A stretch of DNA of 64,000 bases from Agromyces allii. Its GTDB lineage: Bacteria > Actinomycetota > Actinomycetes > Actinomycetales > Microbacteriaceae. A program made the position numbers and the translations under genes. Positions 1 through 64,000 of this stretch are shown one piece after another; position 1 is the stretch's first letter; every line of letters begins with the position of its first letter. Below the pieces are notes generated by a model. That model did not search any database, had not been told where the DNA came from, and saw only the letters and a program-made list of their open reading frames with translations. The DNA lies in the NCBI RefSeq assembly GCF_009749385.1, contig NZ_WBIN01000018.1, forward strand, positions 1 to 64,000, given 5' to 3'.

Positions 1-81
1 CCCGCGGTCGTCGCCTGTCGCGATGCGCTCGCCCGTGCGGCGGCCGCGACCGCGACGCCCGCGGGCGACGGGCTGCCGTAG
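1..81 (+). CDS. possible C-terminal tail of a gene cut by the window edge
   Basis: Frame 1 is open from the first base to a TAG at 79-81 and reads 26 residues rich in Ala and Thr, which fits the end of a high-GC actinobacterial gene. Nothing in this fragment identifies a family. The other frames here read as Arg/Pro-rich shadow protein. It converges on the membrane methyltransferase that ends at 159. It could equally be non-coding. Confidence 0.3.
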   Translation, partial: PAVVACRDALARAAAATATPAGDGLP

Positions 82-126
82 CCGGCGACCGCGGGCCCAC
101 GGGCCGACGGGCCGACGGCGTCGCGA

Positions 127-154
127 CCCGATCGTCGCGGCCCGATCGTCGCGG
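127..154. repeat. 14-bp tandem duplication between convergent genes
   Basis: CCCGATCGTCGCGG occurs twice head to tail (127-140 and 141-154). Shorter doublets flank it (GGGCCGAC twice near 110, TCAGCGGG twice near 159). The block fills the gap before the stop of the gene ending at 159. It looks like slippage-derived intergenic DNA. Confidence 0.7.
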
Positions 155-158
155 CTGG

Positions 159-1100
159 TCAGCGGGTCAGCGGGCTCGCCTCGCGGCCGAGTTCTGCCGC
201 CGAGACGGCGGTCAGACGCGGGCGCCAGCAGCGCACCGCAGCCCGGTACCTGCGGAAATCGTCGCCGAAGCGCGCCTCGAGATCCGCCTCCTCGAGCGGC
301 CGGATCGCGAAGTTCCACAGCAGCGAACCGGCGATCGCGTACGCGACGACGAGCCACGACCCGAGCACGAGGCCGACCGCGGCACCCTGCACGATGCCCG
401 CGAGCGCCATCGGATTGCGCACGTGGCGGTACGGCCCGGCGATGACGAGCCGGTTCGGCATCGCCGCGGGAAGGGGCGTGCCGTCGCCCCGCGTCGACAT
501 CGTGGCCGCCGCCCAGATGCCGAGGGCGCTCGCGAGCACGAACACGACCACGCCGACGGGCCGGGCCGCATCGACCAGCCACGGGACGGTCGCCGAGAGC
601 CCCCACCGCTGTTCGAGCGCCGCGATCAGCACCGGGAACACCCAGAGGAACAGGCCCCAGAACACGACGATCTGCGCCGCGGTCGCCCAGACGTGCGCGG
701 TCGGCGAGGTGCGCGTGCCAGCGGGCCGGAACGCGAACGGGCCGGCGATGATCCACTCGGTCGGCACGCGTCCGAGGAGCACCAGGCACAGGGCGACGGC
801 CGACCCGCAGGAGGCCGCGATCATGAAGACCACGCCCCATCCGGCTTCGCCGGTGACCGTCGCATACCCCGCCAGCCCGATCGTGACGAGCATCGTCCAG
901 ACCGTGGCCACGACCGCTGCAGCTCGCACCCCGGACGCGGCGATCGCCGAGGCGACGACGAACAGCGGCACGTCGAGGATCGCCACGGCGACCGGATCGA
1001 GGCCGCCGAGCGTGGGCGAGATCCACACGGCGATCCACCATGCGGCGCCGGCGACCGCCTGCACCGCGAGGTACCGACGACCCCACTGCATGGCCGCCAC
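159..1100 (-). CDS. isoprenylcysteine carboxyl methyltransferase-like membrane protein
   Basis: A 313-residue polytopic membrane protein with about seven hydrophobic segments. The C-terminal third carries the GPYRHVRNPM motif, followed by a hydrophobic segment and a conserved RPLEEADLEARFGDDFRRY stretch. Together these mark the ICMT/phospholipid methyltransferase (PEMT/NnrU-like) superfamily, where this region binds S-adenosylmethionine at the membrane face. The substrate cannot be inferred; in bacteria these enzymes act on lipids, small thiols or unknown molecules. The start is GTG at 1100, with an in-frame ATG three codons later as alternative. The N-terminal half is a divergent membrane domain not needed in minimal ICMTs. 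It is divergent from the META lipoprotein at 1182. Confidence 0.75.
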   Translation of the reverse strand: MAAMQWGRRYLAVQAVAGAAWWIAVWISPTLGGLDPVAVAILDVPLFVVASAIAASGVRAAAVVATVWTMLVTIGLAGYATVTGEAGWGVVFMIAASCGSAVALCLVLLGRVPTEWIIAGPFAFRPAGTRTSPTAHVWATAAQIVVFWGLFLWVFPVLIAALEQRWGLSATVPWLVDAARPVGVVVFVLASALGIWAAATMSTRGDGTPLPAAMPNRLVIAGPYRHVRNPMALAGIVQGAAVGLVLGSWLVVAYAIAGSLLWNFAIRPLEEADLEARFGDDFRRYRAAVRCWRPRLTAVSAAELGREASPLTR

Positions 1101-1181
1101 ATTACCGGCGAGCTCCAGCCCCCGAAGGCGGGGCGGTCGGGCCTCTGGCGCCGACGCTCCGAACCGGGCTACCCTGCGACC

Positions 1182-1574
1182 ATGAATGCGCTTCGGGGGA
1201 TCGCGATCACTGCAACCGCCATCACGGCCGTGCTCCTGCTCTCAGGATGCCTCGGCGAGGAGGGCGACGATCGGGGCGGCTCGGTCGACCCCGTCGGAAC
1301 GTGGGGCGACACGTCCGACACGAGCGCGCCGTCGCTCGTGCTCGCCGACGGCGGCGGTCTCACCGGCACCGACGGCTGCAACCGGCTGACCGGCACCTGG
1401 ACGGTCGACGAGTCCGACCATGTCGAGTTCCACGACGTCGCCTCGACGCGCATGGCGTGCGAAGGCGTCGACACGTGGCTCGAAGGGCTGAGCCAGGCGA
1501 CCGTCGCGGACGACACGATGACCGTGCTCGACCAGGACGGGTCCGAGATCGGCACGCTTGAGCGCGCCGACTGA
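1182..1574 (+). CDS. META-domain lipoprotein
   Basis: A 130-residue exported lipoprotein. A hydrophobic signal ends in the lipobox LLSGC with the acylated cysteine at residue 23, then a short acidic linker. The rest matches the META/HslJ fold: a small beta-barrel with the typical GTDGCNRLTGTW segment and a later RMACEG segment. The two cysteines in those segments are conserved in the family and may pair. META proteins are linked to stress resistance and secretion but have no defined reaction. The start ATG at 1182 is chosen because the signal peptide begins there; upstream in-frame sequence is only the antisense of the methyltransferase. It converges on the VOC gene at 1599. Confidence 0.85.
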   Translation: MNALRGIAITATAITAVLLLSGCLGEEGDDRGGSVDPVGTWGDTSDTSAPSLVLADGGGLTGTDGCNRLTGTWTVDESDHVEFHDVASTRMACEGVDTWLEGLSQATVADDTMTVLDQDGSEIGTLERAD

Positions 1575-1598
1575 CGCACCGGCGAAGCGGCCGGCCGA

Positions 1599-2069
1599 TC
1601 AGCCGGCTGTCGGGTCAGCCTGCTCGTGCATCCAGGGCGTGTAGCTGACGCCGACGAGCAGCCCCTCGGGGCTCATCAGGCGCGAGGTCGTCTGCCCCCA
1701 CGGTTCGTCGTGCGCACCGACGAGGATCTCGTGCCCTGCTGCGCGCAATTCTTCGACCGCGTCGGCCACGGCTGCGGGCGAGACGACGTCGAACTCGATC
1801 CAGGCCTGCGGGCGGGGACGATCACCGGGCCACTCGGTCGTGCCGAAGGTCGCCTCGGCGGCCTGGCTCAGCGGCCAGATGGCGAAGGCCTTGGCGCCCG
1901 CGACGTCTTCGGTGTGGAAGTACCCGGGCGCGTTCTCGTGGAAGGGGATGCCGAGGGCTCCGGCCCAGAAGTCGTGCGATGCCGAGTCGGCCGTGCCGAT
2001 CGGGCCGAACCCGGCGATGAAGGCGATGTCCATGGGCCCATGCAACGCCTGCCCACCGACATCCGCCAT
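1599..2069 (-). CDS. VOC (glyoxalase/bleomycin-resistance fold) protein
   Basis: About 156 residues with a vicinal-oxygen-chelate fold: an N-terminal strand IAFIAGFG, a segment FHTEDVAGAKAFAIWPL and a C-terminal LMSPEGLLVGVSYTPWM typical of this family. Proteins of this length form two beta-alpha-beta-beta-beta modules and act as dimers, as metal-dependent lyases/dioxygenases or as antibiotic-binding proteins. The ATG at 2069 lies one base after the stop of the WYL regulator, so the two genes look co-transcribed. The ATG at 2033 (MDIAFIAGF) is a plausible alternative start, since homology appears to begin there. The substrate is unknown. Confidence 0.75.
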   Translation of the reverse strand: MADVGGQALHGPMDIAFIAGFGPIGTADSASHDFWAGALGIPFHENAPGYFHTEDVAGAKAFAIWPLSQAAEATFGTTEWPGDRPRPQAWIEFDVVSPAAVADAVEELRAAGHEILVGAHDEPWGQTTSRLMSPEGLLVGVSYTPWMHEQADPTAG

Positions 2070-2070
2070 C

Positions 2071-3102
2071 TCAGGCCGCGTCGGGGGCTGCGGCCGCGAA
2101 GCGCGACGCCTGCTCGGCGAGGAACGCGTGCACCTCTGGCGGCCCCTCGACACGGTACTCGACGCCGCGCGGCATCCACATCAGGGCCATGACGAGGTTC
2201 TCGACGAGGTCGGCCTCGATCGGCCAGGCGCAGTGCTCGGCGTCGATCGCGACGACATCGCGGCCCCACCAGCCGAGGTGCGCGACGAGCGCCTCGCGCG
2301 GGACCGCCGCCACGACCCGCATCGACACGGTGCGCTCGCGCCACCGCAGCGCCTTCTCGACGCGCGAGCGCGCCTCCTCGTCGGTCATCGGCCGGGGCTC
2401 GAAGTTCACCCGGGTCTGGAACGGATCGCTCATGCGGTCGAGGCGGAACGTGCGCCAGTCGTCGCGGTCGCGGTCGAACGCGAGCAGGTACCAGCGGCGG
2501 GCGACGGGCACGAGCCGGTGCGGCTCGACCACGCGGGCGGACGCCTCGCCCGCGGCATCCGTGTACCGGAACCGCAGCCGTTCGGAGTCGCGGCAGGCGA
2601 GGGCCAGCAGGCCGAGCAGCTCGGAGTCGACCTCGGGTGCCGGAGCGCCGGCGCCGCCCGCACCACCGCCCGAGCCGCCCGACCCGCCCGATCGCCCGCC
2701 GCCGACGCCAGGGCCGATGGACGCGTGCGACTGCAACGCCTCGATGCGGCGACGCAGGGTCGCGGGCAGCACCTGCTCGATCTTCGCGAGCGCACTGAGC
2801 GTCGTGTGCTCGGCGCCGCGCAGCCCGGCGGTCGCCTGCGAACGGAGGCCGACGGCGATCGCGACGCCCTCGTCGTCGGTGAGCAGCAGTGGAGGCAGCC
2901 CGGTGCCGGCCTCGAGACGGTAGCCGCCGGCGCTCCCCCGCAGCGACTCGATGCCGTAGCCGAGCTCTCGCAGCCGCTCGACGTCGCGGCGCAGCGTGCG
3001 GTCGCTGACGTCGAGCCGGTCGACCAGTTCGCGGGCGGTCCAGTGCCGGTGGCTCTGCAGCAGCGAGAGCAGTTCGAGGGTTCTGGAGGTGGTTGCGGCC
3101 AT
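2071..3102 (-). CDS. HTH-WYL transcriptional regulator (YafY type)
   Basis: A 343-residue regulator. Residues 1-60 form an HTH_11-type winged helix (TARELVDRLDVSDRTLRRDV), and the C-terminal half carries a WYL domain with RRWYLLAFDRD near residue 200. WYL domains bind small ligands or nucleic acid and are common in regulators of transport and DNA-damage genes. An unusual Gly/Ser linker (about residues 130-156) sits between the helical region and the WYL domain. The gene is divergent from the ABC exporter at 3163, and the 60-bp spacer holds a clean inverted repeat, so it probably controls the exporter and itself. The ATG at 3102 fits the start of the HTH domain. The VOC gene follows directly. 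Confidence 0.9.
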   Translation of the reverse strand: MAATTSRTLELLSLLQSHRHWTARELVDRLDVSDRTLRRDVERLRELGYGIESLRGSAGGYRLEAGTGLPPLLLTDDEGVAIAVGLRSQATAGLRGAEHTTLSALAKIEQVLPATLRRRIEALQSHASIGPGVGGGRSGGSGGSGGGAGGAGAPAPEVDSELLGLLALACRDSERLRFRYTDAAGEASARVVEPHRLVPVARRWYLLAFDRDRDDWRTFRLDRMSDPFQTRVNFEPRPMTDEEARSRVEKALRWRERTVSMRVVAAVPREALVAHLGWWGRDVVAIDAEHCAWPIEADLVENLVMALMWMPRGVEYRVEGPPEVHAFLAEQASRFAAAAPDAA

Positions 3103-3123
3103 ACCTGAATTCTCTCGTGAAAC

Positions 3124-3140
3124 CGGACAGAAGTTGTCCG
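3124..3140. promoter_or_regulatory. operator candidate between WYL regulator and ABC exporter
   Basis: CGGACAGAAGTTGTCCG is a perfect 6-5-6 inverted repeat (arms CGGACA/TGTCCG) in the 60-bp gap between the divergent genes. It lies 22 bp before the exporter ATG and 22 bp before the regulator ATG, so it probably overlaps both promoters. Assignment to the WYL protein rests on position. Confidence 0.6.
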
Positions 3141-3162
3141 CATTGCCGAGGAGAGTGCAGGT

Positions 3163-4200
3163 ATGACGAACCAGCCGAACACCTCGAACCAGATGATCAC
3201 CGCACGAGGCCTGACGAAGACGTTCCGCGCCAAGGGGCAGACCGTCGAGGCCGTCCGCCCCCTCGACCTCTCGGTCGGCGAGGGCGAGCTCGTCGCATTC
3301 CTCGGCCCGAACGGCGCCGGCAAGTCGACGACGCTCCGCATGCTCACGACCCTGCTGCCGCCGACCGCGGGCGAGGCGATCGTCGCCGGCTGCGACATCC
3401 GATCGGATGCCGCGGGCGTGCGACGTCGCATCGGCTACGTCGGCCAGGGCAACTCGGGCGGCCACACCCAGCGGGTGCGCGACGAACTGCTCGCGCAGGG
3501 CGCGTTCTACGGCATGGGCCGCCGCGAGACCAGAGCGCGGGCCGCCGAGCTCATCGAGTCGCTCGAGCTCGAGCAGGTCGCGACGCGCACCGTGCAGGCG
3601 CTCTCGGGCGGCCAGAAGCGCCGGCTCGACATCGCGCTCGGGCTCATCCACCGCCCCGAGCTCCTGTTCCTCGACGAGCCCTCGACCGGCCTCGACCCGC
3701 ACAGCCGGGCGAACCTCTGGCAGCACATCGTCGAGCTCCGGCGCGCGACCGGCACGACGATCTTCCTGACCACGCACTACCTGGATGAGGCCGACCAGCT
3801 CGCCGAGCGCGTCATGGTCATGGACCACGGCACGGTCATCGCCGACGACACGGCCAACGCGCTCAAGGCCTCGCTCGCGGGCGACCGGGTCACCCTGTCG
3901 TTCGATTCGTCGACGGATGCCGCGGCAGCCGCCTCGCGCATCGGCGGCGCCGTCGTGGCGGGCGATCCGCACGTGGTCGCCGTCACGGCGCAGGGCGGCG
4001 ACCGTGCGCTGCCGACGTGGATCCGCGAGCTCGGCGACGCCGGCCTCCGGGTCGTCGCCGCGACCCACCGGCAGCCCACGCTCGACGACGTGTTCCTCGC
4101 CCTCACGGGCCGGAGCCTCCGCGAGGAGGCCGCGCACGCCGGCCCCGCCGACGCCGATGCCGACCGCGCGGGCGAGCACGCGGCATCCGTCGCCGCCTGA
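3163..4200 (+). CDS. daunorubicin-resistance-type ABC exporter ATPase (DrrA-like)
   Basis: A 345-residue ATP-binding subunit. Walker A is GPNGAGKST (48-56), the signature is LSGGQKRRLDIA, and Walker B is LLFLDEPSTGLD, followed by an H-loop (TTHY). After the nucleotide-binding domain there is a C-terminal regulatory extension as in DrrA/CcmA-type exporters. The protein pairs with the ABC-2 permease beginning 28 bp downstream. A GAGGAGAG ribosome site precedes the ATG. The likely role is ATP-driven efflux of a hydrophobic or toxic compound, controlled by the divergent WYL regulator. The exported substrate is unknown. Confidence 0.92.
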   Translation: MTNQPNTSNQMITARGLTKTFRAKGQTVEAVRPLDLSVGEGELVAFLGPNGAGKSTTLRMLTTLLPPTAGEAIVAGCDIRSDAAGVRRRIGYVGQGNSGGHTQRVRDELLAQGAFYGMGRRETRARAAELIESLELEQVATRTVQALSGGQKRRLDIALGLIHRPELLFLDEPSTGLDPHSRANLWQHIVELRRATGTTIFLTTHYLDEADQLAERVMVMDHGTVIADDTANALKASLAGDRVTLSFDSSTDAAAAASRIGGAVVAGDPHVVAVTAQGGDRALPTWIRELGDAGLRVVAATHRQPTLDDVFLALTGRSLREEAAHAGPADADADRAGEHAASVAA

Positions 4201-4228
4201 CCCCCCACCATCTCTGAAAGGACCGATC

Positions 4229-5011
4229 ATGACCACCACCGACACCACCGCCCGCCCCACCGGGTTCGTGCGCGACACCGCCGCGGTGTACGTGCGCGAG
4301 ACCCGCCCGCTCGTACGCGACCCGTTCAGCGTCATCTTCTCGCTCGTGCAGCCGCTCGTGTTCCTCGGCCTGTTCGGGCCGCTGCTGGTCGGCGCCTCGG
4401 GCGGCGACGTCGCGGGAACGCTGCAGTGGTTCGTGCCGGGCATCCTCGTGATGGTCGCGTTGTTCGGCACCGCGAGCACGGGCGCGAACCTCCTGTTCGA
4501 GATGCAGACCGGATCGCACGAGCGCACGCTCGTCGCCCCGCTCTCGCGCAGCGCGCTGCTCGTCGGCCGCGCGCTCAAGGAGGTCGTGCCGCTCGTGATC
4601 CAGGGCACGATCGTCGTGCTCGTCGCCGTGCCGTTCGGCTTCAGCATCGACGTTCCGGGGCTCATCGCGGGCCTCGGCGTGCTGGCGATCTTCGGCATCG
4701 GCTTCGGTGCCCTGAGCTACGCGCTCGCCCTCGCCTGCCGCAACCGCGACTGGATGTTCTGGATGGTGCACCAGACGCTGCTGTTCCCGCTCATGATCCT
4801 GTCGGGCATGCTGCTGCCCCTCGAGGACGGCCCGGCCTGGATGCAGGTCGCCGCCGCCGTGAACCCGCTGAGCTACCTCGTCGACGCCGAGCGCGCGCTG
4901 CTCGCCGGCGACTTCACCGATCCGAACGTGCTCGGCGGACTCATCGCGGCCGTCGCCACGTGCGCCATCGGCGTCTTCGTGGGCGTGCGGTCGATGCGCA
5001 AGGCCCGCTGA
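4229..5011 (+). CDS. ABC-2 type exporter permease (DrrB-like)
   Basis: A 260-residue integral membrane protein with six predicted membrane segments. It has the ABC-2 permease layout: an N-terminal amphipathic region (TRPLVRDPFSVIFSLVQP), then membrane segments, ending after a basic tail. The AAVNPLSYLVDAERALL stretch near the C-terminus is characteristic of DrrB/NodJ-like permeases. It follows the ATPase gene after 28 bp with an AAAGGA ribosome site before the ATG at 4229, and should form the channel of that transporter. A strong hairpin terminator lies just downstream. Confidence 0.92.
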   Translation: MTTTDTTARPTGFVRDTAAVYVRETRPLVRDPFSVIFSLVQPLVFLGLFGPLLVGASGGDVAGTLQWFVPGILVMVALFGTASTGANLLFEMQTGSHERTLVAPLSRSALLVGRALKEVVPLVIQGTIVVLVAVPFGFSIDVPGLIAGLGVLAIFGIGFGALSYALALACRNRDWMFWMVHQTLLFPLMILSGMLLPLEDGPAWMQVAAAVNPLSYLVDAERALLAGDFTDPNVLGGLIAAVATCAIGVFVGVRSMRKAR

Positions 5012-5032
5012 CCGGCGGGTGCACTGCACCAG

Positions 5033-5061
5033 GGGCGAGCGGATGCGACATCCGCTCGCCC
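5033..5061. terminator. bidirectional hairpin terminator
   Basis: A perfect 13-bp stem (GGGCGAGCGGATG / CATCCGCTCGCCC) with a CGA loop lies between the convergent permease (ends 5011) and DUF916 gene (ends 5090). There is no T-tract, as is usual for very GC-rich actinobacteria. Confidence 0.7.
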
Positions 5062-5089
5062 TCTGCATGTGCGGGCCGGCGTACGAGGG

Positions 5090-6322
5090 TCACGACCGCG
5101 CGGGCTCGGATTCGGGCTCGGTCTCGGGGGCGCGCTCGACTTCGGGCTCCGACTCGGCGGCGGGCGCGGGTGCGGGCGTGGCACCGGCCTGCGCCTCGCG
5201 CTCGCGCAGCGCACGGTCGACGGCCTCCTGCACGCGCGCGTCCTCGCGGACCTTGCGCTGCGCTCGGCGCCGACGTGCGAGCCGCGCCCAGACGACGATC
5301 GCCGCGACGAGGAGCAGCACGAGCACGAGCAGCGTCCAGGGCACGGCCGCGGTCGAGGCGGTCTCCTCGACCGTCTTCGGGGTGGGAGGAGCGGCATCGG
5401 CTGACGACGCAGGTGACGCGGGGTCGAGCGTCACGCCGGCCGTGAGCACGAACGCCGGCACGACCCCCTCGACCCGCACTTCGACGGGCCAGGTCTCGCC
5501 GGGCAGCAGCTCGGGAACGTCGGCGACGCCCGATGCGGACACCGGCAGCATGCCGAACGGACCGGTCAGCGCGACACCCTGCGTTGCAGCGAGCCGCGTG
5601 TTGCCCGCGTTGCGCACGGTGTACGACACGGTCGCCGCGCCCGTGCCGAACGGGTTCAGGGTTCCGGAGTAGTCGACGTGCAGGTCGTCGACCGCGAGCC
5701 CGGGCGCGAGTTCGCCGCCGACGCGCAGATGGATGCGGATGCCGAGTCGACGGTCGACGGTCAGTCCTTCGTCGGCCTCGGGCGTGGCCAGTGCGGTCAG
5801 GATGCCGCCGGCGTGGTCACCGGGGGTCGCGTTGTCGGGCACGGTGATGGTGAAGGGCACCTCGACCGCCTCGCCGGGCTGCACAGTCACCCGGTCGGCG
5901 GCGGGAACGGCCCAGGCGCCGAGTTCTCGGGGGCGCACGTCGCGGGTCGCGACATCCAGTTGCCCGTCGGAGGTCGTGAACGCGTCGGCGGCGTAGACGT
6001 CGAGCTCGACGGGCACGACGTCGTGGTTGGCGATGACGAGCGCGTCGTCGATCGTCTCGCCGGCCTCGACCTCGTACGCGTAGTTCTCGCGGCCGTCGCC
6101 CCACGTGGTGTCGGCGGTGCGCACGCCCCACGTGACCTCGGGGCCGTCGGCCTCCTCGGCAGCGGCGGGTGCGACGGATGCACCGACCACGAGGGCCGCC
6201 GTCAGGGCGGCGACGAACGCCGCGGCGAACGCGGGTCCGAGCAACGCAGGCCCGAGCAGCGCGGTGCGAGCCGCCCTTCGGGATCGGGGCGAGCGGATGT
6301 CGGTGGCGGGCGCGGTGCGCAT
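5090..6322 (-). CDS. DUF916-like WxL-interacting surface protein, membrane anchored
   Basis: A 410-residue exported protein. The signal peptide ends around residue 55 (APAAAEEADG). An Ig-like domain follows, with the VEAGETIDDALVIANHD and VPFTITVPDNATPGDHAGGI segments typical of DUF916/WxLIP proteins. A second beta-sandwich domain contains YTVRNAGNTRLAATQGVALTG. A membrane helix (about 325-345) precedes a basic, then Glu/Pro-rich cytoplasmic tail. Known WxLIP proteins bridge peptidoglycan and WxL-domain proteins on Gram-positive surfaces. Here the upstream gene encodes a secreted protein with a WxL-like C-terminus, so the two probably act as a pair. The ATG at 6322 has a GAGGAG ribosome site. 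Confidence 0.75.
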   Translation of the reverse strand: MRTAPATDIRSPRSRRAARTALLGPALLGPAFAAAFVAALTAALVVGASVAPAAAEEADGPEVTWGVRTADTTWGDGRENYAYEVEAGETIDDALVIANHDVVPVELDVYAADAFTTSDGQLDVATRDVRPRELGAWAVPAADRVTVQPGEAVEVPFTITVPDNATPGDHAGGILTALATPEADEGLTVDRRLGIRIHLRVGGELAPGLAVDDLHVDYSGTLNPFGTGAATVSYTVRNAGNTRLAATQGVALTGPFGMLPVSASGVADVPELLPGETWPVEVRVEGVVPAFVLTAGVTLDPASPASSADAAPPTPKTVEETASTAAVPWTLLVLVLLLVAAIVVWARLARRRRAQRKVREDARVQEAVDRALREREAQAGATPAPAPAAESEPEVERAPETEPESEPARS

Positions 6323-6358
6323 GTGGTGCTCCTCGTCGTCGAGGGTGGAACGGAGGGT

Positions 6359-6430
6359 GGCCGGGGCGGGCGCCGCACACGCGCTCGCCCCGGCCGGGGA
6401 GGTTCGGGCCGGCCGGAGCCGGCCCGAACC
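6359..6430 (-). terminator. two strong hairpins between GH55-like and DUF916 genes
   Basis: A 12-bp perfect stem (6401-6412 with 6419-6430, 6-nt loop) lies just after the GH55-like stop. A second 10-bp stem follows (6359-6368 with 6386-6395). The DUF916 start is at 6322. These may attenuate transcription or set different transcript levels for the two genes. No T-tract is present. Confidence 0.5.
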
Positions 6431-6446
6431 CATCAGCCGAGCCCGA

Positions 6447-8846
6447 TCAACCCAGTCCGGTGATCGTGAGGGTGGCTCGGTAGGTGCCGTCGGTGGCCGA
6501 GACCGGGATCCGCAGATCGAGGTCCGCGCCGAGCTTGGCTGATCCGCGCTCGTGACCGGCCGGCGCGCTGCCGAGGGCCGACGAGTGGGCGAGGCCGTTG
6601 CCGCTCACGAAGCCCGACTGCACGGCCGCGCCGGCGACGGCACCGCCGCCCGCTTCGACGATCTTCGGAGCCCAGCCGAGGTACTTGCCCCCGAACGAGC
6701 CGCCGGGCGAGTCGAAGTCGCCGACCTGCGCCGAGACCGACCAGGGCGTGGCGCCCCGGCGCGTGTCGGTGACGCGCACCGGGTTGATCGTGCCGGCTGC
6801 GGCGAAGTGGTCGCCGTTCTCGACGGCCGTGCCGAGGTCGACGATGTCGTTCGTGCCGTCGATGCTCCACACGAACTCGCCGGGCGCACCCTCTGGCACG
6901 GTCACCTGCAGGTTCTGCGCGTTCGGGTCGGTCGCGCTCTCGTAGACCGCGAGGAACTTCGAGACGCCGCCGCCGGCGCCCTGGGCGGCATCGCCCTGGT
7001 CGTTGACGATGTGCTTGATGCCGCCCGTGCCGTTGAGCTTGACGGAGACCGCCGACTCGACGCGCACACCCGGCCGCTGCGGCACCTGGACGCCGCTCTC
7101 GACGAAGATGTCCTGGCTCTGGTTGTACTGGTTGTCGAAGAACGAGTACACGCCGAGACCCTGTGCGAGGTGGTGCCGCACGTGGTCGCCGACCCGGTAG
7201 GCCGCGTATCCGAGGCGGTTGCCGTCCTTGTACGCGCCCTGGGTGGGTGCGTCGTACGGGATCTCGCTCTGGAAGAAGATCGTGCGTCCGCGTTCGCCGT
7301 TCCAGATGACCTGGTTCTTCTGGTAGTGCTCGACGAAGAGTCCGAGCGCCGTGACGTCGTCGCCGTTCACGACCACGCCGTGGTCGCCGACGTTCGAGGT
7401 CCAGCCGACGCCCTCGCCGTGGTCGGCGCGCCAGGCCCAGATGTGGTCGAGGAGCGTGTCGGGGCTGTTGACCTCGATGCTCGTCGTGGCCTTGCCGGCC
7501 CACGGACCGCCGACGCGGATGAACACGTCGCTGAGCGTGGTCGGGTCTGCGGGGTCCGACGTGCTCGCGCCGTCGGGTCCGACCTTCACGAGCACGTCGG
7601 AGAGCACCTCGCCGGCGTCGACCGTGAGGCCCGCGATCTTGACGCCGGCGACGTCGCCGACCTCGATCGCCGCATTGCCCGCGGTGGGCACGAGCGACGC
7701 ATAGCCGAGCCCGAGCACGACGGTGCCGGCGCGGTCGACGTCGAGCGGCGCGTCGAGGTAGTAGACGCCCGGCGTGATGAGCAGGTGCTTGCCCGCGGCG
7801 AGCGCGGCGTTCAGCTGCGCGGCCGTCGCACCCTCGTGCGCGATGAAGAAGTCGCCGATCGGGATCGACTGGCCCGAGGCGGCACTCGTCGACCAGTCGA
7901 CGCCGCTCGTGCTCTGCTTCGCCTTCGGCACGAACACCTTGTAGTCGGAGCCGTCGAGGTAGAGGAACGGCGCCTCACGGTTGATCGGCGTCTGCGCGAC
8001 GTTCGTCTTGTTGCCGAGGCCGTTGCCCACGGGCTGCGCGAAGTCGGTGGCCGGGGCGCCGGAGACGCCCGAGAACACCATGTTCCAGACGCCGCCGTTC
8101 CAGGTGCCGACGCTCGAGTTGCGCGTGAACCACTGCTGCTGCGAGCCGCTCAGGACCTCACCGGAGACCTTCGAGTTCGCGAGGTAGCCACCGGAGGCGT
8201 ACTCGCCGACGCGGCCCATGAGGGTGAGCTTGCCCTCGATGTTGATGCGGCGCAGCGGTGCGGCCTGCGAGACCGCGAAGCGCAGCTGGTGCGCGTCGGC
8301 GGTGCCGCTCGGGAACGGTCGGTTCGCATCCGCACCGATCGCACGCTGGATCGGGTTGAACGTGAGGTTCGACATCGAGCGCCAGAAGCGCGTGAGCGAG
8401 CCGGGCTGCTGGCAGTCCCACGGGTTGGCCTCGCACGCGCGCACGGGCTCGACGTGGATCGCGCCGTTGATGCGCACGTCCTCGGGTGAGGCGCCGAGGC
8501 CCGCGACGGCCTGGTAGTAGCCGAGCTCGGAGTTCACGATGCCGGTCGCGGTGGCGGGGTTGTTCTGGCCCGCGGCGGAGCCGTAGGTGCCGGGCTTGAA
8601 GAAGAACTGGTGCCGGTCGAGGCTGAACTCCTCCTCGGTCGACGCGGCCATGAGGGCCGCGCTGATCTGGTCGGCCGTCCAGGTGTCGTCGAAGATCGTC
8701 ACGTTGGGCCCGAAGTCGGGCTCGGCGGCGTAGGCGGGCGCGGCTCCGAGCGCGCTGCCGGCGAGGGCCAGCGCGGCGATCGTCGCGCCGGCGCCGATGA
8801 GCCGGCCGGGGCGGGTGGGCGGATGGTCCGCCCTGTTGCGGTGCAT
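6447..8846 (-). CDS. secreted GH55-like beta-helix protein with C-terminal WxL-like domain
   Basis: A 799-residue exported protein. A signal peptide ends near PAYA-AEP. The main body has the duplicated right-handed beta-helix pattern seen in GH55 exo-beta-1,3-glucanases and related actinobacterial proteins (LLITPGVYYLDAPLDVD, VFIRVGGPWAGKATTS, LDHIWAWRADHGEG). Whether the catalytic glutamate is present cannot be decided by eye. The last 110 residues resemble a WxL domain: VTDTRRGATPWSVSAQVGDF, LGWAPKI, and a final DGTYRATLTITGLG. Such domains bind cell walls or other WxL partners. The next gene downstream encodes the matching DUF916 partner. The start may be GTG 8849 or ATG 8846, both served by the same AGGAG. 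The role is probably glucan binding or hydrolysis at the cell surface. Confidence 0.7.
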   Translation of the reverse strand: MHRNRADHPPTRPGRLIGAGATIAALALAGSALGAAPAYAAEPDFGPNVTIFDDTWTADQISAALMAASTEEEFSLDRHQFFFKPGTYGSAAGQNNPATATGIVNSELGYYQAVAGLGASPEDVRINGAIHVEPVRACEANPWDCQQPGSLTRFWRSMSNLTFNPIQRAIGADANRPFPSGTADAHQLRFAVSQAAPLRRINIEGKLTLMGRVGEYASGGYLANSKVSGEVLSGSQQQWFTRNSSVGTWNGGVWNMVFSGVSGAPATDFAQPVGNGLGNKTNVAQTPINREAPFLYLDGSDYKVFVPKAKQSTSGVDWSTSAASGQSIPIGDFFIAHEGATAAQLNAALAAGKHLLITPGVYYLDAPLDVDRAGTVVLGLGYASLVPTAGNAAIEVGDVAGVKIAGLTVDAGEVLSDVLVKVGPDGASTSDPADPTTLSDVFIRVGGPWAGKATTSIEVNSPDTLLDHIWAWRADHGEGVGWTSNVGDHGVVVNGDDVTALGLFVEHYQKNQVIWNGERGRTIFFQSEIPYDAPTQGAYKDGNRLGYAAYRVGDHVRHHLAQGLGVYSFFDNQYNQSQDIFVESGVQVPQRPGVRVESAVSVKLNGTGGIKHIVNDQGDAAQGAGGGVSKFLAVYESATDPNAQNLQVTVPEGAPGEFVWSIDGTNDIVDLGTAVENGDHFAAAGTINPVRVTDTRRGATPWSVSAQVGDFDSPGGSFGGKYLGWAPKIVEAGGGAVAGAAVQSGFVSGNGLAHSSALGSAPAGHERGSAKLGADLDLRIPVSATDGTYRATLTITGLG

Positions 8847-8970
8847 CACAAGGTTCTCCTTTGAACGTCGGCCGGCGGCAGATCGCGCCGCCGTTGTACC
8901 GGGTCAGTGCGAGGTGGTGCACGGCCGACGCCTTCCTCGGCGCGGTCGCGACGTCAGCATATGGGAAGAC

Positions 8971-8988
8971 TTACTGACTTGTCAGTAA
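8971..8988. promoter_or_regulatory. orphan operator-like palindrome
   Basis: TTACTGACTTGTCAGTAA has perfect 8-bp arms around a TT centre, in an AT-rich patch of a very GC-rich region. It lies 45 bp before the flavoprotein ATG (9034) and 125 bp before the divergent GH55-like gene. The size and symmetry suit a TetR- or MarR-type dimer, but no such gene adjoins it. Confidence 0.6.
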
Positions 8989-9033
8989 TTTCTTTTCCAG
9001 ATGACGAAGCATCGCGTCGCATACGCTCATGGG

Positions 9034-10755
9034 ATGCCACTCCCCCACCCCGAGCGCACCCGCCACGACCACGACGTCGTGATCGTCGGCGGCGGCCACA
9101 ACGGCCTCACCGCGGCCGCCTACCTCGCCCGAGCCGGACGCCGCGTGCTGCTCCTCGAACGCGACGACCACCTGGGCGGCGCGGCCGTCTCGGCGCAGGC
9201 GTTCGACGGCGTCGACGCCCGCCTCTCGCGCTACTCGTACCTCGTGAGCCTGCTGCCGCAGCGCATCATCGACGACCTCGGGCTCGACATCCGGCTCGTG
9301 CGCCGGCGCTTCTCGTCGTACACGCCCGACCCCCGTGACCCGTCGCGCGGCCTGCTCGTCGACGCCGACGCCACGCCCGAGGCATCCGTCGCCGCGTTCG
9401 CGAAGGTCGATGCCGAGGCGGATGCCGCGGCCTGGGGTTCGTTCTACGCCGACACCGCGCGGCTGGCCGAACGCCTCTTCCCGACGCTCACCGAGCCGCT
9501 GCCGACGCGCGACGAGGCGCGCGCGCTCGTGGGCGACGACCGCGCCTGGTCGGAGTTCGTGGAGCGCCCCCTCGGCGAGGTCATCGACGCGCGCTTCGCC
9601 AGCGACCTCGTGCGCGGCGTCGTCGCGACTGACGGCCTGATCGGCACGTTCACCGAGCTCGACGACCCGTCGCTCGACGCCAACCGGTGCTTCCTGTACC
9701 ACGTCATCGGTGGCGGAACCGGCGACTGGGACGTGCCCGTGGGCGGCATGGGCGCCGTCACGGGCGAGCTCGCACGGGCTGCCCGCGAGGCCGGCGCCGA
9801 GCTCGTGACGGGCGCCGAGGTGCTCTCGGTCGACCCATCCGGCCAGGTGGTCTACCTGCACGACGGCGGCGAGCACGTGGCGACGGCGACGACCGTGCTC
9901 TCGAACGTCGCCCCGGCGGTGCTCGACCGCCTGCTCGACACCGCGTCCGATGCCGCGGCCGCGTCCGAGCGGTTCGCCGAGGCCCTGGCCGACTCGGCGA
10001 TCGCACCTGCGGTGCAGTCGCCGTTCGTGCCCGACCTGCGGGTCGGCCTGCCGCCCGTCGTGCGCGAGCGGCTGCGGCACCTCGCCGAGCCCGAGGGCGC
10101 GCAGGTGAAGGTCAACCTGCTGCTCACCCGCCTGCCGCGCCTGCGCGACACGTCGGTCGCGCCCGAGACGGCGTTCGCGGGCACGTTCCACATCAACGAG
10201 CTCGAGTCGCAGCTCGCGACGGCGTACCGCACGGCCGCGCGCGGCGAGGTGCCGTCACCGCTGCCGTGCGAGATCTACTGCCACACGCTGAGCGACCCGT
10301 CGATCCTCGCGCCCGAGCTCGTCGGGGCCGGATGGCAGACGCTCACCGTCTTCGGGCTGCACGCGCCGCACCGGCTCGTCGAGCGGCTCGGCAACGACGC
10401 CCTGCGCGAGCGGCTGAAGGCCGAGGTGCTCGCATCACTGAACTCCGTGCTGGCCGAACCCATCGAAGACGTCATCGCGACGGATGCCGCGGGCCGGCCG
10501 TGCATCGAGGTGAAGACGACGCTCGACCTCGAGCACGCCCTCGCGATGCCGGGCGGCAACATCTTCCACGGACCGCTGTCGTGGCCGTGGGCGGAGCCGG
10601 GTGCGCCGCTCACGACGCCCGCCGAACGATGGGGCGTCGCGACGCGGCATCCGCGCGTGCTCCTCTGCGGATCGGGCGCGGTGCGCGGCGGTGCGGTGAG
10701 CGGCATCGGCGGTCACAACGCGGCGATGGCCGTGCTCGAGGCATCCGGCGCCTGA
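9034..10755 (+). CDS. FAD-dependent oxidoreductase, CrtI/PYROXD2-like
   Basis: A 573-residue flavoprotein. The N-terminal Rossmann motif is VVIVGGGHNGLTAAAYLARAG, with the second-strand acidic residue in LLERDDHLGG. The C-terminal FAD-contact region contains GSGAVRGGAVSGIGGHNAA. The order and length match the phytoene-desaturase-like / PYROXD2 group rather than true carotenoid desaturases, and no carotenoid genes are nearby, so the substrate is unknown. ATG 9034 is chosen over an upstream in-frame ATG at 9001 because the FAD domain begins shortly after it and the extra residues look unrelated. The palindrome at 8971 suggests regulated expression. It converges on doxX at 10772. Confidence 0.85.
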   Translation: MPLPHPERTRHDHDVVIVGGGHNGLTAAAYLARAGRRVLLLERDDHLGGAAVSAQAFDGVDARLSRYSYLVSLLPQRIIDDLGLDIRLVRRRFSSYTPDPRDPSRGLLVDADATPEASVAAFAKVDAEADAAAWGSFYADTARLAERLFPTLTEPLPTRDEARALVGDDRAWSEFVERPLGEVIDARFASDLVRGVVATDGLIGTFTELDDPSLDANRCFLYHVIGGGTGDWDVPVGGMGAVTGELARAAREAGAELVTGAEVLSVDPSGQVVYLHDGGEHVATATTVLSNVAPAVLDRLLDTASDAAAASERFAEALADSAIAPAVQSPFVPDLRVGLPPVVRERLRHLAEPEGAQVKVNLLLTRLPRLRDTSVAPETAFAGTFHINELESQLATAYRTAARGEVPSPLPCEIYCHTLSDPSILAPELVGAGWQTLTVFGLHAPHRLVERLGNDALRERLKAEVLASLNSVLAEPIEDVIATDAAGRPCIEVKTTLDLEHALAMPGGNIFHGPLSWPWAEPGAPLTTPAERWGVATRHPRVLLCGSGAVRGGAVSGIGGHNAAMAVLEASGA

Positions 10756-10771
10756 CCAGACCGCCGGCTCC

Positions 10772-11131
10772 TCAGCCGAAGAAGACCCAGCCGAAGCCCA
10801 CGACGAGCGCGAAGACGCCGAGCACGATGCTCGGAACGGCGGTCTCGCGGCGCTTGATGTGCAGCGCGGTGCCGACGCCCATGGTCAGTGCCAGCGCGAA
10901 GGCGGCGACGGGCGTGAGCCACGGCAGGATGCCCGTCGCAGCGGGCAGGATCAGGCCGAGCGCGCCGAGGAACTCGAGGATGCCGACCGCGCGGGCCTGG
11001 CCGTCGGAGAGGTCCTCCATGTAGCCCATCTTCTCGACGAGCTTCTCGCGCGGGGTGAGGCTCTTCACGGTGCCCGCGGCGAGGAAGACGAGGGCGAGCA
11101 GTCCGGTGGCGATCCAGAGGGCGATGGTCAT
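10772..11131 (-). CDS. DoxX family membrane protein
   Basis: A 119-residue protein with four membrane helices and the DoxX signature: a Gly-rich first helix, then TVKSLTPREKLVEKMGYMEDL, then a helix beginning AVGILEFLGALGLILP. DoxX proteins are small quinone- or oxidoreductase-associated membrane proteins, several linked to thiol stress; the reaction is not established. The ATG at 11131 has a GGAG site six bases upstream; a longer TTG start is unlikely because it would include that site. It is divergent from an HxlR regulator, and operator-like dyads fill the gap. Confidence 0.85.
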   Translation of the reverse strand: MTIALWIATGLLALVFLAAGTVKSLTPREKLVEKMGYMEDLSDGQARAVGILEFLGALGLILPAATGILPWLTPVAAFALALTMGVGTALHIKRRETAVPSIVLGVFALVVGFGWVFFG

Positions 11132-11163
11132 GAGGTTCTCCAATTTCGATTCACCCAGAGGTG

Positions 11164-11208
11164 TCGGTTACGATGAGTGCGTGACGCACGATCGGTTACT
11201 CTAACCGA
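11164..11208. promoter_or_regulatory. TCGGTTA operator dyad and extra half-site
   Basis: TCGGTTACTCTAACCGA (11192-11208) is a perfect 7-3-7 inverted repeat. A third TCGGTTA half-site lies 28 bp upstream (11164-11170). The cluster sits 33-77 bp before doxX, where a promoter would be. HxlR regulators bind paired dyads in divergent promoters, so the HxlR protein at 11320 is the likely ligand. Confidence 0.6.
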
Positions 11209-11256
11209 ACGATCCCCCGCACTTCACCGTGCGTCACGCACCTCGAGGTGCGTGAC
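11177..11256. promoter_or_regulatory. three GTGCGTGAC motifs, two forming a 24-bp perfect palindrome
   Basis: GTGCGTGAC occurs at 11177-11185 and 11248-11256, and inverted at 11233-11241. The last two form a gapless 24-bp palindrome (11233-11256) centred on CTCGAG. The palindrome lies 64 bp before the HxlR ATG. It could be a second regulator's site or a cruciform. The motif differs from the TCGGTTA dyad beside it. Confidence 0.5.
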
Positions 11257-11319
11257 CCCCGCGTGACACGCTCGGGCAGCACCTCTGCACCAGCTCGAAC
11301 GCTCGACCCGAAGGACGAC

Positions 11320-11769
11320 ATGACCATCACGGATGCCGCGGCACGCCGTCTCGACGACCCCGCCGAGCTCGCCGACCCCGCCGACCCCGGCGTGTGCGAT
11401 GCGCCGCCCGTCTGCGACGCCGAGACGTCCGAGGCCCGGATCGTCCGCGACCTGCTCTCGCGCGTCGGCGACAAGTGGAGCCTGCTCGTCATCCGGATGC
11501 TGCACGAGCACGCCATGCGGTTCACCGAGCTCCAGCGCAGCATCGACGGCATCTCGCACCGCATGCTCACGCAGACCCTGCGCAACCTCGAGCGCGACGG
11601 GCTCGTGTCGCGCACGAGCTACCCCGAGATCCCGCCGCGCGTCGAGTACGCGGCGACCGACCTCGGGCGTTCGCTCGCGCTGCCCGTGCTCGGCCTCGTC
11701 GAGTGGGCCTCGGCGAACCACGCGAGCATCACGAACGCCCGCGACGCGTTCGACGCCGCGCGCGACTGA
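11320..11769 (+). CDS. HxlR family winged-helix regulator
   Basis: A 149-residue transcription factor. After a variable N-terminus come the HxlR features: RVGDKWSLLVIRMLHEHAMRFTELQRSI, the recognition helix region ISHRMLTQTLRNLERDGLVSR, and a wing followed by VEYAATDLGRSLALPV. HxlR proteins are dimeric and often sense electrophiles or oxidants through cysteines; two cysteines lie in the N-terminus (VCDAPPVCDAE) and could serve this role, which is inference. The ATG at 11320 has AAGGA upstream and is preferred to a longer start. It is divergent from doxX, its likely target. Confidence 0.88.
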   Translation: MTITDAAARRLDDPAELADPADPGVCDAPPVCDAETSEARIVRDLLSRVGDKWSLLVIRMLHEHAMRFTELQRSIDGISHRMLTQTLRNLERDGLVSRTSYPEIPPRVEYAATDLGRSLALPVLGLVEWASANHASITNARDAFDAARD

Positions 11770-11770
11770 C

Positions 11771-11838
11771 GCGCAGCACGACGAAGGCCGACCCGCGGCA
11801 TCCGCTCGGCCGCGCAGCACGACGAAGGCCGACCCGCG
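11771..11838. repeat. 27-bp direct repeat after the HxlR gene
   Basis: The same 27-bp sequence, starting GCGCAGCACGACGAAGGCC, occurs at 11771-11797 and 11812-11838. The second copy forms the left arm of the hairpin terminator. Duplication of a terminator half is the simplest reading. Confidence 0.8.
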
Positions 11839-11857
11839 CAGTGCGGATCGGCCTTCG
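11823..11857. terminator. bidirectional hairpin terminator
   Basis: CGAAGGCCGA (11823-11832) pairs with TCGGCCTTCG (11848-11857), with a further inner stem CCGC/GCGG. It separates the convergent HxlR and membrane-protein genes. Confidence 0.75.
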
Positions 11858-11877
11858 GAGACGAGTCGGGTCGTCGG

Positions 11878-12246
11878 TCAGACGACGAGGAAGAGCTGGC
11901 CGAGCACCAGCGCCGCGATGATGAACAGCGCGATGATCGCGCCGACGATGGCGAGCGACTTGCGCGTCAGGTTCGCGACCGCGTAGCCGACGAGGAACGG
12001 CAGCGCTGCGAGGAAGATCGTGGCGAGCCACCAGAACGCCGTGTAGCCGCCCTGGCTCGCCTCGTCGAGACGGCCCGAGAAGAGCTGCTGCGTGTTGGGG
12101 TGCGTGGCGAACGAGAACGCCGCCGAGAGCGGGATCGCGATGAACGCCGCGACGATGAGGCCCGCGAGGAAGCCCCACAGGCCGGACTTGCCGTCGGTGA
12201 CGTTGATCGCCTCTTCGTGCTGCTTCTGCTGCGCCTTCGAACTCAT
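11878..12246 (-). CDS. small membrane protein of unknown function
   Basis: A 122-residue protein. A short polar N-terminus rich in Gln and Lys precedes three hydrophobic segments (about 22-45, 70-90, 95-120). No catalytic motif is visible and I do not recognise the family. The ATG at 12246 is the only reasonable start. It converges on the HxlR gene across a shared terminator and is divergent from the SRPBCC gene. The membrane location is clear; the function is not. Confidence 0.75.
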   Translation of the reverse strand: MSSKAQQKQHEEAINVTDGKSGLWGFLAGLIVAAFIAIPLSAAFSFATHPNTQQLFSGRLDEASQGGYTAFWWLATIFLAALPFLVGYAVANLTRKSLAIVGAIIALFIIAALVLGQLFLVV

Positions 12247-12309
12247 GCGGCCAACTCTAGTAGTAGGGGGCTCGCGGGATTAGCCTGAAAACACCGACGA
12301 TCGGGGGCG

Positions 12310-12951
12310 ATGATGACCGTGAAACCGACTGGCCACTATCAGCTGAGGGGCGATGGGCTCTATATCGAGTTCGATCGGCTGTTCCATGCTCCGATCGAAG
12401 ACGTCTGGTACAGCCTCACGAACCGCAACGCGATGAAGGCGTGGATCGGCACCTACACGGGCTCCCCCTCGACGGGCGCCGTGCGCTTCCGCATGAACGC
12501 CGAGGGCGACTACGCCGACGACGAGGGATGGCAGGCCGTCAGCATCCTCTTCTGCGACGCACCGCACCACTTCGTCGCAGACGGCAGCTCGCCCGAGCAC
12601 ATGCGCGTGTTCGCCAACCTCACCGAGCGGGGCGGCATGACGGCCCTGACGTTCGGCCAGCGCCTCTACCCCGGCACGAACGTCGCGGAGTGGGGCTGCG
12701 GCTGGGACTACTACCTCGACCGGCTCATCGCCGCGCGCAGCGGTTCGCCCATGCCGGCCTGGGAGTCGTACTTCCCCGCGTTCACCCGGTACTACGACGA
12801 CCTGCCGGTGCCCGTGCGGCCCCGGCCGACGACCGAATCGATCGAGGTGGTCGACCCCGACGGTCGCGGCGAGCCCGGACACGGCCCCGAGGACGGGTTC
12901 GATCCGGCGCACGACGCGGACCTCGGCTGGCCCGCCGCCCCGCCGCGGTAG
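12310..12951 (+). CDS. SRPBCC (AHSA1-like) domain protein
   Basis: A 213-residue soluble protein. The first 150 residues follow the START/SRPBCC pattern: IEFDRLFHAPIEDVWYSLTN near the start, KAWIGTY soon after, and a terminal helix CGWDYYLDRLIAAR. Such folds form a deep hydrophobic cavity for ligands, or act as AHSA1-type Hsp90-activator relatives; no catalytic residue can be named. The C-terminal 50 residues are polar and probably disordered. Two adjacent ATGs (12310, 12313) are possible starts, with no strong ribosome site. The next gene, 58 bp downstream on the same strand, is an AI-2E-family permease. Confidence 0.8.
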   Translation: MMTVKPTGHYQLRGDGLYIEFDRLFHAPIEDVWYSLTNRNAMKAWIGTYTGSPSTGAVRFRMNAEGDYADDEGWQAVSILFCDAPHHFVADGSSPEHMRVFANLTERGGMTALTFGQRLYPGTNVAEWGCGWDYYLDRLIAARSGSPMPAWESYFPAFTRYYDDLPVPVRPRPTTESIEVVDPDGRGEPGHGPEDGFDPAHDADLGWPAAPPR

Positions 12952-13009
12952 ACGGGGAGTACGGCGCGGCAGTCGGTCGGGCGGGACACCCCGCCCCTAG
13001 GCTGACGCC

Positions 13010-14104
13010 GTGAACACGGCAGACCGCATGCGGCGACGCGAGCCCGCTCAGAGCAACGGCACCTTCTTCGCGAACCATCCGTTGCGCTGGGGCTTCATCG
13101 TCTCACTCGGCGTGATGCTCGCCGCGCTGCTCGGCGTCGCGGTGGTCAACCTGCAGAGCGTGATCCTGTCGGTCTTCATCGCGGCGTTCGTCGCGCTCGG
13201 GCTCGATCCGCTCATCCGCTGGTTCGAGCGACGGGGGCTCAAGCGCGCCTCGGCCATCGTGGTCGTGATGCTGCTCTTCATCGGCGTCGTCGTCGCGATC
13301 GTCTGGATCGTGCTCCCGCCCGTCATCGAGCAGGCGACGAGCCTCATCAGCAACATCCCCAAGATGGTCGCGAACGCCGAGGCGTCGGGCTGGTACGACA
13401 ACGTCAACGACGCCACGAACGGCCTGCTCGCGGGCGTCGTCGACGCCGTGCAGGGCATCCTCACCGACCCGAACTTCTGGGCCACGGTCGGCGGCGGGGC
13501 ACTCGCGTTCGGCGCCTCGGTCATCTCCGCGATCTCGACCGGCTTCTTCGTGTTCGTGCTCTCGATCTACTTCATCGCCACGCTCGACGCCACGAAGCGC
13601 GCCTGCTACACGCTGATCCGCGCGTCGGAGCGGGCCCGGGTGAGCGACCTCGCCGAGCGCATCATGCTCTCGGTCGGCAAGTACCTCAGCGGCATGGTGG
13701 TCCTCGCGTTCATGAACGCGGTGTACTCGACCATCCTGCTCGTCGTGGTCGGCGTGCCCTACGCGCTCGTCATCGGCGTCGTGGCGTTCTTCGTCACGCT
13801 GATCCCGCTCATCGGTACCGTGCTCACCACGATCCTCATGACGATCATCTCGCTGCTCGTCTCGCCCACCGCTGGCATCATCGTGCTGATCTTCATGCTC
13901 GTCTACATGCAGGTCGAGGCCTACATCCTGACGCCCAAGGTCATGGGCAAGGCCGTGCAGGTCCCCGGCACGATCGTGCTCATCTCGGCGCTGGCCGGCG
14001 GCACGCTGCTCGGCCTGCTCGGCGCGCTGGTCGCGATCCCGATCTCGGCGGGCATCCTGCTCATCATCCGCGAGGTCACGATCCCGAAGCAGGCGAAGCT
14101 CTAG
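13010..14104 (+). CDS. AI-2E family transporter (PF01594)
   Basis: A 364-residue polytopic membrane protein with about eight hydrophobic segments. The pattern is that of the YdiK/PerM/TqsA family: LDPLIRWFERRGLKRASAIV after the second helix, a long extracytoplasmic amphipathic region (about 100-170), and YMQVEAYILTPKVMGKAVQV before the last helices, with the conserved ALAGGTLLGLLGALVAIPI segment. Members export autoinducer-2 or act as sodium/proton antiporters; neither can be chosen here. The start is GTG at 13010; an ATG at 13028 is an alternative. It converges on the thioesterase gene. Confidence 0.88.
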   Translation: MNTADRMRRREPAQSNGTFFANHPLRWGFIVSLGVMLAALLGVAVVNLQSVILSVFIAAFVALGLDPLIRWFERRGLKRASAIVVVMLLFIGVVVAIVWIVLPPVIEQATSLISNIPKMVANAEASGWYDNVNDATNGLLAGVVDAVQGILTDPNFWATVGGGALAFGASVISAISTGFFVFVLSIYFIATLDATKRACYTLIRASERARVSDLAERIMLSVGKYLSGMVVLAFMNAVYSTILLVVVGVPYALVIGVVAFFVTLIPLIGTVLTTILMTIISLLVSPTAGIIVLIFMLVYMQVEAYILTPKVMGKAVQVPGTIVLISALAGGTLLGLLGALVAIPISAGILLIIREVTIPKQAKL

Positions 14105-14159
14105 CCTCGGGCTCCGCCTCCGCCGACGGACTCCGGATGCCGCGTGGCGGCGTCGGCCG

Positions 14160-14780
14160 TCAGGCGCGCCGTTCGGCGGCGGTCTCGGCCGTGCTCGCGA
14201 CCGCTCCCCCGGCCTCGGCCGGCCAGACCGACGGCGCCTCTGCGCGCGTGGGCGGGAGCGCGACATCCGCACCCCAGCGTTCGATCCATTCGGGGAGTCC
14301 ACCGGTCGCGGGGGCCCCGAACACCTCGATGAGCTCGGACACCGGAACGATGCCGCCCGTCTTGCGCAGGAACCGCGCGCGGATGAAGCCCTGCGCGTAG
14401 ATCTCGGGAGTGCCGTCGGCGCCAGGGCGCACATAGCGCTGCTCGAGGTAGACCGCCTTGTCGTCGTACCCCGTGATGCGCGACTCGATCGTGAACCGCT
14501 GCCAGAGCTGCAGCGACTTGCGGAACGTGATCGTCTCGCTCGCGACGACCGGGTACCAGTTCTTCTCGCGCATCGTGCGCCAGACGCCGTTGCGCACGAG
14601 CATGTCGAAGCGCGCGACATCCATGATCGAGAAGTACACGCCGTTGTTCATGTGCCGGTTGATGTCGAGATCGGTCGGCAGGGTGATGAAGTTCGTGCGC
14701 GCGACATCGTCGTGCGCGAGGTCGGGCCTGCGGCGCGAGAGGAACAACACGTGCAGCAGCGTGCGGAAGAACATGTGCAT
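14160..14780 (-). CDS. acyl-CoA thioesterase, hotdog fold (FadM/4HBT-like)
   Basis: A 206-residue hotdog protein. The signature DLDINRHMNNGVYFSIMDVA contains the D-x-N-x-H-x-N arrangement of 4-hydroxybenzoyl-CoA-type thioesterases, followed by a helix (MLVRNGVWRTMREKNWYPV) and strands ending at IRARFLRKTGGIVP. The C-terminal 50 residues are Ala/Pro-rich and probably disordered. It should release free fatty acids from acyl-CoA in the cytoplasm. Starts at 14780 (MHM) or 14774 are both possible. It lies downstream of prpC on the same strand after a 104-bp gap, so it may or may not be in that operon. Confidence 0.82.
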   Translation of the reverse strand: MHMFFRTLLHVLFLSRRRPDLAHDDVARTNFITLPTDLDINRHMNNGVYFSIMDVARFDMLVRNGVWRTMREKNWYPVVASETITFRKSLQLWQRFTIESRITGYDDKAVYLEQRYVRPGADGTPEIYAQGFIRARFLRKTGGIVPVSELIEVFGAPATGGLPEWIERWGADVALPPTRAEAPSVWPAEAGGAVASTAETAAERRA

Positions 14781-14884
14781 AGTCGACGACTGTACGACCG
14801 TTCCTTGGTCGAATCCCCAACATTGGCGGGTCGCCACATCGCGCGAGCGGATGCCGCGGCACGCCGTTGTGCGGAACCGAGAGG

Positions 14885-16030
14885 TCAGCGCCCTTCGGAC
14901 ACGTGCCGTTCGTCGACGCCGTTGTAGACCGACAGGGGGCGGATCAGCGCGTTCGAGGCGAGCTGCTCCATGATGTGCGCGGTCCAGCCGGTCACGCGGC
15001 TCGCCACGAACAGCGGCGTGAAGGTCTCGGTGTCGAAGCCCATGAGGTGGTACGTCGGGCCGGCCGGATAGTCGAGGTTCGGCTTGATGTTCTTGCGCTC
15101 GCCCATCGCGGTCTCGAGCGCGACGTACAGCTCGAGCAGGTCGGGGCGGTCGTAGTACTCGACCATGCGCTCGAGGGCGTCGCGCATCGTGGGCACGCGC
15201 GAGTCGCCGTGCTTGTAGACGCGATGCCCGAAGCCCATGATCTTGCGCTTCTCGGCGAGCGCCGCGTCGAGCCACTCGACGGCGCGCTCGGGGCCGCCCT
15301 CGCCGGGGCCGATCTCCTCGAACGCGTGCATCACGGCCTCGTTCGCCCCACCGTGCAGTGGGCCCTTGAGCGCGCCGATCGCACCGGTGACGGCGGAATA
15401 GAGGTCGGCGAGGGTCGAGGCGATGACGCGCGCCGTGAACGTCGACGCGTTGAACGAGTGCTCGGCGTAGAGGATCATCGACACGTCGAACGCACTGACG
15501 ACCGGCAGCTCGGGCAGCTCGCCGAAGCTCTGCCAGAGGAAGTTCGCCGAGTAGCCGAGGTCTTCGCGGGGCTCGACGAACTCGAGGTCGTGGCGGCGAC
15601 GCTGGTCGTACGACACGATCGACGGCAGCTTCGCGAACAGGCGGATCGACTTCGCCAGGTTCGCCTCGTGCGAGTCGTCGGGCGTCTGCGGGTCGGAGGC
15701 GCCGATGACGCTCACGGCCGTGCGCACGACATCCATCGGATGCGCCGTGAGCGGGAGCTCGTCGATGATGCGCTTGATCTCGTGGTCGAGGCCGCGCAGC
15801 GAACGCTCGAGCTGCTCGAACTCGGCGAGCTGACGCTCGTCGGGCAGCTCGCCGTACCAGAGCAGGTAGGCGACCTCCTCGAAGGTCGCCGATGCCGCGA
15901 GCTCCTGCACGGGGTACCCGCGGTACAGCAGCGAGTTGGTGTCGGGGTTCACCTTCGACACGGCCGTGTAGTCGACGGGGACTCCGGCGAGTCCCTTGAA
16001 GATCTCGGGTGCCTGCTGCTGGTCGCTCAT
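14885..16030 (-). CDS. prpC: 2-methylcitrate synthase / citrate synthase
   Basis: A 381-residue type II citrate synthase family enzyme. Catalytic-site segments are present: GALKGPLHGGANEAVM and MGFGHRVYKHGDSRV for the two histidines, and the late aspartate region near YPAGPTYHLMGFDTETFTPLF. It condenses propionyl-CoA with oxaloacetate to 2-methylcitrate in propionate breakdown. The short length and linkage to prpD favour methylcitrate synthase over the TCA enzyme. It begins 103 bp after the prpD stop, with AGGAGCAAG before the ATG. The expected third enzyme, 2-methylisocitrate lyase (PrpB), is not between them or elsewhere in the window. Confidence 0.9.
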   Translation of the reverse strand: MSDQQQAPEIFKGLAGVPVDYTAVSKVNPDTNSLLYRGYPVQELAASATFEEVAYLLWYGELPDERQLAEFEQLERSLRGLDHEIKRIIDELPLTAHPMDVVRTAVSVIGASDPQTPDDSHEANLAKSIRLFAKLPSIVSYDQRRRHDLEFVEPREDLGYSANFLWQSFGELPELPVVSAFDVSMILYAEHSFNASTFTARVIASTLADLYSAVTGAIGALKGPLHGGANEAVMHAFEEIGPGEGGPERAVEWLDAALAEKRKIMGFGHRVYKHGDSRVPTMRDALERMVEYYDRPDLLELYVALETAMGERKNIKPNLDYPAGPTYHLMGFDTETFTPLFVASRVTGWTAHIMEQLASNALIRPLSVYNGVDERHVSEGR

Positions 16031-16133
16031 CTTGCTCCTCGTTGAGTGCGGTTGCGGTGTGCCGCTGGTGCGTCCGCCCGATCAGGTGGTCGGACCGTCC
16101 CTGCCGATGCGGCATCGGCCGGGACGGGAGGCC

Positions 16134-17672
16134 TCAGAACAGTCCGGTCGGGATCTCGACGCCGACGAGGGCGCCCGGCGCCGCCGTGATCGTGAGACCG
16201 CCGAGCTCGTCGGGCCCGAGCTCGGGCAGGCGCTGCGCGAGGTCGAGGAACCGCTCGATCTCGGCCTCCTCGAGCACCCACTCGGCGAGCGTGCGGAACT
16301 TCGTCACGTACTGCTCGCGCGCGAACGGCCTGGCGCCCAGCGGGTGCGCGTCGGCCACGGCGATCTCGTCGACGATCTCGCCGCCGTCGGCGAGGCGGAT
16401 GACCACGCGGCCGCCGAACGCCTTCTCGGCGATGTCGTTCGAGTGGTAGCGACGCGTCCACTCGGCGTCTTCGACGGTCGAGACCTTCTTCCAGAGCTCG
16501 ACGGTGTCGGCGCGGTGCGCGCGCTCGGGGTCGTACGAGGTCTCGTGGTTGAACGTGCCGTCCTGGAGGGCGACCGTGAAGATGTACGGGATCGAGTGGT
16601 CGAGCGTCTCGCGCGAGGCGTCGGGGTCGTACTTCTGCGGGTCGTTCGCACCGGAGCCGATGACGTAGTGCGTGTGGTGGCTCGTGTGCAGCGTGATCGA
16701 CTCGATGCGCGACGGGTCGTCGAGGATCAGCGGGTACTCCTCGTGGAGCTTGCGGGCCAGGTCGATCCACGCCTGCGCCTGGTACTCGGCCGAGTGCTCC
16801 TTCGTGTACGAGTCGAGGATCGCGCGCTTGGCCTCGCCCGGCTCGGGCAGCGGCACCTCGTACGTGGCGTCCGGACCGCCGAGGAGCCAGGCGATGACGC
16901 CGTCTTCGCCCTCGTAGATCGGCACGGGGCTGGTCTCGCCGCGCATCGCGCGGTCGACCGCCTCGACGGCCATCTTGCCCGCGAACGCCGGGGCGTGCGC
17001 CTTCCAGGTCGAGATCTCGCCCTTGCGCGACTGCCGGGTGGCCGTGGTCGTGTGCAGCGCCTGGCCGATGGCCTGGAAGATCGTCTCCTGGTCGAGGCCG
17101 AGCAGGGTGCCGATGCCGGCCGCGGCCGACGGGCCGAGGTGCGCGACGTGGTCGATCTTGTGCTGGTGCAGGCTGATCGCCTTCGCGAGGTCGATCTGGA
17201 TCTCGTAGCCCGTGGCGATGCCGCGCACGACGTCGCGACCCGTGAGGCCGCGGCTCGCGGCGAGGTGCTGCGCGACGGCGACGATCGGGGGGATGTTGTC
17301 GCCGGGGTGCGAGTACTCCGCCGCGAGGAACGTGTCGTGGAAGTCGAGTTCGCGCACGGCGACGCCGTTGGCCCACGCCGCCCATTCGGGGCTCGTGCGT
17401 CGTGCGGCATCCGCACCGAAGACGGTCGCGCCGTCGCCGCCGATCGAGACCGGGTGGGCGAGCGCCTGGCTGCGCGCCGAGACGACGGGCCTGCGCGCGA
17501 GGGATGCCGCGGCGACCGCGGCGTTGTCGATGACGCGGTTCACGACCATCTCCACGACGTCGTCGTCGAGCTCGACGGGGTCGACGGCGATTCCGGCGAG
17601 CTGCCATGCGAGTTGGCCCTCACGTGCGAGGTTCTCGTCACTGCGGTGCGTGCGCAGGTGGTGGGTCAGCAT
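16134..17672 (-). CDS. prpD: 2-methylcitrate dehydratase (MmgE/PrpD family)
   Basis: A 512-residue all-alpha dehydratase. MmgE/PrpD hallmarks seen are [27 protein letters not shown] near residue 100, the [15 protein letters not shown] helix, and [15 protein letters not shown]. It removes water from 2-methylcitrate to give 2-methyl-cis-aconitate. It lies 28 bp downstream of a GntR regulator, with prpC following, so the three form one operon. The AAAGGGAA ribosome site precedes the ATG at 17672. The length matches the family, and no defect is visible. Confidence 0.92.
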
Positions 17673-17700
17673 CGGTTCCCTTTCGTGGAGTGCCTGTTGC

Positions 17701-18351
17701 TCAGGCTACGCGTCGCGCCTCGATCGACGCGAGCGCGTGGCGAAGACTCATGTGCAGGTGCACATGCGTGGCGTGGGCGGCCAGCGACTGGTCGCGCGCG
17801 ATGATCGCCTCGACGATGAGCAGGTGCTCGGAGGCCGCGGCGCGCAGCCGGTCGGGGTCGTGCCTGGCGATGCGCCGGATGCGCGTGGAGTGCAGGCGCA
17901 CGCTCCGCAGCGCGGTGCTGAGGTGGGCGTTGCCCGCCGCCTCGTCGATGGCCCGATCGAAGTCGGCGATGACGCCGTAGTACTCGGCCAGGCCGGCCTC
18001 GCCGGTGTCGACGAGTGCACCCGCGGCGCGGAAGCGCTCGGCGAGGGCCGTGAAGCGGCCGGGTAGGCCGCGGCGCGCGGCGAGGCGGGCGGCCTGCTCC
18101 TCGAGGGCTTCGCGCAGCTCGTAGAGGTCGACGACGGAGCCGCCCGAGAGTTCGGCGACGACGAGCACGCGCGCCGACTGGGCGGCGACGAGGCCGTCGG
18201 AGACGAGGCGGGCGAGCGCTTCGCGAACGGGCGTGCGGGAGACGCCGAGTCGCTCGGCCTGCTCGACCTCGGCGAGCACGGTGCCGGCTGCGAGCGTGCC
18301 GTCGAGGATCTCCTCGCGCAGGGTCGCGTACGTGCGTTCACTGGCTCGCAT
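17701..18351 (-). CDS. GntR family (FCD) regulator of the methylcitrate operon
   Basis: A 216-residue FadR-subfamily regulator. Residues 1-70 are the winged helix ([42 protein letters not shown]). Residues 80-210 are an all-helical FCD domain with metal-ligand positions in the D-to-H series ([28 protein letters not shown]). Its effector in such operons is usually a propionate-pathway intermediate. The gene leads the prpD-prpC operon and has two TTATGYATACA elements upstream, suggesting autoregulation. The ATG at 18351 has a GGGGAG site. Confidence 0.88.
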
Positions 18352-18379
18352 CGCCCGCTCCCCTCGCCCGAGTCGTCTC

Positions 18380-18442
18380 TTATGTATACAGACAGGGGCG
18401 CGAAAGCGCAACGGATGCCGCATGCGAGCGTTTATGCATACA
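18380..18442. promoter_or_regulatory. paired GntR operator candidates
   Basis: TTATGTATACA (18380-18390) and TTATGCATACA (18432-18442) differ at one base and are 52 bp apart, 29 and 81 bp before the GntR ATG. Each has a near-palindromic TATGYATA core. The FadR/GntR family typically binds such AT-rich dyads. Confidence 0.6.
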
Positions 18443-18457
18443 CGTGGCGGTGCCGAT

Positions 18458-19552
18458 TCAGCCGAAGACGGATTCGCCGACCGGCTCGGCGAGGGCGCGC
18501 GAGAACAGGTCGTGGGGCAGCTCCGCCGCGGTCGCCGGTCGCCAGGCGGGGCTGCGGTCCTTGTCGATGACCTGCGCGCGGATGCCCTCGTGCAGGTCGG
18601 GCTGCTGCAGGAACCACGAGACGAGCCGGAACTCCTGCTCGAGCGCATCCTCGAGTCGCGGCAGGGTGCGGGCGCGCCGCACGGCGTCGAGGGTCACGGC
18701 GAGCGCCGTCGGCGAGAGGGTCTCGAGCTCGTCGGCCGCCGCGGCGGCGTTCGCGCGGGCGGCTGCCGCGGCATCCGTCGTCGAGGTGTCGGAGACCGGT
18801 GAGGCGGCGAACGTGCGCAACCGCTCGAGGATCTCGGCGACCGTCGGCGCGGAATAGCAGGCGTCGACCCAGTCGCGGCTGGCGGCGAGCGCCGACGGGC
18901 CCGGCGTCTCGTCGAAGAGCATGACGATCTCGGCCGGGCTGCCGGGGTCGGCGCGTTCGGCGAGGGCCTGCAGCAGGTGCGGCAGGGTCTCGGAGGGCAC
19001 GAGGGCGTCGGCGAATCCGGCGTGGATCGCGTCTGCGGCGTCCATGGTGCGGGAGTTGAGCGCGAGGTGCACGCCGAGCTCGCCCGGCGCCTTCGCGAGC
19101 AGCCAGGTTCCGCCGACGTCGGGCGTGAAGCCGATGCGCGTCTCGGGCATGGCCACGCGCGAGCGCTCGGTCACGACGCGCACCGAGGCGTGCCCGGCGA
19201 GGCCGACGCCGCCGCCCATCGTGATGCCGTCCATGATCGCGACGACGGGCTTCGGGTACCGGGCGATCGCGGCGTTCAGCCGGTACTCGGCCCGGAAGAA
19301 CGTCTGCGCCTCGGCGATGCGGCCGCTCGTCGCGAACCCGTGCAGCTCGCGGATGTCGCCTCCGGCGCAGAATCCCCGGTCGCCGGCGCCGTCGAGCACG
19401 ACGACCGCGACCTCGCTGTCGTTCCGCCAGGCCTCGAACACCTCGGCGAGCGCGACGATCATGTCGTAGCTCAGGGCGTTGAGCGCCTGCGGACGGTTGA
19501 GCGTGACGTGGCCGACTCCGTCGGCGACGCTCGCGGTGATGTGCTCGCTCAC
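18458..19552 (-). CDS. 3-hydroxyisobutyryl-CoA hydrolase (enoyl-CoA hydratase family)
   Basis: A 364-residue crotonase-fold enzyme. Seen are RPQALNALSYDM at the N-terminus, the oxyanion-hole segments DRGFCAGGDIRELH and MDGITMGGGVGLAGHA, and the HIBCH-type MPETRIGFTPDVGGTWLL with its catalytic Glu. The extended C-terminal helical region (about 260-364) distinguishes hydrolases from hydratases. It cleaves 3-hydroxyisobutyryl-CoA in valine breakdown, which feeds propionyl-CoA into the neighbouring methylcitrate genes. GTG 19552 is chosen; GTG 19561 is also in frame. It is divergent from lysE. Confidence 0.88.
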   Translation of the reverse strand: MSEHITASVADGVGHVTLNRPQALNALSYDMIVALAEVFEAWRNDSEVAVVVLDGAGDRGFCAGGDIRELHGFATSGRIAEAQTFFRAEYRLNAAIARYPKPVVAIMDGITMGGGVGLAGHASVRVVTERSRVAMPETRIGFTPDVGGTWLLAKAPGELGVHLALNSRTMDAADAIHAGFADALVPSETLPHLLQALAERADPGSPAEIVMLFDETPGPSALAASRDWVDACYSAPTVAEILERLRTFAASPVSDTSTTDAAAAARANAAAAADELETLSPTALAVTLDAVRRARTLPRLEDALEQEFRLVSWFLQQPDLHEGIRAQVIDKDRSPAWRPATAAELPHDLFSRALAEPVGESVFG

Positions 19553-19597
19553 GTCTGCCACCGTATCGCCGCTCGCCGGGCGGAGTAGCATCGCCGG

Positions 19598-20236
19598 ATG
19601 GTCCCCCTCGAGTCTCTCGGCGCGTTCGTCGTCGCGTCGGTCGTGCTGATCGTGATCCCCGGACCGAGCGTGCTGTTCGTGATCGGCCGCTCGCTCGCGC
19701 TCGGCCGCCTCGGCGGACTGCTGAGCGTCGTCGGCAACGCGCTCGGCATGGTGCCGCTCGTCGCGGCCGTGGCGCTCGGCGTCGGCGCGATCGTCGCCCA
19801 GTCGGTCGTGCTCTTCACGATCATCAAGTTCGCGGGTGCGGCCTACCTCGTCTATCTCGGCATCCAGGCCATCAGGCATCGAGCGGATGCCGCGGCATCC
19901 GTCGACGGCAAGGCCGCACCGCGCTCGCACTGGCGCCAGCTGGGCGAGGGCTTCGTGGTGGGCGTCACGAACCCCAAGACGATCGCGTTCTTCGTGGCGG
20001 TGCTGCCGCAGTTCGTGTCGTTCGGCGCCGGATCGATCCCTCTGCAGCTGTTCGAGCTCGGCCTCGTGTTCATCGTGCTGGCGCTGCTCTGCGACTCGGT
20101 GTGGGCGCTCGCGGCGAGCGCCGCCCGCGGCTGGTTCGCGCGGTCGCCGAAGCGCATCGCGCACCTCTCCGCCACGGGCGGCGTGATGATGATCGGCCTC
20201 GGCGGCGTGCTCGCCCTCTCGGGCAACAAGCACTGA
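19598..20236 (+). CDS. LysE/RhtB family amino-acid exporter
   Basis: A 212-residue membrane protein with six helices. The family features are an N-terminal IPGPSVLFVIGRSLALGR segment, a GNALGMVPL turn, and VGVTNPKTIAFFVAVLPQFV in the middle. These transporters export basic or neutral amino acids or homoserine lactones with proton exchange. The substrate cannot be told from sequence. It is divergent from the hydroxyisobutyryl-CoA hydrolase with a 45-bp gap. The ATG at 19598 fits the start of the first helix. Confidence 0.88.
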   Translation: MVPLESLGAFVVASVVLIVIPGPSVLFVIGRSLALGRLGGLLSVVGNALGMVPLVAAVALGVGAIVAQSVVLFTIIKFAGAAYLVYLGIQAIRHRADAAASVDGKAAPRSHWRQLGEGFVVGVTNPKTIAFFVAVLPQFVSFGAGSIPLQLFELGLVFIVLALLCDSVWALAASAARGWFARSPKRIAHLSATGGVMMIGLGGVLALSGNKH

Positions 20237-20374
20237 CCGTCCGACGCACCGACCGCCCGGCGCCCCGACCGTTCGGACCATCGACCGCTCCTCCCCCGCG
20301 ACCCGGCGGCGAGGCCTTCGCCCGGCCGCTCGGGCGGGTGCGAACGGCCGCACCGGCGTGGATACGCTGCGGCG

Positions 20375-20806
20375 ATGCTGCATCCGTTCGAGATCGTCGC
20401 CGAGCCGGTGCGCCGTCGGATCATCGAGATCCTCGCCGGCGGGTCGCACCCGGCGGGAATGCTCGGCGACGCCGTGACGGCAGAGTTCGGCATCTCGCGG
20501 TCGGCGGTGTCGCACCACCTGCGCATCCTGCGCGACGCCGGGGTCGTCTCGGTGGTGCCGGATCTCACGGTGCGCCACTACCGACTCGATGAGCAGTTCC
20601 TCCATCGCCTCGACGATGCGGTCGGCGAGCTGTTCCTGCTGTGGGATCACCGCTACGGCTTCGAGTCGCGCAACGTGCCGATCGGCCGCGTGGAAGGCTC
20701 ACGCGTTCCCCAAGCCGAACGGCTCCATCGCGCCGGCGGAAAGGGCCGACGGGGCACCCGTGGTCGATCGTCACTCGACGCCTGGGCCGTCGACGCGCCG
20801 GACTGA
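20375..20806 (+). CDS. ArsR-family winged-helix regulator
   Basis: A 143-residue regulator. Residues 1-80 form an ArsR-type HTH (EIVAEPVRRRIIEILAGG, FGISRSAVSHHLRILRDAGVV, and a wing ending TVRHYRLD). No metal-binding CxC is present in the recognition helix, so it is probably not a metal sensor of the ArsR/SmtB type. The C-terminal 45 residues are basic and poorly structured. The start ATG at 20375 matches the start of the fold. No obvious target gene adjoins it; the repeat-rich region begins right after its stop. Confidence 0.78.
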   Translation: MLHPFEIVAEPVRRRIIEILAGGSHPAGMLGDAVTAEFGISRSAVSHHLRILRDAGVVSVVPDLTVRHYRLDEQFLHRLDDAVGELFLLWDHRYGFESRNVPIGRVEGSRVPQAERLHRAGGKGRRGTRGRSSLDAWAVDAPD

Positions 20807-20878
20807 CCCCCGCCGCCACGTTCGAACGACGACGCCGCCGACCGCCTCCGCACATGGCCGACCTCCTCTCCACCTGGA

Positions 20879-20918
20879 TATGCCAGTTCCGCCTCATCGT
20901 TGAGGCGGAACTGGCATA
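20879..20918. repeat. perfect 18-bp stem-loop
   Basis: TATGCCAGTTCCGCCTCA (20879-20896) and its exact complement (20901-20918) flank a TCGT loop. The stem is longer and less GC-rich than the other terminators in this window. It may be a dispersed intergenic palindrome, or a shared terminator for the convergent ArsR and symporter genes. Confidence 0.85.
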
Positions 20919-20919
20919 C

Positions 20920-20973
20920 GGGATCGGGATCGGGATCGGGATCGGGATCGGGATTGGGATCAGGATCGGGATC
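20920..20973. repeat. GGGATC hexanucleotide array, nine units
   Basis: Nine 6-bp units run from 20920 to 20973; seven are GGGATC, one is GGGATT and one AGGATC. It begins two bases after the hairpin. A triplet-multiple unit keeps frames open, but no gene start precedes it. Confidence 0.9.
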
Positions 20974-21030
20974 GGGGGAACGAGTCGGCAGGCGGCGTGA
21001 ATCAGTGAAGGCGGAAGCGGGAGGCGGGAG

Positions 21031-21150
21031 CGGCGGCGGCCGGTTCGGATGCGGCCGGTTCGGATGTGTCCGGTTCGGCGGCGGCCGGTTCGGATGCGGC
21101 CGGTTCGGATGTGTCCGGTTCGGCGGCGGCCGGTTCGGATGCGGCCGGTT
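21031..21150. repeat. 45-bp minisatellite, 2.7 copies
   Basis: Two exact 45-bp units (21031-21075, 21076-21120) are followed by a 30-bp partial third (21121-21150). Each unit is built from three related 15-bp blocks around CGGATGCGGCCGGTT. The exact identity of the two full copies suggests recent expansion. Confidence 0.9.
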
Positions 21151-21270
21151 CGGCGGCGGCATATTCGGCGGCGACGGATGCGGCGGTACCGCGTTTCGCG
21201 AGGGACGCGTCCGGGCCCGATCACCGCTCGGGATCGCGCGCCGGCGCAGGGCGGGTAACGGTCCGGGCGC

Positions 21271-21330
21271 GGGCGACCGACGGACAGCGCGGGCGACCGA
21301 CGGACGACGTGGGCGACCGACGGACGACGG
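21271..21330. repeat. 20-bp tandem repeat, three copies
   Basis: GGGCGACCGACGGACRRCGY repeats three times (21271-21290, 21291-21310, 21311-21330). It is unrelated in sequence to the 45-bp repeat upstream. Confidence 0.85.
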
Positions 21331-21461
21331 AGGCAGCCAACGGCGTGGGCCGCGAGGGTGCCGTACCGGGCCCGCCCCCACGGGTCCCCGATACGGCCAC
21401 CTCGCGGCCCACGCGTGCCGACGGGCGGGCGCCCGCCGGCGTTCGTTCGTTCCGCTCCGCG

Positions 21462-23084
21462 CTACTCGGTGCTGGGGCGGGCGGCCGTGGCGGCCACGGC
21501 CGGGGCGACGGTCCGCTCGAGCGGCGAGCCTGCCGACGCGGTGGGCGTCGCGGAGGCGGCGGCTGCGGCATCCGTCGACGGGGCCGTCTCGGCTGAGGCG
21601 GCAGTGGCCCGAGCATCAGCGTCGACCTCGGCCTCCTCGTCGTCGTAGCGGCCGGCGAGGCGGTCGGTCCAGATCTTGAGCACCGAGGCCGGCGTGCGCG
21701 GGGTCACCAGGCTGACCACGATGTAGACGAGCAGGCTCGAGCCGAGGCCGAAGTAGATCGGCTCGTTCGCCAGCACGTTGCCCATGATCGCCATCGTGCC
21801 GAGCGTCACGACCGTGCCGACGGCCATCGACCACATGGCGCCCGCGCCGGTCGCGCGCTTCCAGACGAATCCACCGAGGATCGCCACGAGCAGGCCGCCG
21901 ACCAGGATGTCGTACGCCACCGTCAGCGCGGCGACCACGTCGTTGAGCAGCGCGGCCACGACGATCACGACGATGCCGAGCACCACCACGTAGAGGCGGT
22001 TCGAGCGGACGTCGTGCTCGGGGTTCGACTTCGCCGCGGCATCCGATTCGCTGCGACCGAAGAGGCGCTTCACGAGCGGCATGACGTCGGCGCGGGCGAC
22101 CGTGGCGGTCGCGATGAGCGCGCCCGAGGCGGTCGACATCATCGCGGCGACGGCTGCGGCGAGCACGATGCCGCTGAGGCCGACCGGCAGGATCTGCTGG
22201 GTGATCGCGGCGTACACGTCGTCGCTCGCCTCGATGCCGGGCAGGAACGCGGCCGCGGACATTCCGATGAGCGCACCGGCGACGCCGTAGAGCAGGCAGT
22301 AGACGGCAGCCGCCGTGCCGCCCCACTTCGCGACCTTCGGCGAGCGCGCCGTGAAGACGCGCTGCCAGATGTCCTGGCCGATCAGCATGCCGAACGAGTA
22401 GATGACGAAGAAGGTGATGATCGTGTCGACGCCGATCGCCGTGAAGTCGAAGGCGGCGTCGCCGAGACGCTCGACGATGCCCTCGTAGCCGCCGGCGTTG
22501 AACCACGCGAACGGCAGCAGCAGGAAGAACACGCCGATCGTCTTCAGCACGAACTGCACCATGTCGGTGAGCGTGATCGACCACATGCCGCCGATCGACG
22601 AGTACAGCATCACGATCGCGCCGCCGATGATGACCGAGAGCGTGCGCTCGGTGCCGAACAGCACGTTGAAGATCGTCGCGTACGCGATCGTCGAGGTCAC
22701 CGAGAGCATGAGGGTGTACGCCATCATGACGATGCCCGACGCACTCGTGGCGTTCACGCCGTAGCGGAGCTTCAGCATCTGGGCGACCGTGTAGACCTTC
22801 AGCTTCTGGATGCGCGAGGCGAACAGGATGCTGAGCAGGAACAGGCCGACGGCGATCGAGACGACCAGCCACATGCCCGAGATGCCGTACTTGTAGCCGA
22901 GGCCGACGCCGCCCACCGTCGAGGCGCCGCCGAGCACGACCGCGGCCATGGTGCCCGTGTACAGGGCGGGGCCGAGTCGGCGGCCGGCGACGAGGAAGTC
23001 GGCGGAGTTCTTGGTACGGCTCTTGCCCCACCAGCCGAACAGCAGCATCGCTGCCAGGTAGATGATGATGATCGCGATATCCAT
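21462..23084 (-). CDS. sodium:solute symporter (SSS family)
   Basis: A 540-residue membrane protein with about 13 helices. SSS features are the N-terminal GKSRTKNSADFLVAGRRLGP, then GGASTVGGVGLGYKYG, and the sodium-site helix AAAVAAMMSTASGALIATATV. The C-terminal 70 residues are Ala/Thr/Ser-rich and cytoplasmic. It is the last gene of an operon with the ThDP enzyme and agmatinase-family enzyme, so it probably imports a guanidino compound or amine. The ATG at 23084 has AAAGGA seven bases upstream and follows the ThDP enzyme stop by 35 bp. Longer reading upstream is antisense of unrelated sequence. Confidence 0.9.
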   Translation of the reverse strand: MDIAIIIIYLAAMLLFGWWGKSRTKNSADFLVAGRRLGPALYTGTMAAVVLGGASTVGGVGLGYKYGISGMWLVVSIAVGLFLLSILFASRIQKLKVYTVAQMLKLRYGVNATSASGIVMMAYTLMLSVTSTIAYATIFNVLFGTERTLSVIIGGAIVMLYSSIGGMWSITLTDMVQFVLKTIGVFFLLLPFAWFNAGGYEGIVERLGDAAFDFTAIGVDTIITFFVIYSFGMLIGQDIWQRVFTARSPKVAKWGGTAAAVYCLLYGVAGALIGMSAAAFLPGIEASDDVYAAITQQILPVGLSGIVLAAAVAAMMSTASGALIATATVARADVMPLVKRLFGRSESDAAAKSNPEHDVRSNRLYVVVLGIVVIVVAALLNDVVAALTVAYDILVGGLLVAILGGFVWKRATGAGAMWSMAVGTVVTLGTMAIMGNVLANEPIYFGLGSSLLVYIVVSLVTPRTPASVLKIWTDRLAGRYDDEEAEVDADARATAASAETAPSTDAAAAASATPTASAGSPLERTVAPAVAATAARPSTE

Positions 23085-23119
23085 CGTTGGATCCTTTGCG
23101 TCAGGGGTTTCGGGAACGG

Positions 23120-24853
23120 TTACTGCTGGTGTGTCGGCGCGAACATGCGCAACACGGCGGGCACGACCACGACGGCGGGGCCGGGCTCTGCGAAGGTGCG
23201 GGCGACGGTCTCGCCCACGTCTTCGAGGGTCGACTCGTGCGCCGTCACGCCGAAGGAGCGTGCGAGGGCGACGAAGTCGGGACGGGCGAGTTCGGTGGCG
23301 GTGGCCTGCCCGAACGCGCCGGTCATGTACTCGCGGAGGATGCCGTAGCCTCCGTCGTCGATGATCAGCCAGGTCACGTCGGCATCGTGCTGGCGGGCGG
23401 TGGCGAGCTCGGCGATGGAGTACATCGCGCCGCCGTCGCCCGAGACCGCGAGCGTGCGCCGGCCGGAGCCGATCGCCGCAGCGAGTGCTGCCGGGAACGC
23501 GAAGCCGAGTCCGCCCGATCCCTGCGCGGAGTGGAACTCGCCCTGCTGCGGATCCCACGCCGACCAGGCCCAGTAGCCCGAGATCGTCATGTCCCAGAAC
23601 GTGTGCACGTCGGCGGGCACCGCGGTCCGAAGGTCGGCCATGAGTCCGAGCTCGGGTGCGAGGTCCTGTGCGGCGAGCCGTGCCTCGACGGCGGCGCGGA
23701 GGCGGGCGGCGATCTCGGCGCCACGGCTCGGAGCATCCGCGGAGGGCTGCCCGGAGACAGCCGGCCGGGTGGGCCGCGCGGGCAGCCGGTCCGCGATCGC
23801 CGAAAGTGCGAGCGCGGCATCCGCATGGATGCCGAGACCCGGGTAGTTGGAGCCGAGCACGCGCGGCTCCGCGTCGACCTGGATCAGCCGGCCCTCGGGC
23901 GCGAACGTGAAGTAGTTGCTCGTGACCTCGCCGATGGCGGTGCCGACGGCGAGCAGCACGTCGGCCTGCTCGAGCAGCTCGGTCGTGTGGCGGTCCTCGA
24001 TCCAGGATGCCGCGGAGAGCGGGTGGTCGAACGCGATCGCGCCCTTGCCGCCGACCGTCGACACGACCGGGGCGTCGAGCGCCTCTGCCAGGCGGCGGAG
24101 CGCCGCGCGTCCGCCCTGGGAGCGCCGCACGCCGCCGCCCGCGAGGATCACGGGGTTGTGCGCGCCCGCCAGCAGCGCGGCCGCCTCGTCGACGAGCTCG
24201 GCCCGCGGCATCCGCTCGGCGATCGACACCACGGCCGACGACACGGGCGGCACGTCGGTCGCCTCGAGCAGCACGTCTTCGGGGATCTCGACCCACGTCG
24301 GGCCGGCCGGAGCCGCCTGCGCGAGCGCCCACGCGTCGGCGAGGGCCGACGGGATCTGCACGGCCTCGCGGATGACCGCGGTCGACTTCGTGACGTTGCG
24401 CGCGCTCTGCTGCTGGTCGTCGAGCTGGTGCAGCAGGCCCTTGCGCGTGCCGCCGAGCCCGCGGCGCGGCACCTGGCTCGTGATGACGAGCAGGGGCACG
24501 CCAGTGGCGTACGCCTCCTGGAGGGCGCCGAGCGCGGTGAGGGCGCCGGGCCCGGTGGAGAGGAACAGCACGCCGACCTCGCCGGTCGCCCGCGCGTACC
24601 CGTCGGCGCCGAACGCCGAGTTGTTCTCGACGCGCGAGCTGACGAACTCGAGGTCGCTGCGACGGATCGCGTCGAAGAGGCCCAGCGCGTGCTGGCCCGG
24701 AATGCCGAAGACGTGGTCGACGCCGAGCGCCTCGAGCGTCTCGACGACCACGTCTCCGCCGTTGCGGACGTGCTCGAGCGCGGCGTCGGGCGCCCCGGCA
24801 GCCCCGGCCGTCTCAGACAACGGAGGCCTCGCGGGCGAGGTCGGCTGCGACAT
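23120..24853 (-). CDS. thiamine-diphosphate-dependent enzyme (acetolactate synthase-like)
   Basis: A 577-residue ThDP enzyme with all three domains. The PYR domain has the activating glutamate in [19 protein letters not shown] (about residue 76). A central nucleotide-fold domain follows. The PP domain has the metal-binding [17 protein letters not shown] with the distal acidic/Gly part IIDDGGYG, where classic ALS has NN. No regulatory subunit gene (ilvN) is nearby, so this is unlikely to be the biosynthetic ALS. Its place between the ureohydrolase and symporter suggests decarboxylation of a 2-keto acid made from a guanidino or amino substrate. It overlaps the upstream gene by 41 bp. Confidence 0.85.
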
Positions 24854-25808
24854 CCGCCCGCCCTGCCTCGTGCCGGAGCGCGAGGAGCGAGACGAGGTCG
24901 TAGCCGAGGTGGGAGGCCGCGACGCCGGTGATCTCGGCGTGGTCGTAGGCCGGGGCGACCTCGACGACGTCGGCGCCGATGAGGTTCAGTCCGACGAAGC
25001 CGCGCAGGATCTCGAGCAGTTCGCGGCTCGTGATGCCGCCGGCCTCGGGGGTGCCCGTGCCGGGCGCGTGCGCGGGGTCCATGACGTCGACGTCGATGGA
25101 GATGTAGAGGGGGCGGTCGCCGATGCGGTCGCGGAGCTTTGCGACGACCTCGTCGACGCCCTGGCGGTAGACGTCGGAGCTCGTGACGATGCCGAAGCCG
25201 AAGCGGCGGTCGTCTTCGAGGTCCTTCTTGCCGTAGAGCGGGCCGCGCGTGCCGACGTGGCTGAGCGCCTCGGTGTCGATGATGCCCTCTTCGAACGCCC
25301 GGCGGAACGGCGTGCCGTGCGTGTACTCGGCGCCGAAGTAGGTGTCCCACGTGTCGAGGTGCGCGTCGAAGTGCAGCAGCGCGACCGGGCCGTGGCGCTC
25401 GGCTGCGGCGCGCAGCAGCGGGAGGGCGATCGTGTGGTCGCCGCCGAGCGTGACGAGGCGCGTGCCGTTCGCGGTGAGCTCGAGCGCGGCCTCCTCGATC
25501 GTGTCGATCGCCTCGCCGATGTTGAACGGGTTCACCGCGATGTCGCCGGCGTCGGCGACCTGGGCGACCTCGAAGGGCGACACGTCGAGCGCGGGGTTGT
25601 AGGGGCGCAGCAGGCGCGAGGCCTCGCGGATGTGGTTCGGGCCGAAGCGCGCACCGGAGCGGTACGAGACGCCGCTGTCGAACGGAACGCCCGCGACGAC
25701 GATGTCCGCGTGCTCGACCTGGTCGAGGCGGGGCAGGCGTGCGAACCCCGCGGGGCCGGCGTAGCGCGGCGTCTTGGAGCTGTCGACGGGACCGATCGGC
25801 TGCGTCAT
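24813..25808 (-). CDS. ureohydrolase, agmatinase family
   Basis: A 331-residue arginase/agmatinase-fold enzyme. All manganese-ligand motifs are intact: [23 protein letters not shown], and [23 protein letters not shown]. It hydrolyses a guanidino group to urea plus amine. The exact substrate (agmatine, guanidinobutyrate, guanidinopropionate or guanidine) cannot be settled by eye. It is the first gene of the operon with the ThDP enzyme and sodium symporter. A good promoter and an AAGGAGG ribosome site lie upstream. The XRE-cupin regulator 175 bp upstream is probably its controller. Confidence 0.9.
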
Positions 25809-25811
25809 CTC

Positions 25812-25827
25812 GCAACCTCCTTGTTGC
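25812..25827 (-). promoter_or_regulatory. small hairpin presenting the agmatinase ribosome site
   Basis: On the minus strand GCAAC-AAGGAG-GTTGC puts the Shine-Dalgarno core in the loop of a 5-bp stem just before the ATG at 25808. It lies in an unusually A-rich leader with CAACAA repeats. Control of translation is possible but unproven. Confidence 0.35.
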
Positions 25828-25883
25828 TTGTTGTTGCTTCTTGGGAATCTTTTGTTTCGCCACAGGCATCTGCGACTGGAGCC

Positions 25884-25912
25884 AAGATAGCCGCGCCGAG
25901 CGAGCGCGTCAA
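25884..25912 (-). promoter_or_regulatory. sigma70-type promoter of the agmatinase operon
   Basis: On the minus strand TTGACG (25912-25907) and TATCTT (25889-25884) are separated by exactly 17 bp. Transcription would begin near 25877, giving a leader of about 70 nt before the ATG at 25808. Confidence 0.65.
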
Positions 25913-25983
25913 GCGAATCGTGAGCGGATGTCACGGCCGGGCGACGGCCGTCACCTCATGGGCGGGCCGGTGCCGTGACGGGC

Positions 25984-26571
25984 TCAGGCGCTCCAGAGCG
26001 CGGGCACGAGCACCCAGATGACCTCGGCGCCGACGTCGCCGAGGGCCCGCCAACTGTGCGGCTCGTGGCCGTTGAACGTCAGGCTGTCGCCCGCGCCGAG
26101 CTCCCAGTCCTGGTCGGAGAAGCGCACGAGGATCGCCCCCGAGAGCACGTGCAGCACGTCGACGTCGGCCGCCACGGCGTAGAGCGCGTCGCCGCCGTGC
26201 CCGCCCGGCTGGATCACCGAGCGGATGACCTGCACCTTCGACTCGCCGCGCGCCGAGAGCAGCCGCTCCTCGGTGTGGACGCCGCCGAGGTTCACGACCG
26301 GACCGGTGCCGGCCGGGACCAGCTGCACGTCGGGCGCCTCGAACAGCGAGCCGACCGAGATCGACAGCACGTCGCACAGCGTGATGAGCGACGAGACGCT
26401 CGGCGACGTCATGTCGCGCTCGACCCGCGAGAGGAAGCCCTTCGTGAGGCCCGTGACCCCCGCGACCTCCTCGATCGTGAGCTGCTGCGCCTGCCGCGCC
26501 GCGCGCAGGCGGGAGCCGATCGCGACACGGCGACTGTTGGGCTCGAGCGGCATCGGGCGCATGATGCTCAC
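25984..26571 (-). CDS. XRE-family regulator with C-terminal cupin
   Basis: A 195-residue two-domain regulator. Residues 15-75 are an HTH_3 domain (IGSRLRAARQAQQLTIEEVA, GLTKGFLSRVERDMTSPSVSSL). Residues 100-190 are a cupin with GDALYAVAADVDVLHVLSGAILVRF and LGAGDSLTFNGHEPHSWRA. Such proteins (PuuR-like) sense small amines or acids through the cupin pocket. Its position upstream of the agmatinase operon on the same strand makes that operon the likely target. The start may be GTG 26571 or ATG 26562. Confidence 0.88.
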   Translation of the reverse strand: MSIMRPMPLEPNSRRVAIGSRLRAARQAQQLTIEEVAGVTGLTKGFLSRVERDMTSPSVSSLITLCDVLSISVGSLFEAPDVQLVPAGTGPVVNLGGVHTEERLLSARGESKVQVIRSVIQPGGHGGDALYAVAADVDVLHVLSGAILVRFSDQDWELGAGDSLTFNGHEPHSWRALGDVGAEVIWVLVPALWSA

Positions 26572-26675
26572 ACGCTACCCGATCGGCTTCGGCGGTCGCC
26601 GTGGGCCGGGCGTGCCGCCTGCCGGGCGCGATGCGCACTCGGCCTGCTCCCGGCATCCGCTCGTAGAATCTCGGG

Positions 26676-27587
26676 GTGGCCCTCGCCAAGATCCTCCTCT
26701 ACTACGCCTTCGCGCCCCTCGCCGACCCCGATGCCGTGCGCCTCTGGCAGCGCGACCTCGCCGAGTCGCTCGGGCTGCGCGGGCGCATCCTGCTCTCGAA
26801 GGACGGCATCAACGGCACGCTCGGCGGCGAGATGCGCGCGCTCAAGCGCTACGTGCGCAAGACGCGCGAGTATCCCGCGTTCAAGCACATCGACTTCAAG
26901 TGGAGCGAGGGCACCGGGCTCGACGAGCAGGGCACGACGCTCGACTTCCCGAAGCTCAGCGTCAAGGTGCGCGACGAGATCGTCTCGTTCGGCGCACCGG
27001 GCGAGCTGCGGGTCGACGGCGAGGGCGTGGTCGGCGGCGGCACGCGCCTGAGCCCCGACGCGCTGCACGAGCTCGTGGCCGAACGCGGCGACGACGTCGT
27101 CTTCTTCGACGGCCGCAACGCGCTCGAGGCCGCGATCGGCCGGTTCGCGGGCGCGATCGTGCCCGACGTCGAGACGACGCGCGACTTCGTCGAGGAGCTC
27201 GACTCCGGAAAGTACGACGAGCTCAAGGGCCGCCCGGTCGTCACGTACTGCACCGGCGGCATCCGCTGCGAGGTGCTCTCGAGCCTCATGACGAGCCGTG
27301 GCTTCGGCGAGGTCTACCAGCTCGAGGGCGGCATCGTGCGCTACGGCGAGCGCTACGGCGACGACGGCCTCTGGAACGGCTCGCTCTACGTGTTCGACGG
27401 GCGCGGCTCGATCGACTTCAGCGATCACACGGCCGTCATCGGCTCGTGCGCCGTGTGCGGTTCGGCCACCAAGAGAACCGTCAACTGCACGGATGTCTCG
27501 TGCCGCACCCAGCTCGTCGTGTGCGAGTCGTGCGACACCGCCGAGTGCGCGGTGCACGCGGCGGCCGCGGCCTCGCCGGTCGAGTAG
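26676..27587 (+). CDS. trhO: tRNA uridine(34) hydroxylase, rhodanese family (TrhO/YceA)
   Basis: A 303-residue protein with the TrhO layout: an N-terminal ferredoxin-like domain ([28 protein letters not shown]), then a rhodanese domain with active-site Cys192 in YCTGGIRCE, then a C-terminal cysteine cluster ([30 protein letters not shown]) that probably binds zinc. TrhO uses oxygen to hydroxylate U34 in certain tRNAs, the first step of 5-methoxyuridine formation. The start is GTG at 26676. The last codons and the TAG stop lie inside a dispersed palindromic element, giving the ending PVE. Confidence 0.92.
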
Positions 27588-27668
27588 GCGCGCCGGCGCC
27601 GTATCGAGACCAGCGCCCACCGTCCGAAACGCTGGCCTCGATACGCTCCTTCGTCGCTACTCGACCGG
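27576..27668. repeat. dispersed palindromic element, copy 1 (complete)
   Basis: CCGGTCGAGTAG (27576-27587) and CTACTCGACCGG (27657-27668) are exact inverted ends. Inside lie inner arms CGTATCGAGACCAGC and GCTGGCCTCGATACG. The left end overlaps the trhO stop codon. Related sequence appears in three other gaps of this window. It resembles a REP-like or MITE-like intergenic palindrome. Confidence 0.8.
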
Positions 27669-27729
27669 CGGAGCCAGGCGCCAGCCGGCCGAGAAGCGGA
27701 GCGGCTCGAGACCAGCGCCCGCGAAGACC

Positions 27730-28824
27730 TCAGTCGCCGTGGTTGTCGGCCTCGACGAGGTACCGCAGCGCGAGCGGGGAGACGTCGCGCCGCGAGTTGA
27801 CGAGCACGATCGACGCGATGCCGGCGTCGCGGTCGATCAGCAGATCGCTGCGGAATCCCTCGGTCGTTCCGGCGTGCTCGGTGAGGGTGCGAGGGCGCTT
27901 CTCGAGGATCCACCAGAAGTAGCCGAGCTGCTCGAAGCGGTTGGTGCCGGGCGCGATCGGCACCAGTGCGGCGCTGTCGCTGAGCGGCCCGTCGAGCACG
28001 GCCTCGGCCAGCGCGATGAGGTCGGGCAGCGTCGCCTGCGCCATCCCGGCCGGCGCGAACCCCTCGCCCCACCACGGATCGACCGGATCCCCTGGCACGT
28101 CGTACCCTCCGGCGTGCCCGGCGGGAACCTGTTCCGGGGTCTCCACGACCACGGTGCCGACCATGCCGAGGGGCTCGAGGACGCGCCCCTCGAGCAACGT
28201 GGCGTAGTCGGTGCCTGCCGCGGCCGCCAGCGCGTGGCCGAGCAGAGCAGCTCCGAGATTGCTGTACTCGAAGTCCGGCGACGGCGCGACGGGTTCGGCG
28301 CGCGCGAAGGCGAGCAACTCGTCGAGCGTCGCGTCGTACGGGTTGCCACCCGCCTCGTACTCGGCCGCGAAGGCGGGACCGGTCGGCTCGAACGGCAGGC
28401 CGCTCCGATGCGTCGCCAGAGACCGGAGCGTGACGGATGCCGCGGGCGCGTCGCCGAGCGGCAGATAGGCGCCGAGCGGATCGTCGAGCCCGACCTCGCC
28501 CCGCTCGATCGCGATGGCGAGGAGCTCGCCGGTCAGCACCTTCGTGATCGAGCCGATCTCGTAGACGGTGTGCTCGTCGGCGCGTTGGTAGACGGTCGTC
28601 ACCTCGCCGTCCTCGATCACGGCGACTGCGGCGCGCTCGTAGTCGTTGTAGAAGGCGTTCCGCACGTCGCGTTCGAGGGCCGTCTCGGTCGCGTTCGGCG
28701 TCGCGTCGACGGGCGTCGGGGCGTCCTCCGCGACGCATGCGCTGAACGAGACCGCGATCAGGCCCGCGAGGAGGGCTGCGATGGCCTTCCGGGCGCCTCG
28801 GGACGACACCTGCCGCGGGGGCAT
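27730..28824 (-). CDS. serine hydrolase lipoprotein, beta-lactamase/DD-peptidase fold
   Basis: A 364-residue lipoprotein with lipobox FSAC (Cys30). The class C beta-lactamase fold motifs are present: SxxK as SITK in VYEIGSITKVLTGELLA, YxN as YSN in FEYSNLGAALLGHALA, and HxG in EHAGTTEGF. Such proteins act on D-alanyl peptides, esters or beta-lactams outside the cell. The substrate is unknown. A paralogue with the same layout lies at 42424. It converges on trhO, with a palindromic element in the gap. The ATG is at 28824. Confidence 0.88.
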   Translation of the reverse strand: MPPRQVSSRGARKAIAALLAGLIAVSFSACVAEDAPTPVDATPNATETALERDVRNAFYNDYERAAVAVIEDGEVTTVYQRADEHTVYEIGSITKVLTGELLAIAIERGEVGLDDPLGAYLPLGDAPAASVTLRSLATHRSGLPFEPTGPAFAAEYEAGGNPYDATLDELLAFARAEPVAPSPDFEYSNLGAALLGHALAAAAGTDYATLLEGRVLEPLGMVGTVVVETPEQVPAGHAGGYDVPGDPVDPWWGEGFAPAGMAQATLPDLIALAEAVLDGPLSDSAALVPIAPGTNRFEQLGYFWWILEKRPRTLTEHAGTTEGFRSDLLIDRDAGIASIVLVNSRRDVSPLALRYLVEADNHGD

Positions 28825-28900
28825 GGCCGCATGCTACGCCGATGGTGCCGTGGCCGACAGTGGTTCCGGACGGCAGCCGGACTGCGCCATCGCGCGCGCG

Positions 28901-28927
28901 TCTCGATGCGCTCCGCTACTCGACCGG
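28901..28927. repeat. dispersed palindromic element, copy 2 (half)
   Basis: TCTCGATGCGCTCCGCTACTCGACCGG carries the right half of the element only. The stop codon of the TetR gene (28916-28918, minus strand) lies inside it, and that protein also ends in PVE. Confidence 0.75.
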
Positions 28928-29494
28928 CGGGGCGGGCGCGAGGGTCCGGACCGCGGAGGCGAGCCGATCGCCCGAGGGGGTGCCCTCTGGGTTCAGCAGC
29001 CAGAGGATCGCGAGGCCCTGCACGAGCGCGAAGCTGAACTCCGAGAGGGCACGCGCCCGCTCGTCGCCGAGGTCGGGGTGCGCTGCGGCGAACTCCTCGG
29101 CGATGCCCTCGTAGGCCCCCTCGACCGCGGCCTGCATCTGCTCGCGTCCGACGGGGTTGCGCACGATGCGCAGGGTGTTCTCGAGACTCGCGAGCAGGGC
29201 CTCCCTGTTGTCGGCGAAGACGGCCGGCATGCCGTTCCAGAGGCGGGCGAAGCCGTCGATCGGCGCGTCTGCGGCGCCCTCGCGGATGAGCTCGCCCATG
29301 CCGTCGCCGATGGCCGTGCCGAGCGCGTCGAGCAGCGCCTCGGTGATCAGCTGCTCCTTCGACCCGAAGTGGTAGCCGATCGCGGCGAGGCTGACCCCCG
29401 CGGCGCCGGCGATGTCGCGGGCGGTGGCCTTGGCCACGCCCTGCTCCTCGATCACCTTGCGTGCGCCGGCCAGGAGGTCCTCGCGATTTCCCAT
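28916..29494 (-). CDS. TetR family regulator of the divergent monooxygenase
   Basis: A 192-residue TetR protein. Residues 1-50 hold the HTH (LLAGARKVIEEQG, TARDIAGAAGVSLAAIGYHFGSKEQLI). The rest is the helical ligand-binding domain. It is divergent from the FAD monooxygenase at 29624, and the gap contains four AGACATNYGT repeats. This arrangement is typical of a repressor that releases an efflux or monooxygenase gene when bound by the substrate. ATG 29494 is preferred; upstream in-frame ATGs (29524, 29560) fall inside the operator region. The C-terminal residues and stop come from a palindromic element. Confidence 0.88.
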   Translation of the reverse strand: MGNREDLLAGARKVIEEQGVAKATARDIAGAAGVSLAAIGYHFGSKEQLITEALLDALGTAIGDGMGELIREGAADAPIDGFARLWNGMPAVFADNREALLASLENTLRIVRNPVGREQMQAAVEGAYEGIAEEFAAAHPDLGDERARALSEFSFALVQGLAILWLLNPEGTPSGDRLASAVRTLAPAPPVE

Positions 29495-29518
29495 GCCCAC
29501 ACGATAGTCGAACGTCTC

Positions 29519-29581
29519 AGACATATGTACTAGACATTCGTTCCACACGATGTTAGACATTCGTGTAAGACATATGTACTA
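29519..29581. promoter_or_regulatory. four direct operator repeats AGACATNYGT
   Basis: Copies start at 29519, 29532, 29555 and 29568, so the spacing is 13, 23 and 13 bp. The outer two are the identical 14-mer AGACATATGTACTA, and the inner two are TAGACATTCGT. They lie between the TetR ATG (29494) and the monooxygenase ATG (29624) in AT-rich DNA. Two TetR dimers on paired sites is the natural reading. Confidence 0.7.
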
Positions 29582-29623
29582 CTCCGGACGACTCCAGACC
29601 GCACACGTCGAAGGGCATGAACC

Positions 29624-30982
29624 ATGAGCACCGCACCCCGCATCCTGATCTCCGGCGGCGGCATCGCCGGCAACGCCCTCGCCCTGCAGCTCGTGCGAGC
29701 CGGCATCGCGACCACGATCGTCGAACGCGCAGCGTCACCCCGCCCCGGCGGCCAGGCCGTCGACCTGCGCGGCGCCAGCCGCGAGGCCGCCGAGCGCCTT
29801 GGCCTCATGCCCGGCATCCGACGCCGTCGGCTCGACGAGCGCGGCATGAGCTACGTCGACGGCCACGGCCGGGTCTACGGCCGCATGTCGATGGAGGACT
29901 TCGACGGCAAGGGGGCGATCGCCGAGATCGAGATCACGCGCGGCGACCTGAACGACGTGCTGCTCGACGCGCTGCGGGAGGCCGCGGCATCCGGAACCGC
30001 GACGGGCATCGCAGATCCGGACCACGCGAGCCCCGTGCTCGACCAGCGCTACGGCGACCACCTGACCGCCCTCGAGCAGGACGCCGACGGGGTCGACGCG
30101 ACCTTCGCCTCCGGTTGTCGCGAGCGCTACGACCTCGTCGTCGGCGCCGACGGCGTGCACTCCGCGACGCGGCGGCTCGCCTTCGGCCCTGAAGACCGAT
30201 TCGTCACGAACCTCGGCGGGTACGCGGCGTTCTTCACCATGCCGACGCCCGCCGACATCGAGCCGGGCTGGTTCGCGATGCGGCTCGTGCCCGGCGCGAT
30301 GTTCGGCATCCGCCCCGACGGCGACCGGTCGACCTCGAAGGCCATCATCAACGTGCGCACCGACCGCGACCCCGCACTCCGCGGCGACCGCGCAGCGCAG
30401 GAGGCGCTCATCCGCACGGCGATCTCGGGCGGCGGATGGCACGCCTCGCGCATCCTCGACGCCATGGAGCACGCCGACGACTTCTACTTCGACGAGCTCG
30501 CCCGCGTCGACATGCCGAGCCTCTCGAACGGCCGCGTGGCGCTCATCGGAGACGCCGCGACCTGTGGCTCGCCACTGACCGGCATGGGCACGGCGATGGC
30601 GATCCTCGGCGCGTACCTGCTCGGCCGCGAGGTCGTCGGGCTCGCGGATGCCGCGGCCGCCGCAGCGGCATCCGCGGGCGGCTCCGGCGCGACCGCGGGC
30701 GCAGGTCTCGGCGACCCGCTCGCCCTCGCGGCCGCCCTCGCCCGGTTCGAGGAGGAGCTCGCTCCGCACGCCGAGAAGTCGCGGCAGATCCCCGGAGGCA
30801 GCCTCGCGATCATGCTGCCGCGCACGAGGATCATGACGGCGTTCGCCCGCGTGAATGTGAAGCTCATGCTCTCGCGGCCCATGCGTCCGCTCGCGAAGAA
30901 GCTCTTCGCCGGCGACGCCGAGGACCTGCCGCTGCCCGCGGAGGCGACGCCGCGAGTCGCCGTTCCGGCCCCGATCGAGTGA
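29624..30982 (+). CDS. FAD-dependent aromatic/polyketide-type monooxygenase
   Basis: A 452-residue group A flavin monooxygenase (PHBH fold). Seen are the GxGxxG motif in ILISGGGIAGNALALQLVRAG, the DG motif in YDLVVGADGVHSATRRLA, and the GD motif in RVALIGDAATCGSPLTGMGTAMAI. The C-terminus has a short low-complexity Ala insert (about 345-360) and a helical tail. These enzymes hydroxylate aromatic rings or inactivate antibiotics (TetX/RIF-monooxygenase relatives). The divergent TetR gene suggests drug-type induction. The ATG is at 29624. It converges on the aldehyde dehydrogenase gene across a hairpin terminator. Confidence 0.88.
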   Translation: MSTAPRILISGGGIAGNALALQLVRAGIATTIVERAASPRPGGQAVDLRGASREAAERLGLMPGIRRRRLDERGMSYVDGHGRVYGRMSMEDFDGKGAIAEIEITRGDLNDVLLDALREAAASGTATGIADPDHASPVLDQRYGDHLTALEQDADGVDATFASGCRERYDLVVGADGVHSATRRLAFGPEDRFVTNLGGYAAFFTMPTPADIEPGWFAMRLVPGAMFGIRPDGDRSTSKAIINVRTDRDPALRGDRAAQEALIRTAISGGGWHASRILDAMEHADDFYFDELARVDMPSLSNGRVALIGDAATCGSPLTGMGTAMAILGAYLLGREVVGLADAAAAAAASAGGSGATAGAGLGDPLALAAALARFEEELAPHAEKSRQIPGGSLAIMLPRTRIMTAFARVNVKLMLSRPMRPLAKKLFAGDAEDLPLPAEATPRVAVPAPIE

Positions 30983-31025
30983 CCTCGCAGATCAAGTGAT
31001 CTCCGCGGGAGGAGATGACCCCCCT

Positions 31026-31058
31026 GGGGAGGAGGATCCGAGTGGATTCCTCCTCCCC
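31026..31058. terminator. bidirectional hairpin terminator
   Basis: GGGGAGGAGGA (31026-31036) pairs with TCCTCCTCCCC (31048-31058), with a further TCC/GGA step and a bulged T. It lies between the convergent monooxygenase (ends 30982) and aldehyde dehydrogenase (ends 31104). Confidence 0.75.
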
Positions 31059-31103
31059 GCGCGGCGAACTCCTCCCGCGCGCCCGAGGATGCGTGCCGGA
31101 GGC

Positions 31104-32558
31104 TCAGGCCGGGCGGAACCCCGTGGTCTCGGGCGGCGCCGCGTGCCGGATCATGAGGTGCCGGGTGACCGAGTAGTCGAGCAGCGGCTCCATCGACATG
31201 TCCTTGCCGAAGCCGGACCCCTTCACTCCGCCGTGCGGTGCCTCGGAGGCGATCGGCAGGTGGTCGTTGACCCAGGTGACCCCGACGTCGAGCGACTGGC
31301 TCACGCGAAGTGCGCGCGAGACATCCGAGGTCCAGACCGACGACGCGAGGCCGTAGGCGTTGTCGTTCGCGAGGGCGATGCCCTCGGCCTCGCCGTCGAA
31401 GGGCAGCACGACGAGCACGGGCCCGAAGACCTCGCCCTGCACGATCTCGGACGACTGCGCGGCCCCGACGAGCAGGGTCGGCGCGAAGTACGAGCCGACG
31501 CGGTCGATGGCGTGGCCGCCGACGAGCGCCTCGGCGCCCTCGGCCACGGCGCGGGCGACGAAGCCCTCGACGCGCTCGCGGTGGCCGCGCGAGATGAGCG
31601 GGCCGATGTGCGTCTCGGCGTCCATGGGGTCGCCGGCCTTGATCTGCGAGATGGCGTGGCGGAGGGCGGCGACGCCGTCGTCGTAGACCGAGCGCTCGAG
31701 GTAGACGCGGGTCGCCGCGGTGCAGTCCTGGCCGGTGTTGTAGGTCGCGCCGAGCGCGACGGCGTGCGCCATGGCGCCGAGGTCGGCATCTCTGAAGACG
31801 ATGACGGGCGCCTTGCCGCCGAGCTCGAGGTGCACGCGCTTGACGCCCTCGACGGCGCCGCGCATGACGGCCTTGCCGGTCTGGGTCGACCCGGTGACGC
31901 TCACCATGTCGACCTCCTTGTGGGTCACGAGCGCCTGACCGACCTCGGCGTCGCCCGTCACCACGTTGAAGAGGCCCGCGGGCAGTCCGGCCTCGAGTGC
32001 GAGCTCGGCGAACCGCAGCGTGGTGCGCGGCGTCGCGGGGGCGGGCTTCACGATGACGGCGTTGCCCGCGGCGAGCGCGGGTCCGGCCTTCCAGATCGCC
32101 ATGATGAGTGGGAAGTTCCACGGCGTGATGCCGGCCACGACACCGACCGGGCGGCGCGTGAGGATCGACGTGTAGCCGTTCGAGAACGAGCCGGCGCCCG
32201 TGCCGTCGAGCGAGCGGGCGGCGCCGGCGAAGAAGCGCAGGTTGTCGACGCCGAAGGGCAGCTCGCCGTCGAACGCGGTGGTCCATGGCTTGCCGGAGTC
32301 CTCGACCTCGAGGCGCGCGAGGTTCTCGGCGTCGGCCTCGAGCGCGTCCGCGAGCTTGAGCAGCGCGAGCGAGCGCTCCCCCGGCGTCTTCGCGGCCCAC
32401 TCGGGCTGCGCCGCACGCGCGGCCGCGGCCGCCTCGTCGACGTCGGCGACGCCCGAGGTCGTGAAGGCCGCGACCTCCTGCTCGGTCGCCGGGTTCGTGA
32501 TGACGGCGTCGCCGCCCGAGCCGGCGCGGTACTCGCCGATGAAGGTGCCGGTGGTCAT
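31104..32558 (-). CDS. aldehyde dehydrogenase, gamma-aminobutyraldehyde type (PatD/PuuC-like)
   Basis: A 484-residue NAD(P)-dependent aldehyde dehydrogenase. Motifs seen are ITPWNFPLIMAIWKAGPALA, the nucleotide-binding SVTGSTQTGKAVM, the catalytic Glu in HLELGGKAPVIVF, and the catalytic Cys in NTGQDCTAATR. The best match in pattern is the gamma-aminobutyraldehyde / aminoaldehyde group. It should oxidise the aldehyde made by the neighbouring amine oxidase. It is the last gene of the GT1 / oxidase / dehydrogenase operon, 107 bp after the oxidase stop. The ATG is at 32558, preceded by AAAGGACG. Confidence 0.92.
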   Translation of the reverse strand: MTTGTFIGEYRAGSGGDAVITNPATEQEVAAFTTSGVADVDEAAAAARAAQPEWAAKTPGERSLALLKLADALEADAENLARLEVEDSGKPWTTAFDGELPFGVDNLRFFAGAARSLDGTGAGSFSNGYTSILTRRPVGVVAGITPWNFPLIMAIWKAGPALAAGNAVIVKPAPATPRTTLRFAELALEAGLPAGLFNVVTGDAEVGQALVTHKEVDMVSVTGSTQTGKAVMRGAVEGVKRVHLELGGKAPVIVFRDADLGAMAHAVALGATYNTGQDCTAATRVYLERSVYDDGVAALRHAISQIKAGDPMDAETHIGPLISRGHRERVEGFVARAVAEGAEALVGGHAIDRVGSYFAPTLLVGAAQSSEIVQGEVFGPVLVVLPFDGEAEGIALANDNAYGLASSVWTSDVSRALRVSQSLDVGVTWVNDHLPIASEAPHGGVKGSGFGKDMSMEPLLDYSVTRHLMIRHAAPPETTGFRPA

Positions 32559-32665
32559 GAGGTGCGTCCTTTCAGGTGACGGATGCCGCGTCACGGTGTT
32601 GCTGGGTCGAGGGGCGTTCGCCGGGTCGGCGGGGTCGGGGTGCGAGCCGGGATCGGTGGCGCGGG

Positions 32666-34084
32666 CTACGAGTTGAAGCCGAGGCCGAAGCGGTCGAGGG
32701 TGCGCAACCACAGGTTGCGTCGGCCCTCGTGCGCGTCGGCGCTGAGGATCGAGTGGCGGGTGAACTGGATGATGGGGTTGCGGAACGGTTCGGGCGGCAC
32801 GGGGAACGGCCGCTTGCGCACGATGTCGTACCGCAGCCGCGACGTGGGTTCGCCGGCCAGCAGGTCGAGTGCGACATCCGCCGAGAACCTCGACGCGCCG
32901 ACCCCGAGGCCCGTGTGCCCGACCGCGTAGGCCACCCGTCCGCCGAGCGCCGTGCCGTAGGCGGCCGTGAACCTCGTGGTCGAGTCGATCGGGCCGGCCC
33001 AGCGGTTCGTGAAGCGCAGGCCCGCGAGCTGCGGGAAGGTCTCGAAGAAGTGCCGGGCGAGCAGCTCGTGCGAGCTGTCGCGCTGCTCCAGGCTCGCGTC
33101 GACCCTGCCGCCGAAGTAGTAGACGGCGTCCCATCCGCCGAAGAGGATGCGCCCGTCGGCGGTGGGCCGGTAGTAGTGGAACTGGTTGCCCGCGTCGGTG
33201 AGCCCCTGGCCCTCGCCCCAGCCGATCGATGCGCGCTGCGCGTCGGTGAGCGGCTCGGTCATGAGCACGTGGTCGTAGAGCGGCATGATGTAGTTCCCGA
33301 GCCGCTTGAGCGGAGCGGGGTAGGCCGCGGTCGCGATCACGGCCTCGCGCGCGTCGACCCGGCCGTTCGCCGTCGACACGCGCACCCCGACGCCGTTGCG
33401 CGCGAGCGAGGTGGCGGCGGATGCCTCGAACACCCGCACCCCCCGGCGCTCGAGTTCGGCGGCCATGCCCCAGGCGAGCTTCGCGGGGTCGACGAGCACG
33501 GTGCCGGTGCGGTCGCGGAGCCCGCCGAGGTAGGTCGGCGAGTGCACGTCGGCCTGCACCTCGTCGCGCGTCAGCAGTTCGAGGTCGACGCCGTACTTCG
33601 CGCCGAGGGCCTGCGCGTCGCGGAGCCCCTCGACCTGCCACGGCTCGATCGCGAGCGTGGTCTTGCCGGCACGTCGCAGGTCGCAGTCGATGCCGGCGCC
33701 CTCGATCGCGGCGATGAGCCCGGCGAGGTTGCGGTCGCCCTCCTCGTGCATCGCGGCGACCTGCTTCGGCCAGATCGCCTCGCCGTGGGTGAGGCCGTGC
33801 GTGAGCGACGCGGCGACGAACCCGCCGTTGCGCCCCGTCGCGCCGTGCGCGATGCGCTCGGCCTCGAGGATCACGACCGATCGACCCGGCTCGCGCTCGG
33901 TCGCCTGCCACGCGGTCCAGAGTCCGGTGAAGCCTCCGCCGACGATGACGAGATCGGCCTCGAGGGGGCCCTCGACACGCGGGCGCCCGGGCGGGGCTGC
34001 TGCGCGGTCGAGCCAGTAGGCGGTGGGCGATGCATCGCGCAGCGCCTCGGCCGCGGCATCCGTCGCCGACTGCGTGGTGGTCAC
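32666..34084 (-). CDS. FAD-dependent amine oxidoreductase (PuuB/DAO family)
   Basis: A 472-residue flavoprotein of the D-amino-acid-oxidase-like family. Residues 40-85 have the FAD motif ADLVIVGGGFTGLWTAWQAT and then GATGRNGGFVAASLTHG, which is typical of PuuB (gamma-glutamylputrescine oxidase) relatives. The C-terminal YAVGHTGLGVGASRFSADVALDLLAG closes the FAD site. It should oxidise a primary or secondary amine carbon to an imine/aldehyde. A GTG start at 34084 overlaps the glycosyltransferase stop by four bases (GTGA), so translation is coupled. Amadoriases and sarcosine oxidases belong to the same superfamily and cannot be excluded. Confidence 0.88.
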   Translation of the reverse strand: MTTTQSATDAAAEALRDASPTAYWLDRAAAPPGRPRVEGPLEADLVIVGGGFTGLWTAWQATEREPGRSVVILEAERIAHGATGRNGGFVAASLTHGLTHGEAIWPKQVAAMHEEGDRNLAGLIAAIEGAGIDCDLRRAGKTTLAIEPWQVEGLRDAQALGAKYGVDLELLTRDEVQADVHSPTYLGGLRDRTGTVLVDPAKLAWGMAAELERRGVRVFEASAATSLARNGVGVRVSTANGRVDAREAVIATAAYPAPLKRLGNYIMPLYDHVLMTEPLTDAQRASIGWGEGQGLTDAGNQFHYYRPTADGRILFGGWDAVYYFGGRVDASLEQRDSSHELLARHFFETFPQLAGLRFTNRWAGPIDSTTRFTAAYGTALGGRVAYAVGHTGLGVGASRFSADVALDLLAGEPTSRLRYDIVRKRPFPVPPEPFRNPIIQFTRHSILSADAHEGRRNLWLRTLDRFGLGFNS

Positions 34085-35451
34085 ACTCGCTCCCGTGCGT
34101 CGGTGCCGACCCCGGCACCGACTCGAGCACCCACGCGCTCGATGGCGTCGGCGGCGGCCGAGACCCCGTCCTTCGAGCGGATGTCGGCGCCGACGGCGGC
34201 GATGCGCTCGCGCAGGTCGGTGTCGGCGAGCAGCCCGGTCACGGCGCCCTGCAGTTCTTCGGCGGTGAAGCCGTAGGTGCTGAGGCGGATGCCGTAGCCC
34301 TGCTCGTGCACGCGCTGCGCGTTGTCGTACTGGTCCCAGAAGAGGGGCAGGAGGATCATCGGCTTGCCGAAGTGCAGCGCCTCGGTCGTGGTGTTGTTGC
34401 CGCCGTGCGTGATGACGAGGTCGACGAGCGGGAGGATCTTCGTCTGCGGCAGGAACTCGGCGCCCCACATGTTGTCGGCGAGCTCGAACTCGTCGTGCAG
34501 CGGCCCCTTCGAGACGATGACGTTGACGGGCAGGTCGGCGAGCACCGAGATGACGCGCTTCATGAGGTCGACGTCGGCCGAGCCGAGCGAGCCGAGGCTG
34601 AAGTAGACGAGCGGGCGGCTGCCGTCGGTGAACGATGCGGGCAGGTCGGCCGGCGCCTGCTCGGTCTCGCGCACCGAGGAGTCGAGGCGGGTCCAGCTCT
34701 CGTCGAGCGGGCGTTCGGCGGTGTAGTCGAGCACCTCGGGGTACACGTAGAGGTTCGCGTCGCCCGTGTGGATGAACTCGAGGTCGGGCAGCGCGGGCGC
34801 GCCCTGCTCCTGCACCCAGGCGTTGTACGACTCCCAGAGGGGGCGGTGGGTGCGCTCGTACTCCGCGCGGAACTCCGCCCAGCCCTCGCGATCGTCCTTG
34901 CCGAGGCCCGAGAAGACCGGCGCGATGCCGTCGCCCGGAACCTCGAGCGGGTTGCAGCTCGTGATGCGCACGAAGGGCACGCCCGCGGTGACGAGCGCCG
35001 GGAACGCGATGACGTTGTCCTCGATGATGACGTCGGGCCGCACGCGCCCGATGATCGCCTTCAGCTGCGGCTCGCAGAACTTCGCGCCGTTCGCGAGCTC
35101 CTCCCAGATGGGCAGCGTCACGGTCTCGAGCTGCTCGGCCGTGCTCTTGCGGAACTCGGGCGAGATGGACTGGATGTACTCCTTCCAGAACGAGCCGGCG
35201 TCCTGCTCGGCGTCGGCGTCGGCGGTCCCCTCGGCTCCCTCGGCGGGCTCGGCCGGCTCCGCGACCGGTGCGAGGTCGACGAGGTCCTCCTCGAAGCCCA
35301 GCGCGACGAGCTTGCCCTGCCACGAACGCTCGGCGGCGAAGACGACGCGGTGACCGCGCTTGAGCAGTTCGTTGCCGATTCCGATGCAGTTGTTCGTCGG
35401 GCCGTACGCGCTCTCGGGCATGAAGAGGTAGGTGCGGCGTTCCTCGGTCAT
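34081..35451 (-). CDS. GT1-family glycosyltransferase (UGT/MGT-like)
   Basis: A 456-residue GT-B fold enzyme. The N-terminal acceptor domain begins YLFMPESAYGPTNNCIGIGNEL. The donor domain has PLVYFSLGSLGSADVDLM and the nucleotide-sugar signature LVITHGGNNTTTEALHFGKP followed by LPLFWDQYDNAQRV. Such enzymes use UDP- or dTDP-sugars on small lipophilic or amine/alcohol acceptors, including macrolides. A GT1 gene is unexpected at the head of a polyamine-type oxidation operon. The acidic insert of Ala/Glu/Pro repeats (about 64-85) is unusual. The ATG at 35451 has a GGAG site. The acceptor is unknown. Confidence 0.88.
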   Translation of the reverse strand: MTEERRTYLFMPESAYGPTNNCIGIGNELLKRGHRVVFAAERSWQGKLVALGFEEDLVDLAPVAEPAEPAEGAEGTADADAEQDAGSFWKEYIQSISPEFRKSTAEQLETVTLPIWEELANGAKFCEPQLKAIIGRVRPDVIIEDNVIAFPALVTAGVPFVRITSCNPLEVPGDGIAPVFSGLGKDDREGWAEFRAEYERTHRPLWESYNAWVQEQGAPALPDLEFIHTGDANLYVYPEVLDYTAERPLDESWTRLDSSVRETEQAPADLPASFTDGSRPLVYFSLGSLGSADVDLMKRVISVLADLPVNVIVSKGPLHDEFELADNMWGAEFLPQTKILPLVDLVITHGGNNTTTEALHFGKPMILLPLFWDQYDNAQRVHEQGYGIRLSTYGFTAEELQGAVTGLLADTDLRERIAAVGADIRSKDGVSAAADAIERVGARVGAGVGTDARERV

Positions 35452-35477
35452 CGGGTCTCCGTTCGTGAATTTCTTGA

Positions 35478-35506
35478 ATGTTGCTCTAAAGAATCTGGTC
35501 GGTCAA
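35478..35506 (-). promoter_or_regulatory. promoter of the GT1-oxidase-dehydrogenase operon
   Basis: On the minus strand TTGACC (35506-35501) and CAACAT (35483-35478) are spaced by 17 bp, placing the start of transcription about 20 bp before the ATG at 35451. The minus-10 match is modest. The divergent TetR gene shares this 134-bp gap. Confidence 0.45.
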
Positions 35507-35585
35507 GAGTTGTGTGAAAACTGGGCTGCACACCCTAAACTTGCGCGGGGATGCAGACAATTCGTCCGCCCCGGGGAGGAACCGC

Positions 35586-36197
35586 ATGGCCAGGCCGAAG
35601 CGTCAGGAGGAACGTCGCAGCCAGCTGGTCGCGGCCGCCCAGCGTGCGATCGCGGCGCACGGACCCGACGGTGCGCGGCTGAACCGCGTGGCCGAAGAGG
35701 CGGGCCTCACCTCCGGCGCGGTGCTGTACTACTACCCCGACATCGACGAGCTCATGTTCGAGGCCAACCGCGCCGGCATGGAGCGCTTCTACGAGGGCCG
35801 CGTGCGCATGCTCGAGGGCCTGCCCGACGACCCGGTGGTGCGGCTGCTCGCGCTCGCGAAGTCGGGCCTGCCGAGCGGCCCGGGCGACACCGAGGTGCGC
35901 CTGCTCTGCGAGCTCGGTGGCTCGGCCGGCCGCAACCCGCTCATGGCGTCGCTGCTGACGACCCTCTTCGACCGCCAGGTCGGCATGTACCAGGTCGTGC
36001 TCGAGCAGGGCGCCGCGCGCGGCATCTTCGCGCTCGCGCAGCCCTCGCTCGTGATCGCCCGCAACCTCGTGGCACTCGAAGACGCGTACGGCTACCGCAT
36101 CATCGCCGAGCACCCGACGATCGACCACGCGGCAGCCCTCGAGCTGATCGTGGCCAACGCGAGGCTCGCGACGGGTCATGCGCTGACCGCCTCCTGA
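35586..36197 (+). CDS. TetR family regulator of the polyamine-type island
   Basis: A 203-residue TetR protein. The HTH occupies residues 8-55 (RRSQLVAAAQRAIAAHG, LNRVAEEAGLTSGAVLYYYPDIDELM), and the C-terminal domain resembles BetI-type regulators of choline or amine uptake. It sits between the GT1-oxidase-ALDH operon (divergent) and the importer operon (convergent; the last 22 bp overlap potA). GGAGGA lies five bases before the ATG at 35586; an upstream in-frame ATG at 35514 lacks this. It probably represses the divergent catabolic operon. Confidence 0.88.
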   Translation: MARPKRQEERRSQLVAAAQRAIAAHGPDGARLNRVAEEAGLTSGAVLYYYPDIDELMFEANRAGMERFYEGRVRMLEGLPDDPVVRLLALAKSGLPSGPGDTEVRLLCELGGSAGRNPLMASLLTTLFDRQVGMYQVVLEQGAARGIFALAQPSLVIARNLVALEDAYGYRIIAEHPTIDHAAALELIVANARLATGHALTAS

Positions 36198-37261
36198 GCG
36201 GATGCCGCGGCGCCGGCGTCGTCGCGCGCGACCGCCGACGTGCGACCGAAGCGCACCCCGACGGCGTCGCCTCGCGCGAGCCGGCTCGCCCCGTGCACCG
36301 TCGCGAGCAACGGCGCCTCGAGGCCGGGCACCTCGACCGAGATGGTGGAGGCCCCGCCCAGGAAGTACGTGTCGATGACCGTGCCGCGCAGGCCGGTCGT
36401 CGCGGCATCCGTCAGCTCGAGGTCTTCAGGCCGGACGACCGCGGTCGCCGGTTCGCCGACGGGCAGGGCGTGCGCCGCCTCGACGACGCCGAGCCCCGGC
36501 ACGTCGACGCCGCCGACCGTGGTCGTGCCGTCGAGCAGGTTCGCCGAGCCGATGAACGAGGCGACGAACCGCGATGCGGGGTTCGCGTAGAGCTCCTGAG
36601 GGGTCGCGAGCTGCTCGAGCCGGCCGTCGCGGAGCACCGCGATGCGGTCGGCCATCGACATGGCCTCCTCCTGGTCGTGCGTGACGACCACGAACGTCAG
36701 GCCCACCTCGTGCTGCAGGCGCTTCAGCTCGAGCTGCATCGAGGCCCGCACCTGGCGGTCGAGCGCCGAGAGCGGCTCGTCGAGCAGCAGCAGGCGCGGG
36801 CGCTTCACGATCGCGCGGGCGAGCGCGACGCGCTGCCGCTGGCCGCCGGACAGCTGCGCCGGGCGACGCTTGGCGAGCTGGCCGAGCCCCACGACGTCGA
36901 CGACCTCGGCCACGCGGCGCGCGATCTCGGCGCGGCCGAGCCCCTCGGACTCGAGTCCGTAGGCGATGTTCTTCTCGACGCTCATGTGCGGGAAGAGTGC
37001 GTAGCTCTGGAACATCATGTTCACCGGGCGCTTGTGCGCCGGCATCCGGAGCAGGTCTTCGCCGTCGACCTCGATGCGGCCAGAGGCCGGCGTCTCGAAG
37101 CCGGCGATCGAGCGGAGCAGCGTCGTCTTGCCGCAGCCCGACGGGCCGAGCAGGGCGAAGAACTCGTTGTCGCCGATGTCGAGCGAGACGTCGTGCAGCG
37201 CGACCGTGTCGCCGTAGACGGCGCGCACGCCGTCGACCCTGAGCAGAGGGGCAGAGGTCAT
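36176..37261 (-). CDS. potA: spermidine/putrescine-type ABC importer ATPase
   Basis: A 361-residue ATPase of the PotA/MalK-like group. Walker A is GPSGCGKT (39-46), the signature is LSGGQRQRVALARA, Walker B is LLLLDEPLSALD, and the H-loop is VVTHDQEEAM. The C-terminal TOBE domain (about 275-350) matches PotA-type ATPases. It energises the uptake of an amine or opine-like compound. It overlaps the permease gene by four bases (ATGA) and its 3' end overlaps the TetR gene by 22 bp on the opposite strand. The symbol reflects family, not a proven substrate. Confidence 0.9.
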   Translation of the reverse strand: MTSAPLLRVDGVRAVYGDTVALHDVSLDIGDNEFFALLGPSGCGKTTLLRSIAGFETPASGRIEVDGEDLLRMPAHKRPVNMMFQSYALFPHMSVEKNIAYGLESEGLGRAEIARRVAEVVDVVGLGQLAKRRPAQLSGGQRQRVALARAIVKRPRLLLLDEPLSALDRQVRASMQLELKRLQHEVGLTFVVVTHDQEEAMSMADRIAVLRDGRLEQLATPQELYANPASRFVASFIGSANLLDGTTTVGGVDVPGLGVVEAAHALPVGEPATAVVRPEDLELTDAATTGLRGTVIDTYFLGGASTISVEVPGLEAPLLATVHGASRLARGDAVGVRFGRTSAVARDDAGAAASAQEAVSA

Positions 37262-38127
37262 TTCGAGGATCCAGTCAGTCGGGTCAGGCGCTGCGCCGCG
37301 ATCACGGTCACGACGCTCACGAACAGGAGCAGGGTGGCGAGGGCGTTGACCTCGGGGGTCACCCCGAAGCGCACCATCGAGTAGATGACGATCGGCAGCG
37401 TCGGCTGGGTGGGCGCCGTCGTGAAGAACGCGATGACGAACTCGTCGAGCGAGAGCGTGAACGCGAGCAGCGCGCCCGCGACGATGCCCGGCGCGAGCTG
37501 CGGCAGCGTGACCCGCACGAACGTGCGCACCGGCCCGGCGCCGAGGTCCCGCGAGGCCTCCTCGAGGCTCGGGTCGAGGCTCGCCATGCGCGCGAGCACG
37601 ATCGCGGTCACGAACGCCGTCGCGAACACCCCGTGCGCGAGGATCACCGAGTGCAGCCCGAGCGTGATGCCGAGCAGCGAGAACAGCGTCAGCAGTCCGA
37701 TGCCGAGGAGCAGGTCGGGCAGGATCGCCGGGGCGATCGCGAACGCCCGCACGAACCCGCCGCGCGTGTAGTGCTGGATGCCGTACGCCAGCAGCGTGCC
37801 GAGCACGGTCGCGATCGCGGTCGCCCCCGTCGCGACGATGAGCGTGTTGCCGAGGCCCTGCATGAGCGCGCCGTCGGCGAACACCTCGGGGTACCAGCGC
37901 AGCGAGAAGCCCCGCCAGACGAACAGGTTCTCGGAGTCGTTGAAGCTCATGATCACGACGATGAGGATCGGCAGGTAGAGGAACACGTAGCCGAGCCAGA
38001 GCGGAACGAGGATGCCGCGGGGCCTGCGCACCGCACGCGGCTTCGCCGAGGGCTCGAGCTCGCGCATGGCGGTCGTGGTGGGATTCGCGGATGCCGCGAC
38101 ATCCGTTCGGGCGATCGGTTCAGCCAC
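37258..38127 (-). CDS. potC: ABC importer permease, PotC type
   Basis: A 289-residue permease with six membrane segments after a polar N-terminus. The EAA-like loop is SLEEASRDLGAGPVRTFVRVTLPQL, which contacts the ATPase. LSLDEFVIAFFTTAPTQPTLPI near the C-terminus is characteristic of PotC/YdcV permeases. A GTG start at 38127 has AAGGA seven bases upstream and overlaps the potB stop by eight bases. The longer GTG at 38148 lacks a ribosome site. It forms half of the membrane channel. Confidence 0.88.
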   Translation of the reverse strand: MAEPIARTDVAASANPTTTAMRELEPSAKPRAVRRPRGILVPLWLGYVFLYLPILIVVIMSFNDSENLFVWRGFSLRWYPEVFADGALMQGLGNTLIVATGATAIATVLGTLLAYGIQHYTRGGFVRAFAIAPAILPDLLLGIGLLTLFSLLGITLGLHSVILAHGVFATAFVTAIVLARMASLDPSLEEASRDLGAGPVRTFVRVTLPQLAPGIVAGALLAFTLSLDEFVIAFFTTAPTQPTLPIVIYSMVRFGVTPEVNALATLLLFVSVVTVIAAQRLTRLTGSSK

Positions 38128-39022
38128 GGCGGGGTCCTTCCGTGACACGGCGCGAGACCGCGGACTGCAGCACGATGACGAGCACGAGGATGATCGTCAG
38201 CAGCAGCGCGAGCGTCGCCCCGAAGGGCCAGTCGCGCGCCTCGAAGAACTGGTCGCGCACGAGGTTGCCGACCATGACCGTCTTGCCGCCGCCGATGAGC
38301 TCCGGGATGACGAAGTTCGACATCGCCGGAACGAAGACGAAGACGCAGCCCGTCAGCGCGCCGGGCAGTGAGAGCGGCAGGGTGACCGTGCGGAACGCGC
38401 GCCACGGGTTCGCACCGAGGTTCGTGGCCGCCTCGCGGAGCGACGGGTCGAGCTGCTGCAGCGACGCGTAGAGCGGCAGCACCATGAGCGGCAGGTACAT
38501 GTAGAGCAGGCCGACGACGATCGCCTGCGGCGTGTAGAGCATGCTGATCGGCTCGTCGGTGAGGCCGAGACCCTGCAGGGCCTGGTTCAGCCAGCCGGCG
38601 TTGTTCAGCAGCAGGATCCACGCGTAGGTGCGCACGAGGAAGTTCGTCCAGAACGGGAGCACCACGGCGATGAGCGCGATCGTGCGCCACTTCGGCGAGA
38701 GCCCGGCGATCGCGTAGGCCATCGGGTAGCCGATGGCGAGCGCGAGCAGCGTGACGACGAGCGCCATGCCGATCGACTGCACGATGACGCCGAGGTAGAG
38801 CGGCTCGAGCAGCTTGATCCAGTTGTCGAACGTGAACTCGAACACGAGGCCGCCGAAGCGACCCCGCTTGAAGAAGGTGTAGAACGCGAGCAGCCCCACC
38901 GGGATCGCCATGAAGACGATGAGGAAGAGCATCCCGGGTGCGAGGAACGGAACGGGGGCGAGCCCCCGGCGCACGCGGTTCGCGCGCACGCCGGGGGTCG
39001 TCTGGTGGGGCGTCGAGGTCAC
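38120..39022 (-). CDS. potB: ABC importer permease, PotB type
   Basis: A 300-residue permease with six membrane segments. The EAA-like loop is SLREAATNLGANPWRAFRTVTLPLSLPG. PFWTNFLVRTYAWILLL and FVIPELIGGGKTVMVGNLV are the PotB/YdcU family signatures. It pairs with the PotC-type permease. The GTG at 39022 lies 20 bp after the potD stop. Confidence 0.9.
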   Translation of the reverse strand: MTSTPHQTTPGVRANRVRRGLAPVPFLAPGMLFLIVFMAIPVGLLAFYTFFKRGRFGGLVFEFTFDNWIKLLEPLYLGVIVQSIGMALVVTLLALAIGYPMAYAIAGLSPKWRTIALIAVVLPFWTNFLVRTYAWILLLNNAGWLNQALQGLGLTDEPISMLYTPQAIVVGLLYMYLPLMVLPLYASLQQLDPSLREAATNLGANPWRAFRTVTLPLSLPGALTGCVFVFVPAMSNFVIPELIGGGKTVMVGNLVRDQFFEARDWPFGATLALLLTIILVLVIVLQSAVSRRVTEGPRRG

Positions 39023-39041
39023 GGTCTCAGGGTCGCTCGCG

Positions 39042-40133
39042 TCAGTTCGTCGCCAGGACTTCGGAGTTGAGGTCGACGTACTTCAGCGAGTCCTCGCCGA
39101 GGTCGACGATGACCTCCTGGTCGAAGAGCTCGTCGACCGTGATGCCGAGCGTGGGGTACGACTCGATGAGGGCCGGGTCGAGCGCCTCCATGGCCGCCTG
39201 GTTGGGCACCTTGTAGAGGATGTTCTCGGCGACCCAGCTCTGCACCTTCGGGTCGAGGATGTAGTTGATGAAGGCCATCGCGGCCTCCTTGTTCTTCGAC
39301 GACTCGAGCACCGTCATGGTGTCGACCCAGAGGTCGGCGCCCTCGTCGGGCACGACGAACTTGATCGTCGGGTCTTCGGCGATGCCGTAGTTGCACCAGC
39401 CGTCCCACGCCTCGACCATGGCGGCCTCGCCCGAGACGAGCTTCGAGTAGAAGGTCGTGTCGTCGTAGGCGAGCAGCGTCGGCTTGGTCTTCAGGAGCTG
39501 GTCCTTCGCCTCGGCGAGCTCGCCGTCGTCGGTCGTGTTCAGCGAGTGGCCGGCCGCCTTGAGCGCGGGCATCGCGAGCCAGCGGTCGGTCGAGAGCATC
39601 GTGGTCTTGCCCTCGAGCTCGGGCTTCGGGTTCAGCAGGTCGTTCCACGACGTGGGGTCGTAGCCCGTGAGGTCGGGGCGGTAGCAGAGGCCCGTCGTGC
39701 CCCACGCGTACGGCTCGGAGTAGACGTTGCCCTCGTCGTAGTCGAGCTCGAGCGCCTCGGGGTAGAGGTTCGACTCGTTCGGGATGAGCGACTTGTCGAG
39801 CTCGGCCAGCAGGCCCTGCTCGCCGAGCGCCTGCGCGTACTGGCCCGAGACGAAGGCCACGTCGATGCCGGAGTCGGCGCTCGCGGTGAGCTTGGCGACG
39901 ATGTCCTCGTTCGTGGTGTGGTTCACGATCGTCGTCTTGACGCCGGTCGCCTCCTCGAACTGCTCGGCGAGGTCTTCGGGGTAGTAGTCCGCCCAGATCG
40001 AGACGGTGAGGGTCTGCTCGGTGATGTCGGCGGACGGGTCGACCTCGCCGCCACCGGTGGAGCACGAGGTTGCGGCGAGCGCGACGGCGATGGTGCCGGC
40101 CGCGACGGCGACGATGCGTCGTGTGGTGGGCAT
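39042..40133 (-). CDS. potD: polyamine-type substrate-binding lipoprotein
   Basis: A 363-residue periplasmic-binding-protein homologue anchored by lipobox AATSC (Cys24). The fold matches PotD/PotF: SIWADYYPEDLAEQFEEATGVK at the start, AYAWGTTGLCYRPDLTGYDPTSWNDLL, and the acidic ligand-site region EAWDGWCNYGIAEDP. It captures the substrate outside the membrane for the PotABC importer encoded downstream. AAGGAGG stands four bases before the ATG at 40133. Whether it binds putrescine, spermidine, an opine or a glycated amine cannot be told from sequence. Confidence 0.9.
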   Translation of the reverse strand: MPTTRRIVAVAAGTIAVALAATSCSTGGGEVDPSADITEQTLTVSIWADYYPEDLAEQFEEATGVKTTIVNHTTNEDIVAKLTASADSGIDVAFVSGQYAQALGEQGLLAELDKSLIPNESNLYPEALELDYDEGNVYSEPYAWGTTGLCYRPDLTGYDPTSWNDLLNPKPELEGKTTMLSTDRWLAMPALKAAGHSLNTTDDGELAEAKDQLLKTKPTLLAYDDTTFYSKLVSGEAAMVEAWDGWCNYGIAEDPTIKFVVPDEGADLWVDTMTVLESSKNKEAAMAFINYILDPKVQSWVAENILYKVPNQAAMEALDPALIESYPTLGITVDELFDQEVIVDLGEDSLKYVDLNSEVLATN

Positions 40134-40250
40134 GAGTCCTCCTTGGGGGCTGAAAAGGTTGTGCGATTGTTGCACCGGCACTGAAGAAACCGCAATGGAT
40201 GCCGGGACACACTGGCGAGGAGTTTGCACAATAGTTACAATCCGAATTCA
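40134..40250. promoter_or_regulatory. divergent control region of potD and kinase genes
   Basis: The 117-bp gap has two related AT-rich elements: GGTTGTGCGATTGTTGCACC (from 40158) and TTTGCACAATAGTTACAATC (from 40223), roughly inverted with respect to each other. A minus-10-like TACAAT (40236-40241) lies ten bases before the kinase ATG, so that transcript is probably leaderless. A common regulator for both directions is likely; none is adjacent. Confidence 0.45.
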
Positions 40251-41477
40251 ATGAACTCGTTCGAGGGCCCCCGACCGGTCGTCGACGGACACGTGCTGTC
40301 CGTCGATGGCGACGGCCGCGTGCTCGTCGACGGGCGACGCCCGCAGGCCGGCGACGGGGTGGCGCGCGCGATCGCCGCGCTCGTGCTCGACGGGCTCGCG
40401 ACCGACGGGCTCGCCGTCGATGCGCCCGAGCGAGGCATCGCCGTCGACCAGACGAACACGTCGGTCATCGTCGACGACCGGTTCGTCGTGAAGATCGTCG
40501 GGCGCTGGGCCGCGGCCGATCGCGCCGGCCACCTGCTCGAACGGCTCGCCGAGGCCGGCTCCGACGACGTGGCCCGCCTGCACGGCCGCGTCGGCTGGCG
40601 GCACCCCGAGCTCGGCGAGTCGACGCTCGCGATCGTCACCGAGTACCTGCCCGGTGCTGAAGACGGCTGGACGTGGGCGGTCGACGACGTGGTCGCGGCG
40701 GTCGAGGCAGAGGCCGGGTCTGCGGCGGACGGCGGGCCCGCGGGCAGCGCCGACCCGACCTGGCCTGCGACGCTCGGCACGAAGGTCGCGCGCATCCACG
40801 ACGTGCTCGGCGCCGAATCGACACCCAGCGGGGCGGATGCCGCATCCGCACGCCGCGACCGCGCCGCCGATGCGCTGGCCCGAGCCGTGGCCGCGGGCGA
40901 CGGGCCGACCGGGGTGCGGCTGCGCAACCGCCGCGAGGCGCTCGCGCGCGACATCCGCTCGCTCGAAGCCACCTCGCCGGGGATCGAGTTCCCCATCCAC
41001 GGCGACCTGCACCTCGGGCAGGTGCTCGTGTCGCCCGACGCCGACGCGCCCGACGGACGGCGCTACACCGTCATCGACTTCGACGGCGACCCGCAGCTCG
41101 ACGCCGCCGATCGCGAGCGAGCGGATGCCGCGGCTCGCGACGTCGCCCACCTGCTCGTCTCGCTCGACCTCGTCGCCGCGGTCGCGCAGAAGCGTCTGCG
41201 CCGCGCCGACGACCGGGCGTGGAGCTGGGCCGACCGCGCACGCGCCGACCTGCTCGCGGCCTACCGCGCCGAGCTGACGCGCACCGACCTCTTCGACCCC
41301 GCGCTGCTGCCCGGCTTCGAGGCCGAGCAGCTCGCCGCCGAGCTGCACTACGCCGACCGCTTCCTGCCGCCGTGGCGCTACGCGCCCGACGCCGCGATCA
41401 CGCACCGCTACGCTTCGACGAACGAGACTCCGGAGAGCCCATGGACACCGCCGCCTTTCGAGCCGACCTCGACCTGA
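40251..41477 (+). CDS. APH-fold phosphotransferase (maltokinase-like N-terminus)
   Basis: A 408-residue kinase-like protein. The catalytic loop is FPIHGDLHLGQVLVS (HGD-x-H-x-x-Q) and the metal-binding segment is YTVIDFDGDP (the DFD/DxD position), as in aminoglycoside phosphotransferase and maltokinase families. The N-lobe contains the lysine-strand-like DDRFVVKIVGRW. The family includes fructosamine-3-kinases and maltokinases, so a sugar or glycated amine is a plausible substrate. It overlaps the SIS gene by 37 bp and is divergent from potD. The ATG at 40251 follows TACAAT closely and has no ribosome site, consistent with a leaderless message. Confidence 0.82.
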   Translation: MNSFEGPRPVVDGHVLSVDGDGRVLVDGRRPQAGDGVARAIAALVLDGLATDGLAVDAPERGIAVDQTNTSVIVDDRFVVKIVGRWAAADRAGHLLERLAEAGSDDVARLHGRVGWRHPELGESTLAIVTEYLPGAEDGWTWAVDDVVAAVEAEAGSAADGGPAGSADPTWPATLGTKVARIHDVLGAESTPSGADAASARRDRAADALARAVAAGDGPTGVRLRNRREALARDIRSLEATSPGIEFPIHGDLHLGQVLVSPDADAPDGRRYTVIDFDGDPQLDAADRERADAAARDVAHLLVSLDLVAAVAQKRLRRADDRAWSWADRARADLLAAYRAELTRTDLFDPALLPGFEAEQLAAELHYADRFLPPWRYAPDAAITHRYASTNETPESPWTPPPFEPTST

Positions 41478-42427
41478 TCCCCTCGACGCTCGAGCGGCTC
41501 GCCGACGCCCTCGACGACGGACTGCCCGGACTCGAACGCCTCGCGATGCTCGGCGCCGCGCGCGTGCTCGTGCTCGGCATGGGCTCGAGCCGCTACGCCG
41601 CCGACGTCGTCGCCCGGCGCTACCGCAGCGTCGGCGCGAACGTGGTCGTCGAGCTCGCGAGCGCCGAACTTCTGCCGCCCGCCGCACCCGACCTCGCCGT
41701 CGTCGCCGTCTCGGCGACCGGGGGCAGCGTCGAGGTGCTGCGCGCGGTCGAGCGCTACCGCGGCACCGGGCGGCTCGTCGCCGTCACGAACCGGCCCGAC
41801 TCCGAGCTCGGGCGCCTCGCCGACATCGTCGTGCCGCTGCTCGCCGGGGTCGAGGCCTCGGGGGTGGCCAGCCGCACGTTCCGCGCGACGTTCGCCGTGC
41901 TCGACGCGGTGCTCGAGGAACTGCTCGGCACGGCTCCCGCCCAACGCTTCGACGCCGCAGCCGTGCGCGGCGCGGCGACCGCGAACGCCGTGCTGCTGGC
42001 CATGGCCGACGACTGGATGCCGCCGCTCGCCGACCTGCTCGCCGGGCCCATGGGCACGTGGTCTCTCGCCCCGGCCGAGCGTGCGTCGAGCGCGCAGCAG
42101 TCCGCACTGATGATCCGGGAGGTGCCGCGCCGCAGCGCCTTCGCGTCGGAGACCGGCGACTGGTCGCACGTCGACGTGTACCTCACGAAGACGCAGGACT
42201 ACCGCGCGCTCGTGTTCGCCGGCTCCACGTGGGATGCGCAGGCGCTCGACTGGATGGCGCAGCGCGGCTCTCGCTTCGCCTCGATCGGACGCGAGCTGCC
42301 GGGCGCCGAACTCGTGCTGAGGTTCCCGGGCGACACCGACGACTCCGTCGCAGCACTCACCGAGCTCCTCGTCGCCGAGCTCGTCGCCGACCACTGGCTC
42401 CGCACCTCCGGCGAGGGCACGCCCTAA
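41441..42427 (+). CDS. SIS-domain sugar isomerase/deglycase-like protein
   Basis: A 328-residue protein with two SIS domains. The first begins ARVLVLGMGSSRYAADVVARRY with the SIS phosphosugar loop VVAVSATGGSVEVLRAVERY. The second lies after residue 190. The layout matches GlmS-isomerase and FrlB/AgaS-like enzymes that act on phosphorylated amino-sugars. Next to the APH-fold kinase it would act on a phosphorylated amino-sugar or glycated amine. It overlaps the kinase gene by 37 bp and its stop overlaps that of the convergent serine hydrolase. The ATG at 41441 has a GGAGAG site. Confidence 0.85.
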   Translation: MDTAAFRADLDLIPSTLERLADALDDGLPGLERLAMLGAARVLVLGMGSSRYAADVVARRYRSVGANVVVELASAELLPPAAPDLAVVAVSATGGSVEVLRAVERYRGTGRLVAVTNRPDSELGRLADIVVPLLAGVEASGVASRTFRATFAVLDAVLEELLGTAPAQRFDAAAVRGAATANAVLLAMADDWMPPLADLLAGPMGTWSLAPAERASSAQQSALMIREVPRRSAFASETGDWSHVDVYLTKTQDYRALVFAGSTWDAQALDWMAQRGSRFASIGRELPGAELVLRFPGDTDDSVAALTELLVAELVADHWLRTSGEGTP

Positions 42428-43551
42428 CGCCCCGCGACGGCGATCAAGGTCTCGGCGACTCCCTCGAGCCCCATGTTGCGGTTCACGAGCACGATCGAGG
42501 CGGTGCCCGCCGTGGTGTCGACGAAGAGCATGCTCGCGAAGCCGTTCGTCATGCCGCCGTGCTCGACGACGGCGTGGCCGCCCACCTGCTGCAGGCCCCA
42601 GAAGTAGCCGGTGTCTGCGACCTCGCCGTGCGCCTGCTGGGCGGCGCTGCCGGTGAGCGGTCCGTCGATCACCGCTTCCGCGTACGCGACGAGGTCGCCG
42701 ATGGTCGCGTGGATGCCGCCCGCGGGCGCGTACGCGGCGAGCGTCGTCGGCTCGGCGGGGTCGCCCGCCTCGCCGGCACCGGCGAGGTGCCCGGTCGGCA
42801 CCTCGGCATCGACGAGCGGAAGGCTGGCGGTGTCCATGCCCAGCGGTCCGAACAGCCGGTCCTCGAGCAGGGTGCGGTAGTCGGTGCCCGCGGCCGCCGC
42901 CAGCGCCTGCCCGACGAGGGCGGCCCCGAGGTTCGAGTACTGCCGCTCGGGGGCGATCGACGACGCCGGCACCGAGCGGGCTTCGTCGAGGAGCTCGTCG
43001 AGCGTCTCGTCGATGCCGTCTGCCCCCGCCTCGTAGGCGGCGCGCAGGCGGTCGAGCCATGCCTCGTCGTGATCGGGAAACGTCGGCAGGCCCGAACTGT
43101 GGGTCACGAGGTCGGCGAGCGTCAGCGCACCGACCGGCGTGCCCGCAAGGTCGAGATGCTCGTCGAGCGTGTCGTCGAGCTCGACCTCTCCGCGTGCGAT
43201 CGCCTCGGCGACGAGCTCGCCCGTGAACGTCTTCGTGACGGAGCCGATCTCGAACACCGACGTGTCGTCGGCACCGTGGAACGCGGTGCGCACGGTGCCG
43301 TCGGCCTCGATGACGGCCGCCGCCACAGCCGGGGCCGTGCCGGCCGACGCGAAGCTCGGGCGCAGGAGCTCGGCCAGCTCGACGTCGCCCGTGTACCCGC
43401 CCGGCAGGGCCGCGGTCGAGGCGGCCTGCCCTGATGCGGCCGGGGGCGCGCACGCGGCGAGGGTCAGCACGAGGCATCCGCTCGCGACCGCCGCGGCGAC
43501 GGCGAGCACCGATCGGAGCACGGTTCGGGACGGGGCGGATGTCACGGGCAT
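42424..43551 (-). CDS. serine hydrolase lipoprotein, beta-lactamase fold (second copy)
   Basis: A 375-residue lipoprotein with lipobox LAAC (Cys35). Motifs are SVTK in FEIGSVTKTFTGELVAEAI, YSN in QYSNLGAALVGQALAAAAG, and EHGGMTNGF. The order, spacing and many residues match the gene at 27730, so the two are paralogues. It probably works on peptidoglycan-type peptides or esters at the outer membrane face. ATG 43551 is preferred to GTG 43554. Its stop codon overlaps the SIS gene stop on the other strand. Confidence 0.88.
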   Translation of the reverse strand: MPVTSAPSRTVLRSVLAVAAAVASGCLVLTLAACAPPAASGQAASTAALPGGYTGDVELAELLRPSFASAGTAPAVAAAVIEADGTVRTAFHGADDTSVFEIGSVTKTFTGELVAEAIARGEVELDDTLDEHLDLAGTPVGALTLADLVTHSSGLPTFPDHDEAWLDRLRAAYEAGADGIDETLDELLDEARSVPASSIAPERQYSNLGAALVGQALAAAAGTDYRTLLEDRLFGPLGMDTASLPLVDAEVPTGHLAGAGEAGDPAEPTTLAAYAPAGGIHATIGDLVAYAEAVIDGPLTGSAAQQAHGEVADTGYFWGLQQVGGHAVVEHGGMTNGFASMLFVDTTAGTASIVLVNRNMGLEGVAETLIAVAGR

Positions 43552-43560
43552 CACGCCAGA

Positions 43561-44112
43561 CTAGGAACCGTCGAGCTCGGTCGAACCAGTGGCACCCCTG
43601 ATCGTGCGGGGTTTCGGACGCCGCGCGTAGGCGCGCGCCGCGCGGCTCGACAGCGCGAGCATCACGAGGATGTCGAGCGAGAGCGTCACGAGCGTGAAGT
43701 CGAGGTGGAGCTCCTGGTCGCCGACCCACCAGGTGACGAACGACACGCTGATGCTGAGGGTTGCGAAGAGCATCACGACGATGCGCGCCCAGTTCACGCC
43801 GAGGAAGATGAGCCAGGCGAGCACCAGCTCGACGAGGAGGATGACCGCGCCGGGCACCACCACGACGAGGAGCAGCACGTTCACCGTCTCGGCATCGACC
43901 TCCACACCGTCGAACTCCTCGCCGAGGAGGCTGCGCCAGCTCACCGCGAGCTCGATCAGCCAGATCGCGCCGCCGACGACTCGCAGCACGACGAGCACCG
44001 CACCCATGGTCACCGCGGCCGGGCGTTTCATGGGCGGCGCGGCATCCGTTCGCCCGACGAGCCGTTCGAACGGTTCGGTCGACGACCGTTTGCGCTCCTC
44101 GAGGCCGCTCAC
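43561..44112 (-). CDS. membrane protein with four helices, unknown function
   Basis: A 183-residue integral membrane protein. A polar N-terminus of about 30 residues precedes four hydrophobic segments (about 33-57, 75-100, 103-125, 135-155), then a basic tail. The acidic loop LGEEFDGVEVDAE follows helix one. I recognise no family beyond a general DUF-type four-helix protein. Its GTG start at 44112 overlaps the LssY-C gene stop by four bases (GTGA), so the two are co-translated and probably act together. Confidence 0.78.
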   Translation of the reverse strand: MSGLEERKRSSTEPFERLVGRTDAAPPMKRPAAVTMGAVLVVLRVVGGAIWLIELAVSWRSLLGEEFDGVEVDAETVNVLLLVVVVPGAVILLVELVLAWLIFLGVNWARIVVMLFATLSISVSFVTWWVGDQELHLDFTLVTLSLDILVMLALSSRAARAYARRPKPRTIRGATGSTELDGS

Positions 44113-44999
44113 GTCGTCACCGCGACGCCGCTCACGTCGATCACCGGCAGGTCGCCGTCGGTGCGGATGGTGTCGCCGCCGCCGTTGCGCGAGTGGTACC
44201 CCGTGGAGAAGTCGGCGAGCACGCTGACCCCGATGGCCGTGTCGGCGTCTCGCAGGGTGCGCACGATGTGGTCCCGCTCGACGTCGGTGTCGGCGTCGAT
44301 CTTGTGCGTGACCTGCAGCGTGAACATCGAGAAGCCCACAGCGCGGTCGAACGTTCCGGCCGCGAGCCAGTCGACCCGCGCGCCGCCCGGAAGCAGCCAC
44401 CCCTCGGGCGTTCGCCAGAACCGCACGTGGTGCCGTTTCGCCGGGTTGCCCTCGACCTCCTGCTGGAAGGCGAAGTCCTGCTTGCGGCCGAACAGGAACA
44501 GCGGGCTGACCGGGGCCTCGTCGTAGCTGCGTCGGGTGATCGTCGACGTGATGATGCGCCAGCTCGAGGCCGCGGTCACCTCGTCGGCACGGGTCCACCC
44601 GGCATCCTGCATGGCCTGGAGCAGCCGCTTCTCGTCACCCAGCACGGCCAGGTTGACCGGGTCGCCGAAGAGCCCGTCGCTCGTGCGTGTGCGGCCCATG
44701 AAGTAGTCGGGCACGTAGATCGTCGTGAGCACGCGGTGCAGGCGCGGCAGCACGAGGTAGGCGAGCAGCACCCAGAACGCGACCATCACGAGGATGCCCC
44801 ACCACCCGAGCGTGAACGACTCGCTGAAGAGCACGTAGGCCAGCCACAGCGACGCGAGCCCGGCGTACACGAAGAAGAACTCGTCGAGCACGGCGTTCAC
44901 CGAGAAGCGCCGCCTGCGCTTCTCGCCCGCCCGTGCCGGACCCGCCGACGCCGGCGCCTGCACCGATGCGTCGGAAGCCGCGGTCCCCTCCCCGCTCAT
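44109..44999 (-). CDS. LssY C-terminal domain membrane protein
   Basis: A 296-residue protein. After a low-complexity polar N-terminus there are two membrane helices (about 40-62 and 65-88), then a soluble domain of about 190 residues. That domain reads GDPVNLAVLGDEKRLLQAMQDAGWTRADEV and HVRFWRTPEGWLLPGGARVDWLAAGTFDRAVGFSMFTLQVTHKIDADTDVERD in pattern, which matches the LssY-C (PF14067) family found with PAP2 phosphatases and DedA proteins. The molecular role is not known. The ATG at 44999 is divergent from the aminotransferase-fold gene at 45038. It is co-translated with the four-helix protein downstream. Confidence 0.83.
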   Translation of the reverse strand: MSGEGTAASDASVQAPASAGPARAGEKRRRRFSVNAVLDEFFFVYAGLASLWLAYVLFSESFTLGWWGILVMVAFWVLLAYLVLPRLHRVLTTIYVPDYFMGRTRTSDGLFGDPVNLAVLGDEKRLLQAMQDAGWTRADEVTAASSWRIITSTITRRSYDEAPVSPLFLFGRKQDFAFQQEVEGNPAKRHHVRFWRTPEGWLLPGGARVDWLAAGTFDRAVGFSMFTLQVTHKIDADTDVERDHIVRTLRDADTAIGVSVLADFSTGYHSRNGGGDTIRTDGDLPVIDVSGVAVTT

Positions 45000-45037
45000 G
45001 AGTGCATGCTATCCGTGCCCGCCCCTATGCTCACGGC

Positions 45038-46273
45038 ATGGCCTACGACGTCGCGCGCATCAGATCCGGATTCCCGTCGCTCGAGAGCGGGTGGGCGCAG
45101 TTCGACGGCCCTGGCGGCACGCAGACGCCGCGCGCCGTCGGCGAGGCCGTGGCATCCGTGCTCACCGGGCCGCTCTCGAACCGGGGCACGATCGGCGTCT
45201 CCGAGGAGCGGGCCGAGGCCGCGGTGCACGGGTTCCGGCTCGCGATGGCCGACTTCGCGAACGCGCACCCGCGCGGCATCGTGCAGGGGCGCAGCGCCAC
45301 GCAGCTGACGTACGACTTCTCGCGGCACCTGCCGAAGGGCTGGGGCCCGGGCGACGAGGTGATCGTCACGAGCCTCGACCACGACTCGAACGTGCGCCCG
45401 TGGGTGCAGGCCGCCGAGCGCGTGGGCGCGACCGTGCGCTGGGCCGAGTTCGACCCGGCGACGGGCGAGCTCCCGGTCGAGGCCGTCACCTCGCTCCTCG
45501 GCGATCGCACGCGGCTCGTCGCGGTCACGGGCGCGTCGAACCTCATCGGCACGATGCCGGATGTCGCGGCCATCGCCTCGGCCGCGCACGCCGTCGGAGC
45601 ACTGGTCTGGGTCGACGGCGTGCACTTCAGCGCCCACGAGCTGCCCGACCTCGACGCACTCGGGGCGGACTTCTTCACGTGCTCGCCGTACAAGTTCCTC
45701 GGCCCGCACTGCGGCGTGCTCGTCTCCCGGCCCGAGCTGCTCGAGACGATCACGCCCGACAAGCTGCTTCCGGCGACGGATGTCGTGCCCGAGCGCTTCG
45801 AGTTCGGCACGCTGCCCTACGAACTGCTCGCCGGGGTCACGGCCGCGGTCGACGTGCTGGCAGGGCTCGCCGCGTCCGGCCCCGACAGAGACGACGATGC
45901 CGTGACGGATGCCGCGGCCTCGCGCCGCGCGCGGTTGCAGGCCTCGTACGCCGCCCTCCACGAGCACGAGTCGCGCCTGCTGGCACGCCTCGAGGCCGCC
46001 CTCGCCGAACTGCCCGGCGTGACCGTGCACTCTCGGGCGGCCCGCCGTACCCCGACGCTGCTGCTCACGTTCGCCGGCCACGAGGCATCCGTCGTCACGG
46101 AGCAGCTCGCCGCGGGGCAGGTGCTCGCACCGAGCAGCAACTTCTACGCGCTCGAGGCCTCGCGCCGACTCGGACTCGGCGACGACGGCGGCCTGCGGGT
46201 CGGCCTCGCGCCGTACACCGACGACGCCGACATCGACCGGCTCGTTGCGGGGCTTCGGGCGACCCTCGACTGA
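45038..46273 (+). CDS. cysteine-desulfurase-like class V PLP enzyme
   Basis: A 411-residue class V aminotransferase-fold protein. The PLP lysine lies in FFTCSPYKFLGPHCGVL; the cofactor phosphate and ring contacts are in VTSLDHDSNVRPW and VDGVHFSAHELPDL. No desulfurase cysteine loop is evident, so the activity (desulfurase, selenocysteine lyase or aminotransferase) is not certain. ATG 45038 is chosen as the family start (MAYDVARIRSGFPSL). An upstream ATG at 45002 adds 12 unrelated residues. It is divergent from the LssY-C gene; a palindromic element follows its stop. Confidence 0.85.
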   Translation: MAYDVARIRSGFPSLESGWAQFDGPGGTQTPRAVGEAVASVLTGPLSNRGTIGVSEERAEAAVHGFRLAMADFANAHPRGIVQGRSATQLTYDFSRHLPKGWGPGDEVIVTSLDHDSNVRPWVQAAERVGATVRWAEFDPATGELPVEAVTSLLGDRTRLVAVTGASNLIGTMPDVAAIASAAHAVGALVWVDGVHFSAHELPDLDALGADFFTCSPYKFLGPHCGVLVSRPELLETITPDKLLPATDVVPERFEFGTLPYELLAGVTAAVDVLAGLAASGPDRDDDAVTDAAASRRARLQASYAALHEHESRLLARLEAALAELPGVTVHSRAARRTPTLLLTFAGHEASVVTEQLAAGQVLAPSSNFYALEASRRLGLGDDGGLRVGLAPYTDDADIDRLVAGLRATLD

Positions 46274-46278
46274 GCCCG

Positions 46279-46369
46279 CCGGTCGAGGAGGCGCGCCGGC
46301 GCCGTACCGAGACCTGGCCCGAACGACGGCTGCCGGTCTCGATACGCTCCTTCGTCGCTCCTCGACCGG
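46279..46369. repeat. dispersed palindromic element, copy 3 (complete)
   Basis: CCGGTCGAGGAG (46279-46290) and CTCCTCGACCGG (46358-46369) are exact inverted ends, with inner CCGTACCGAGACC and GGTCTCGATACG. A partial further arm (AGTCGAGGAC) follows at 46381. The structure matches copy 1 with GAGGAG in place of GAGTAG. Confidence 0.78.
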
Positions 46370-46482
46370 CTGAGCCCGCCAGTCGAGGACCGCCAGCGGC
46401 GGAATCGGCGGGTTCCGGACCTCATGCGGCCAATGCGGCGTCGAGCGGCGATGCGCCTCGCGGGCGAACATACGCTGGAGGC

Positions 46483-47259
46483 ATGACCAGCATCGCCGAA
46501 CGCGCCACCGAACTCCGCCGCCTGCACACCGACCCCGAACTCCTCCAGGTGGTGAACGTCTGGGACGTCGTCTCGGCGCGCGCCGTCGCCGCCCTGCCCG
46601 GCACGAAGGCCCTCGCGACCGCGAGCCACTCGATCGCCGCGACGTTCGGCTACGAGGACGGCGAGCACATCCCCGTCGAGCTCATGCTCGACATGGTCGG
46701 CCGCATCGCCCGCGCCGTCGACGTGCCCGTGAGCGCCGACCTCGAGGCCGGCTACGGCGACGCCGGAGAGACGATCCGCCGCGCGATCGGCGAGGGCATC
46801 GTCGGTGCGAACCTCGAGGACCAGCTGAAGCCGCTCGACGAGTCGGTCGCCGCCGTGCGCGCGTCGGTCGCCGCGGCCGACGCCGAGGGCGTGCCGTTCG
46901 CACTGAATGCCCGCACCGACGCATTCCTCCGAGGCCGCGAGCGCACGCTCGAGGTCAACGTTGCCGACGCGATCGAGCGCGGCCGTGCCTACCTCGATGC
47001 CGGCGCGACGAGCGTGTTCGTGCCCGGCATCTTCGGCGAGGACGTCGTGCGCGAGCTCGTGTCGGGCATCGGCGAGCTCAAGGTCACGCTCATCGGCCTG
47101 CCGGGCGTACCCGCACCCGAACGCCTGCAGGAGCTCGGCGTCGCGCGCGTCTCGTACGGTCCGACCACCCAGCGCGTCGCGCTCGGCGCCCTCCAGGACC
47201 TCGCGACCGACCTCTACCTCGGCGGCGTGCTGCCCGACGGGATCCGGCCGCTGAACTGA
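46483..47259 (+). CDS. isocitrate lyase/PEP mutase family protein
   Basis: A 258-residue TIM-barrel protein of the ICL/PEP-mutase superfamily. The metal/substrate region is VSADLEAGYGDAGETIRRAI followed by GANLEDQL, and NARTDAFLRG comes later. The KKCGH catalytic loop of isocitrate and 2-methylisocitrate lyases is absent; HSIAATFGYEDGE stands at the equivalent start. It therefore belongs with the carboxyvinyl-carboxyphosphonate phosphorylmutase-like oxaloacetate decarboxylase/hydrolase subgroup and should not be taken as PrpB. The ATG at 46483 has GGAGG directly upstream, very close. Confidence 0.85.
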   Translation: MTSIAERATELRRLHTDPELLQVVNVWDVVSARAVAALPGTKALATASHSIAATFGYEDGEHIPVELMLDMVGRIARAVDVPVSADLEAGYGDAGETIRRAIGEGIVGANLEDQLKPLDESVAAVRASVAAADAEGVPFALNARTDAFLRGRERTLEVNVADAIERGRAYLDAGATSVFVPGIFGEDVVRELVSGIGELKVTLIGLPGVPAPERLQELGVARVSYGPTTQRVALGALQDLATDLYLGGVLPDGIRPLN

Positions 47260-47276
47260 GGCCCGCGGCATCCGCT

Positions 47277-47363
47277 GGTCTCGATACGGCGCTGGCGCGC
47301 CTACTCGACCGGCGGGGTCTCCCGGGGGCGGGGGTCCCGTGACGCTTCGCTCCTCGACCGGCG
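47277..47363. repeat. dispersed palindromic element, copy 4 (rearranged halves)
   Basis: GGTCTCGATACGGCGCTGG... with CTACTCGACCGGCGG (to 47315), then a second right end GCTCCTCGACCGGCGG (47348-47363). Two right-hand ends follow one another and no left end is seen, so this looks like a decayed or rearranged copy. The remainder of the 281-bp gap (47260-47540) shows no gene. Confidence 0.65.
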
Positions 47364-47540
47364 GACGGGCGGCGAGGTCCGGCGGGGCGGCGAAGTGCCG
47401 CCTGATCTCGCGAATCCCCCGCGTGACGGATGCCACGCGGGGGCCTCGCTCGCTAGGGTGAGCGGGAGGCGAGTGGTCGCCGGGCCGTGCGGGGGCGCGG
47501 TCATGTGCGGCCCGCTCGCCCCCGGCTACGAGGAGAGCGC

Positions 47541-48641
47541 ATGAACAGCGGCATCCCCATCGAGATCTCGGGGCTCAGCAAGCACTTCGGCAGCGTCACC
47601 GCGGTGGAGGACCTCAGCTTCACGGTGCAGCCCGGTCGGGTCACGGGATTCCTCGGCCCGAACGGCGCCGGCAAGACGACCACGTTGCGCGTGCTGCTCG
47701 GCCTCGTGAAGGCCTCGAGCGGCACGGCCACGTTCGGCGGAACCCCGTATCACGCGCTCAAGCGCCCGCTCGAGACCGTCGGCGCCGCGCTCGACGCGAG
47801 CTTCCACCCGGGCCGAACGGCGCGCAACCACCTCAAGGTCACGGCGACGGCCGCCGGCATCCCGTCCTCGCGCGTGCCGATCGTGCTCGAGCAGGTCGGA
47901 CTCACCGAGTTCGCCGACCGTCGCGTCGGCGGCTACTCGCTCGGCATGCGCCAGCGCCTCGCGCTCGCGTTCACGCTGCTCGGCGATCCGTCGGTGTTCG
48001 TGCTCGACGAGCCGATCAACGGGCTCGACCCCGAGGGCATCAAGTGGATCCGCATGTTCCTGCAGCGGCTCGCGCAGGACGGCCGAACGGTGCTCGTGAG
48101 CTCGCACCTGCTGAGCGAGGTGCAGCAGAGCGTCGACGACGTCGTCATCATCTCGCGCGGGCGCCTCGCGAAGACCGGCACCCTGTCGAGCCTCGAGCTC
48201 GAGTCGGCACCGCGCACCATCGCCGACTCCCCCGATCGTCCGCGGCTCTCGGCGGCGCTCACGCAGGCCGGCCTGGAGTTCACCGAGGGGCGCAACGGCT
48301 TCATCGTGGCCGAGCCCGACCCCGGACTCGTCGGGCACGCGGCCTTCGTCGGCGGCGTCGAGCTCAAGTCGCTCTACCGCCTGAAGTCGGGCCTCGAGGA
48401 GTCGTTCCTCGCACTCGTGAGCGGTGAGGTCGCGGCCCCGAGCGTCACGAACGGGTCGGACGACGACGGGGCGGATGCCGCAGCCGACGTGCCCGACCAC
48501 GACGAGCCCGCGATCGGCGACGAGCCGTCCGACGCGGCATCCGCTCGCTCGGAGGCCGGCGGGGCCGGCGGGGCCGCCGACGCGCCCGCCGAACCGGATA
48601 CGCCCGACGAACCCGGCGCCGCCGACGGGGCCAAGGGGTGA
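47541..48641 (+). CDS. ABC transporter ATPase (exporter type)
   Basis: A 366-residue ATP-binding subunit. Walker A is GPNGAGKT (39-46), the signature is YSLGMRQRLALAF, Walker B is VFVLDEPINGLD, and the H-loop is VSSHLLSEVQ. The pattern is that of BcrA/NatA-like exporters. The C-terminal 60 residues are very rich in Asp, Ala, Glu and Pro, with no equivalent in most homologues, and look disordered. The last base of its stop is the first base of the permease ATG (TGATG), so the two are co-translated. Confidence 0.9.
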   Translation: MNSGIPIEISGLSKHFGSVTAVEDLSFTVQPGRVTGFLGPNGAGKTTTLRVLLGLVKASSGTATFGGTPYHALKRPLETVGAALDASFHPGRTARNHLKVTATAAGIPSSRVPIVLEQVGLTEFADRRVGGYSLGMRQRLALAFTLLGDPSVFVLDEPINGLDPEGIKWIRMFLQRLAQDGRTVLVSSHLLSEVQQSVDDVVIISRGRLAKTGTLSSLELESAPRTIADSPDRPRLSAALTQAGLEFTEGRNGFIVAEPDPGLVGHAAFVGGVELKSLYRLKSGLEESFLALVSGEVAAPSVTNGSDDDGADAAADVPDHDEPAIGDEPSDAASARSEAGGAGGAADAPAEPDTPDEPGAADGAKG

Positions 48642-49465
48642 TGGGCATGCTGCGCGCACTCGGCTCCGAGTTCCAGAAGTTCTTCACCACGCGCATGTGG
48701 TGGCTGCTCACACTCCTGCTCGTCGGGTACGTGGCCCTGTCGGCCGGCGGCTTCGGCGCGTTCCTCGGCTGGGCGACCGACAACCCCGCAGCGGCGGCCG
48801 GCGCGAGCTCGACGCCGCTGCCGACCGACGGCATCGCCGTGCTCGTGTACAGCTTCGCGTCGTCGATCGGCTACGTGTTCCCGGTGCTCTTCGGCGCGCT
48901 CGCGGTCACGACCGAGTTCCGGCACAAGACGCTGACGCCCTCGTTCCTCGTGCAGCCGCATCGCGCGACCGTGCTGTGGGCGAAGTACGTGTCGCAGCTG
49001 TTCATCGGCGCGGCGCTCGGCGTGCTCGCGTTCGCGGCGACGGTCGGCGCGGGCGCCGGTGCGCTCGCGGCCTTCGGCATCGACACCGCGCTCGACCAGC
49101 CCGACACGTGGGCGCTCATCGGCCGCGGCGTGCTCGCGATGGCGCTCTGGGGCACGATCGGCGTCGGCCTCGGCTCGCTCGTGACGAACCAGGTGGCGGC
49201 CATCGTCATCGTGATCGCGTTCACGCAGTTCGTCGAGCCGATCGTGCGACTCGCGGCCTCGCTCAACGACGTGACCGCGAGCATCGGCAAGTTCCTGCCT
49301 GGCGCGGCGAGCGACGCGCTCGTCGGCGCCTCGTTCTACAGCGTGGCCGCGATCGGCTCGGCCCAGACGCTCGAGTGGTGGCAGGGCGGTCTCGTGCTGT
49401 TCGGCATCGGCCTCGTCACCACGCTGATCGGCGGCCTGACGACCTGGCGGAGGGACGTGTCGTAG
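48641..49465 (+). CDS. ABC-2 family exporter permease
   Basis: A 274-residue membrane protein with six hydrophobic segments. An N-terminal amphipathic stretch (LRALGSEFQKFFTTRMWW) precedes the first helix, and FRHKTLTPSFLVQPHRATVLWAKYV follows the second; both are typical of BcrB/NatB-type permeases. It pairs with the ATPase just upstream. Starts at GTG 48638 and ATG 48647 are also possible. The substrate is unknown. Two bases separate its stop from the GTG of the AlkZ-like gene. Confidence 0.88.
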   Translation: MGMLRALGSEFQKFFTTRMWWLLTLLLVGYVALSAGGFGAFLGWATDNPAAAAGASSTPLPTDGIAVLVYSFASSIGYVFPVLFGALAVTTEFRHKTLTPSFLVQPHRATVLWAKYVSQLFIGAALGVLAFAATVGAGAGALAAFGIDTALDQPDTWALIGRGVLAMALWGTIGVGLGSLVTNQVAAIVIVIAFTQFVEPIVRLAASLNDVTASIGKFLPGAASDALVGASFYSVAAIGSAQTLEWWQGGLVLFGIGLVTTLIGGLTTWRRDVS

Positions 49466-49467
49466 GC

Positions 49468-50586
49468 GTGGACCTCGCCGCGCTCCGAGACCTGCGTCTG
49501 CACGTGCAGGGGCTGCGGCATCCGTTCGACGCCTCGGCACCCGAGGTCGTGCGGCGCTTCGGCGCGGTGCAGGCGCAGGAGTTCGTGCCCGCGCAGTGGG
49601 GCCTCGCGCAACGTGTGCCGGTCGAGGCGAGGCCGGATGCCGCGGCGCTCGCGGCCGACCTCGACGCGGGTCGCATCCTCCGCACGCACGTGCTGCGGCC
49701 GACGTGGCACTTCCTGCACCCCGACGACGCCCGATGGGTGCTCGAGCTCTCGGCCGAGCGCGTGCACCGCGCGAACGGCACGTACTACCGCTCGACGGGC
49801 GTCGACGGCGAGGACGCCGTTCGGGCCGTCGACGTCGTCGCGGCCTGCGTCGCCGACGGGCACCGCACGCGCACCGACATCGCGACCGCACTGGCCGACG
49901 CGTCGCTGCCGGCGACGGGCGTGCCCCTCTCGTACGTGCTCATGCGGGCGGAGCTCGAGCGCGTCGTCATCAGCGGGGCGAACGCCGGGAAGCAGCGCAC
50001 CTACGCGGCCTTCGACGAGCGCGTGCCGCCATCGGCCCCCAGACCCCGCGACGAGGCGCTCGCCGACCTGGCCGAGCGGTTCCTCGACGCCCGCGGCCCC
50101 GTGACCGATCGCGACTTCGCGTCGTGGTCGGGCTTCACGCTGACCGATGCGCGGCGGGCGCTCACCGCCGTCATCGAGCGAGCGGATGCCGCGGGCGACC
50201 CGATCGAGACGCTCGATGTCGACGGGGTCGCCCATCACGTGCGCGCGGCGCAGCTCGAGGGCGGCGGTGCGGCCCGGGCCGTGCCCGACCCCCGCGTCGA
50301 CCTGCTGCAGGCCTACGACGAGTACATCATGGGCTACGCGTCGCCCCGGGCGTTCCTGCACCCCGAGGGCGACGCCGTCGTGCACGCCGAGTTCCCGCTC
50401 CACGCCCTCATGAGCGGCGGCGTCATGATCGGGCGGTGGGCGCCGCCGACGGCGTCGGCCACGACGACCGTGCGCCTCGTGCCGTGGCGCGGGCTCGACG
50501 CCGACGAGGAGCGCTCGCTCGCGGCATCCGTCGCCGAACTCGGCGTGTTCCTCGGCACGGAGCTGCGCATCGGGCGCGAGGCGTAG
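49468..50586 (+). CDS. winged-helix DNA-binding / AlkZ-like DNA glycosylase family protein
   Basis: A 372-residue protein of the HTH_42/AlkZ-like group. The N-terminus carries VRRFGAVQAQEFVPAQWGLAQR; the QAQ triplet is the QxQ catalytic motif described for AlkZ glycosylases. It continues with LRPTWHFLHPDDARWVLEL, also typical. The C-terminal part has LLQAYDEYIMGYASP. AlkZ enzymes unhook DNA crosslinks made by natural products; other family members have no assigned role. The GTG at 49468 is two bases after the ABC permease stop, so it appears to be in one operon with the exporter. That combination fits self-resistance, which is inference. Confidence 0.85.
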   Translation: MDLAALRDLRLHVQGLRHPFDASAPEVVRRFGAVQAQEFVPAQWGLAQRVPVEARPDAAALAADLDAGRILRTHVLRPTWHFLHPDDARWVLELSAERVHRANGTYYRSTGVDGEDAVRAVDVVAACVADGHRTRTDIATALADASLPATGVPLSYVLMRAELERVVISGANAGKQRTYAAFDERVPPSAPRPRDEALADLAERFLDARGPVTDRDFASWSGFTLTDARRALTAVIERADAAGDPIETLDVDGVAHHVRAAQLEGGGAARAVPDPRVDLLQAYDEYIMGYASPRAFLHPEGDAVVHAEFPLHALMSGGVMIGRWAPPTASATTTVRLVPWRGLDADEERSLAASVAELGVFLGTELRIGREA

Positions 50587-50695
50587 GCCCCGGCCGACCT
50601 CGTCGCGGGCGGGACCCGAGGGGCCTCCGCCGCGCCTCCGCCGCCGATGGGCGCGCCCCGGCGACCGCGACCCCGCCCCTCGGTACGATCGCGAC

Positions 50696-51076
50696 ATGCT
50701 CGTCATCGCCAGCGTCTTCGTCGCCCTCGCCGCGCTGCTGCACGGCTACATCTTCCTGCTCGAGAGCGTGCTGTGGACCCGGCCCAAGACGTGGAAGACC
50801 TTCGGCGTCGCCGATCAGGCCGCCGCCGACATCACGAAGCCCATGGCCTACAACCAGGGCTTCTACAACCTGTTCCTCGGCATCGGCGCGGCGCTCGGCC
50901 TGATCCTCGTGTGGTCGGGCGTCGACGAGGCCGGCCGCGCGCTGGTGCTGTTCTCGACGGCCTGCATGGCGCTCGCGGCGGCGGTGCTGACGACCACCGG
51001 GCGGGGCTACCTCCGACCGGCGCTCGTGCAGGGCACGCTGCCCCTCATCGGGTTCGTGCTCTTCCTGTTCTCCTGA
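50696..51076 (+). CDS. DUF1304 membrane protein
   Basis: A 126-residue protein with four membrane helices. The DUF1304 pattern is clear: LHGYIFLLESVLWTRPKTWKTFG near the start and KPMAYNQGFYNLFLGIGAALGL in the middle. It is an integral membrane protein of unknown biochemical role. The ATG at 50696 begins the first helix. It lies in a row of short same-strand genes after the AlkZ-like gene. Confidence 0.9.
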   Translation: MLVIASVFVALAALLHGYIFLLESVLWTRPKTWKTFGVADQAAADITKPMAYNQGFYNLFLGIGAALGLILVWSGVDEAGRALVLFSTACMALAAAVLTTTGRGYLRPALVQGTLPLIGFVLFLFS

Positions 51077-51160
51077 CCGGCGCGGCCCCTTCCTGATCGG
51101 GGCGGCCCCTTCTCCTGATCCGAGCAGCCCCGTGCAGCGCTCCGGCGCTACGATCGGCAC

Positions 51161-51766
51161 ATGGCCGGGGCCGAGGACGCCGCATCGATCGAGCCGAGCG
51201 CCGATGTCGACGCGCGGGCGCGACTCGGACGCGGGGTACGCGTGTGGCATCTCGCCCAGATTCGCGAGCACGCCGAGATCGGCGCGGGCACGACGATCGG
51301 GCGCGGCGCCTATGTCGGCCCGGGCGTGCGCATCGGCGAGCGGTGCAAGCTGCAGAACCACGCCCTCGTGTACGAGCCGACCGTGCTCGGCGACGGCGTC
51401 TTCGTCGGACCGGCGGTCGTCTTCACCAACGACACGCACCCGCGCGCGGTGAACCCCGACGGTTCGCTCAAGGGCGCCGACGACTGGACCAAGGTCGGCG
51501 TGGTCGTGCATGACGGCGCGGCCATCGGCGCTCGGAGCGTCTGCGTCGCGCCCATCGAGATCGGCCGCTGGTCGCTCGTGGCCGCCGGCGCGGTCGTCAC
51601 GCGCGACGTGCCCGACTACGGCCTCGTGGCCGGGGTGCCGGCGCGACGGATCGGGTGGGTCGGGCCGCTCGGCGTGCCGCTCGAGCCCCTCGGCGACGGG
51701 CGGTTCCGCTGCCCGTCGAGCGGGGCCCTGTTCCGCGAGACCGAGGGCGTGCTCGCGCCCGAATGA
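51161..51766 (+). CDS. hexapeptide-repeat acyltransferase (WbpD/LbH type)
   Basis: A 201-residue left-handed beta-helix acyltransferase. Hexapeptide repeats run from about residue 13 to 150 (for example AEIGAGTTIGRGAYVGPGV and RSVCVAPIEIGRWSLV). FTNDTHPRA is the loop with the catalytic His, and the C-terminal AGVPARRIGWV closes the helix. The closest family is UDP-2-acetamido-3-amino-sugar N-acetyltransferase (WbpD/WlbB), which makes donor sugars for cell-surface polysaccharides. Its place before the exopolysaccharide operon fits that. The ATG is at 51161. Confidence 0.85.
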   Translation: MAGAEDAASIEPSADVDARARLGRGVRVWHLAQIREHAEIGAGTTIGRGAYVGPGVRIGERCKLQNHALVYEPTVLGDGVFVGPAVVFTNDTHPRAVNPDGSLKGADDWTKVGVVVHDGAAIGARSVCVAPIEIGRWSLVAAGAVVTRDVPDYGLVAGVPARRIGWVGPLGVPLEPLGDGRFRCPSSGALFRETEGVLAPE

Positions 51767-52161
51767 CGTCGGGCACCCATCCCCCCGAACTGGGACTGGG
51801 GGCCTCGATGGGCCCGGCGTAGCTTCGGAGCACTTCCCGTTCCGGGCACGACTTCTGGGCTTCGTGACTCCGCGGGTCATATGTTTGTTGGTCGCACGTG
51901 TCAGCGTGCGACGGCGCGACGTTCCGGCGTCGCGACTGGGCTACTGACGAGGCCGGCTACCCACCGGTCCCGTATCGCGTACATCCGCCCGCCCGCAAGG
52001 GCGCCCACCCGAGGCGATTCCAGTGACTGCGCTCTTCTTGCGCGTCGCGACCGCGATCCCACCCATCCCCCGGCCGCGCACGTCCCCCAGCCCGCTCCGC
52101 GGTGGCTCCTGCCTGCGGTCGGCTCCCGGATGCACCGTGCTCACCGCCGCGCCCCCAGGCG
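51767..52161 (+). promoter_or_regulatory. 395-bp structured leader before the exopolysaccharide operon
   Basis: No gene is visible here. An AT-rich patch around TCATATGTTTGTTGG (51878-51892) could hold the promoter. Two tandem hairpins follow: GTCGCACG/CGTGCGAC (51891-51912, loop TGTCAG) and CGCGACG/CGTCGCG (51915-51934, loop TTCCGG). A third, 16-bp stem overlaps the start codon of the first operon gene. No known riboswitch consensus was recognised. Confidence 0.5.
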
Positions 52162-52173
52162 GTGAGCACGGTG
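52133..52173 (+). promoter_or_regulatory. 16-bp perfect hairpin covering the operon's first start codon
   Basis: CACCGTGCTCACCGCC (52133-52148) pairs exactly with GGCGGTGAGCACGGTG (52158-52173) around a 9-nt loop. The GTG start at 52162 lies within the right arm and the GGCG before it is also paired. This could hide the translation start. Confidence 0.65.
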
Positions 52174-53673
52174 GTTGACGCCCGCCAGCTCGCATCCGTG
52201 CCCCCACCGCCGCGGCGGCCGAGGACCCACCTGCATCTCGTGGCCGGAGGCGGCGGGGCGCACCCTCGCCCGTGGGCATCGGGCTATCGCACGCGCCTCA
52301 TCGTCTGCGACGCCGTGACGATCGTGCTCACCGTGGTCGGAGCCCTGCAGGCGGTCCTGCTCGCGACCGAACGCACGGCGCCGATCTGGTCGATGACGAT
52401 GCCGTACGCCGTCGCCGCCGCAGTCTGGATCTCCGCGCTCGCGATGCTCCACACCCGAGACGAACGGCTCTTCGCCGTCGGCGCGGAGGAGTACAAGCGC
52501 GTCATGGGGGCCAGCACCGTCGCGATCGGCGTGCTCGCCGTCGCCTTCCTCAGCCTGGGGACGAATGCCCCCGGTTCGTACCTGCTCGTCACGTGGATCA
52601 TCGGCGTGCCCCTGCTGCTGCTCGAACGGTGGAGCTGGCGCCGATGGCTGACCCGGCAGCGTCAAGCAGGCCGGGCCCTCTCCCGCGCGATCGTCGTCGG
52701 AGGGGTCGACGACGTGACGCAGGTCATCGCGCAGATGAGCCGGTGCCCCTCCGGGTACGCGGTCGTCGGCGTCGCGGTCGACGGCCTCACCTCGAGGACG
52801 AGCCTTCCCGTCGGCGAGCGCGCGCTCCCCGTGCTCTCCTCGCCGGCGGCCGTGGCGAGCACCGCCCGACGCCACGAGGTGCAGACGATCGTCGTGGCCG
52901 GCGGGGCATCCGTCGGGCCGGCCTTCGTCAAGCGCCTCGCCTGGGAGCTCGAGGGCACCTCCATCGATCTCGTGCTCGCGACGCGTCTGATCGAGGTCGC
53001 CGGGCCGCGCATCCACTTCCAGATGATCGACGACCTCCCGCTCATGCACGTGGACATCCCCCGGTTCGAGGGCGGCAAGCACGTCGCGAAACGAGCGCTC
53101 GATATCGTCGGCGCCTCGGCCGCCCTCCTCGTGCTCGCTCCGCTGTTCGTCGCCATCGCGATCGCCGTGCGGCTCGACACCCCCGGCGCCCCGCTCTTCC
53201 GGCAGGAACGCGTCGGGCGCGGCGGCCGCACCTTCACGCTGCTGAAGTTCCGTTCGATGTCGGCCACCGCCGAGCAGGACCTCGCCGCACTGCTCGACCG
53301 CGACGAGGGCAACGGCATGCTCTTCAAGCTGCACGACGACCCGCGCATCACGCGCGTCGGGCGGGTGCTGCGCAAGTACTCGCTCGACGAGCTGCCGCAG
53401 TTCTGGAACGTGCTCGTCGGGGAGATGAGCCTCGTCGGCCCGCGCCCGCCGCTCGTGAGCGAGGTCGAGGGGTACGAGGCCCACGTACGGCGGCGGCTCT
53501 ACCTCAAGCCCGGGCTGACCGGCCCCTGGCAGGTGAGCGGGCGCAGCGATCTCACCTGGGAGGAGAGCGTCCGGCTCGACCTCCACTACATCGAGAACTG
53601 GTCGCTCATCGGCGACGTGATGCTCCTCTGGCGCACGATGCACGTCGTCGTGCACCACGTCGGAGCCTATTGA
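52162..53673 (+). CDS. polyprenyl-phosphate sugar-1-phosphate transferase (WbaP/CpsE type)
   Basis: A 503-residue initiating enzyme of exopolysaccharide synthesis. The N-terminal half has four or five membrane helices. A CoA-binding-like nucleotide domain lies in the middle (about 170-280, AIVVGGVDDVTQVIAQM). The C-terminal bacterial sugar transferase domain (about 305-503) holds KRALDIVGASAALLVLAP, then LLKFRSMSA, RKYSLDELPQFWNVL, MSLVGPRPP and LKPGLTGPWQVSGRSDLTWEE in pattern. It transfers a sugar phosphate to a lipid carrier at the membrane. GTG 52162 is the proposed start; in-frame sequence upstream is Pro-rich and lies in the leader. The start is inside a perfect hairpin. Confidence 0.9.
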   Translation: MSTVVDARQLASVPPPPRRPRTHLHLVAGGGGAHPRPWASGYRTRLIVCDAVTIVLTVVGALQAVLLATERTAPIWSMTMPYAVAAAVWISALAMLHTRDERLFAVGAEEYKRVMGASTVAIGVLAVAFLSLGTNAPGSYLLVTWIIGVPLLLLERWSWRRWLTRQRQAGRALSRAIVVGGVDDVTQVIAQMSRCPSGYAVVGVAVDGLTSRTSLPVGERALPVLSSPAAVASTARRHEVQTIVVAGGASVGPAFVKRLAWELEGTSIDLVLATRLIEVAGPRIHFQMIDDLPLMHVDIPRFEGGKHVAKRALDIVGASAALLVLAPLFVAIAIAVRLDTPGAPLFRQERVGRGGRTFTLLKFRSMSATAEQDLAALLDRDEGNGMLFKLHDDPRITRVGRVLRKYSLDELPQFWNVLVGEMSLVGPRPPLVSEVEGYEAHVRRRLYLKPGLTGPWQVSGRSDLTWEESVRLDLHYIENWSLIGDVMLLWRTMHVVVHHVGAY

Positions 53674-53686
53674 CGGGACGGATGAC

Positions 53687-54307
53687 ATGACTGGGCGCCG
53701 CATCCTGATCATCGTGATCGCGACGATCGCACTCGCCGTCGGCGTGGCCGGCGTCGCGGGCACGGTCGCGCCGTCGGGCCGACCCCCGCTCGCGTCCGAC
53801 ACGTCCGGCTCGACGGGCGCGCTCGGAACGACGACGACGCCGGAGCGACCGGATGACGCGGGCGAAGCCACGACGCCTCCGGACGATGCCGCCGACGACC
53901 CGGGCCGGGGACCCCTCGTCGAGACCGAGGCCACGCCTCCGCCACCGGTGGTGCCGCCGGCGGAACCGGTCGCCGAGCTCGGCGGACGGGTCGACGGATT
54001 CCCCGAGCTCATCCCGCTCGCCGACGGATCCCGGATCGTGTCGAGCGCGGTGACGGCCGACGGCGATCGGGTGCAGGCGACGCTCGAGGCGGAGTCGCCC
54101 GCAACGCCGCGAGAGGTGCTCGCGGGCTACGTCGACGCGTTCACCGCACTCGCCTTCGCCCCGGTCGAGTCCCCTTCGGTGGGCGGCAGCACCGCGATCA
54201 CCTTCACGAACGGCGTCGACACGGTGCTCGTGACGGTCTCGGACTCCGTGACCGGGGGAACCGACTACTCGGTCATCGGCATCTTCACGGCCGGGAAGGA
54301 GGGCTGA
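53687..54307 (+). CDS. membrane-anchored secreted protein with Pro/Thr-rich stalk
   Basis: A 206-residue protein. A single membrane helix (about 5-25) is followed by a long stalk rich in Pro, Thr, Asp and Ala (30-95), then a small globular domain of about 110 residues (ELIPLADGSRIVSS, PREVLAGYVDAFTALAF, TAITFTNGVDTVLVTVSDSV). I do not recognise the domain. Its gene begins 13 bp after the sugar transferase and lies two bases before the MFS gene, so it is part of the polysaccharide operon. A role at the cell surface is likely. Confidence 0.8.
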   Translation: MTGRRILIIVIATIALAVGVAGVAGTVAPSGRPPLASDTSGSTGALGTTTTPERPDDAGEATTPPDDAADDPGRGPLVETEATPPPPVVPPAEPVAELGGRVDGFPELIPLADGSRIVSSAVTADGDRVQATLEAESPATPREVLAGYVDAFTALAFAPVESPSVGGSTAITFTNGVDTVLVTVSDSVTGGTDYSVIGIFTAGKEG

Positions 54308-54309
54308 CC

Positions 54310-55581
54310 GTGTACATCACCCTCTCCGACCGCGGCGCCGACGACGGCGCGACGACCGGCGCACGCACCGGCCGGGTGTCGTCGACCGTCATCGCGCTGG
54401 GCGTGGTGAGCCTGCTGACCGACATCTCGTCGGAGGCCACGGCGGCCGTGCTCCCCCTGTACCTGACGACGGCGCTCGGGCTCTCGATCGTCGCGTACGG
54501 GGTGATCGACGGCCTCTACCAGGGCGTCAGCTCGGCCGTGCGGATCGCCGCCGGGTGGGCGGCGGATCGCGGCGACCGCCCGAAGCCGGTCGCACTCCTC
54601 GGGTACGGACTCTCCGCGATCGCCCGTGTCGGCCTGCTCTTCGCCACCGGGTTCGGCGCGATCACGGCCGTCGTCGTCGGCGACCGGATCGGCAAGGGCA
54701 TCCGCACCGCACCGCGCGACGCGCTCATCGCCGCATCCTCCGACCCCGCGGAGCTCGGCCGCTCGTTCGGCGTGCACCGGATGCTCGACACGGTGGGCGC
54801 GGCCACGGGCCCGGTCATCGCGTTCGTCGTGCTCCTGCTCGTGCCCGACGGGTACCGCACCGTGTTCGTCGTCTCGCTCGCCTTCGCCGTCCTCGGCGTC
54901 GTCGTGCTCGGCGCCCTCGTGCCCGACCGCCGGCCGCGAGCCGAGCAGGCGACGACCGGCACCCCTCCGTCGCCGTTCCGCTGGCGCCTGCTGGCCGCGC
55001 CACGACTCATCCGACTGCTCGTCGCCGCAGGCCTGCTCGGCCTGGTCACGATCGGCGACGGCTTCCTCTACCTCGCCCTCCACGATCGCCTCGGATTCGC
55101 CCCGATGTGGTTCCCGCTGCTGTTCGTCGGCACGAACCTCGCGTATCTCGCGCTCGCCGTGCCGATCGGCCGACTCGGCGACCGCATCGGCGGTCGACGC
55201 GTGTTCATCGGCGGCCAAATCGCGCTCCTCTGCGCCTACGTGCTCGCGGCGCTCCCGGTCGCCGGCGTCGGAGCGGTGGCCGCGAGCGCGGGATGCCTCC
55301 TGCTCCTCGGGCTGTTCTACGCATCGACCGACGGGATCCTCGCCGCCCTCGCGTCGGCCTTCGTGCCCCTGGAGGCGCGGGCGAGCGGCATCGCTGCGGC
55401 GCAGACGGTGGTCGCCGCGACGCGCTTCGCCGCGGCGGCGGGGTTCGGACTGCTGTGGTTCGCGGTCGGCTCCTCGGCCGCCCTGGTCGTGGCGGCATCC
55501 GCCCTGGCCGTGGTGATCCCGGTCGCGGCGATCCTGCTGCGACCTCGCGCGTCGGAGGGCGGTGCATCGGCATGGACCTGA
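54310..55581 (+). CDS. MFS transporter in the exopolysaccharide operon
   Basis: A 423-residue permease with 12 membrane helices. MFS motif A-like segments are present in GWAADRGDRPKPVALLGYGL, and the loop GDRIGKGIRTAPRDALIA is typical of a subgroup of MFS efflux proteins. An exporter of a small precursor or drug is possible; it lacks the Wzx flippase fold, and no wzx is seen in the window. A GTG start at 54310 is two bases after the previous stop. Its 3' end overlaps the beta-propeller gene by 10 bp. Confidence 0.87.
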   Translation: MYITLSDRGADDGATTGARTGRVSSTVIALGVVSLLTDISSEATAAVLPLYLTTALGLSIVAYGVIDGLYQGVSSAVRIAAGWAADRGDRPKPVALLGYGLSAIARVGLLFATGFGAITAVVVGDRIGKGIRTAPRDALIAASSDPAELGRSFGVHRMLDTVGAATGPVIAFVVLLLVPDGYRTVFVVSLAFAVLGVVVLGALVPDRRPRAEQATTGTPPSPFRWRLLAAPRLIRLLVAAGLLGLVTIGDGFLYLALHDRLGFAPMWFPLLFVGTNLAYLALAVPIGRLGDRIGGRRVFIGGQIALLCAYVLAALPVAGVGAVAASAGCLLLLGLFYASTDGILAALASAFVPLEARASGIAAAQTVVAATRFAAAAGFGLLWFAVGSSAALVVAASALAVVIPVAAILLRPRASEGGASAWT

Positions 55582-56573
55582 CGAGGCGACGCCTGTTCGT
55601 CGGCATCTCCGCCGTCCTCCTCCTCGGCGGTGCGGCGGCCTACGGCGCGGTCGCGTTCGCGGCCTCGCGCTCGATCCCGGAGGGCACGGCGTCCACGCCC
55701 ATGACCGGGATCCGGCCGGGCACCGTGCTCTTCCGGCAGACCGGCGGCGGTGCGCTGCACGGGCTGGTCGCCGCCGTCGACCTCGACGATCCCGGCGGCC
55801 CGCGCGAGGTCTCGGCACGGCCCTGCGACCGCCTCGACGCGAACGTGGACGGGATCGTGTGCCTGCACTCCGATCTCGGGCTGACCACGACCTTCGAGAC
55901 CCTCGTGCTCGACGAGACGCTCCACCCGACCAGCAGCAGGCCGCTCGCGGGGATCCCGAGCCGCACCAGGCTCTCGCCCGACGGCGAGCTCTTCGCGACG
56001 ACCTCGTTCGTCGCCGGACACGCCTATGCGGGCACCGACTTCTCGACCTCGACGGTGATCTTCCGGCGCGACGGGACCGACTCCGGAGAGCTGGAGGACT
56101 TCACCCTCATCGTCGACGGGGCGGAGGTGACGGCGGCCGACGTGAACGTCTGGGGCGTCACCTTCGCCGACGATCGCCGGTTCTTCGCCACGGCGGCGTC
56201 GGGCGAGCACCGGTGGCTCGTCGCCGGCGATCTCGACGAACGGACGTTGCGGGCGGTGAGGGACGGTGTGGAATGCCCCTCGCTCTCGCCGGACGGCTCG
56301 CGCCTCGCGTTCAAGCAGAACCGGGGCAGCGCCGACCGGCCCGACTGGGCCATCGCCGTCTACGAGCCTGCGGACGACCGGGTCACGGTCCTGCCCGAGC
56401 CCGCATCGATCGACGATCAACCCGAGTGGCTGGACGACGAGACCCTCCTCTACGGGCGGGCACGCGACGATTCGCCCGGCGACACCGACGTGTACGCCAT
56501 CCGGGCCGACGGATCCGCGGGCCCGGAGCTGTTCATCTCGCACGCCTGGTCTCCGGCGGTGGTGCGGCCATGA
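55572..56573 (+). CDS. exported TolB-like beta-propeller protein
   Basis: A 333-residue protein. The N-terminus TRRRLFVGISAVLLLGG resembles a twin-arginine signal or an uncleaved anchor. Repeated propeller-blade motifs follow: SRTRLSPDGELFATTSF, CPSLSPDGSRLAFKQNRG and QPEWLDDETLLYGRA, with the SPDG turns of WD40/TolB (PD40) blades. It probably binds polysaccharide or protein outside the membrane. Its ATG lies inside the end of the MFS gene, and its stop overlaps the next start (ATGA). No enzyme motif is visible. Confidence 0.8.
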   Translation: MDLTRRRLFVGISAVLLLGGAAAYGAVAFAASRSIPEGTASTPMTGIRPGTVLFRQTGGGALHGLVAAVDLDDPGGPREVSARPCDRLDANVDGIVCLHSDLGLTTTFETLVLDETLHPTSSRPLAGIPSRTRLSPDGELFATTSFVAGHAYAGTDFSTSTVIFRRDGTDSGELEDFTLIVDGAEVTAADVNVWGVTFADDRRFFATAASGEHRWLVAGDLDERTLRAVRDGVECPSLSPDGSRLAFKQNRGSADRPDWAIAVYEPADDRVTVLPEPASIDDQPEWLDDETLLYGRARDDSPGDTDVYAIRADGSAGPELFISHAWSPAVVRP

Positions 56574-57385
56574 GCGGGACGGCGACGCAGGTGCGGCTCG
56601 GCGGGGTGCCCGTCGACCTCCTCGACCGAGCGGGCGCGATCGAGACCATAGCGTCGCGATTCGGGGTCGAGGTCGGACGCCCGCTCGCGGTCGCCTCGGT
56701 CAACCTCGACCACGTGCACCATTTCGGCTCGACGGCCCCGGATCACCGCGCACTGCACGACGGCCCCGGCGCCCCGGTCGAATGGCTGAACCTCATCGAC
56801 GGCACCCCGCTCGCCACTGCTGCACGGCGCATCACGCATGTCGAATGGCCCCGCCTGGCCGGCAGCGACCTCATCGATGCCCTGCTCGAGCGCGCCGAGC
56901 TCGACCACGCCAGGGTCGGCGTCCTCGGCGGCAGCGCCGACACCCACTCGCAGCTCGAACGGCGGCTCGCCGTGACCCATCCGGCACTCAGCCTCGCCGG
57001 ATGCTGGGCGCCGAGCCGGCCCGAACTGGCCGACGAGGAGGCGTGCGACGCCCTGGCCGACGACATCGCGGGGCACGAGATCGCGGTGCTCCTCGTCTGC
57101 CTCGGCAAGCCGCGCCAGGAGGTCTGGATCGAGCGCTACGGGCGGCGGACCGGATGCCACGTGCTGCTCGCCTTCGGGGCGGCCGTCGACTTCCTCGCCG
57201 GAACGGTGGAGCGGGCACCCCGCTGGGTCGCCGACCACGGCATGGAGTGGGCCTGGCGCCTGGCGCTCGAACCCCGCAGGCTCGCCCACCGGTACCTCGT
57301 CGACGGGCCGCCCGCCTACCTCGCCATCAGGCGCTCGAGCCGCCCGCTCGACGGCGCCGCATCCGGGAGGAGGGCCGCCGGATGA
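56570..57385 (+). CDS. WecG/TagA/CpsF family glycosyltransferase (GT26)
   Basis: A 271-residue enzyme. The GT26 signature is VLLVCLGKPRQEVWIERYG followed by LAFGAAVDFLAGTVERAPRWVADHGMEWAWRL in pattern. The N-terminal NLDHVHHF and NLIDGTPLATAARR correspond to the acceptor-site region. These enzymes add N-acetylmannosamine(-uronate) or a similar sugar to a lipid-linked primer, the second step of polymer assembly. The ATG overlaps the previous stop by four bases, as does its own stop with the next gene. Confidence 0.88.
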   Translation: MSGTATQVRLGGVPVDLLDRAGAIETIASRFGVEVGRPLAVASVNLDHVHHFGSTAPDHRALHDGPGAPVEWLNLIDGTPLATAARRITHVEWPRLAGSDLIDALLERAELDHARVGVLGGSADTHSQLERRLAVTHPALSLAGCWAPSRPELADEEACDALADDIAGHEIAVLLVCLGKPRQEVWIERYGRRTGCHVLLAFGAAVDFLAGTVERAPRWVADHGMEWAWRLALEPRRLAHRYLVDGPPAYLAIRRSSRPLDGAASGRRAAG

Positions 57386-60300
57386 CCATCGCCGATCCGA
57401 CCGCTCCCCGCACGGCGCCCGCGCCCGCCGCGCCCGCCGCGCCCGCACCGCCGATGCCGGCGCCCGCCGTGCGCGGATCCATCGTGATCCCGGCCCACGA
57501 CGAGGAGGCGGTGATCCTGCGCACGCTGGACGGGCTGCGCCCCCTGCTCGAGCAACGACTCGTCGAGGTCGTCGTGGCGTGCAACGGATGCTCCGACCGC
57601 ACGGCGGCGCTCGCGGCATCCGTCGCCGGTGTGACCGTGCTGCAGACGCCGAAGCCGCTGAAGACGGCGGCGATGAACGCCGCCGACGGTGCAGCGACCC
57701 ACTGGCCGAGGCTCTACCTCGATGCGGACATCGCGATCACCGCCGATGCGGCCCTCGCGGTGCTCGACAGCGTCTCGTGCGGCGAGGCGATGGCCGCACG
57801 CCCCGAGTACCGATACGTCATGGGATCGGCCTCGGCGCCGGTGCGCGCGTACTACCGCGCACGCGATCGGCTGCCCATCACCCGTGGCGGGCTCTGGGGT
57901 GCTGGCGCGTTCGCGCTCGGCCCCGAGGGCCATGCACGATTCGGCGAGTTCCCCATGGTGATCGCCGACGATGTCTTCGTCGACCGGCACTTCTCGGCCT
58001 CCGAGAAGCGCATCGTGCCGACGAACCCCGTTCCGGTGCGCGTTCCGCAACGCGTCCGGAACCTGATGGCGGTGCTGCGCCGGCAAGCTCGGGGCGCCGG
58101 CCAGCCCGCCATCAGAACAACGACGAGCACCACACCGTCGACCGTGCGTCAGCTCCTCGCCTCCGTCCGCGGCCCACGCTCGGCCGCCGACGCCATGGTC
58201 TACGCGCTGCTGAGCATCGCCGCCCGGCGACCCTCGTCGCGTCGCCGAGCGAGCACGGTGTGGGAACGCGACGACTCGACGCGGGTCGCGACGCCGGCCG
58301 CGGCGCGGATGCGGGTCGCGACGCCGACGACGGCCGCGACGCCGACGACGGTCGCGGAACCGGTGCGCGACGACATCTCGCCGCGTCGCGCGCCCGTCAC
58401 GCCGATGTTCGCGGGCATGGACGACGCAGCCGAGGTGGTCGCCGTCGTCGTGACCTACGAGAGCCGCTCCTGCATCGACGCCCTGATCGACTCGCTGCGG
58501 GTCGAGGCGGCGGAGCGCGCGATCCGCGTCGTCGTCGCGGACAACGCCTCGGGCGACGGCACCCTCGAGCACGTCAGGTCCCGGCATCCCGACGCGATCT
58601 CCTTCGGCACCGGTGCGAACCTCGGCTACGCCGCCGCGATCAACCGATGCGCGCCGATGGTGGGCGATGCACGCGCCGTGCTCGTGCTGAACCCCGACGC
58701 CGTCGTCGAGCCGGGCTGCGTGCAGGCGCTGCTCGCGCGACTCGACTCGAGCGGCGCCGGTGCCGTCGTGCCCGGCATCCGGGAGGCGGACGGCCGGACG
58801 GCCCGCTCGATCCGACGCGAGCCGAGCCTGCTCGGCACCCTCGGCGACTCGCTGTTCGGCGGCAGGCTCAGGGGAAGGCCGGGGTGGCTCTCGGAGACGG
58901 TCTTCGATGCGCGCGCGTACGCCACGGCGCATCCGATCGACTGGGCGACCGGCGCGGCCGTGCTCTTCGACGCCGGACTCGCGCAGCGCGTCGGCCCGTG
59001 GGACGAGCGGTACTTCCTGTTCTCGGAGGAGACCGACTACTTCCGCCGCCTGCGCGAGGCGGGCGGCACGGTCTGGTTCGAACCCCGCGCCGTGGTCACG
59101 CACGCCGAGGGCGGCTCCGGACGCTCCCCCGCCCTGAACGCGCTCTCGGCCGTGAACCGCATCCGGTACGCGCGGAAGTTCCGGTCGCGCACCTACGCAG
59201 CCGCCTTCCGCAGCATCGCCGTGCTCGCCGAGGTGCTCAGGGTCGGTCGGCCGCAGAGCGCAGGCGCACTGGCCGTCGTGCTGAACGCGAACCGCTGGTC
59301 GGAGGTCCCGCATGCCCCCGAGCCTGCGCCCGCGCCCGACGAGCAGCCGGTCGCCGGCGTCTCGTTCGGCTACCTCGTGCCCGAGTTCCCCGGCCAGACC
59401 CACACCTTCTTCTGGCGCGAGATCGAAGCGCTGCGCCGGCTCGGCGGCCGCCCCCGGATCATCTCGACCCGCAAGCCGCGACATGCGCGCGGCACGCACG
59501 ACTGGGCCGAACGGGCCACGGCCGAGGCGAGGTACCTGTTCCCCGGGTCGCCGATCAGTCTGGTCGGCGCCGTGTGGCTCCTCCTCTCCACAGCCGTGCA
59601 GGCCCGGCTCGGGCCGGTGCTCAGGGAGTCGGCCAGGGCCCATGCCGAGTTCGGGGTCAGCCGTTCCCGGCTCCTCGGCCTCGTCATCACCGGTGCCGAA
59701 CTCGCCCGGCTGGCACGCCGGGAGGGTTTGCGCCACGTCCACGTGCACTCGTGCGCGGACTCGGCGTGGGTCGCGCTCTTCGCCAACCTGCTGACCGGGG
59801 TGCACTACAGCCTCACCGCCCACGGGCCCCTCCGCGACTACGGCGACGGTCAGGCGGCGAAGTGGGCGCGGGCCTCCTTCGGGTTCGCCATCACGAATCG
59901 TCTCCGCGACGAGATCACGGCCGAGCTCGACGGTGCGCTCCCGGCCGAGTTCGCCGTCGCCCCCATGGGCATCGATCCGGCCCGGTTCTCGCGCACGACC
60001 CCGTACCGGCCCGCGATCCCGGGCAGCACCGCCCGGATCTTCAGCTGCGGCCGACTCAATCCGAGCAAGGGCCACGACGACCTCATCCGCGCCGCAGCGC
60101 TGCTCGTCGCCGGCGGCCGCGACGTCGAACTGGTCATCGCCGGTGACGACGACAGCGATTCGGGCCACCGCAATCGGCTCGAACGACTGATCGAGGCCTC
60201 CGGGCTGTCGGGCCGTGTGCGACTGCTGGGGTCGGTGCCGGAGGCAGGTGTCCGGGCCGAGCTCGAACGGGCCGACGTGTTCGCGCTCGCGAGCCACGAC

Positions 60301-60612
60301 GAACCCCTCGGCGTCGCGACCATGGAGGCCATGGCCATGGGCGTGCCGGTCGTCGTGACGGGCGGCGGCGGCGTGACCGAGCTCGTCGAGGACGGCGTGA
60401 CGGGCCTGCTCGCCACGGCGCACGCACCATGGATGATCGCGGCCGACATCGCCCGGCTGCTCGACCGGCCCGACCTGGCGACGCGACTCGGGGCTGCCGG
60501 GCACGACCGCGTCACCCGGAGCTTCACGAGCGCGTCGAGTGCGGCCACGCTGCTCCGGCACGTCGAGATGAGCGACCGGAAGGCGGCTGCCGACGGACGG
60601 GGCGGCCCGTGA
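57382..60612 (+). CDS. three-domain glycosyltransferase (GT2-GT2-GT4 fusion)
   Basis: A single open frame of 1076 residues. Domain 1 (about 30-240) is GT2: RGSIVIPAHDEEAVI, with the metal-binding LYLDADIAI. A linker (about 255-345) holds Ala-Thr-Pro repeats such as RVATPTTAATPTTVAEP. Domain 2 (about 346-625) is GT2: VVAVVVTYESRSCIDALI, ADNASGDGTLE and VLVLNPDAVV. Domain 3 (about 655-1060) is GT4: YLVPEFPGQTHTFFWREIEAL, then SCGRLNPSKGHDDLI and DEPLGVATMEAMAMGVPVVV. No stop or frame break interrupts it. Three sugars could be added in sequence by one polypeptide. It overlaps both neighbours by four bases. Internal starts near residue 343-346 cannot be excluded. Confidence 0.85.
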   Translation: MTIADPTAPRTAPAPAAPAAPAPPMPAPAVRGSIVIPAHDEEAVILRTLDGLRPLLEQRLVEVVVACNGCSDRTAALAASVAGVTVLQTPKPLKTAAMNAADGAATHWPRLYLDADIAITADAALAVLDSVSCGEAMAARPEYRYVMGSASAPVRAYYRARDRLPITRGGLWGAGAFALGPEGHARFGEFPMVIADDVFVDRHFSASEKRIVPTNPVPVRVPQRVRNLMAVLRRQARGAGQPAIRTTTSTTPSTVRQLLASVRGPRSAADAMVYALLSIAARRPSSRRRASTVWERDDSTRVATPAAARMRVATPTTAATPTTVAEPVRDDISPRRAPVTPMFAGMDDAAEVVAVVVTYESRSCIDALIDSLRVEAAERAIRVVVADNASGDGTLEHVRSRHPDAISFGTGANLGYAAAINRCAPMVGDARAVLVLNPDAVVEPGCVQALLARLDSSGAGAVVPGIREADGRTARSIRREPSLLGTLGDSLFGGRLRGRPGWLSETVFDARAYATAHPIDWATGAAVLFDAGLAQRVGPWDERYFLFSEETDYFRRLREAGGTVWFEPRAVVTHAEGGSGRSPALNALSAVNRIRYARKFRSRTYAAAFRSIAVLAEVLRVGRPQSAGALAVVLNANRWSEVPHAPEPAPAPDEQPVAGVSFGYLVPEFPGQTHTFFWREIEALRRLGGRPRIISTRKPRHARGTHDWAERATAEARYLFPGSPISLVGAVWLLLSTAVQARLGPVLRESARAHAEFGVSRSRLLGLVITGAELARLARREGLRHVHVHSCADSAWVALFANLLTGVHYSLTAHGPLRDYGDGQAAKWARASFGFAITNRLRDEITAELDGALPAEFAVAPMGIDPARFSRTTPYRPAIPGSTARIFSCGRLNPSKGHDDLIRAAALLVAGGRDVELVIAGDDDSDSGHRNRLERLIEASGLSGRVRLLGSVPEAGVRAELERADVFALASHDEPLGVATMEAMAMGVPVVVTGGGGVTELVEDGVTGLLATAHAPWMIAADIARLLDRPDLATRLGAAGHDRVTRSFTSASSAATLLRHVEMSDRKAAADGRGGP

Positions 60613-61946
60613 GCCGGCGTGCGGTCCTCGTCGGGGCGCTGTCGACGGTCGGCGTCGCCGTGATCGCGGCCGTCGCGGTGGCCGTCGCCTCGGGTGCCGA
60701 GACGCGATCCCCGCCGTCTGACGCGACGACCGGTCGCACCTCCGCGTCGCCGGCCCCGACGACCTCGGCCGCCGCCACGGTGCGCGCGGTCGACGGCGGT
60801 GCCGACTACTACGGGCGCTTCGACGGGGGGCTCCCCGACGACGACGGCTTCTTCCCGATCGCCGTGTGGTTCGCGAGCGTGACCTCGATGTCGGATGCCA
60901 CGGCGGACCGCGAGATGGGCCTCAACACCTACGTCGAGCTCACCGCGAACTCCTCGCTCGAGCTCATCGCCGACAGCGGCATGCACGCCATTCCGAGCGT
61001 GCCGCTCGACGGCGCCGCCGGTGTGCTCGTCGCCGACGAGGTCGACATGTGGGCTGGGCCCGGCGACGGCACGTGGACCGGTTCGTACCCGGGCGACGGC
61101 CAGGTGTGCACCGACGACGTCGCTTGCGGGTACTCGATCATGGCGAAGCTGACCGGCGACCTGCCGGCCGGGCTCATGACGGTCGCGAACTTCGGCAAGG
61201 GCGTCGCATTCTGGGAGTCGGATGCCGAGGCGCAGCGCTTCCTCGAGTTCACCGACGTCGTGTCGGCCGACACGTACTGGTTCACCGACCCGAACATCTG
61301 CGGAGCGACCGAGGGCGGATGGGGGCCGGGCGACGGGGAGACCCTGCCGGATGCGGAGTGCCGCGTCGCCGAGAACTACGGCTGGACCGTCGAGCACGTG
61401 CGTTCGCTCGTGTCGCCGGCCGGCTCGAAGCCGGTGTGGCAGTTCGTCGAGGTCGGCCAGCCGTTCGGCGATGGTCCCTCCGTGACCGGTGCGCAGATCC
61501 GCGCGGCCGTGTGGAGCGGCATCATCCACGGCGCTCGCGGCGTCGTGTACTTCAACCACGGCTTCGGCGACCTCTGCAGCACCGAGAACGTGCTGCGGGA
61601 TGCGTGCGGCGACGCGGTGCGGGAGGAGGTCACGGCGCTGAACCGGCAGCTCCTCGACCTCGCACCCGCGTTGAACGCCCCGTTCGTCGACGGCCTGCTC
61701 CGGATCGACGGCGGTGCCGAGGCCGCCGTGAAGCTCGTCGACGACGGGTTCACCGTGTTCGCCGGGGCGACGCGTGCGAACGACGGCGACGTCTCGTTCA
61801 CGATCGGATGCCGCAGCGCGACGTCGGCCCTCGTCGTCGGCGAGGATCGCAGCATCCCGATCGTCGATGGCAGGTTCAGCGATCGATTCGCCGACGGGGA
61901 CGCGGTGCACGTGTACCGGCTGGAAGGGGGCACCTGTGGCCTCTGA
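60609..61946 (+). CDS. exported protein, probable glycoside-hydrolase-like barrel
   Basis: A 445-residue protein. The N-terminus SRRAVLVGALSTVGVAVIAAV is a signal or anchor of possible Tat type, followed by a Ser/Thr/Ala-rich stalk. The rest reads like a (beta/alpha)8 glycosidase: FFPIAVWFASVTSM at the first strand, EMGLNTYVEL, PSVPLDGAAGVLVADEVDMW, VSADTYWFTDPN, KPVWQFVEVGQ and ARGVVYFNHGFGD. I do not recognise the exact family and cannot assign catalytic acids. A hydrolase for trimming or releasing the polymer is a reasonable guess from context. A GTG start overlaps the preceding stop (GTGA). Confidence 0.75.
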   Translation: MSRRAVLVGALSTVGVAVIAAVAVAVASGAETRSPPSDATTGRTSASPAPTTSAAATVRAVDGGADYYGRFDGGLPDDDGFFPIAVWFASVTSMSDATADREMGLNTYVELTANSSLELIADSGMHAIPSVPLDGAAGVLVADEVDMWAGPGDGTWTGSYPGDGQVCTDDVACGYSIMAKLTGDLPAGLMTVANFGKGVAFWESDAEAQRFLEFTDVVSADTYWFTDPNICGATEGGWGPGDGETLPDAECRVAENYGWTVEHVRSLVSPAGSKPVWQFVEVGQPFGDGPSVTGAQIRAAVWSGIIHGARGVVYFNHGFGDLCSTENVLRDACGDAVREEVTALNRQLLDLAPALNAPFVDGLLRIDGGAEAAVKLVDDGFTVFAGATRANDGDVSFTIGCRSATSALVVGEDRSIPIVDGRFSDRFADGDAVHVYRLEGGTCGL

Positions 61947-63369
61947 CCCGGACGTCCGCGCGATCACGTCGACCCCCGTCGGCCGGAGCGGCGGAGCCGC
62001 GCGCGAGCGGGGCGGCGTGCCGCTGCTGATCCGGTTCACGCTCATGGCGATCTTCGTCTTCCCGGCCTCGATGGTCATCGAGCCGATCGGGGCGTCGGGA
62101 ACCGTGCCGATCCTGCTCTGCCTCCTGCTGCTGCTCTTCTGGCTGGCCTCCTGGCTGTGGGGCCTGCACGACCCGGTGCCCGTTCGGCATCCCGGCCGAC
62201 TCGCGATGTCGCTGCTGCTCCTCGCCTCGTTCGCGTCGTACGCGGCCCTGTACGCCGGATGGACCGGCGGCAGCACGGAGGTCACACGCGCCTCGGCCGA
62301 CCGGTGGCTGCTGCTCCTCGCGGCGAGCTCCGCGCTCGTGCTCGTCGTCGCGGAGTCCATCCGGAGCATCGCCGACGCGATGCAGGTGGTGCGGGCGCTC
62401 CTCACCGGCGCGTTCTTCTGCTGCCTGGTCGGCGTCGTGCAGTTCGCGTTCCGGGTGAACCCCGTCGAGTGGATCCAGGCGGCGATGCCCGGATTCACCT
62501 ACAACGGCGGGGACACGCCCTTCCAGATCCGCGGTGCGCTCATGCGCGTCGCGGGCACGACCTTCCACTCGATCGAGTTCGGCGTGGTCTCGTCGATGCT
62601 CATCCCGTTGTCGATCTGGCGCGCGCTGAACGACCCGTCCGGGCGTCGGTGGTTCCACTGGGCGCAGACCGCACTCCTCGTCTTCGCGGTGGCGACCACG
62701 GTCTCGCGATCCGGCATCCTCGCCCTCCTGGTCTCCCTCGTCGTCTTCCTGCCGTTCCTGACCCGGTCGATCCGCCGATGGGTGCTGCTGGCCTCGCCGT
62801 TCGTCGTCGCCGCCATGTTCGTCTTCGTGCCGGGCTTCGTGGGCACGATCGGGGCGGCGCTCGGCGCCGACACCTCAGACCCGTCGATCGCGACCCGGGT
62901 CAACAACTACCCCCGCGTCGCCCAGATGCTCGACACGCGCCCGTTGCTCGGGGCCGGGCCCGGCAACTACTCGCCGCCCGATGCGCTGAAGATCCTCGAC
63001 AACCAGTACCTGGGCGCGATCGTCACGCTCGGGCTCGTGGGCCTGGTCGCGACGATCGCCTACCTCGTGCTGCCAGGGGTCGCGAGCGTCCTCGCGGCGA
63101 GGGCCGCGAGAGCTCCCGTGCTGAAGGGCCTCGCAGGTGCGGTCGCCGCCGGAACGCTCGTCGCTGCGGCATGCTCGATGACCTTCGACTCGCTCTCGTT
63201 CCCGGTGTTCGCCCTGCTCTACCCCGCCCTCGTCGGGCTCGCAGGCGGCGTCTGGCGCCTCGTGCAGGCCGAGGCGACGGCATCGTCGGAGCACCGGCCC
63301 GACCTCGTCCCGGTCCGAACGACCGGGACGCACCCGACCCGAATCCCACCCGATGGCGAAGGAGTCTGA
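61936..63369 (+). CDS. O-antigen polymerase/ligase-type membrane protein (Wzy-like)
   Basis: A 477-residue membrane protein with about 11-12 helices. The Wzy_C/O-antigen-ligase pattern is seen in the middle: SRSGILALLVSLVVFLPFL, then a loop with DTSDPSIATRVNNYPRVAQML and RPLLGAGPGNYSPPDALKIL leading into LDNQYLGAIVTLGLVGLV. It should polymerise lipid-linked repeat units at the outer membrane face. A GTG at 61936 overlaps the previous gene by 11 bp and has GGGGG upstream. The C-terminal 40 residues are polar. Confidence 0.87.
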   Translation: MASDPDVRAITSTPVGRSGGAARERGGVPLLIRFTLMAIFVFPASMVIEPIGASGTVPILLCLLLLLFWLASWLWGLHDPVPVRHPGRLAMSLLLLASFASYAALYAGWTGGSTEVTRASADRWLLLLAASSALVLVVAESIRSIADAMQVVRALLTGAFFCCLVGVVQFAFRVNPVEWIQAAMPGFTYNGGDTPFQIRGALMRVAGTTFHSIEFGVVSSMLIPLSIWRALNDPSGRRWFHWAQTALLVFAVATTVSRSGILALLVSLVVFLPFLTRSIRRWVLLASPFVVAAMFVFVPGFVGTIGAALGADTSDPSIATRVNNYPRVAQMLDTRPLLGAGPGNYSPPDALKILDNQYLGAIVTLGLVGLVATIAYLVLPGVASVLAARAARAPVLKGLAGAVAAGTLVAAACSMTFDSLSFPVFALLYPALVGLAGGVWRLVQAEATASSEHRPDLVPVRTTGTHPTRIPPDGEGV

Positions 63370-63372
63370 GCC

Positions 63373-64000
63373 ATGGATCCCACCGGAGTCCTCCGATCGC
63401 TGTGGAAGTACCGCTGGTTCGTCCTGCCGGCGCTGCTGATCACCCTCGGCGTCGCCGCGTACGTCTACGCGCTCGGCCCGCGCAGCTACGAGTCGACCAC
63501 GAGCTACGCCCTCGTCAATCCGGATGTCCCGACCGAGGCGGACATCGAACGCGATCCCGCGCTGGCGAAGCTGAACGGCGACAATCCCTACCTCCGTTCG
63601 ACCGACCCGAACCTCGTCGCGAACGTGGTCATCACCCGCCTCCAGTCGCCGGCCACTGCCGCGTACCTCGAGGACGTCGGGTTGAGTCGCGACTTCTCGG
63701 TCGCGCCGGGCGTGGGCGGCAGCGGCTTCATCGTCGAGATCACGGGCGTCGGGGCCACGCCGACGCAGTCGGTCGGCACGTCGGCGGCGCTCGGCGCGAT
63801 GTTCGAACGCGAACTCCGGACGATCCAGAAAGTGAACGGCGCCGACGACCGCTTCCTGTTCACCTCGCTCATGGTGGCCCAGGCCGACGAGGCGACGGAG
63901 CAGTTCTCGAGCCGGCTCCGCGCGGTCGTCATCGTGCTCGTCGGCGGCGTCGTGCTCGTGTTCGGCGCGGTGTCCCTCGGCCGGTCGATCGACGCCGTGC
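63373..64000 (+). CDS. Wzz/chain-length determinant family protein, 5' part
   Basis: The frame is open from the ATG at 63373 to the window edge (209 codons, no stop). The N-terminus RSLWKYRWFVLPALLITLGVAAYVYA is the first membrane helix of polysaccharide co-polymerases, followed by an extracytoplasmic region with YESTTSYALVNPD. The second helix, VVIVLVGGVVLVFGAV, appears near the edge. Such proteins set polymer length; some carry a tyrosine-kinase domain after the second helix, which would be beyond this window. It starts three bases after the polymerase stop. Confidence 0.85.
   Translation, partial: MDPTGVLRSLWKYRWFVLPALLITLGVAAYVYALGPRSYESTTSYALVNPDVPTEADIERDPALAKLNGDNPYLRSTDPNLVANVVITRLQSPATAAYLEDVGLSRDFSVAPGVGGSGFIVEITGVGATPTQSVGTSAALGAMFERELRTIQKVNGADDRFLFTSLMVAQADEATEQFSSRLRAVVIVLVGGVVLVFGAVSLGRSIDAV

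Follow-up and report, generated by a model that had tools for sequence, protein, structure and literature searches.

Genes at the locus

The window is a stretch of 64,000 nucleotides of contig NZ_WBIN01000018.1 from Agromyces allii. Between positions 31104 and 42427 it carries the following genes:

31104..32558, minus strand: aldehyde dehydrogenase of the aminobutyraldehyde dehydrogenase (PatD-like) subfamily (PF00171, 533 bits; NF010000, 633 bits, cut-off 615)
32666..34084, minus strand: FAD-dependent DAO-family oxidoreductase, amine oxidase-like, an optional member of the locus (PF01266, 185 bits; best NCBIfam match TIGR03329, 184 vs cut-off 633)
34081..35451, minus strand: GT1 glycosyltransferase without the catalytic histidine (Pro18), motif PESAYGPTN (PF00201, 69 bits, cut-off 19.5)
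35586..36197, plus strand: TetR-family regulator, divergent from GT1 (PF00440; the reading frame opens at 35514, with the ATG at 35586 as the likelier start)
36176..37261, minus strand: PotA-type ABC ATPase (TIGR01187, 366 bits, cut-off 356)
37258..38148, minus strand: PotC-type permease (best NCBIfam match NF007047 PotC, 229 vs cut-off 326)
38120..39022, minus strand: PotB-type permease (best NCBIfam match NF007044 PotB, 258 vs cut-off 348)
39042..40133, minus strand: PotD-type substrate-binding lipoprotein with a rebuilt ligand pocket (PF13416; best NCBIfam match NF007048 PotD, 154 vs cut-off 582; the reading frame opens at 40229, with 40133 as the probable start)
40251..41477, plus strand: glucosamine-kinase (GlcNK)-family kinase (NF041273, 201 bits, below cut-off 550; PDB 6hwj glucosamine kinase, E=3.3e-34; signature residues)
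41441..42427, plus strand: two-domain SIS sugar-phosphate enzyme with the GlmS isomerase / GlcN6P deaminase fold, overlapping the kinase gene (PF01380; AlphaFold pLDDT 94.8; GlmS/GFAT isomerase domains, TM up to 0.85)

The ATPase, both permeases and the PotD-type binding protein lie together. PotA scored above its subfamily cut-off; for the other three the best NCBIfam matches were the PotB, PotC and PotD models, all below the equivalog cut-offs. The aldehyde dehydrogenase, the flavoprotein, GT1, TetR and the complete PotA/C/B/D set at 31104-40229 had been named in a preliminary description of this DNA and are all present. The coupling of GT1 and oxidase that it reported is also found: GTGA is common to both genes, with the GT1 stop TGA at 34083-34081 and the oxidase start GTG at 34084-34082. 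Among the named loci (best 80 of 548, see below) GT1 adjoins the oxidase in 6, including the window, with a 4-base overlap in 5. We likewise found no glutamine-synthetase (GS) or PuuD family match on the window's contig, in line with the reported lack of PuuA and PuuD in the window. Two family assignments held in part. The flavoprotein, called PuuB-like, belongs to the DAO superfamily, but 0/15 NCBIfam matches reach their cut-off, so the superfamily is the most that can be stated. The aldehyde dehydrogenase, called PuuC/PatD-like, exceeds the cut-off of the aminobutyraldehyde subfamily model, whereas the PuuC model NF007352 gives 365 against a cut-off of 850. The kinase and SIS genes lie inside the range covered by the preliminary description and are missing from its reasoning; once both are counted, the reading of the locus changes.

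Conservation of the gene set

We refer to GT1, the kinase and the SIS enzyme as the trio and compared named loci with loci from genomes (G numbers), two sets that overlap in species. As named loci we took the best 80 of 548, a selection in which the close relatives Agromyces and Nonomuraea are over-represented; loci of up to 21.2 kb, 12 of the 80, were excluded from the tallies. For the remaining 68 full-length loci from the best 80 of 548 we observed the trio in 61, a TetR match in 59, and the trio together with PotABCD and the aldehyde dehydrogenase in 49, a count biased to close relatives. A match to the FAD oxidase occurred in 27 (L172 shows a 32% match about 9 kb off) and was not found in 41 of these 68, so among these loci GT1 is retained while the oxidase comes and goes.

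The genome set comprises 63 SIS loci, that is 62 of 72 SIS matches at or below 1.2e-46 and in addition G064. For 13 of them (38-41% SIS identity) there is no kinase or GT1 nearby, considering the locus only, and they were dropped before GT1 was counted; SIS identity is as low in three GT1-bearing loci. The kinase is adjacent to SIS in 50/63, and the two genes overlap or abut (gap 0 or less) in 24/47. GT1 lies at the locus in 45 of the 50 and was located in the genome for the other 5; in genome G444 its match consists of two fragments at contig ends. PotD and GT1 also occur as a pair away from the remaining genes, in G420 and in 8 named Acrocarpospora/Herbidospora loci (among the best 80 of 548), and the streamlined genomes G390, G516 and G407 (1.3-1.8 Mb) retain the trio with PotABCD. 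The window GT1 shares 55-74% identity with 33 relatives across genera. Operons with the trio alone and unrelated neighbours occur as well, so the trio need not serve PotABCD and the aldehyde dehydrogenase.

GT1 is a fixed partner of the locus in many genera, and its presence at this site in one strain alone, which would have counted against the preliminary description, is disproved. A strain-specific or chance-acquired antibiotic gene was also considered for GT1 and is ruled out by the conservation across loci and genera.

What is new here is that PotABCD, TetR and an aminoaldehyde-type dehydrogenase, often along with an amine oxidase, recur with the trio; the trio itself is already published. 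Manso et al. 2019 (PMC6520443) described GlcNK-SIS-GT1 in actinobacteria and linked it to secondary metabolism. The available text of that paper has the same three families (maltokinase-like GlcN kinase, AgaS-type SIS, GT1), whereas the word 'polyamine' is absent from it. The links to PotABCD, aldehyde dehydrogenase, TetR and oxidase, the histidine loss and the streamlined genomes come from the present analysis and were not seen in that text.

Conserved and altered residues

GT1 has a GT-B fold with a UDP-sugar C-terminal domain (PF00201 over cut-off; fold match to 7mco, TM 0.86) and falls in the macrolide-GT superfamily. The closest solved folds and sequences are the spider-mite enzymes UGT203A2/202A2 (PDB 7mco, 6pnt), with 32% and 30% over nearly the full length. 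In the alignment the mite enzymes have histidine where the window GT1 has Pro18. The catalytic histidine of the His-Asp dyad is missing throughout: we observed proline in 45/45 cluster GT1s, one alignment taking in 34 of the 45, and in 80/80 named-locus GT1s (best 80 of 548, a set that overlaps the 45), while Asp145 is kept in 45/45. By alignment the histidine is present in 27/27 paralogous control GT1s, which look like mostly one paralogous family.

A GT1 without the base normally used for O-glycosylation fits glycosylation of a nitrogen. According to the available text of the respective reports, the H19Q variant of plant UGT72B1 has its O-activity reduced about 300-fold and its N-activity merely halved (PMC8558338), and natural Cys-Asp GT1s favour N over O, retain weak O-activity and lose N-activity upon Cys-to-Ala exchange (PMC12246196). 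These Cys-dyad data, together with the published N-glucosyltransferases that keep histidine (UGT72B1, GbNGT1), indicate that histidine loss is neither needed nor sufficient for N-transfer. The alignments suggest that the cluster GT1s form a conserved histidine-less bacterial clade, with N-glycosylation as the predicted activity.

The GlcNK signature Q-x2-RE-x2-YA-x3-LP-x-W and the catalytic loop are found across 48 kinases (Q in 47, R in 45, E in 48, Y in 48, W in 47; catalytic D and H in 48/48), and the window kinase departs from the signature once, with Ala in place of R. The Km of SjGlcNK for free GlcN is weak (8 mM), so its true substrate may be a different one. In the available description (PMC6520443) GlcN is contacted by GlcNK at its 2-amino group, and such a contact is not expected for a C1-glucosylamine. 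For the SIS enzyme the AF2 model and Foldseek gave a double SIS fold with its acid/base residues. E227 and H243, which we take by eye to be the counterparts of GlmS E488 and H504, are kept in 45/45 GT1 loci; E227 occurs in 0/13 SIS loci without kinase and GT1, and in 50/63 overall. No deaminase model reached its cut-off for the window SIS in the NCBIfam profile search; a deaminase or deglycase activity is putative.

In PotD we compared the amine-binding acids E36, D168, E171 and D257 across 27 cluster proteins. D257 alone is kept in 27/27. Glu171 is replaced by Trp and Asp168 by Thr in 27/27, and the E36 position is Asp in 5/27, window included. Other acids lie close by: position 80 is Asp or Glu in 14/27, an acid (Glu or Asp) occupies position 215, which adjoins the Asp168 site, in 26/27, and a new Asp276 is found in 27/27. 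The aromatic box is kept. With Trp in place of Glu171, although other acids lie nearby, the ligand may be something other than an ordinary polyamine.

Proposed role and alternatives

The gene set suggests that in many actinobacteria a nitrogen compound is sugar-tagged during its breakdown. Our tentative proposal is a conserved actinobacterial unit for uptake and catabolism of a small nitrogen compound in which a sugar serves as a removable tag. PotABCD would bring the compound in, and the histidine-less GT1 would place a sugar from a UDP-sugar (probably glucose) onto one of its nitrogens. Oxidation of the free end to an acid would fall to the aminoaldehyde-type dehydrogenase together with an amine oxidase, which is of the FAD type here and is optional or replaced elsewhere. 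The GlcNK-type kinase would phosphorylate the tag sugar at O6 and the SIS enzyme would free the sugar 6-phosphate and the amine product. We infer the substrate, the sugar, the order of the steps and that GT1 and the kinase and SIS enzyme share one molecule. The conservation of trio and importer, the PotD-GT1 pairs, the streamlined genomes, the histidine loss and the kept kinase and SIS residues argue for the removable tag; against it stand that histidine loss is not diagnostic, the trio-only operons, the 2-amino contact of GlcNK and the FAD oxidase not found in 41/68 loci (best 80 of 548). More specific, and doubtful, is a full cycle in which the base-less GT1 N-glucosylates an amine, the other end is oxidised, and kinase and SIS strip off Glc6P, which would return through G1P to UDP-glucose. 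In Streptacidiphilus the trio has as neighbours, in the available text (PMC6520443), genes named phosphoglucomutase and UDP-glucose pyrophosphorylase, for the two conversions that lead from released Glc6P back to UDP-glucose.

The preliminary description had also supposed that GT1 might mask the amine by glycosylation. Masking as such gains from GT1 being a fixed partner, standing beside PotD alone in some genera and lacking the histidine, but polyamine as the substrate is less certain given the Trp in all 27 PotDs, although other acids lie close by. If the tag idea is true, a sugar would act in bacteria as a removable protecting group during nitrogen catabolism. The full cycle would be a counterpart of gamma-glutamyl masking with different chemistry, present in many actinobacterial genera including streamlined low-GC ones. 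The trio, until now with a tentative role in secondary metabolism, gains a likely catabolic context, and a conserved histidine-less bacterial GT1 clade is named with a testable acceptor. In the literature searched no text combined glucosamine kinase, SIS domain and polyamine, and among the matches listed for a broader search none contained 'glycosylated polyamine' or was on point by title; glycosylated or glucosylated putrescine, spermidine or polyamine appeared there for barley phenolamides, goji-berry milk powder and synthetic click chemistry alone.

It is rather doubtful that the imported compound already carries an amino sugar or an Amadori/Heyns-type sugar-amine, which kinase and SIS would split so that aldehyde dehydrogenase and oxidase use the freed amine, with GT1 acting on the side, for instance by re-tagging or detoxifying free amine. 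A kinase followed by a two-domain SIS deglycase or deaminase is the usual order in fructosamine and amino-sugar breakdown (FrlD/FrlB, NagB-II), whereas the window kinase belongs to the GlcNK/maltokinase family and the unit includes a UDP-sugar transferase. The kept aromatic box and Asp257 equivalent, with Glu171 and Asp168 exchanged, would suit a ligand whose far end need not be an amine; however, the pocket is rebuilt and not stripped of acids (positions 215 and 276), and the fixed transferase and the PotD-GT1 pairs would be left unexplained. A role of the trio in producing or modifying a secondary metabolite (through GlcN6P supply, a glycosylated product or antibiotic inactivation), with the importer as a mere neighbour, is unlikely. 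The available text of Manso et al. 2019 puts the trio inside predicted biosynthetic clusters of several actinobacteria (PMC6520443), and the macrolide-GT superfamily and the trio-only loci agree with this, but trio, importer and aldehyde dehydrogenase recur as one unit in many genera, and GT1 similarity tracks PotD (r 0.80), PotA (r 0.80) and TetR (r 0.90) in a gene-tree correlation that ignores species-tree kinship. The persistence of trio and PotABCD in genomes of 1.3-1.8 Mb, with presumably little room for antibiotic clusters, also argues against an antibiotic role.

In the Puu pathway putrescine is handled in its gamma-glutamylated form. The preliminary description had GT1 glycosylate putrescine or spermidine instead, after loss of PuuA and PuuD, which we consider quite improbable. 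Importer, flavin amine oxidase type, aldehyde dehydrogenase and the idea of a temporary mask are shared with Puu and with GlnA2/GlnA3 polyamine catabolism as far as described in the available text (PMC8998196); TetR, the sugar enzymes, the altered PotD and a genome in which no PuuA or PuuD was found, bar a probable GlnA2, set the present system apart. The A. allii genome has 2 GS genes, both on one contig (labelled C14) that is not the window's, and no PuuA-type GS-like ligase was found in it. A stand-alone PuuD was not found genome-wide; three partial PF07722 matches lie inside frames of 528, 544 and 765 aa on contigs labelled C15, C18 and C1, none of them the window's. These results agree with a replacement, as do the aminobutyraldehyde-type dehydrogenase, the PotABCD-type importer, the aromatic box and several acids of PotD, and the third GS copies of other genomes, of which 0/4 checked reached the PuuA cut-off. 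The second GS of A. allii scores 328 with the gamma-glutamylputrescine synthetase model (cut-off 650) and 440 with the GlnA model (cut-off 429) and is probably GlnA2, which in Streptomyces coelicolor is a gamma-glutamylpolyamine synthetase (PMC8998196, available text), so it may still do PuuA's job. Furthermore 25 of the 28 genomes in which PotA, B and C adjoin kinase and SIS carry at least three GS-family genes, counted as PF00120 matches and not as proven PuuA, and we found no correlation of the cluster with puuA loss in these 28. The sister species G142 has a third GS gene, below the cut-off of the PuuA model, streamlined G390 has a separate GS-ALDH-permease set (named by eye), and in G079, from the same genus, two GS genes stand without a GT1 ortholog. 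Together with the lost Glu171 of PotD this speaks against glycosylation replacing gamma-glutamylation. Ordinary direct amine oxidation by importer, oxidase, PatD-like dehydrogenase and GABA transaminase, with the trio as hitch-hikers, is very improbable: two GABA-transaminase genes above cut-off are present in the A. allii genome, but the strong conservation of GT1 and its retention while the FAD oxidase varies do not fit.

Looking for an operator common to the GT1 and kinase/PotD promoters, we observed that the word TTCnTTGA is enriched 5' of the kinase (19/89, shuffles 2.5) and of PotD (20/87, shuffles 2.3), which share a divergent region, and not 5' of GT1 (2/101, shuffles 2.05). The word TTGAATTC, a tentative candidate, recurs in 16/101 GT1 and 13/89 kinase upstream regions.

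Gene content and conservation of the locus

Every gene named in the preliminary description was found in the window and the GTGA overlap of the GT1 and flavoprotein genes was confirmed. Its reasoning left out the kinase and the SIS protein, although both lie inside the region it covered.

Genes of the locus in the window
31104-32558, minus strand: aldehyde dehydrogenase (ALDH), aminobutyraldehyde dehydrogenase subfamily, above cut-off (Pfam, NCBIfam)
32666-34084, minus strand: DAO-family flavoprotein
34081-35451, minus strand: GT1, sharing GTGA with the flavoprotein gene
Divergent from GT1: TetR gene
36176 to about 40133, minus strand: PotA, PotC, PotB and PotD
40251-41477, plus strand: kinase, divergent from PotD; nearest model glucosamine kinase, 201 bits (cut-off 550)
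41441-42427, plus strand: SIS protein, close to models of GlmS, hexuloisomerase and GlcN6P deaminase but below the cut-off of each

The locus is flanked by a pair of similar genes (27730-28824 and 42424-43554) whose translations resemble, by eye, secreted serine hydrolases of beta-lactamase-like type.

We observed a conserved actinobacterial unit in which a GT1 lacking the catalytic histidine is joined by a GlcNK-type kinase and a SIS protein (together the trio). The trio occurs with an importer of PotABCD type and an ALDH of aminoaldehyde type; an amine oxidase is often present as well. In a family-level search any GT1 match was seen in 83 of 150 genomes. Close orthologs were confined to the sister species (G142) and one genome of another genus (G064), all other matches being 1.3e-36 or weaker. 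Both orthologs sit in the same ten-gene locus as in the window; in G064 the flavoprotein differs (31%) and is positioned after the ALDH. When the SIS protein was searched at class level, 224 of 394 genomes had a match and 72 hits reached 1.2e-46 or better; the 63 loci we examined stem from this search, plus G064. The kinase adjoins SIS in 50 of them; GT1 is found at the locus in 45 of these 50 and in the genome for the remaining five. Four of the five lie at contig ends or breaks. The fifth, genome G420, has PotABC, TetR, oxidase, ALDH, kinase and SIS at its main locus, and PotD and GT1 together on a separate contig. Such a PotD-GT1 pair, with the rest not within reach, was also seen in eight Acrocarpospora and Herbidospora loci among the best 80 of 548. 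The loci with the pair apart from the remaining cluster are L175, L177, L178, L184, L185, L188, L205, L215 and L261 (Acrocarpospora, Herbidospora and G420).

Among the 68 full-length loci from the best 80 of 548, in which close relatives are over-represented, the trio is present in 61, and in 49 it is accompanied by PotABCD and ALDH; 27 have a FAD oxidase match and 23 hold all ten genes (including L172, which was counted although its oxidase match is weak and distant). The identity matrices of the locus genes correlate (r 0.74-0.97, uncorrected for the species tree). The kinase and SIS genes abut or overlap (gap of 0 or less) in 24/47 loci, the GT1 and oxidase genes in 5/6 and the GT1 and kinase genes in 5/26. 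Three streamlined genomes (1.3, 1.3 and 1.8 Mb; 44-48% GC in the fetched regions) hold the trio with PotABCD. As genomes of this kind are taken to offer little space for antibiotic clusters, the function of the locus probably lies in primary metabolism.

Manso et al. have already published the association of GlcNK, SIS and GT1; they propose a role in secondary metabolism and report phosphoglucomutase and UDP-glucose pyrophosphorylase genes beside the trio in Streptacidiphilus (PMC6520443). The present unit of importer and trio goes beyond the available portions of that paper, and no description of it was found in the literature searched (glucosamine kinase/SIS/polyamine and glycosylated polyamines).

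Active sites of the trio

The GT1 of the window is 55-74% identical to the cluster GT1s of 33 relatives and matches 12 Agromyces loci among the best 80 of 548 at 78-85%, as befits a window from an Agromyces-like genome. All 45 cluster GT1s carry ESA[YF]GPT in the N-terminal loop, with proline at the position of the GT1 catalytic histidine, and each of the best 80 of 548 loci reads ESAYGP. In 27/27 GT1 paralogues taken as controls from the family search, this position is histidine, as it is in the spider-mite UGTs, the nearest relatives of solved structure. The histidine's partner aspartate, Asp145, is kept in 45/45 and Glu13 is invariant. The best fold match of the AlphaFold model (pLDDT 88.5) was mite UGT203A2 (TM 0.86). 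Over nearly the full length, identity to the window's GT1 (34081-35451) was 32% for 203A2 and 30% for 202A2, a hint that this bacterial branch and the UGTs of mites share an origin.

Published work on enzymes that differ at these sites bears on the acceptor. H19Q in UGT72B1 lowered O-activity about 300-fold and N-activity only to one half, and in ginkgo GbNGT1 Glu15 matters for N-glucosylation, since activity is abolished by E15G and raised by E15A (PMC8558338). GT1s with a natural Cys-Asp pair favour N-acceptors with weak O-activity retained, and N-activity is lost when the Cys is changed to Ala (PMC12246196). Histidine-retaining N-glucosyltransferases are described in the literature too. Given the lost histidine and the behaviour of these mutants and natural variants, nitrogen is the better guess for the acceptor atom, short of proof. 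We infer that a nitrogen is tagged with a sugar that can be taken off again.

The GlcNK signature described by Manso et al. is kept in most of 48 kinases (Q 47, R 45, E 48, Y 48 and W 47); in the window's kinase (40251-41477) Ala replaces the signature Arg408. Characterised relatives transfer phosphate to O6 of GlcN with a Km of about 8 mM (PMC6520443), which is poor, so the true substrate may be another amino sugar. The AlphaFold model of SIS (pLDDT 94.8) shows the fold of GlmS isomerase and GlcN6P deaminase, with TM scores up to 0.85. Both E227 and H243 are conserved in 45/45 GT1 loci; over all 63 loci, E227 is conserved in 50.

Importer pocket and gamma-glutamylation

E. coli PotD grips spermidine by an aromatic box together with the acids E36, D168, E171 and D257 (PMC11414716, PMC8666671, PMC4096761). 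The 27 cluster PotDs compared keep D257 and the box (W79, Y82 and W275 27/27; W301 26/27). In all of them E171 is replaced by Trp and D168 by Thr, and the E36 position is Asp in only five, the window's included. Acids at position 80 (Asp/Glu, 14/27), position 215 (Asp/Glu, 26/27) and Asp276 (27/27) speak against a simple loss of acids. The alignment around E171 was ungapped with two different query PotDs. Since Listeria and pneumococcal PotD also lack D168 but retain the E171 equivalent (by eye), the change to Trp is the distinctive one. Judged from the alignment, the pocket is rebuilt, and its ligand may be a monoamine or a compound bearing an uncharged moiety, for instance a sugar; it may also still be a diamine that other acids bind.

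The preliminary description had suggested that glycosylation replaces gamma-glutamylation. The genome of the window fits in part, with only two glutamine synthetase (GS) genes, both on contig C14, and no stand-alone PuuD found in the genome. The second GS scored 440 bits on the GlnA model and 328 on the GGputSyn model and is probably GlnA2, which in S. coelicolor is a gamma-glutamylpolyamine synthetase (PMC8998196). General loss alongside the cluster was not observed: of the 28 genomes in which PotABC lies next to kinase and SIS, 25 have at least three GS genes (exceptions G000, G456 and G407). In G079, of the window's genus, there are two GS genes and the GT1 ortholog was not found. Streamlined genome G390 has its third GS in a separate permease-GS-ALDH set (named by eye). 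The cluster and GS-like genes therefore occur together, and replacement does not hold as a pattern across genomes.

Genome G000 also has a second DAO-family oxidase (C22:18577-19971, locus L158) of 47-48% identity, near which lie two more ALDHs (32-34%). In the 20 kb covered there, nothing matched the importer, GT1, kinase or SIS of the window. This set is perhaps the ordinary amine pathway of G000.

Related genes in other settings

The trio also occurs with unrelated neighbours in other actinobacteria (L126, L127, L128, L130, L132 and L136). A class III aminotransferase-like protein lies near eight loci; among three such proteins examined, one was typed NF005102 and two are ornithine aminotransferases. 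Aminotransferases of this type convert amines to aldehydes, and their proximity weakly favours an amine context. A further 13 SIS loci (L141, L144-L150 and L153-L157), 38-41% identical to the window's SIS and with no GT1 or kinase nearby, have a common neighbourhood that by eye includes TrpB-like and TrpC-like proteins.
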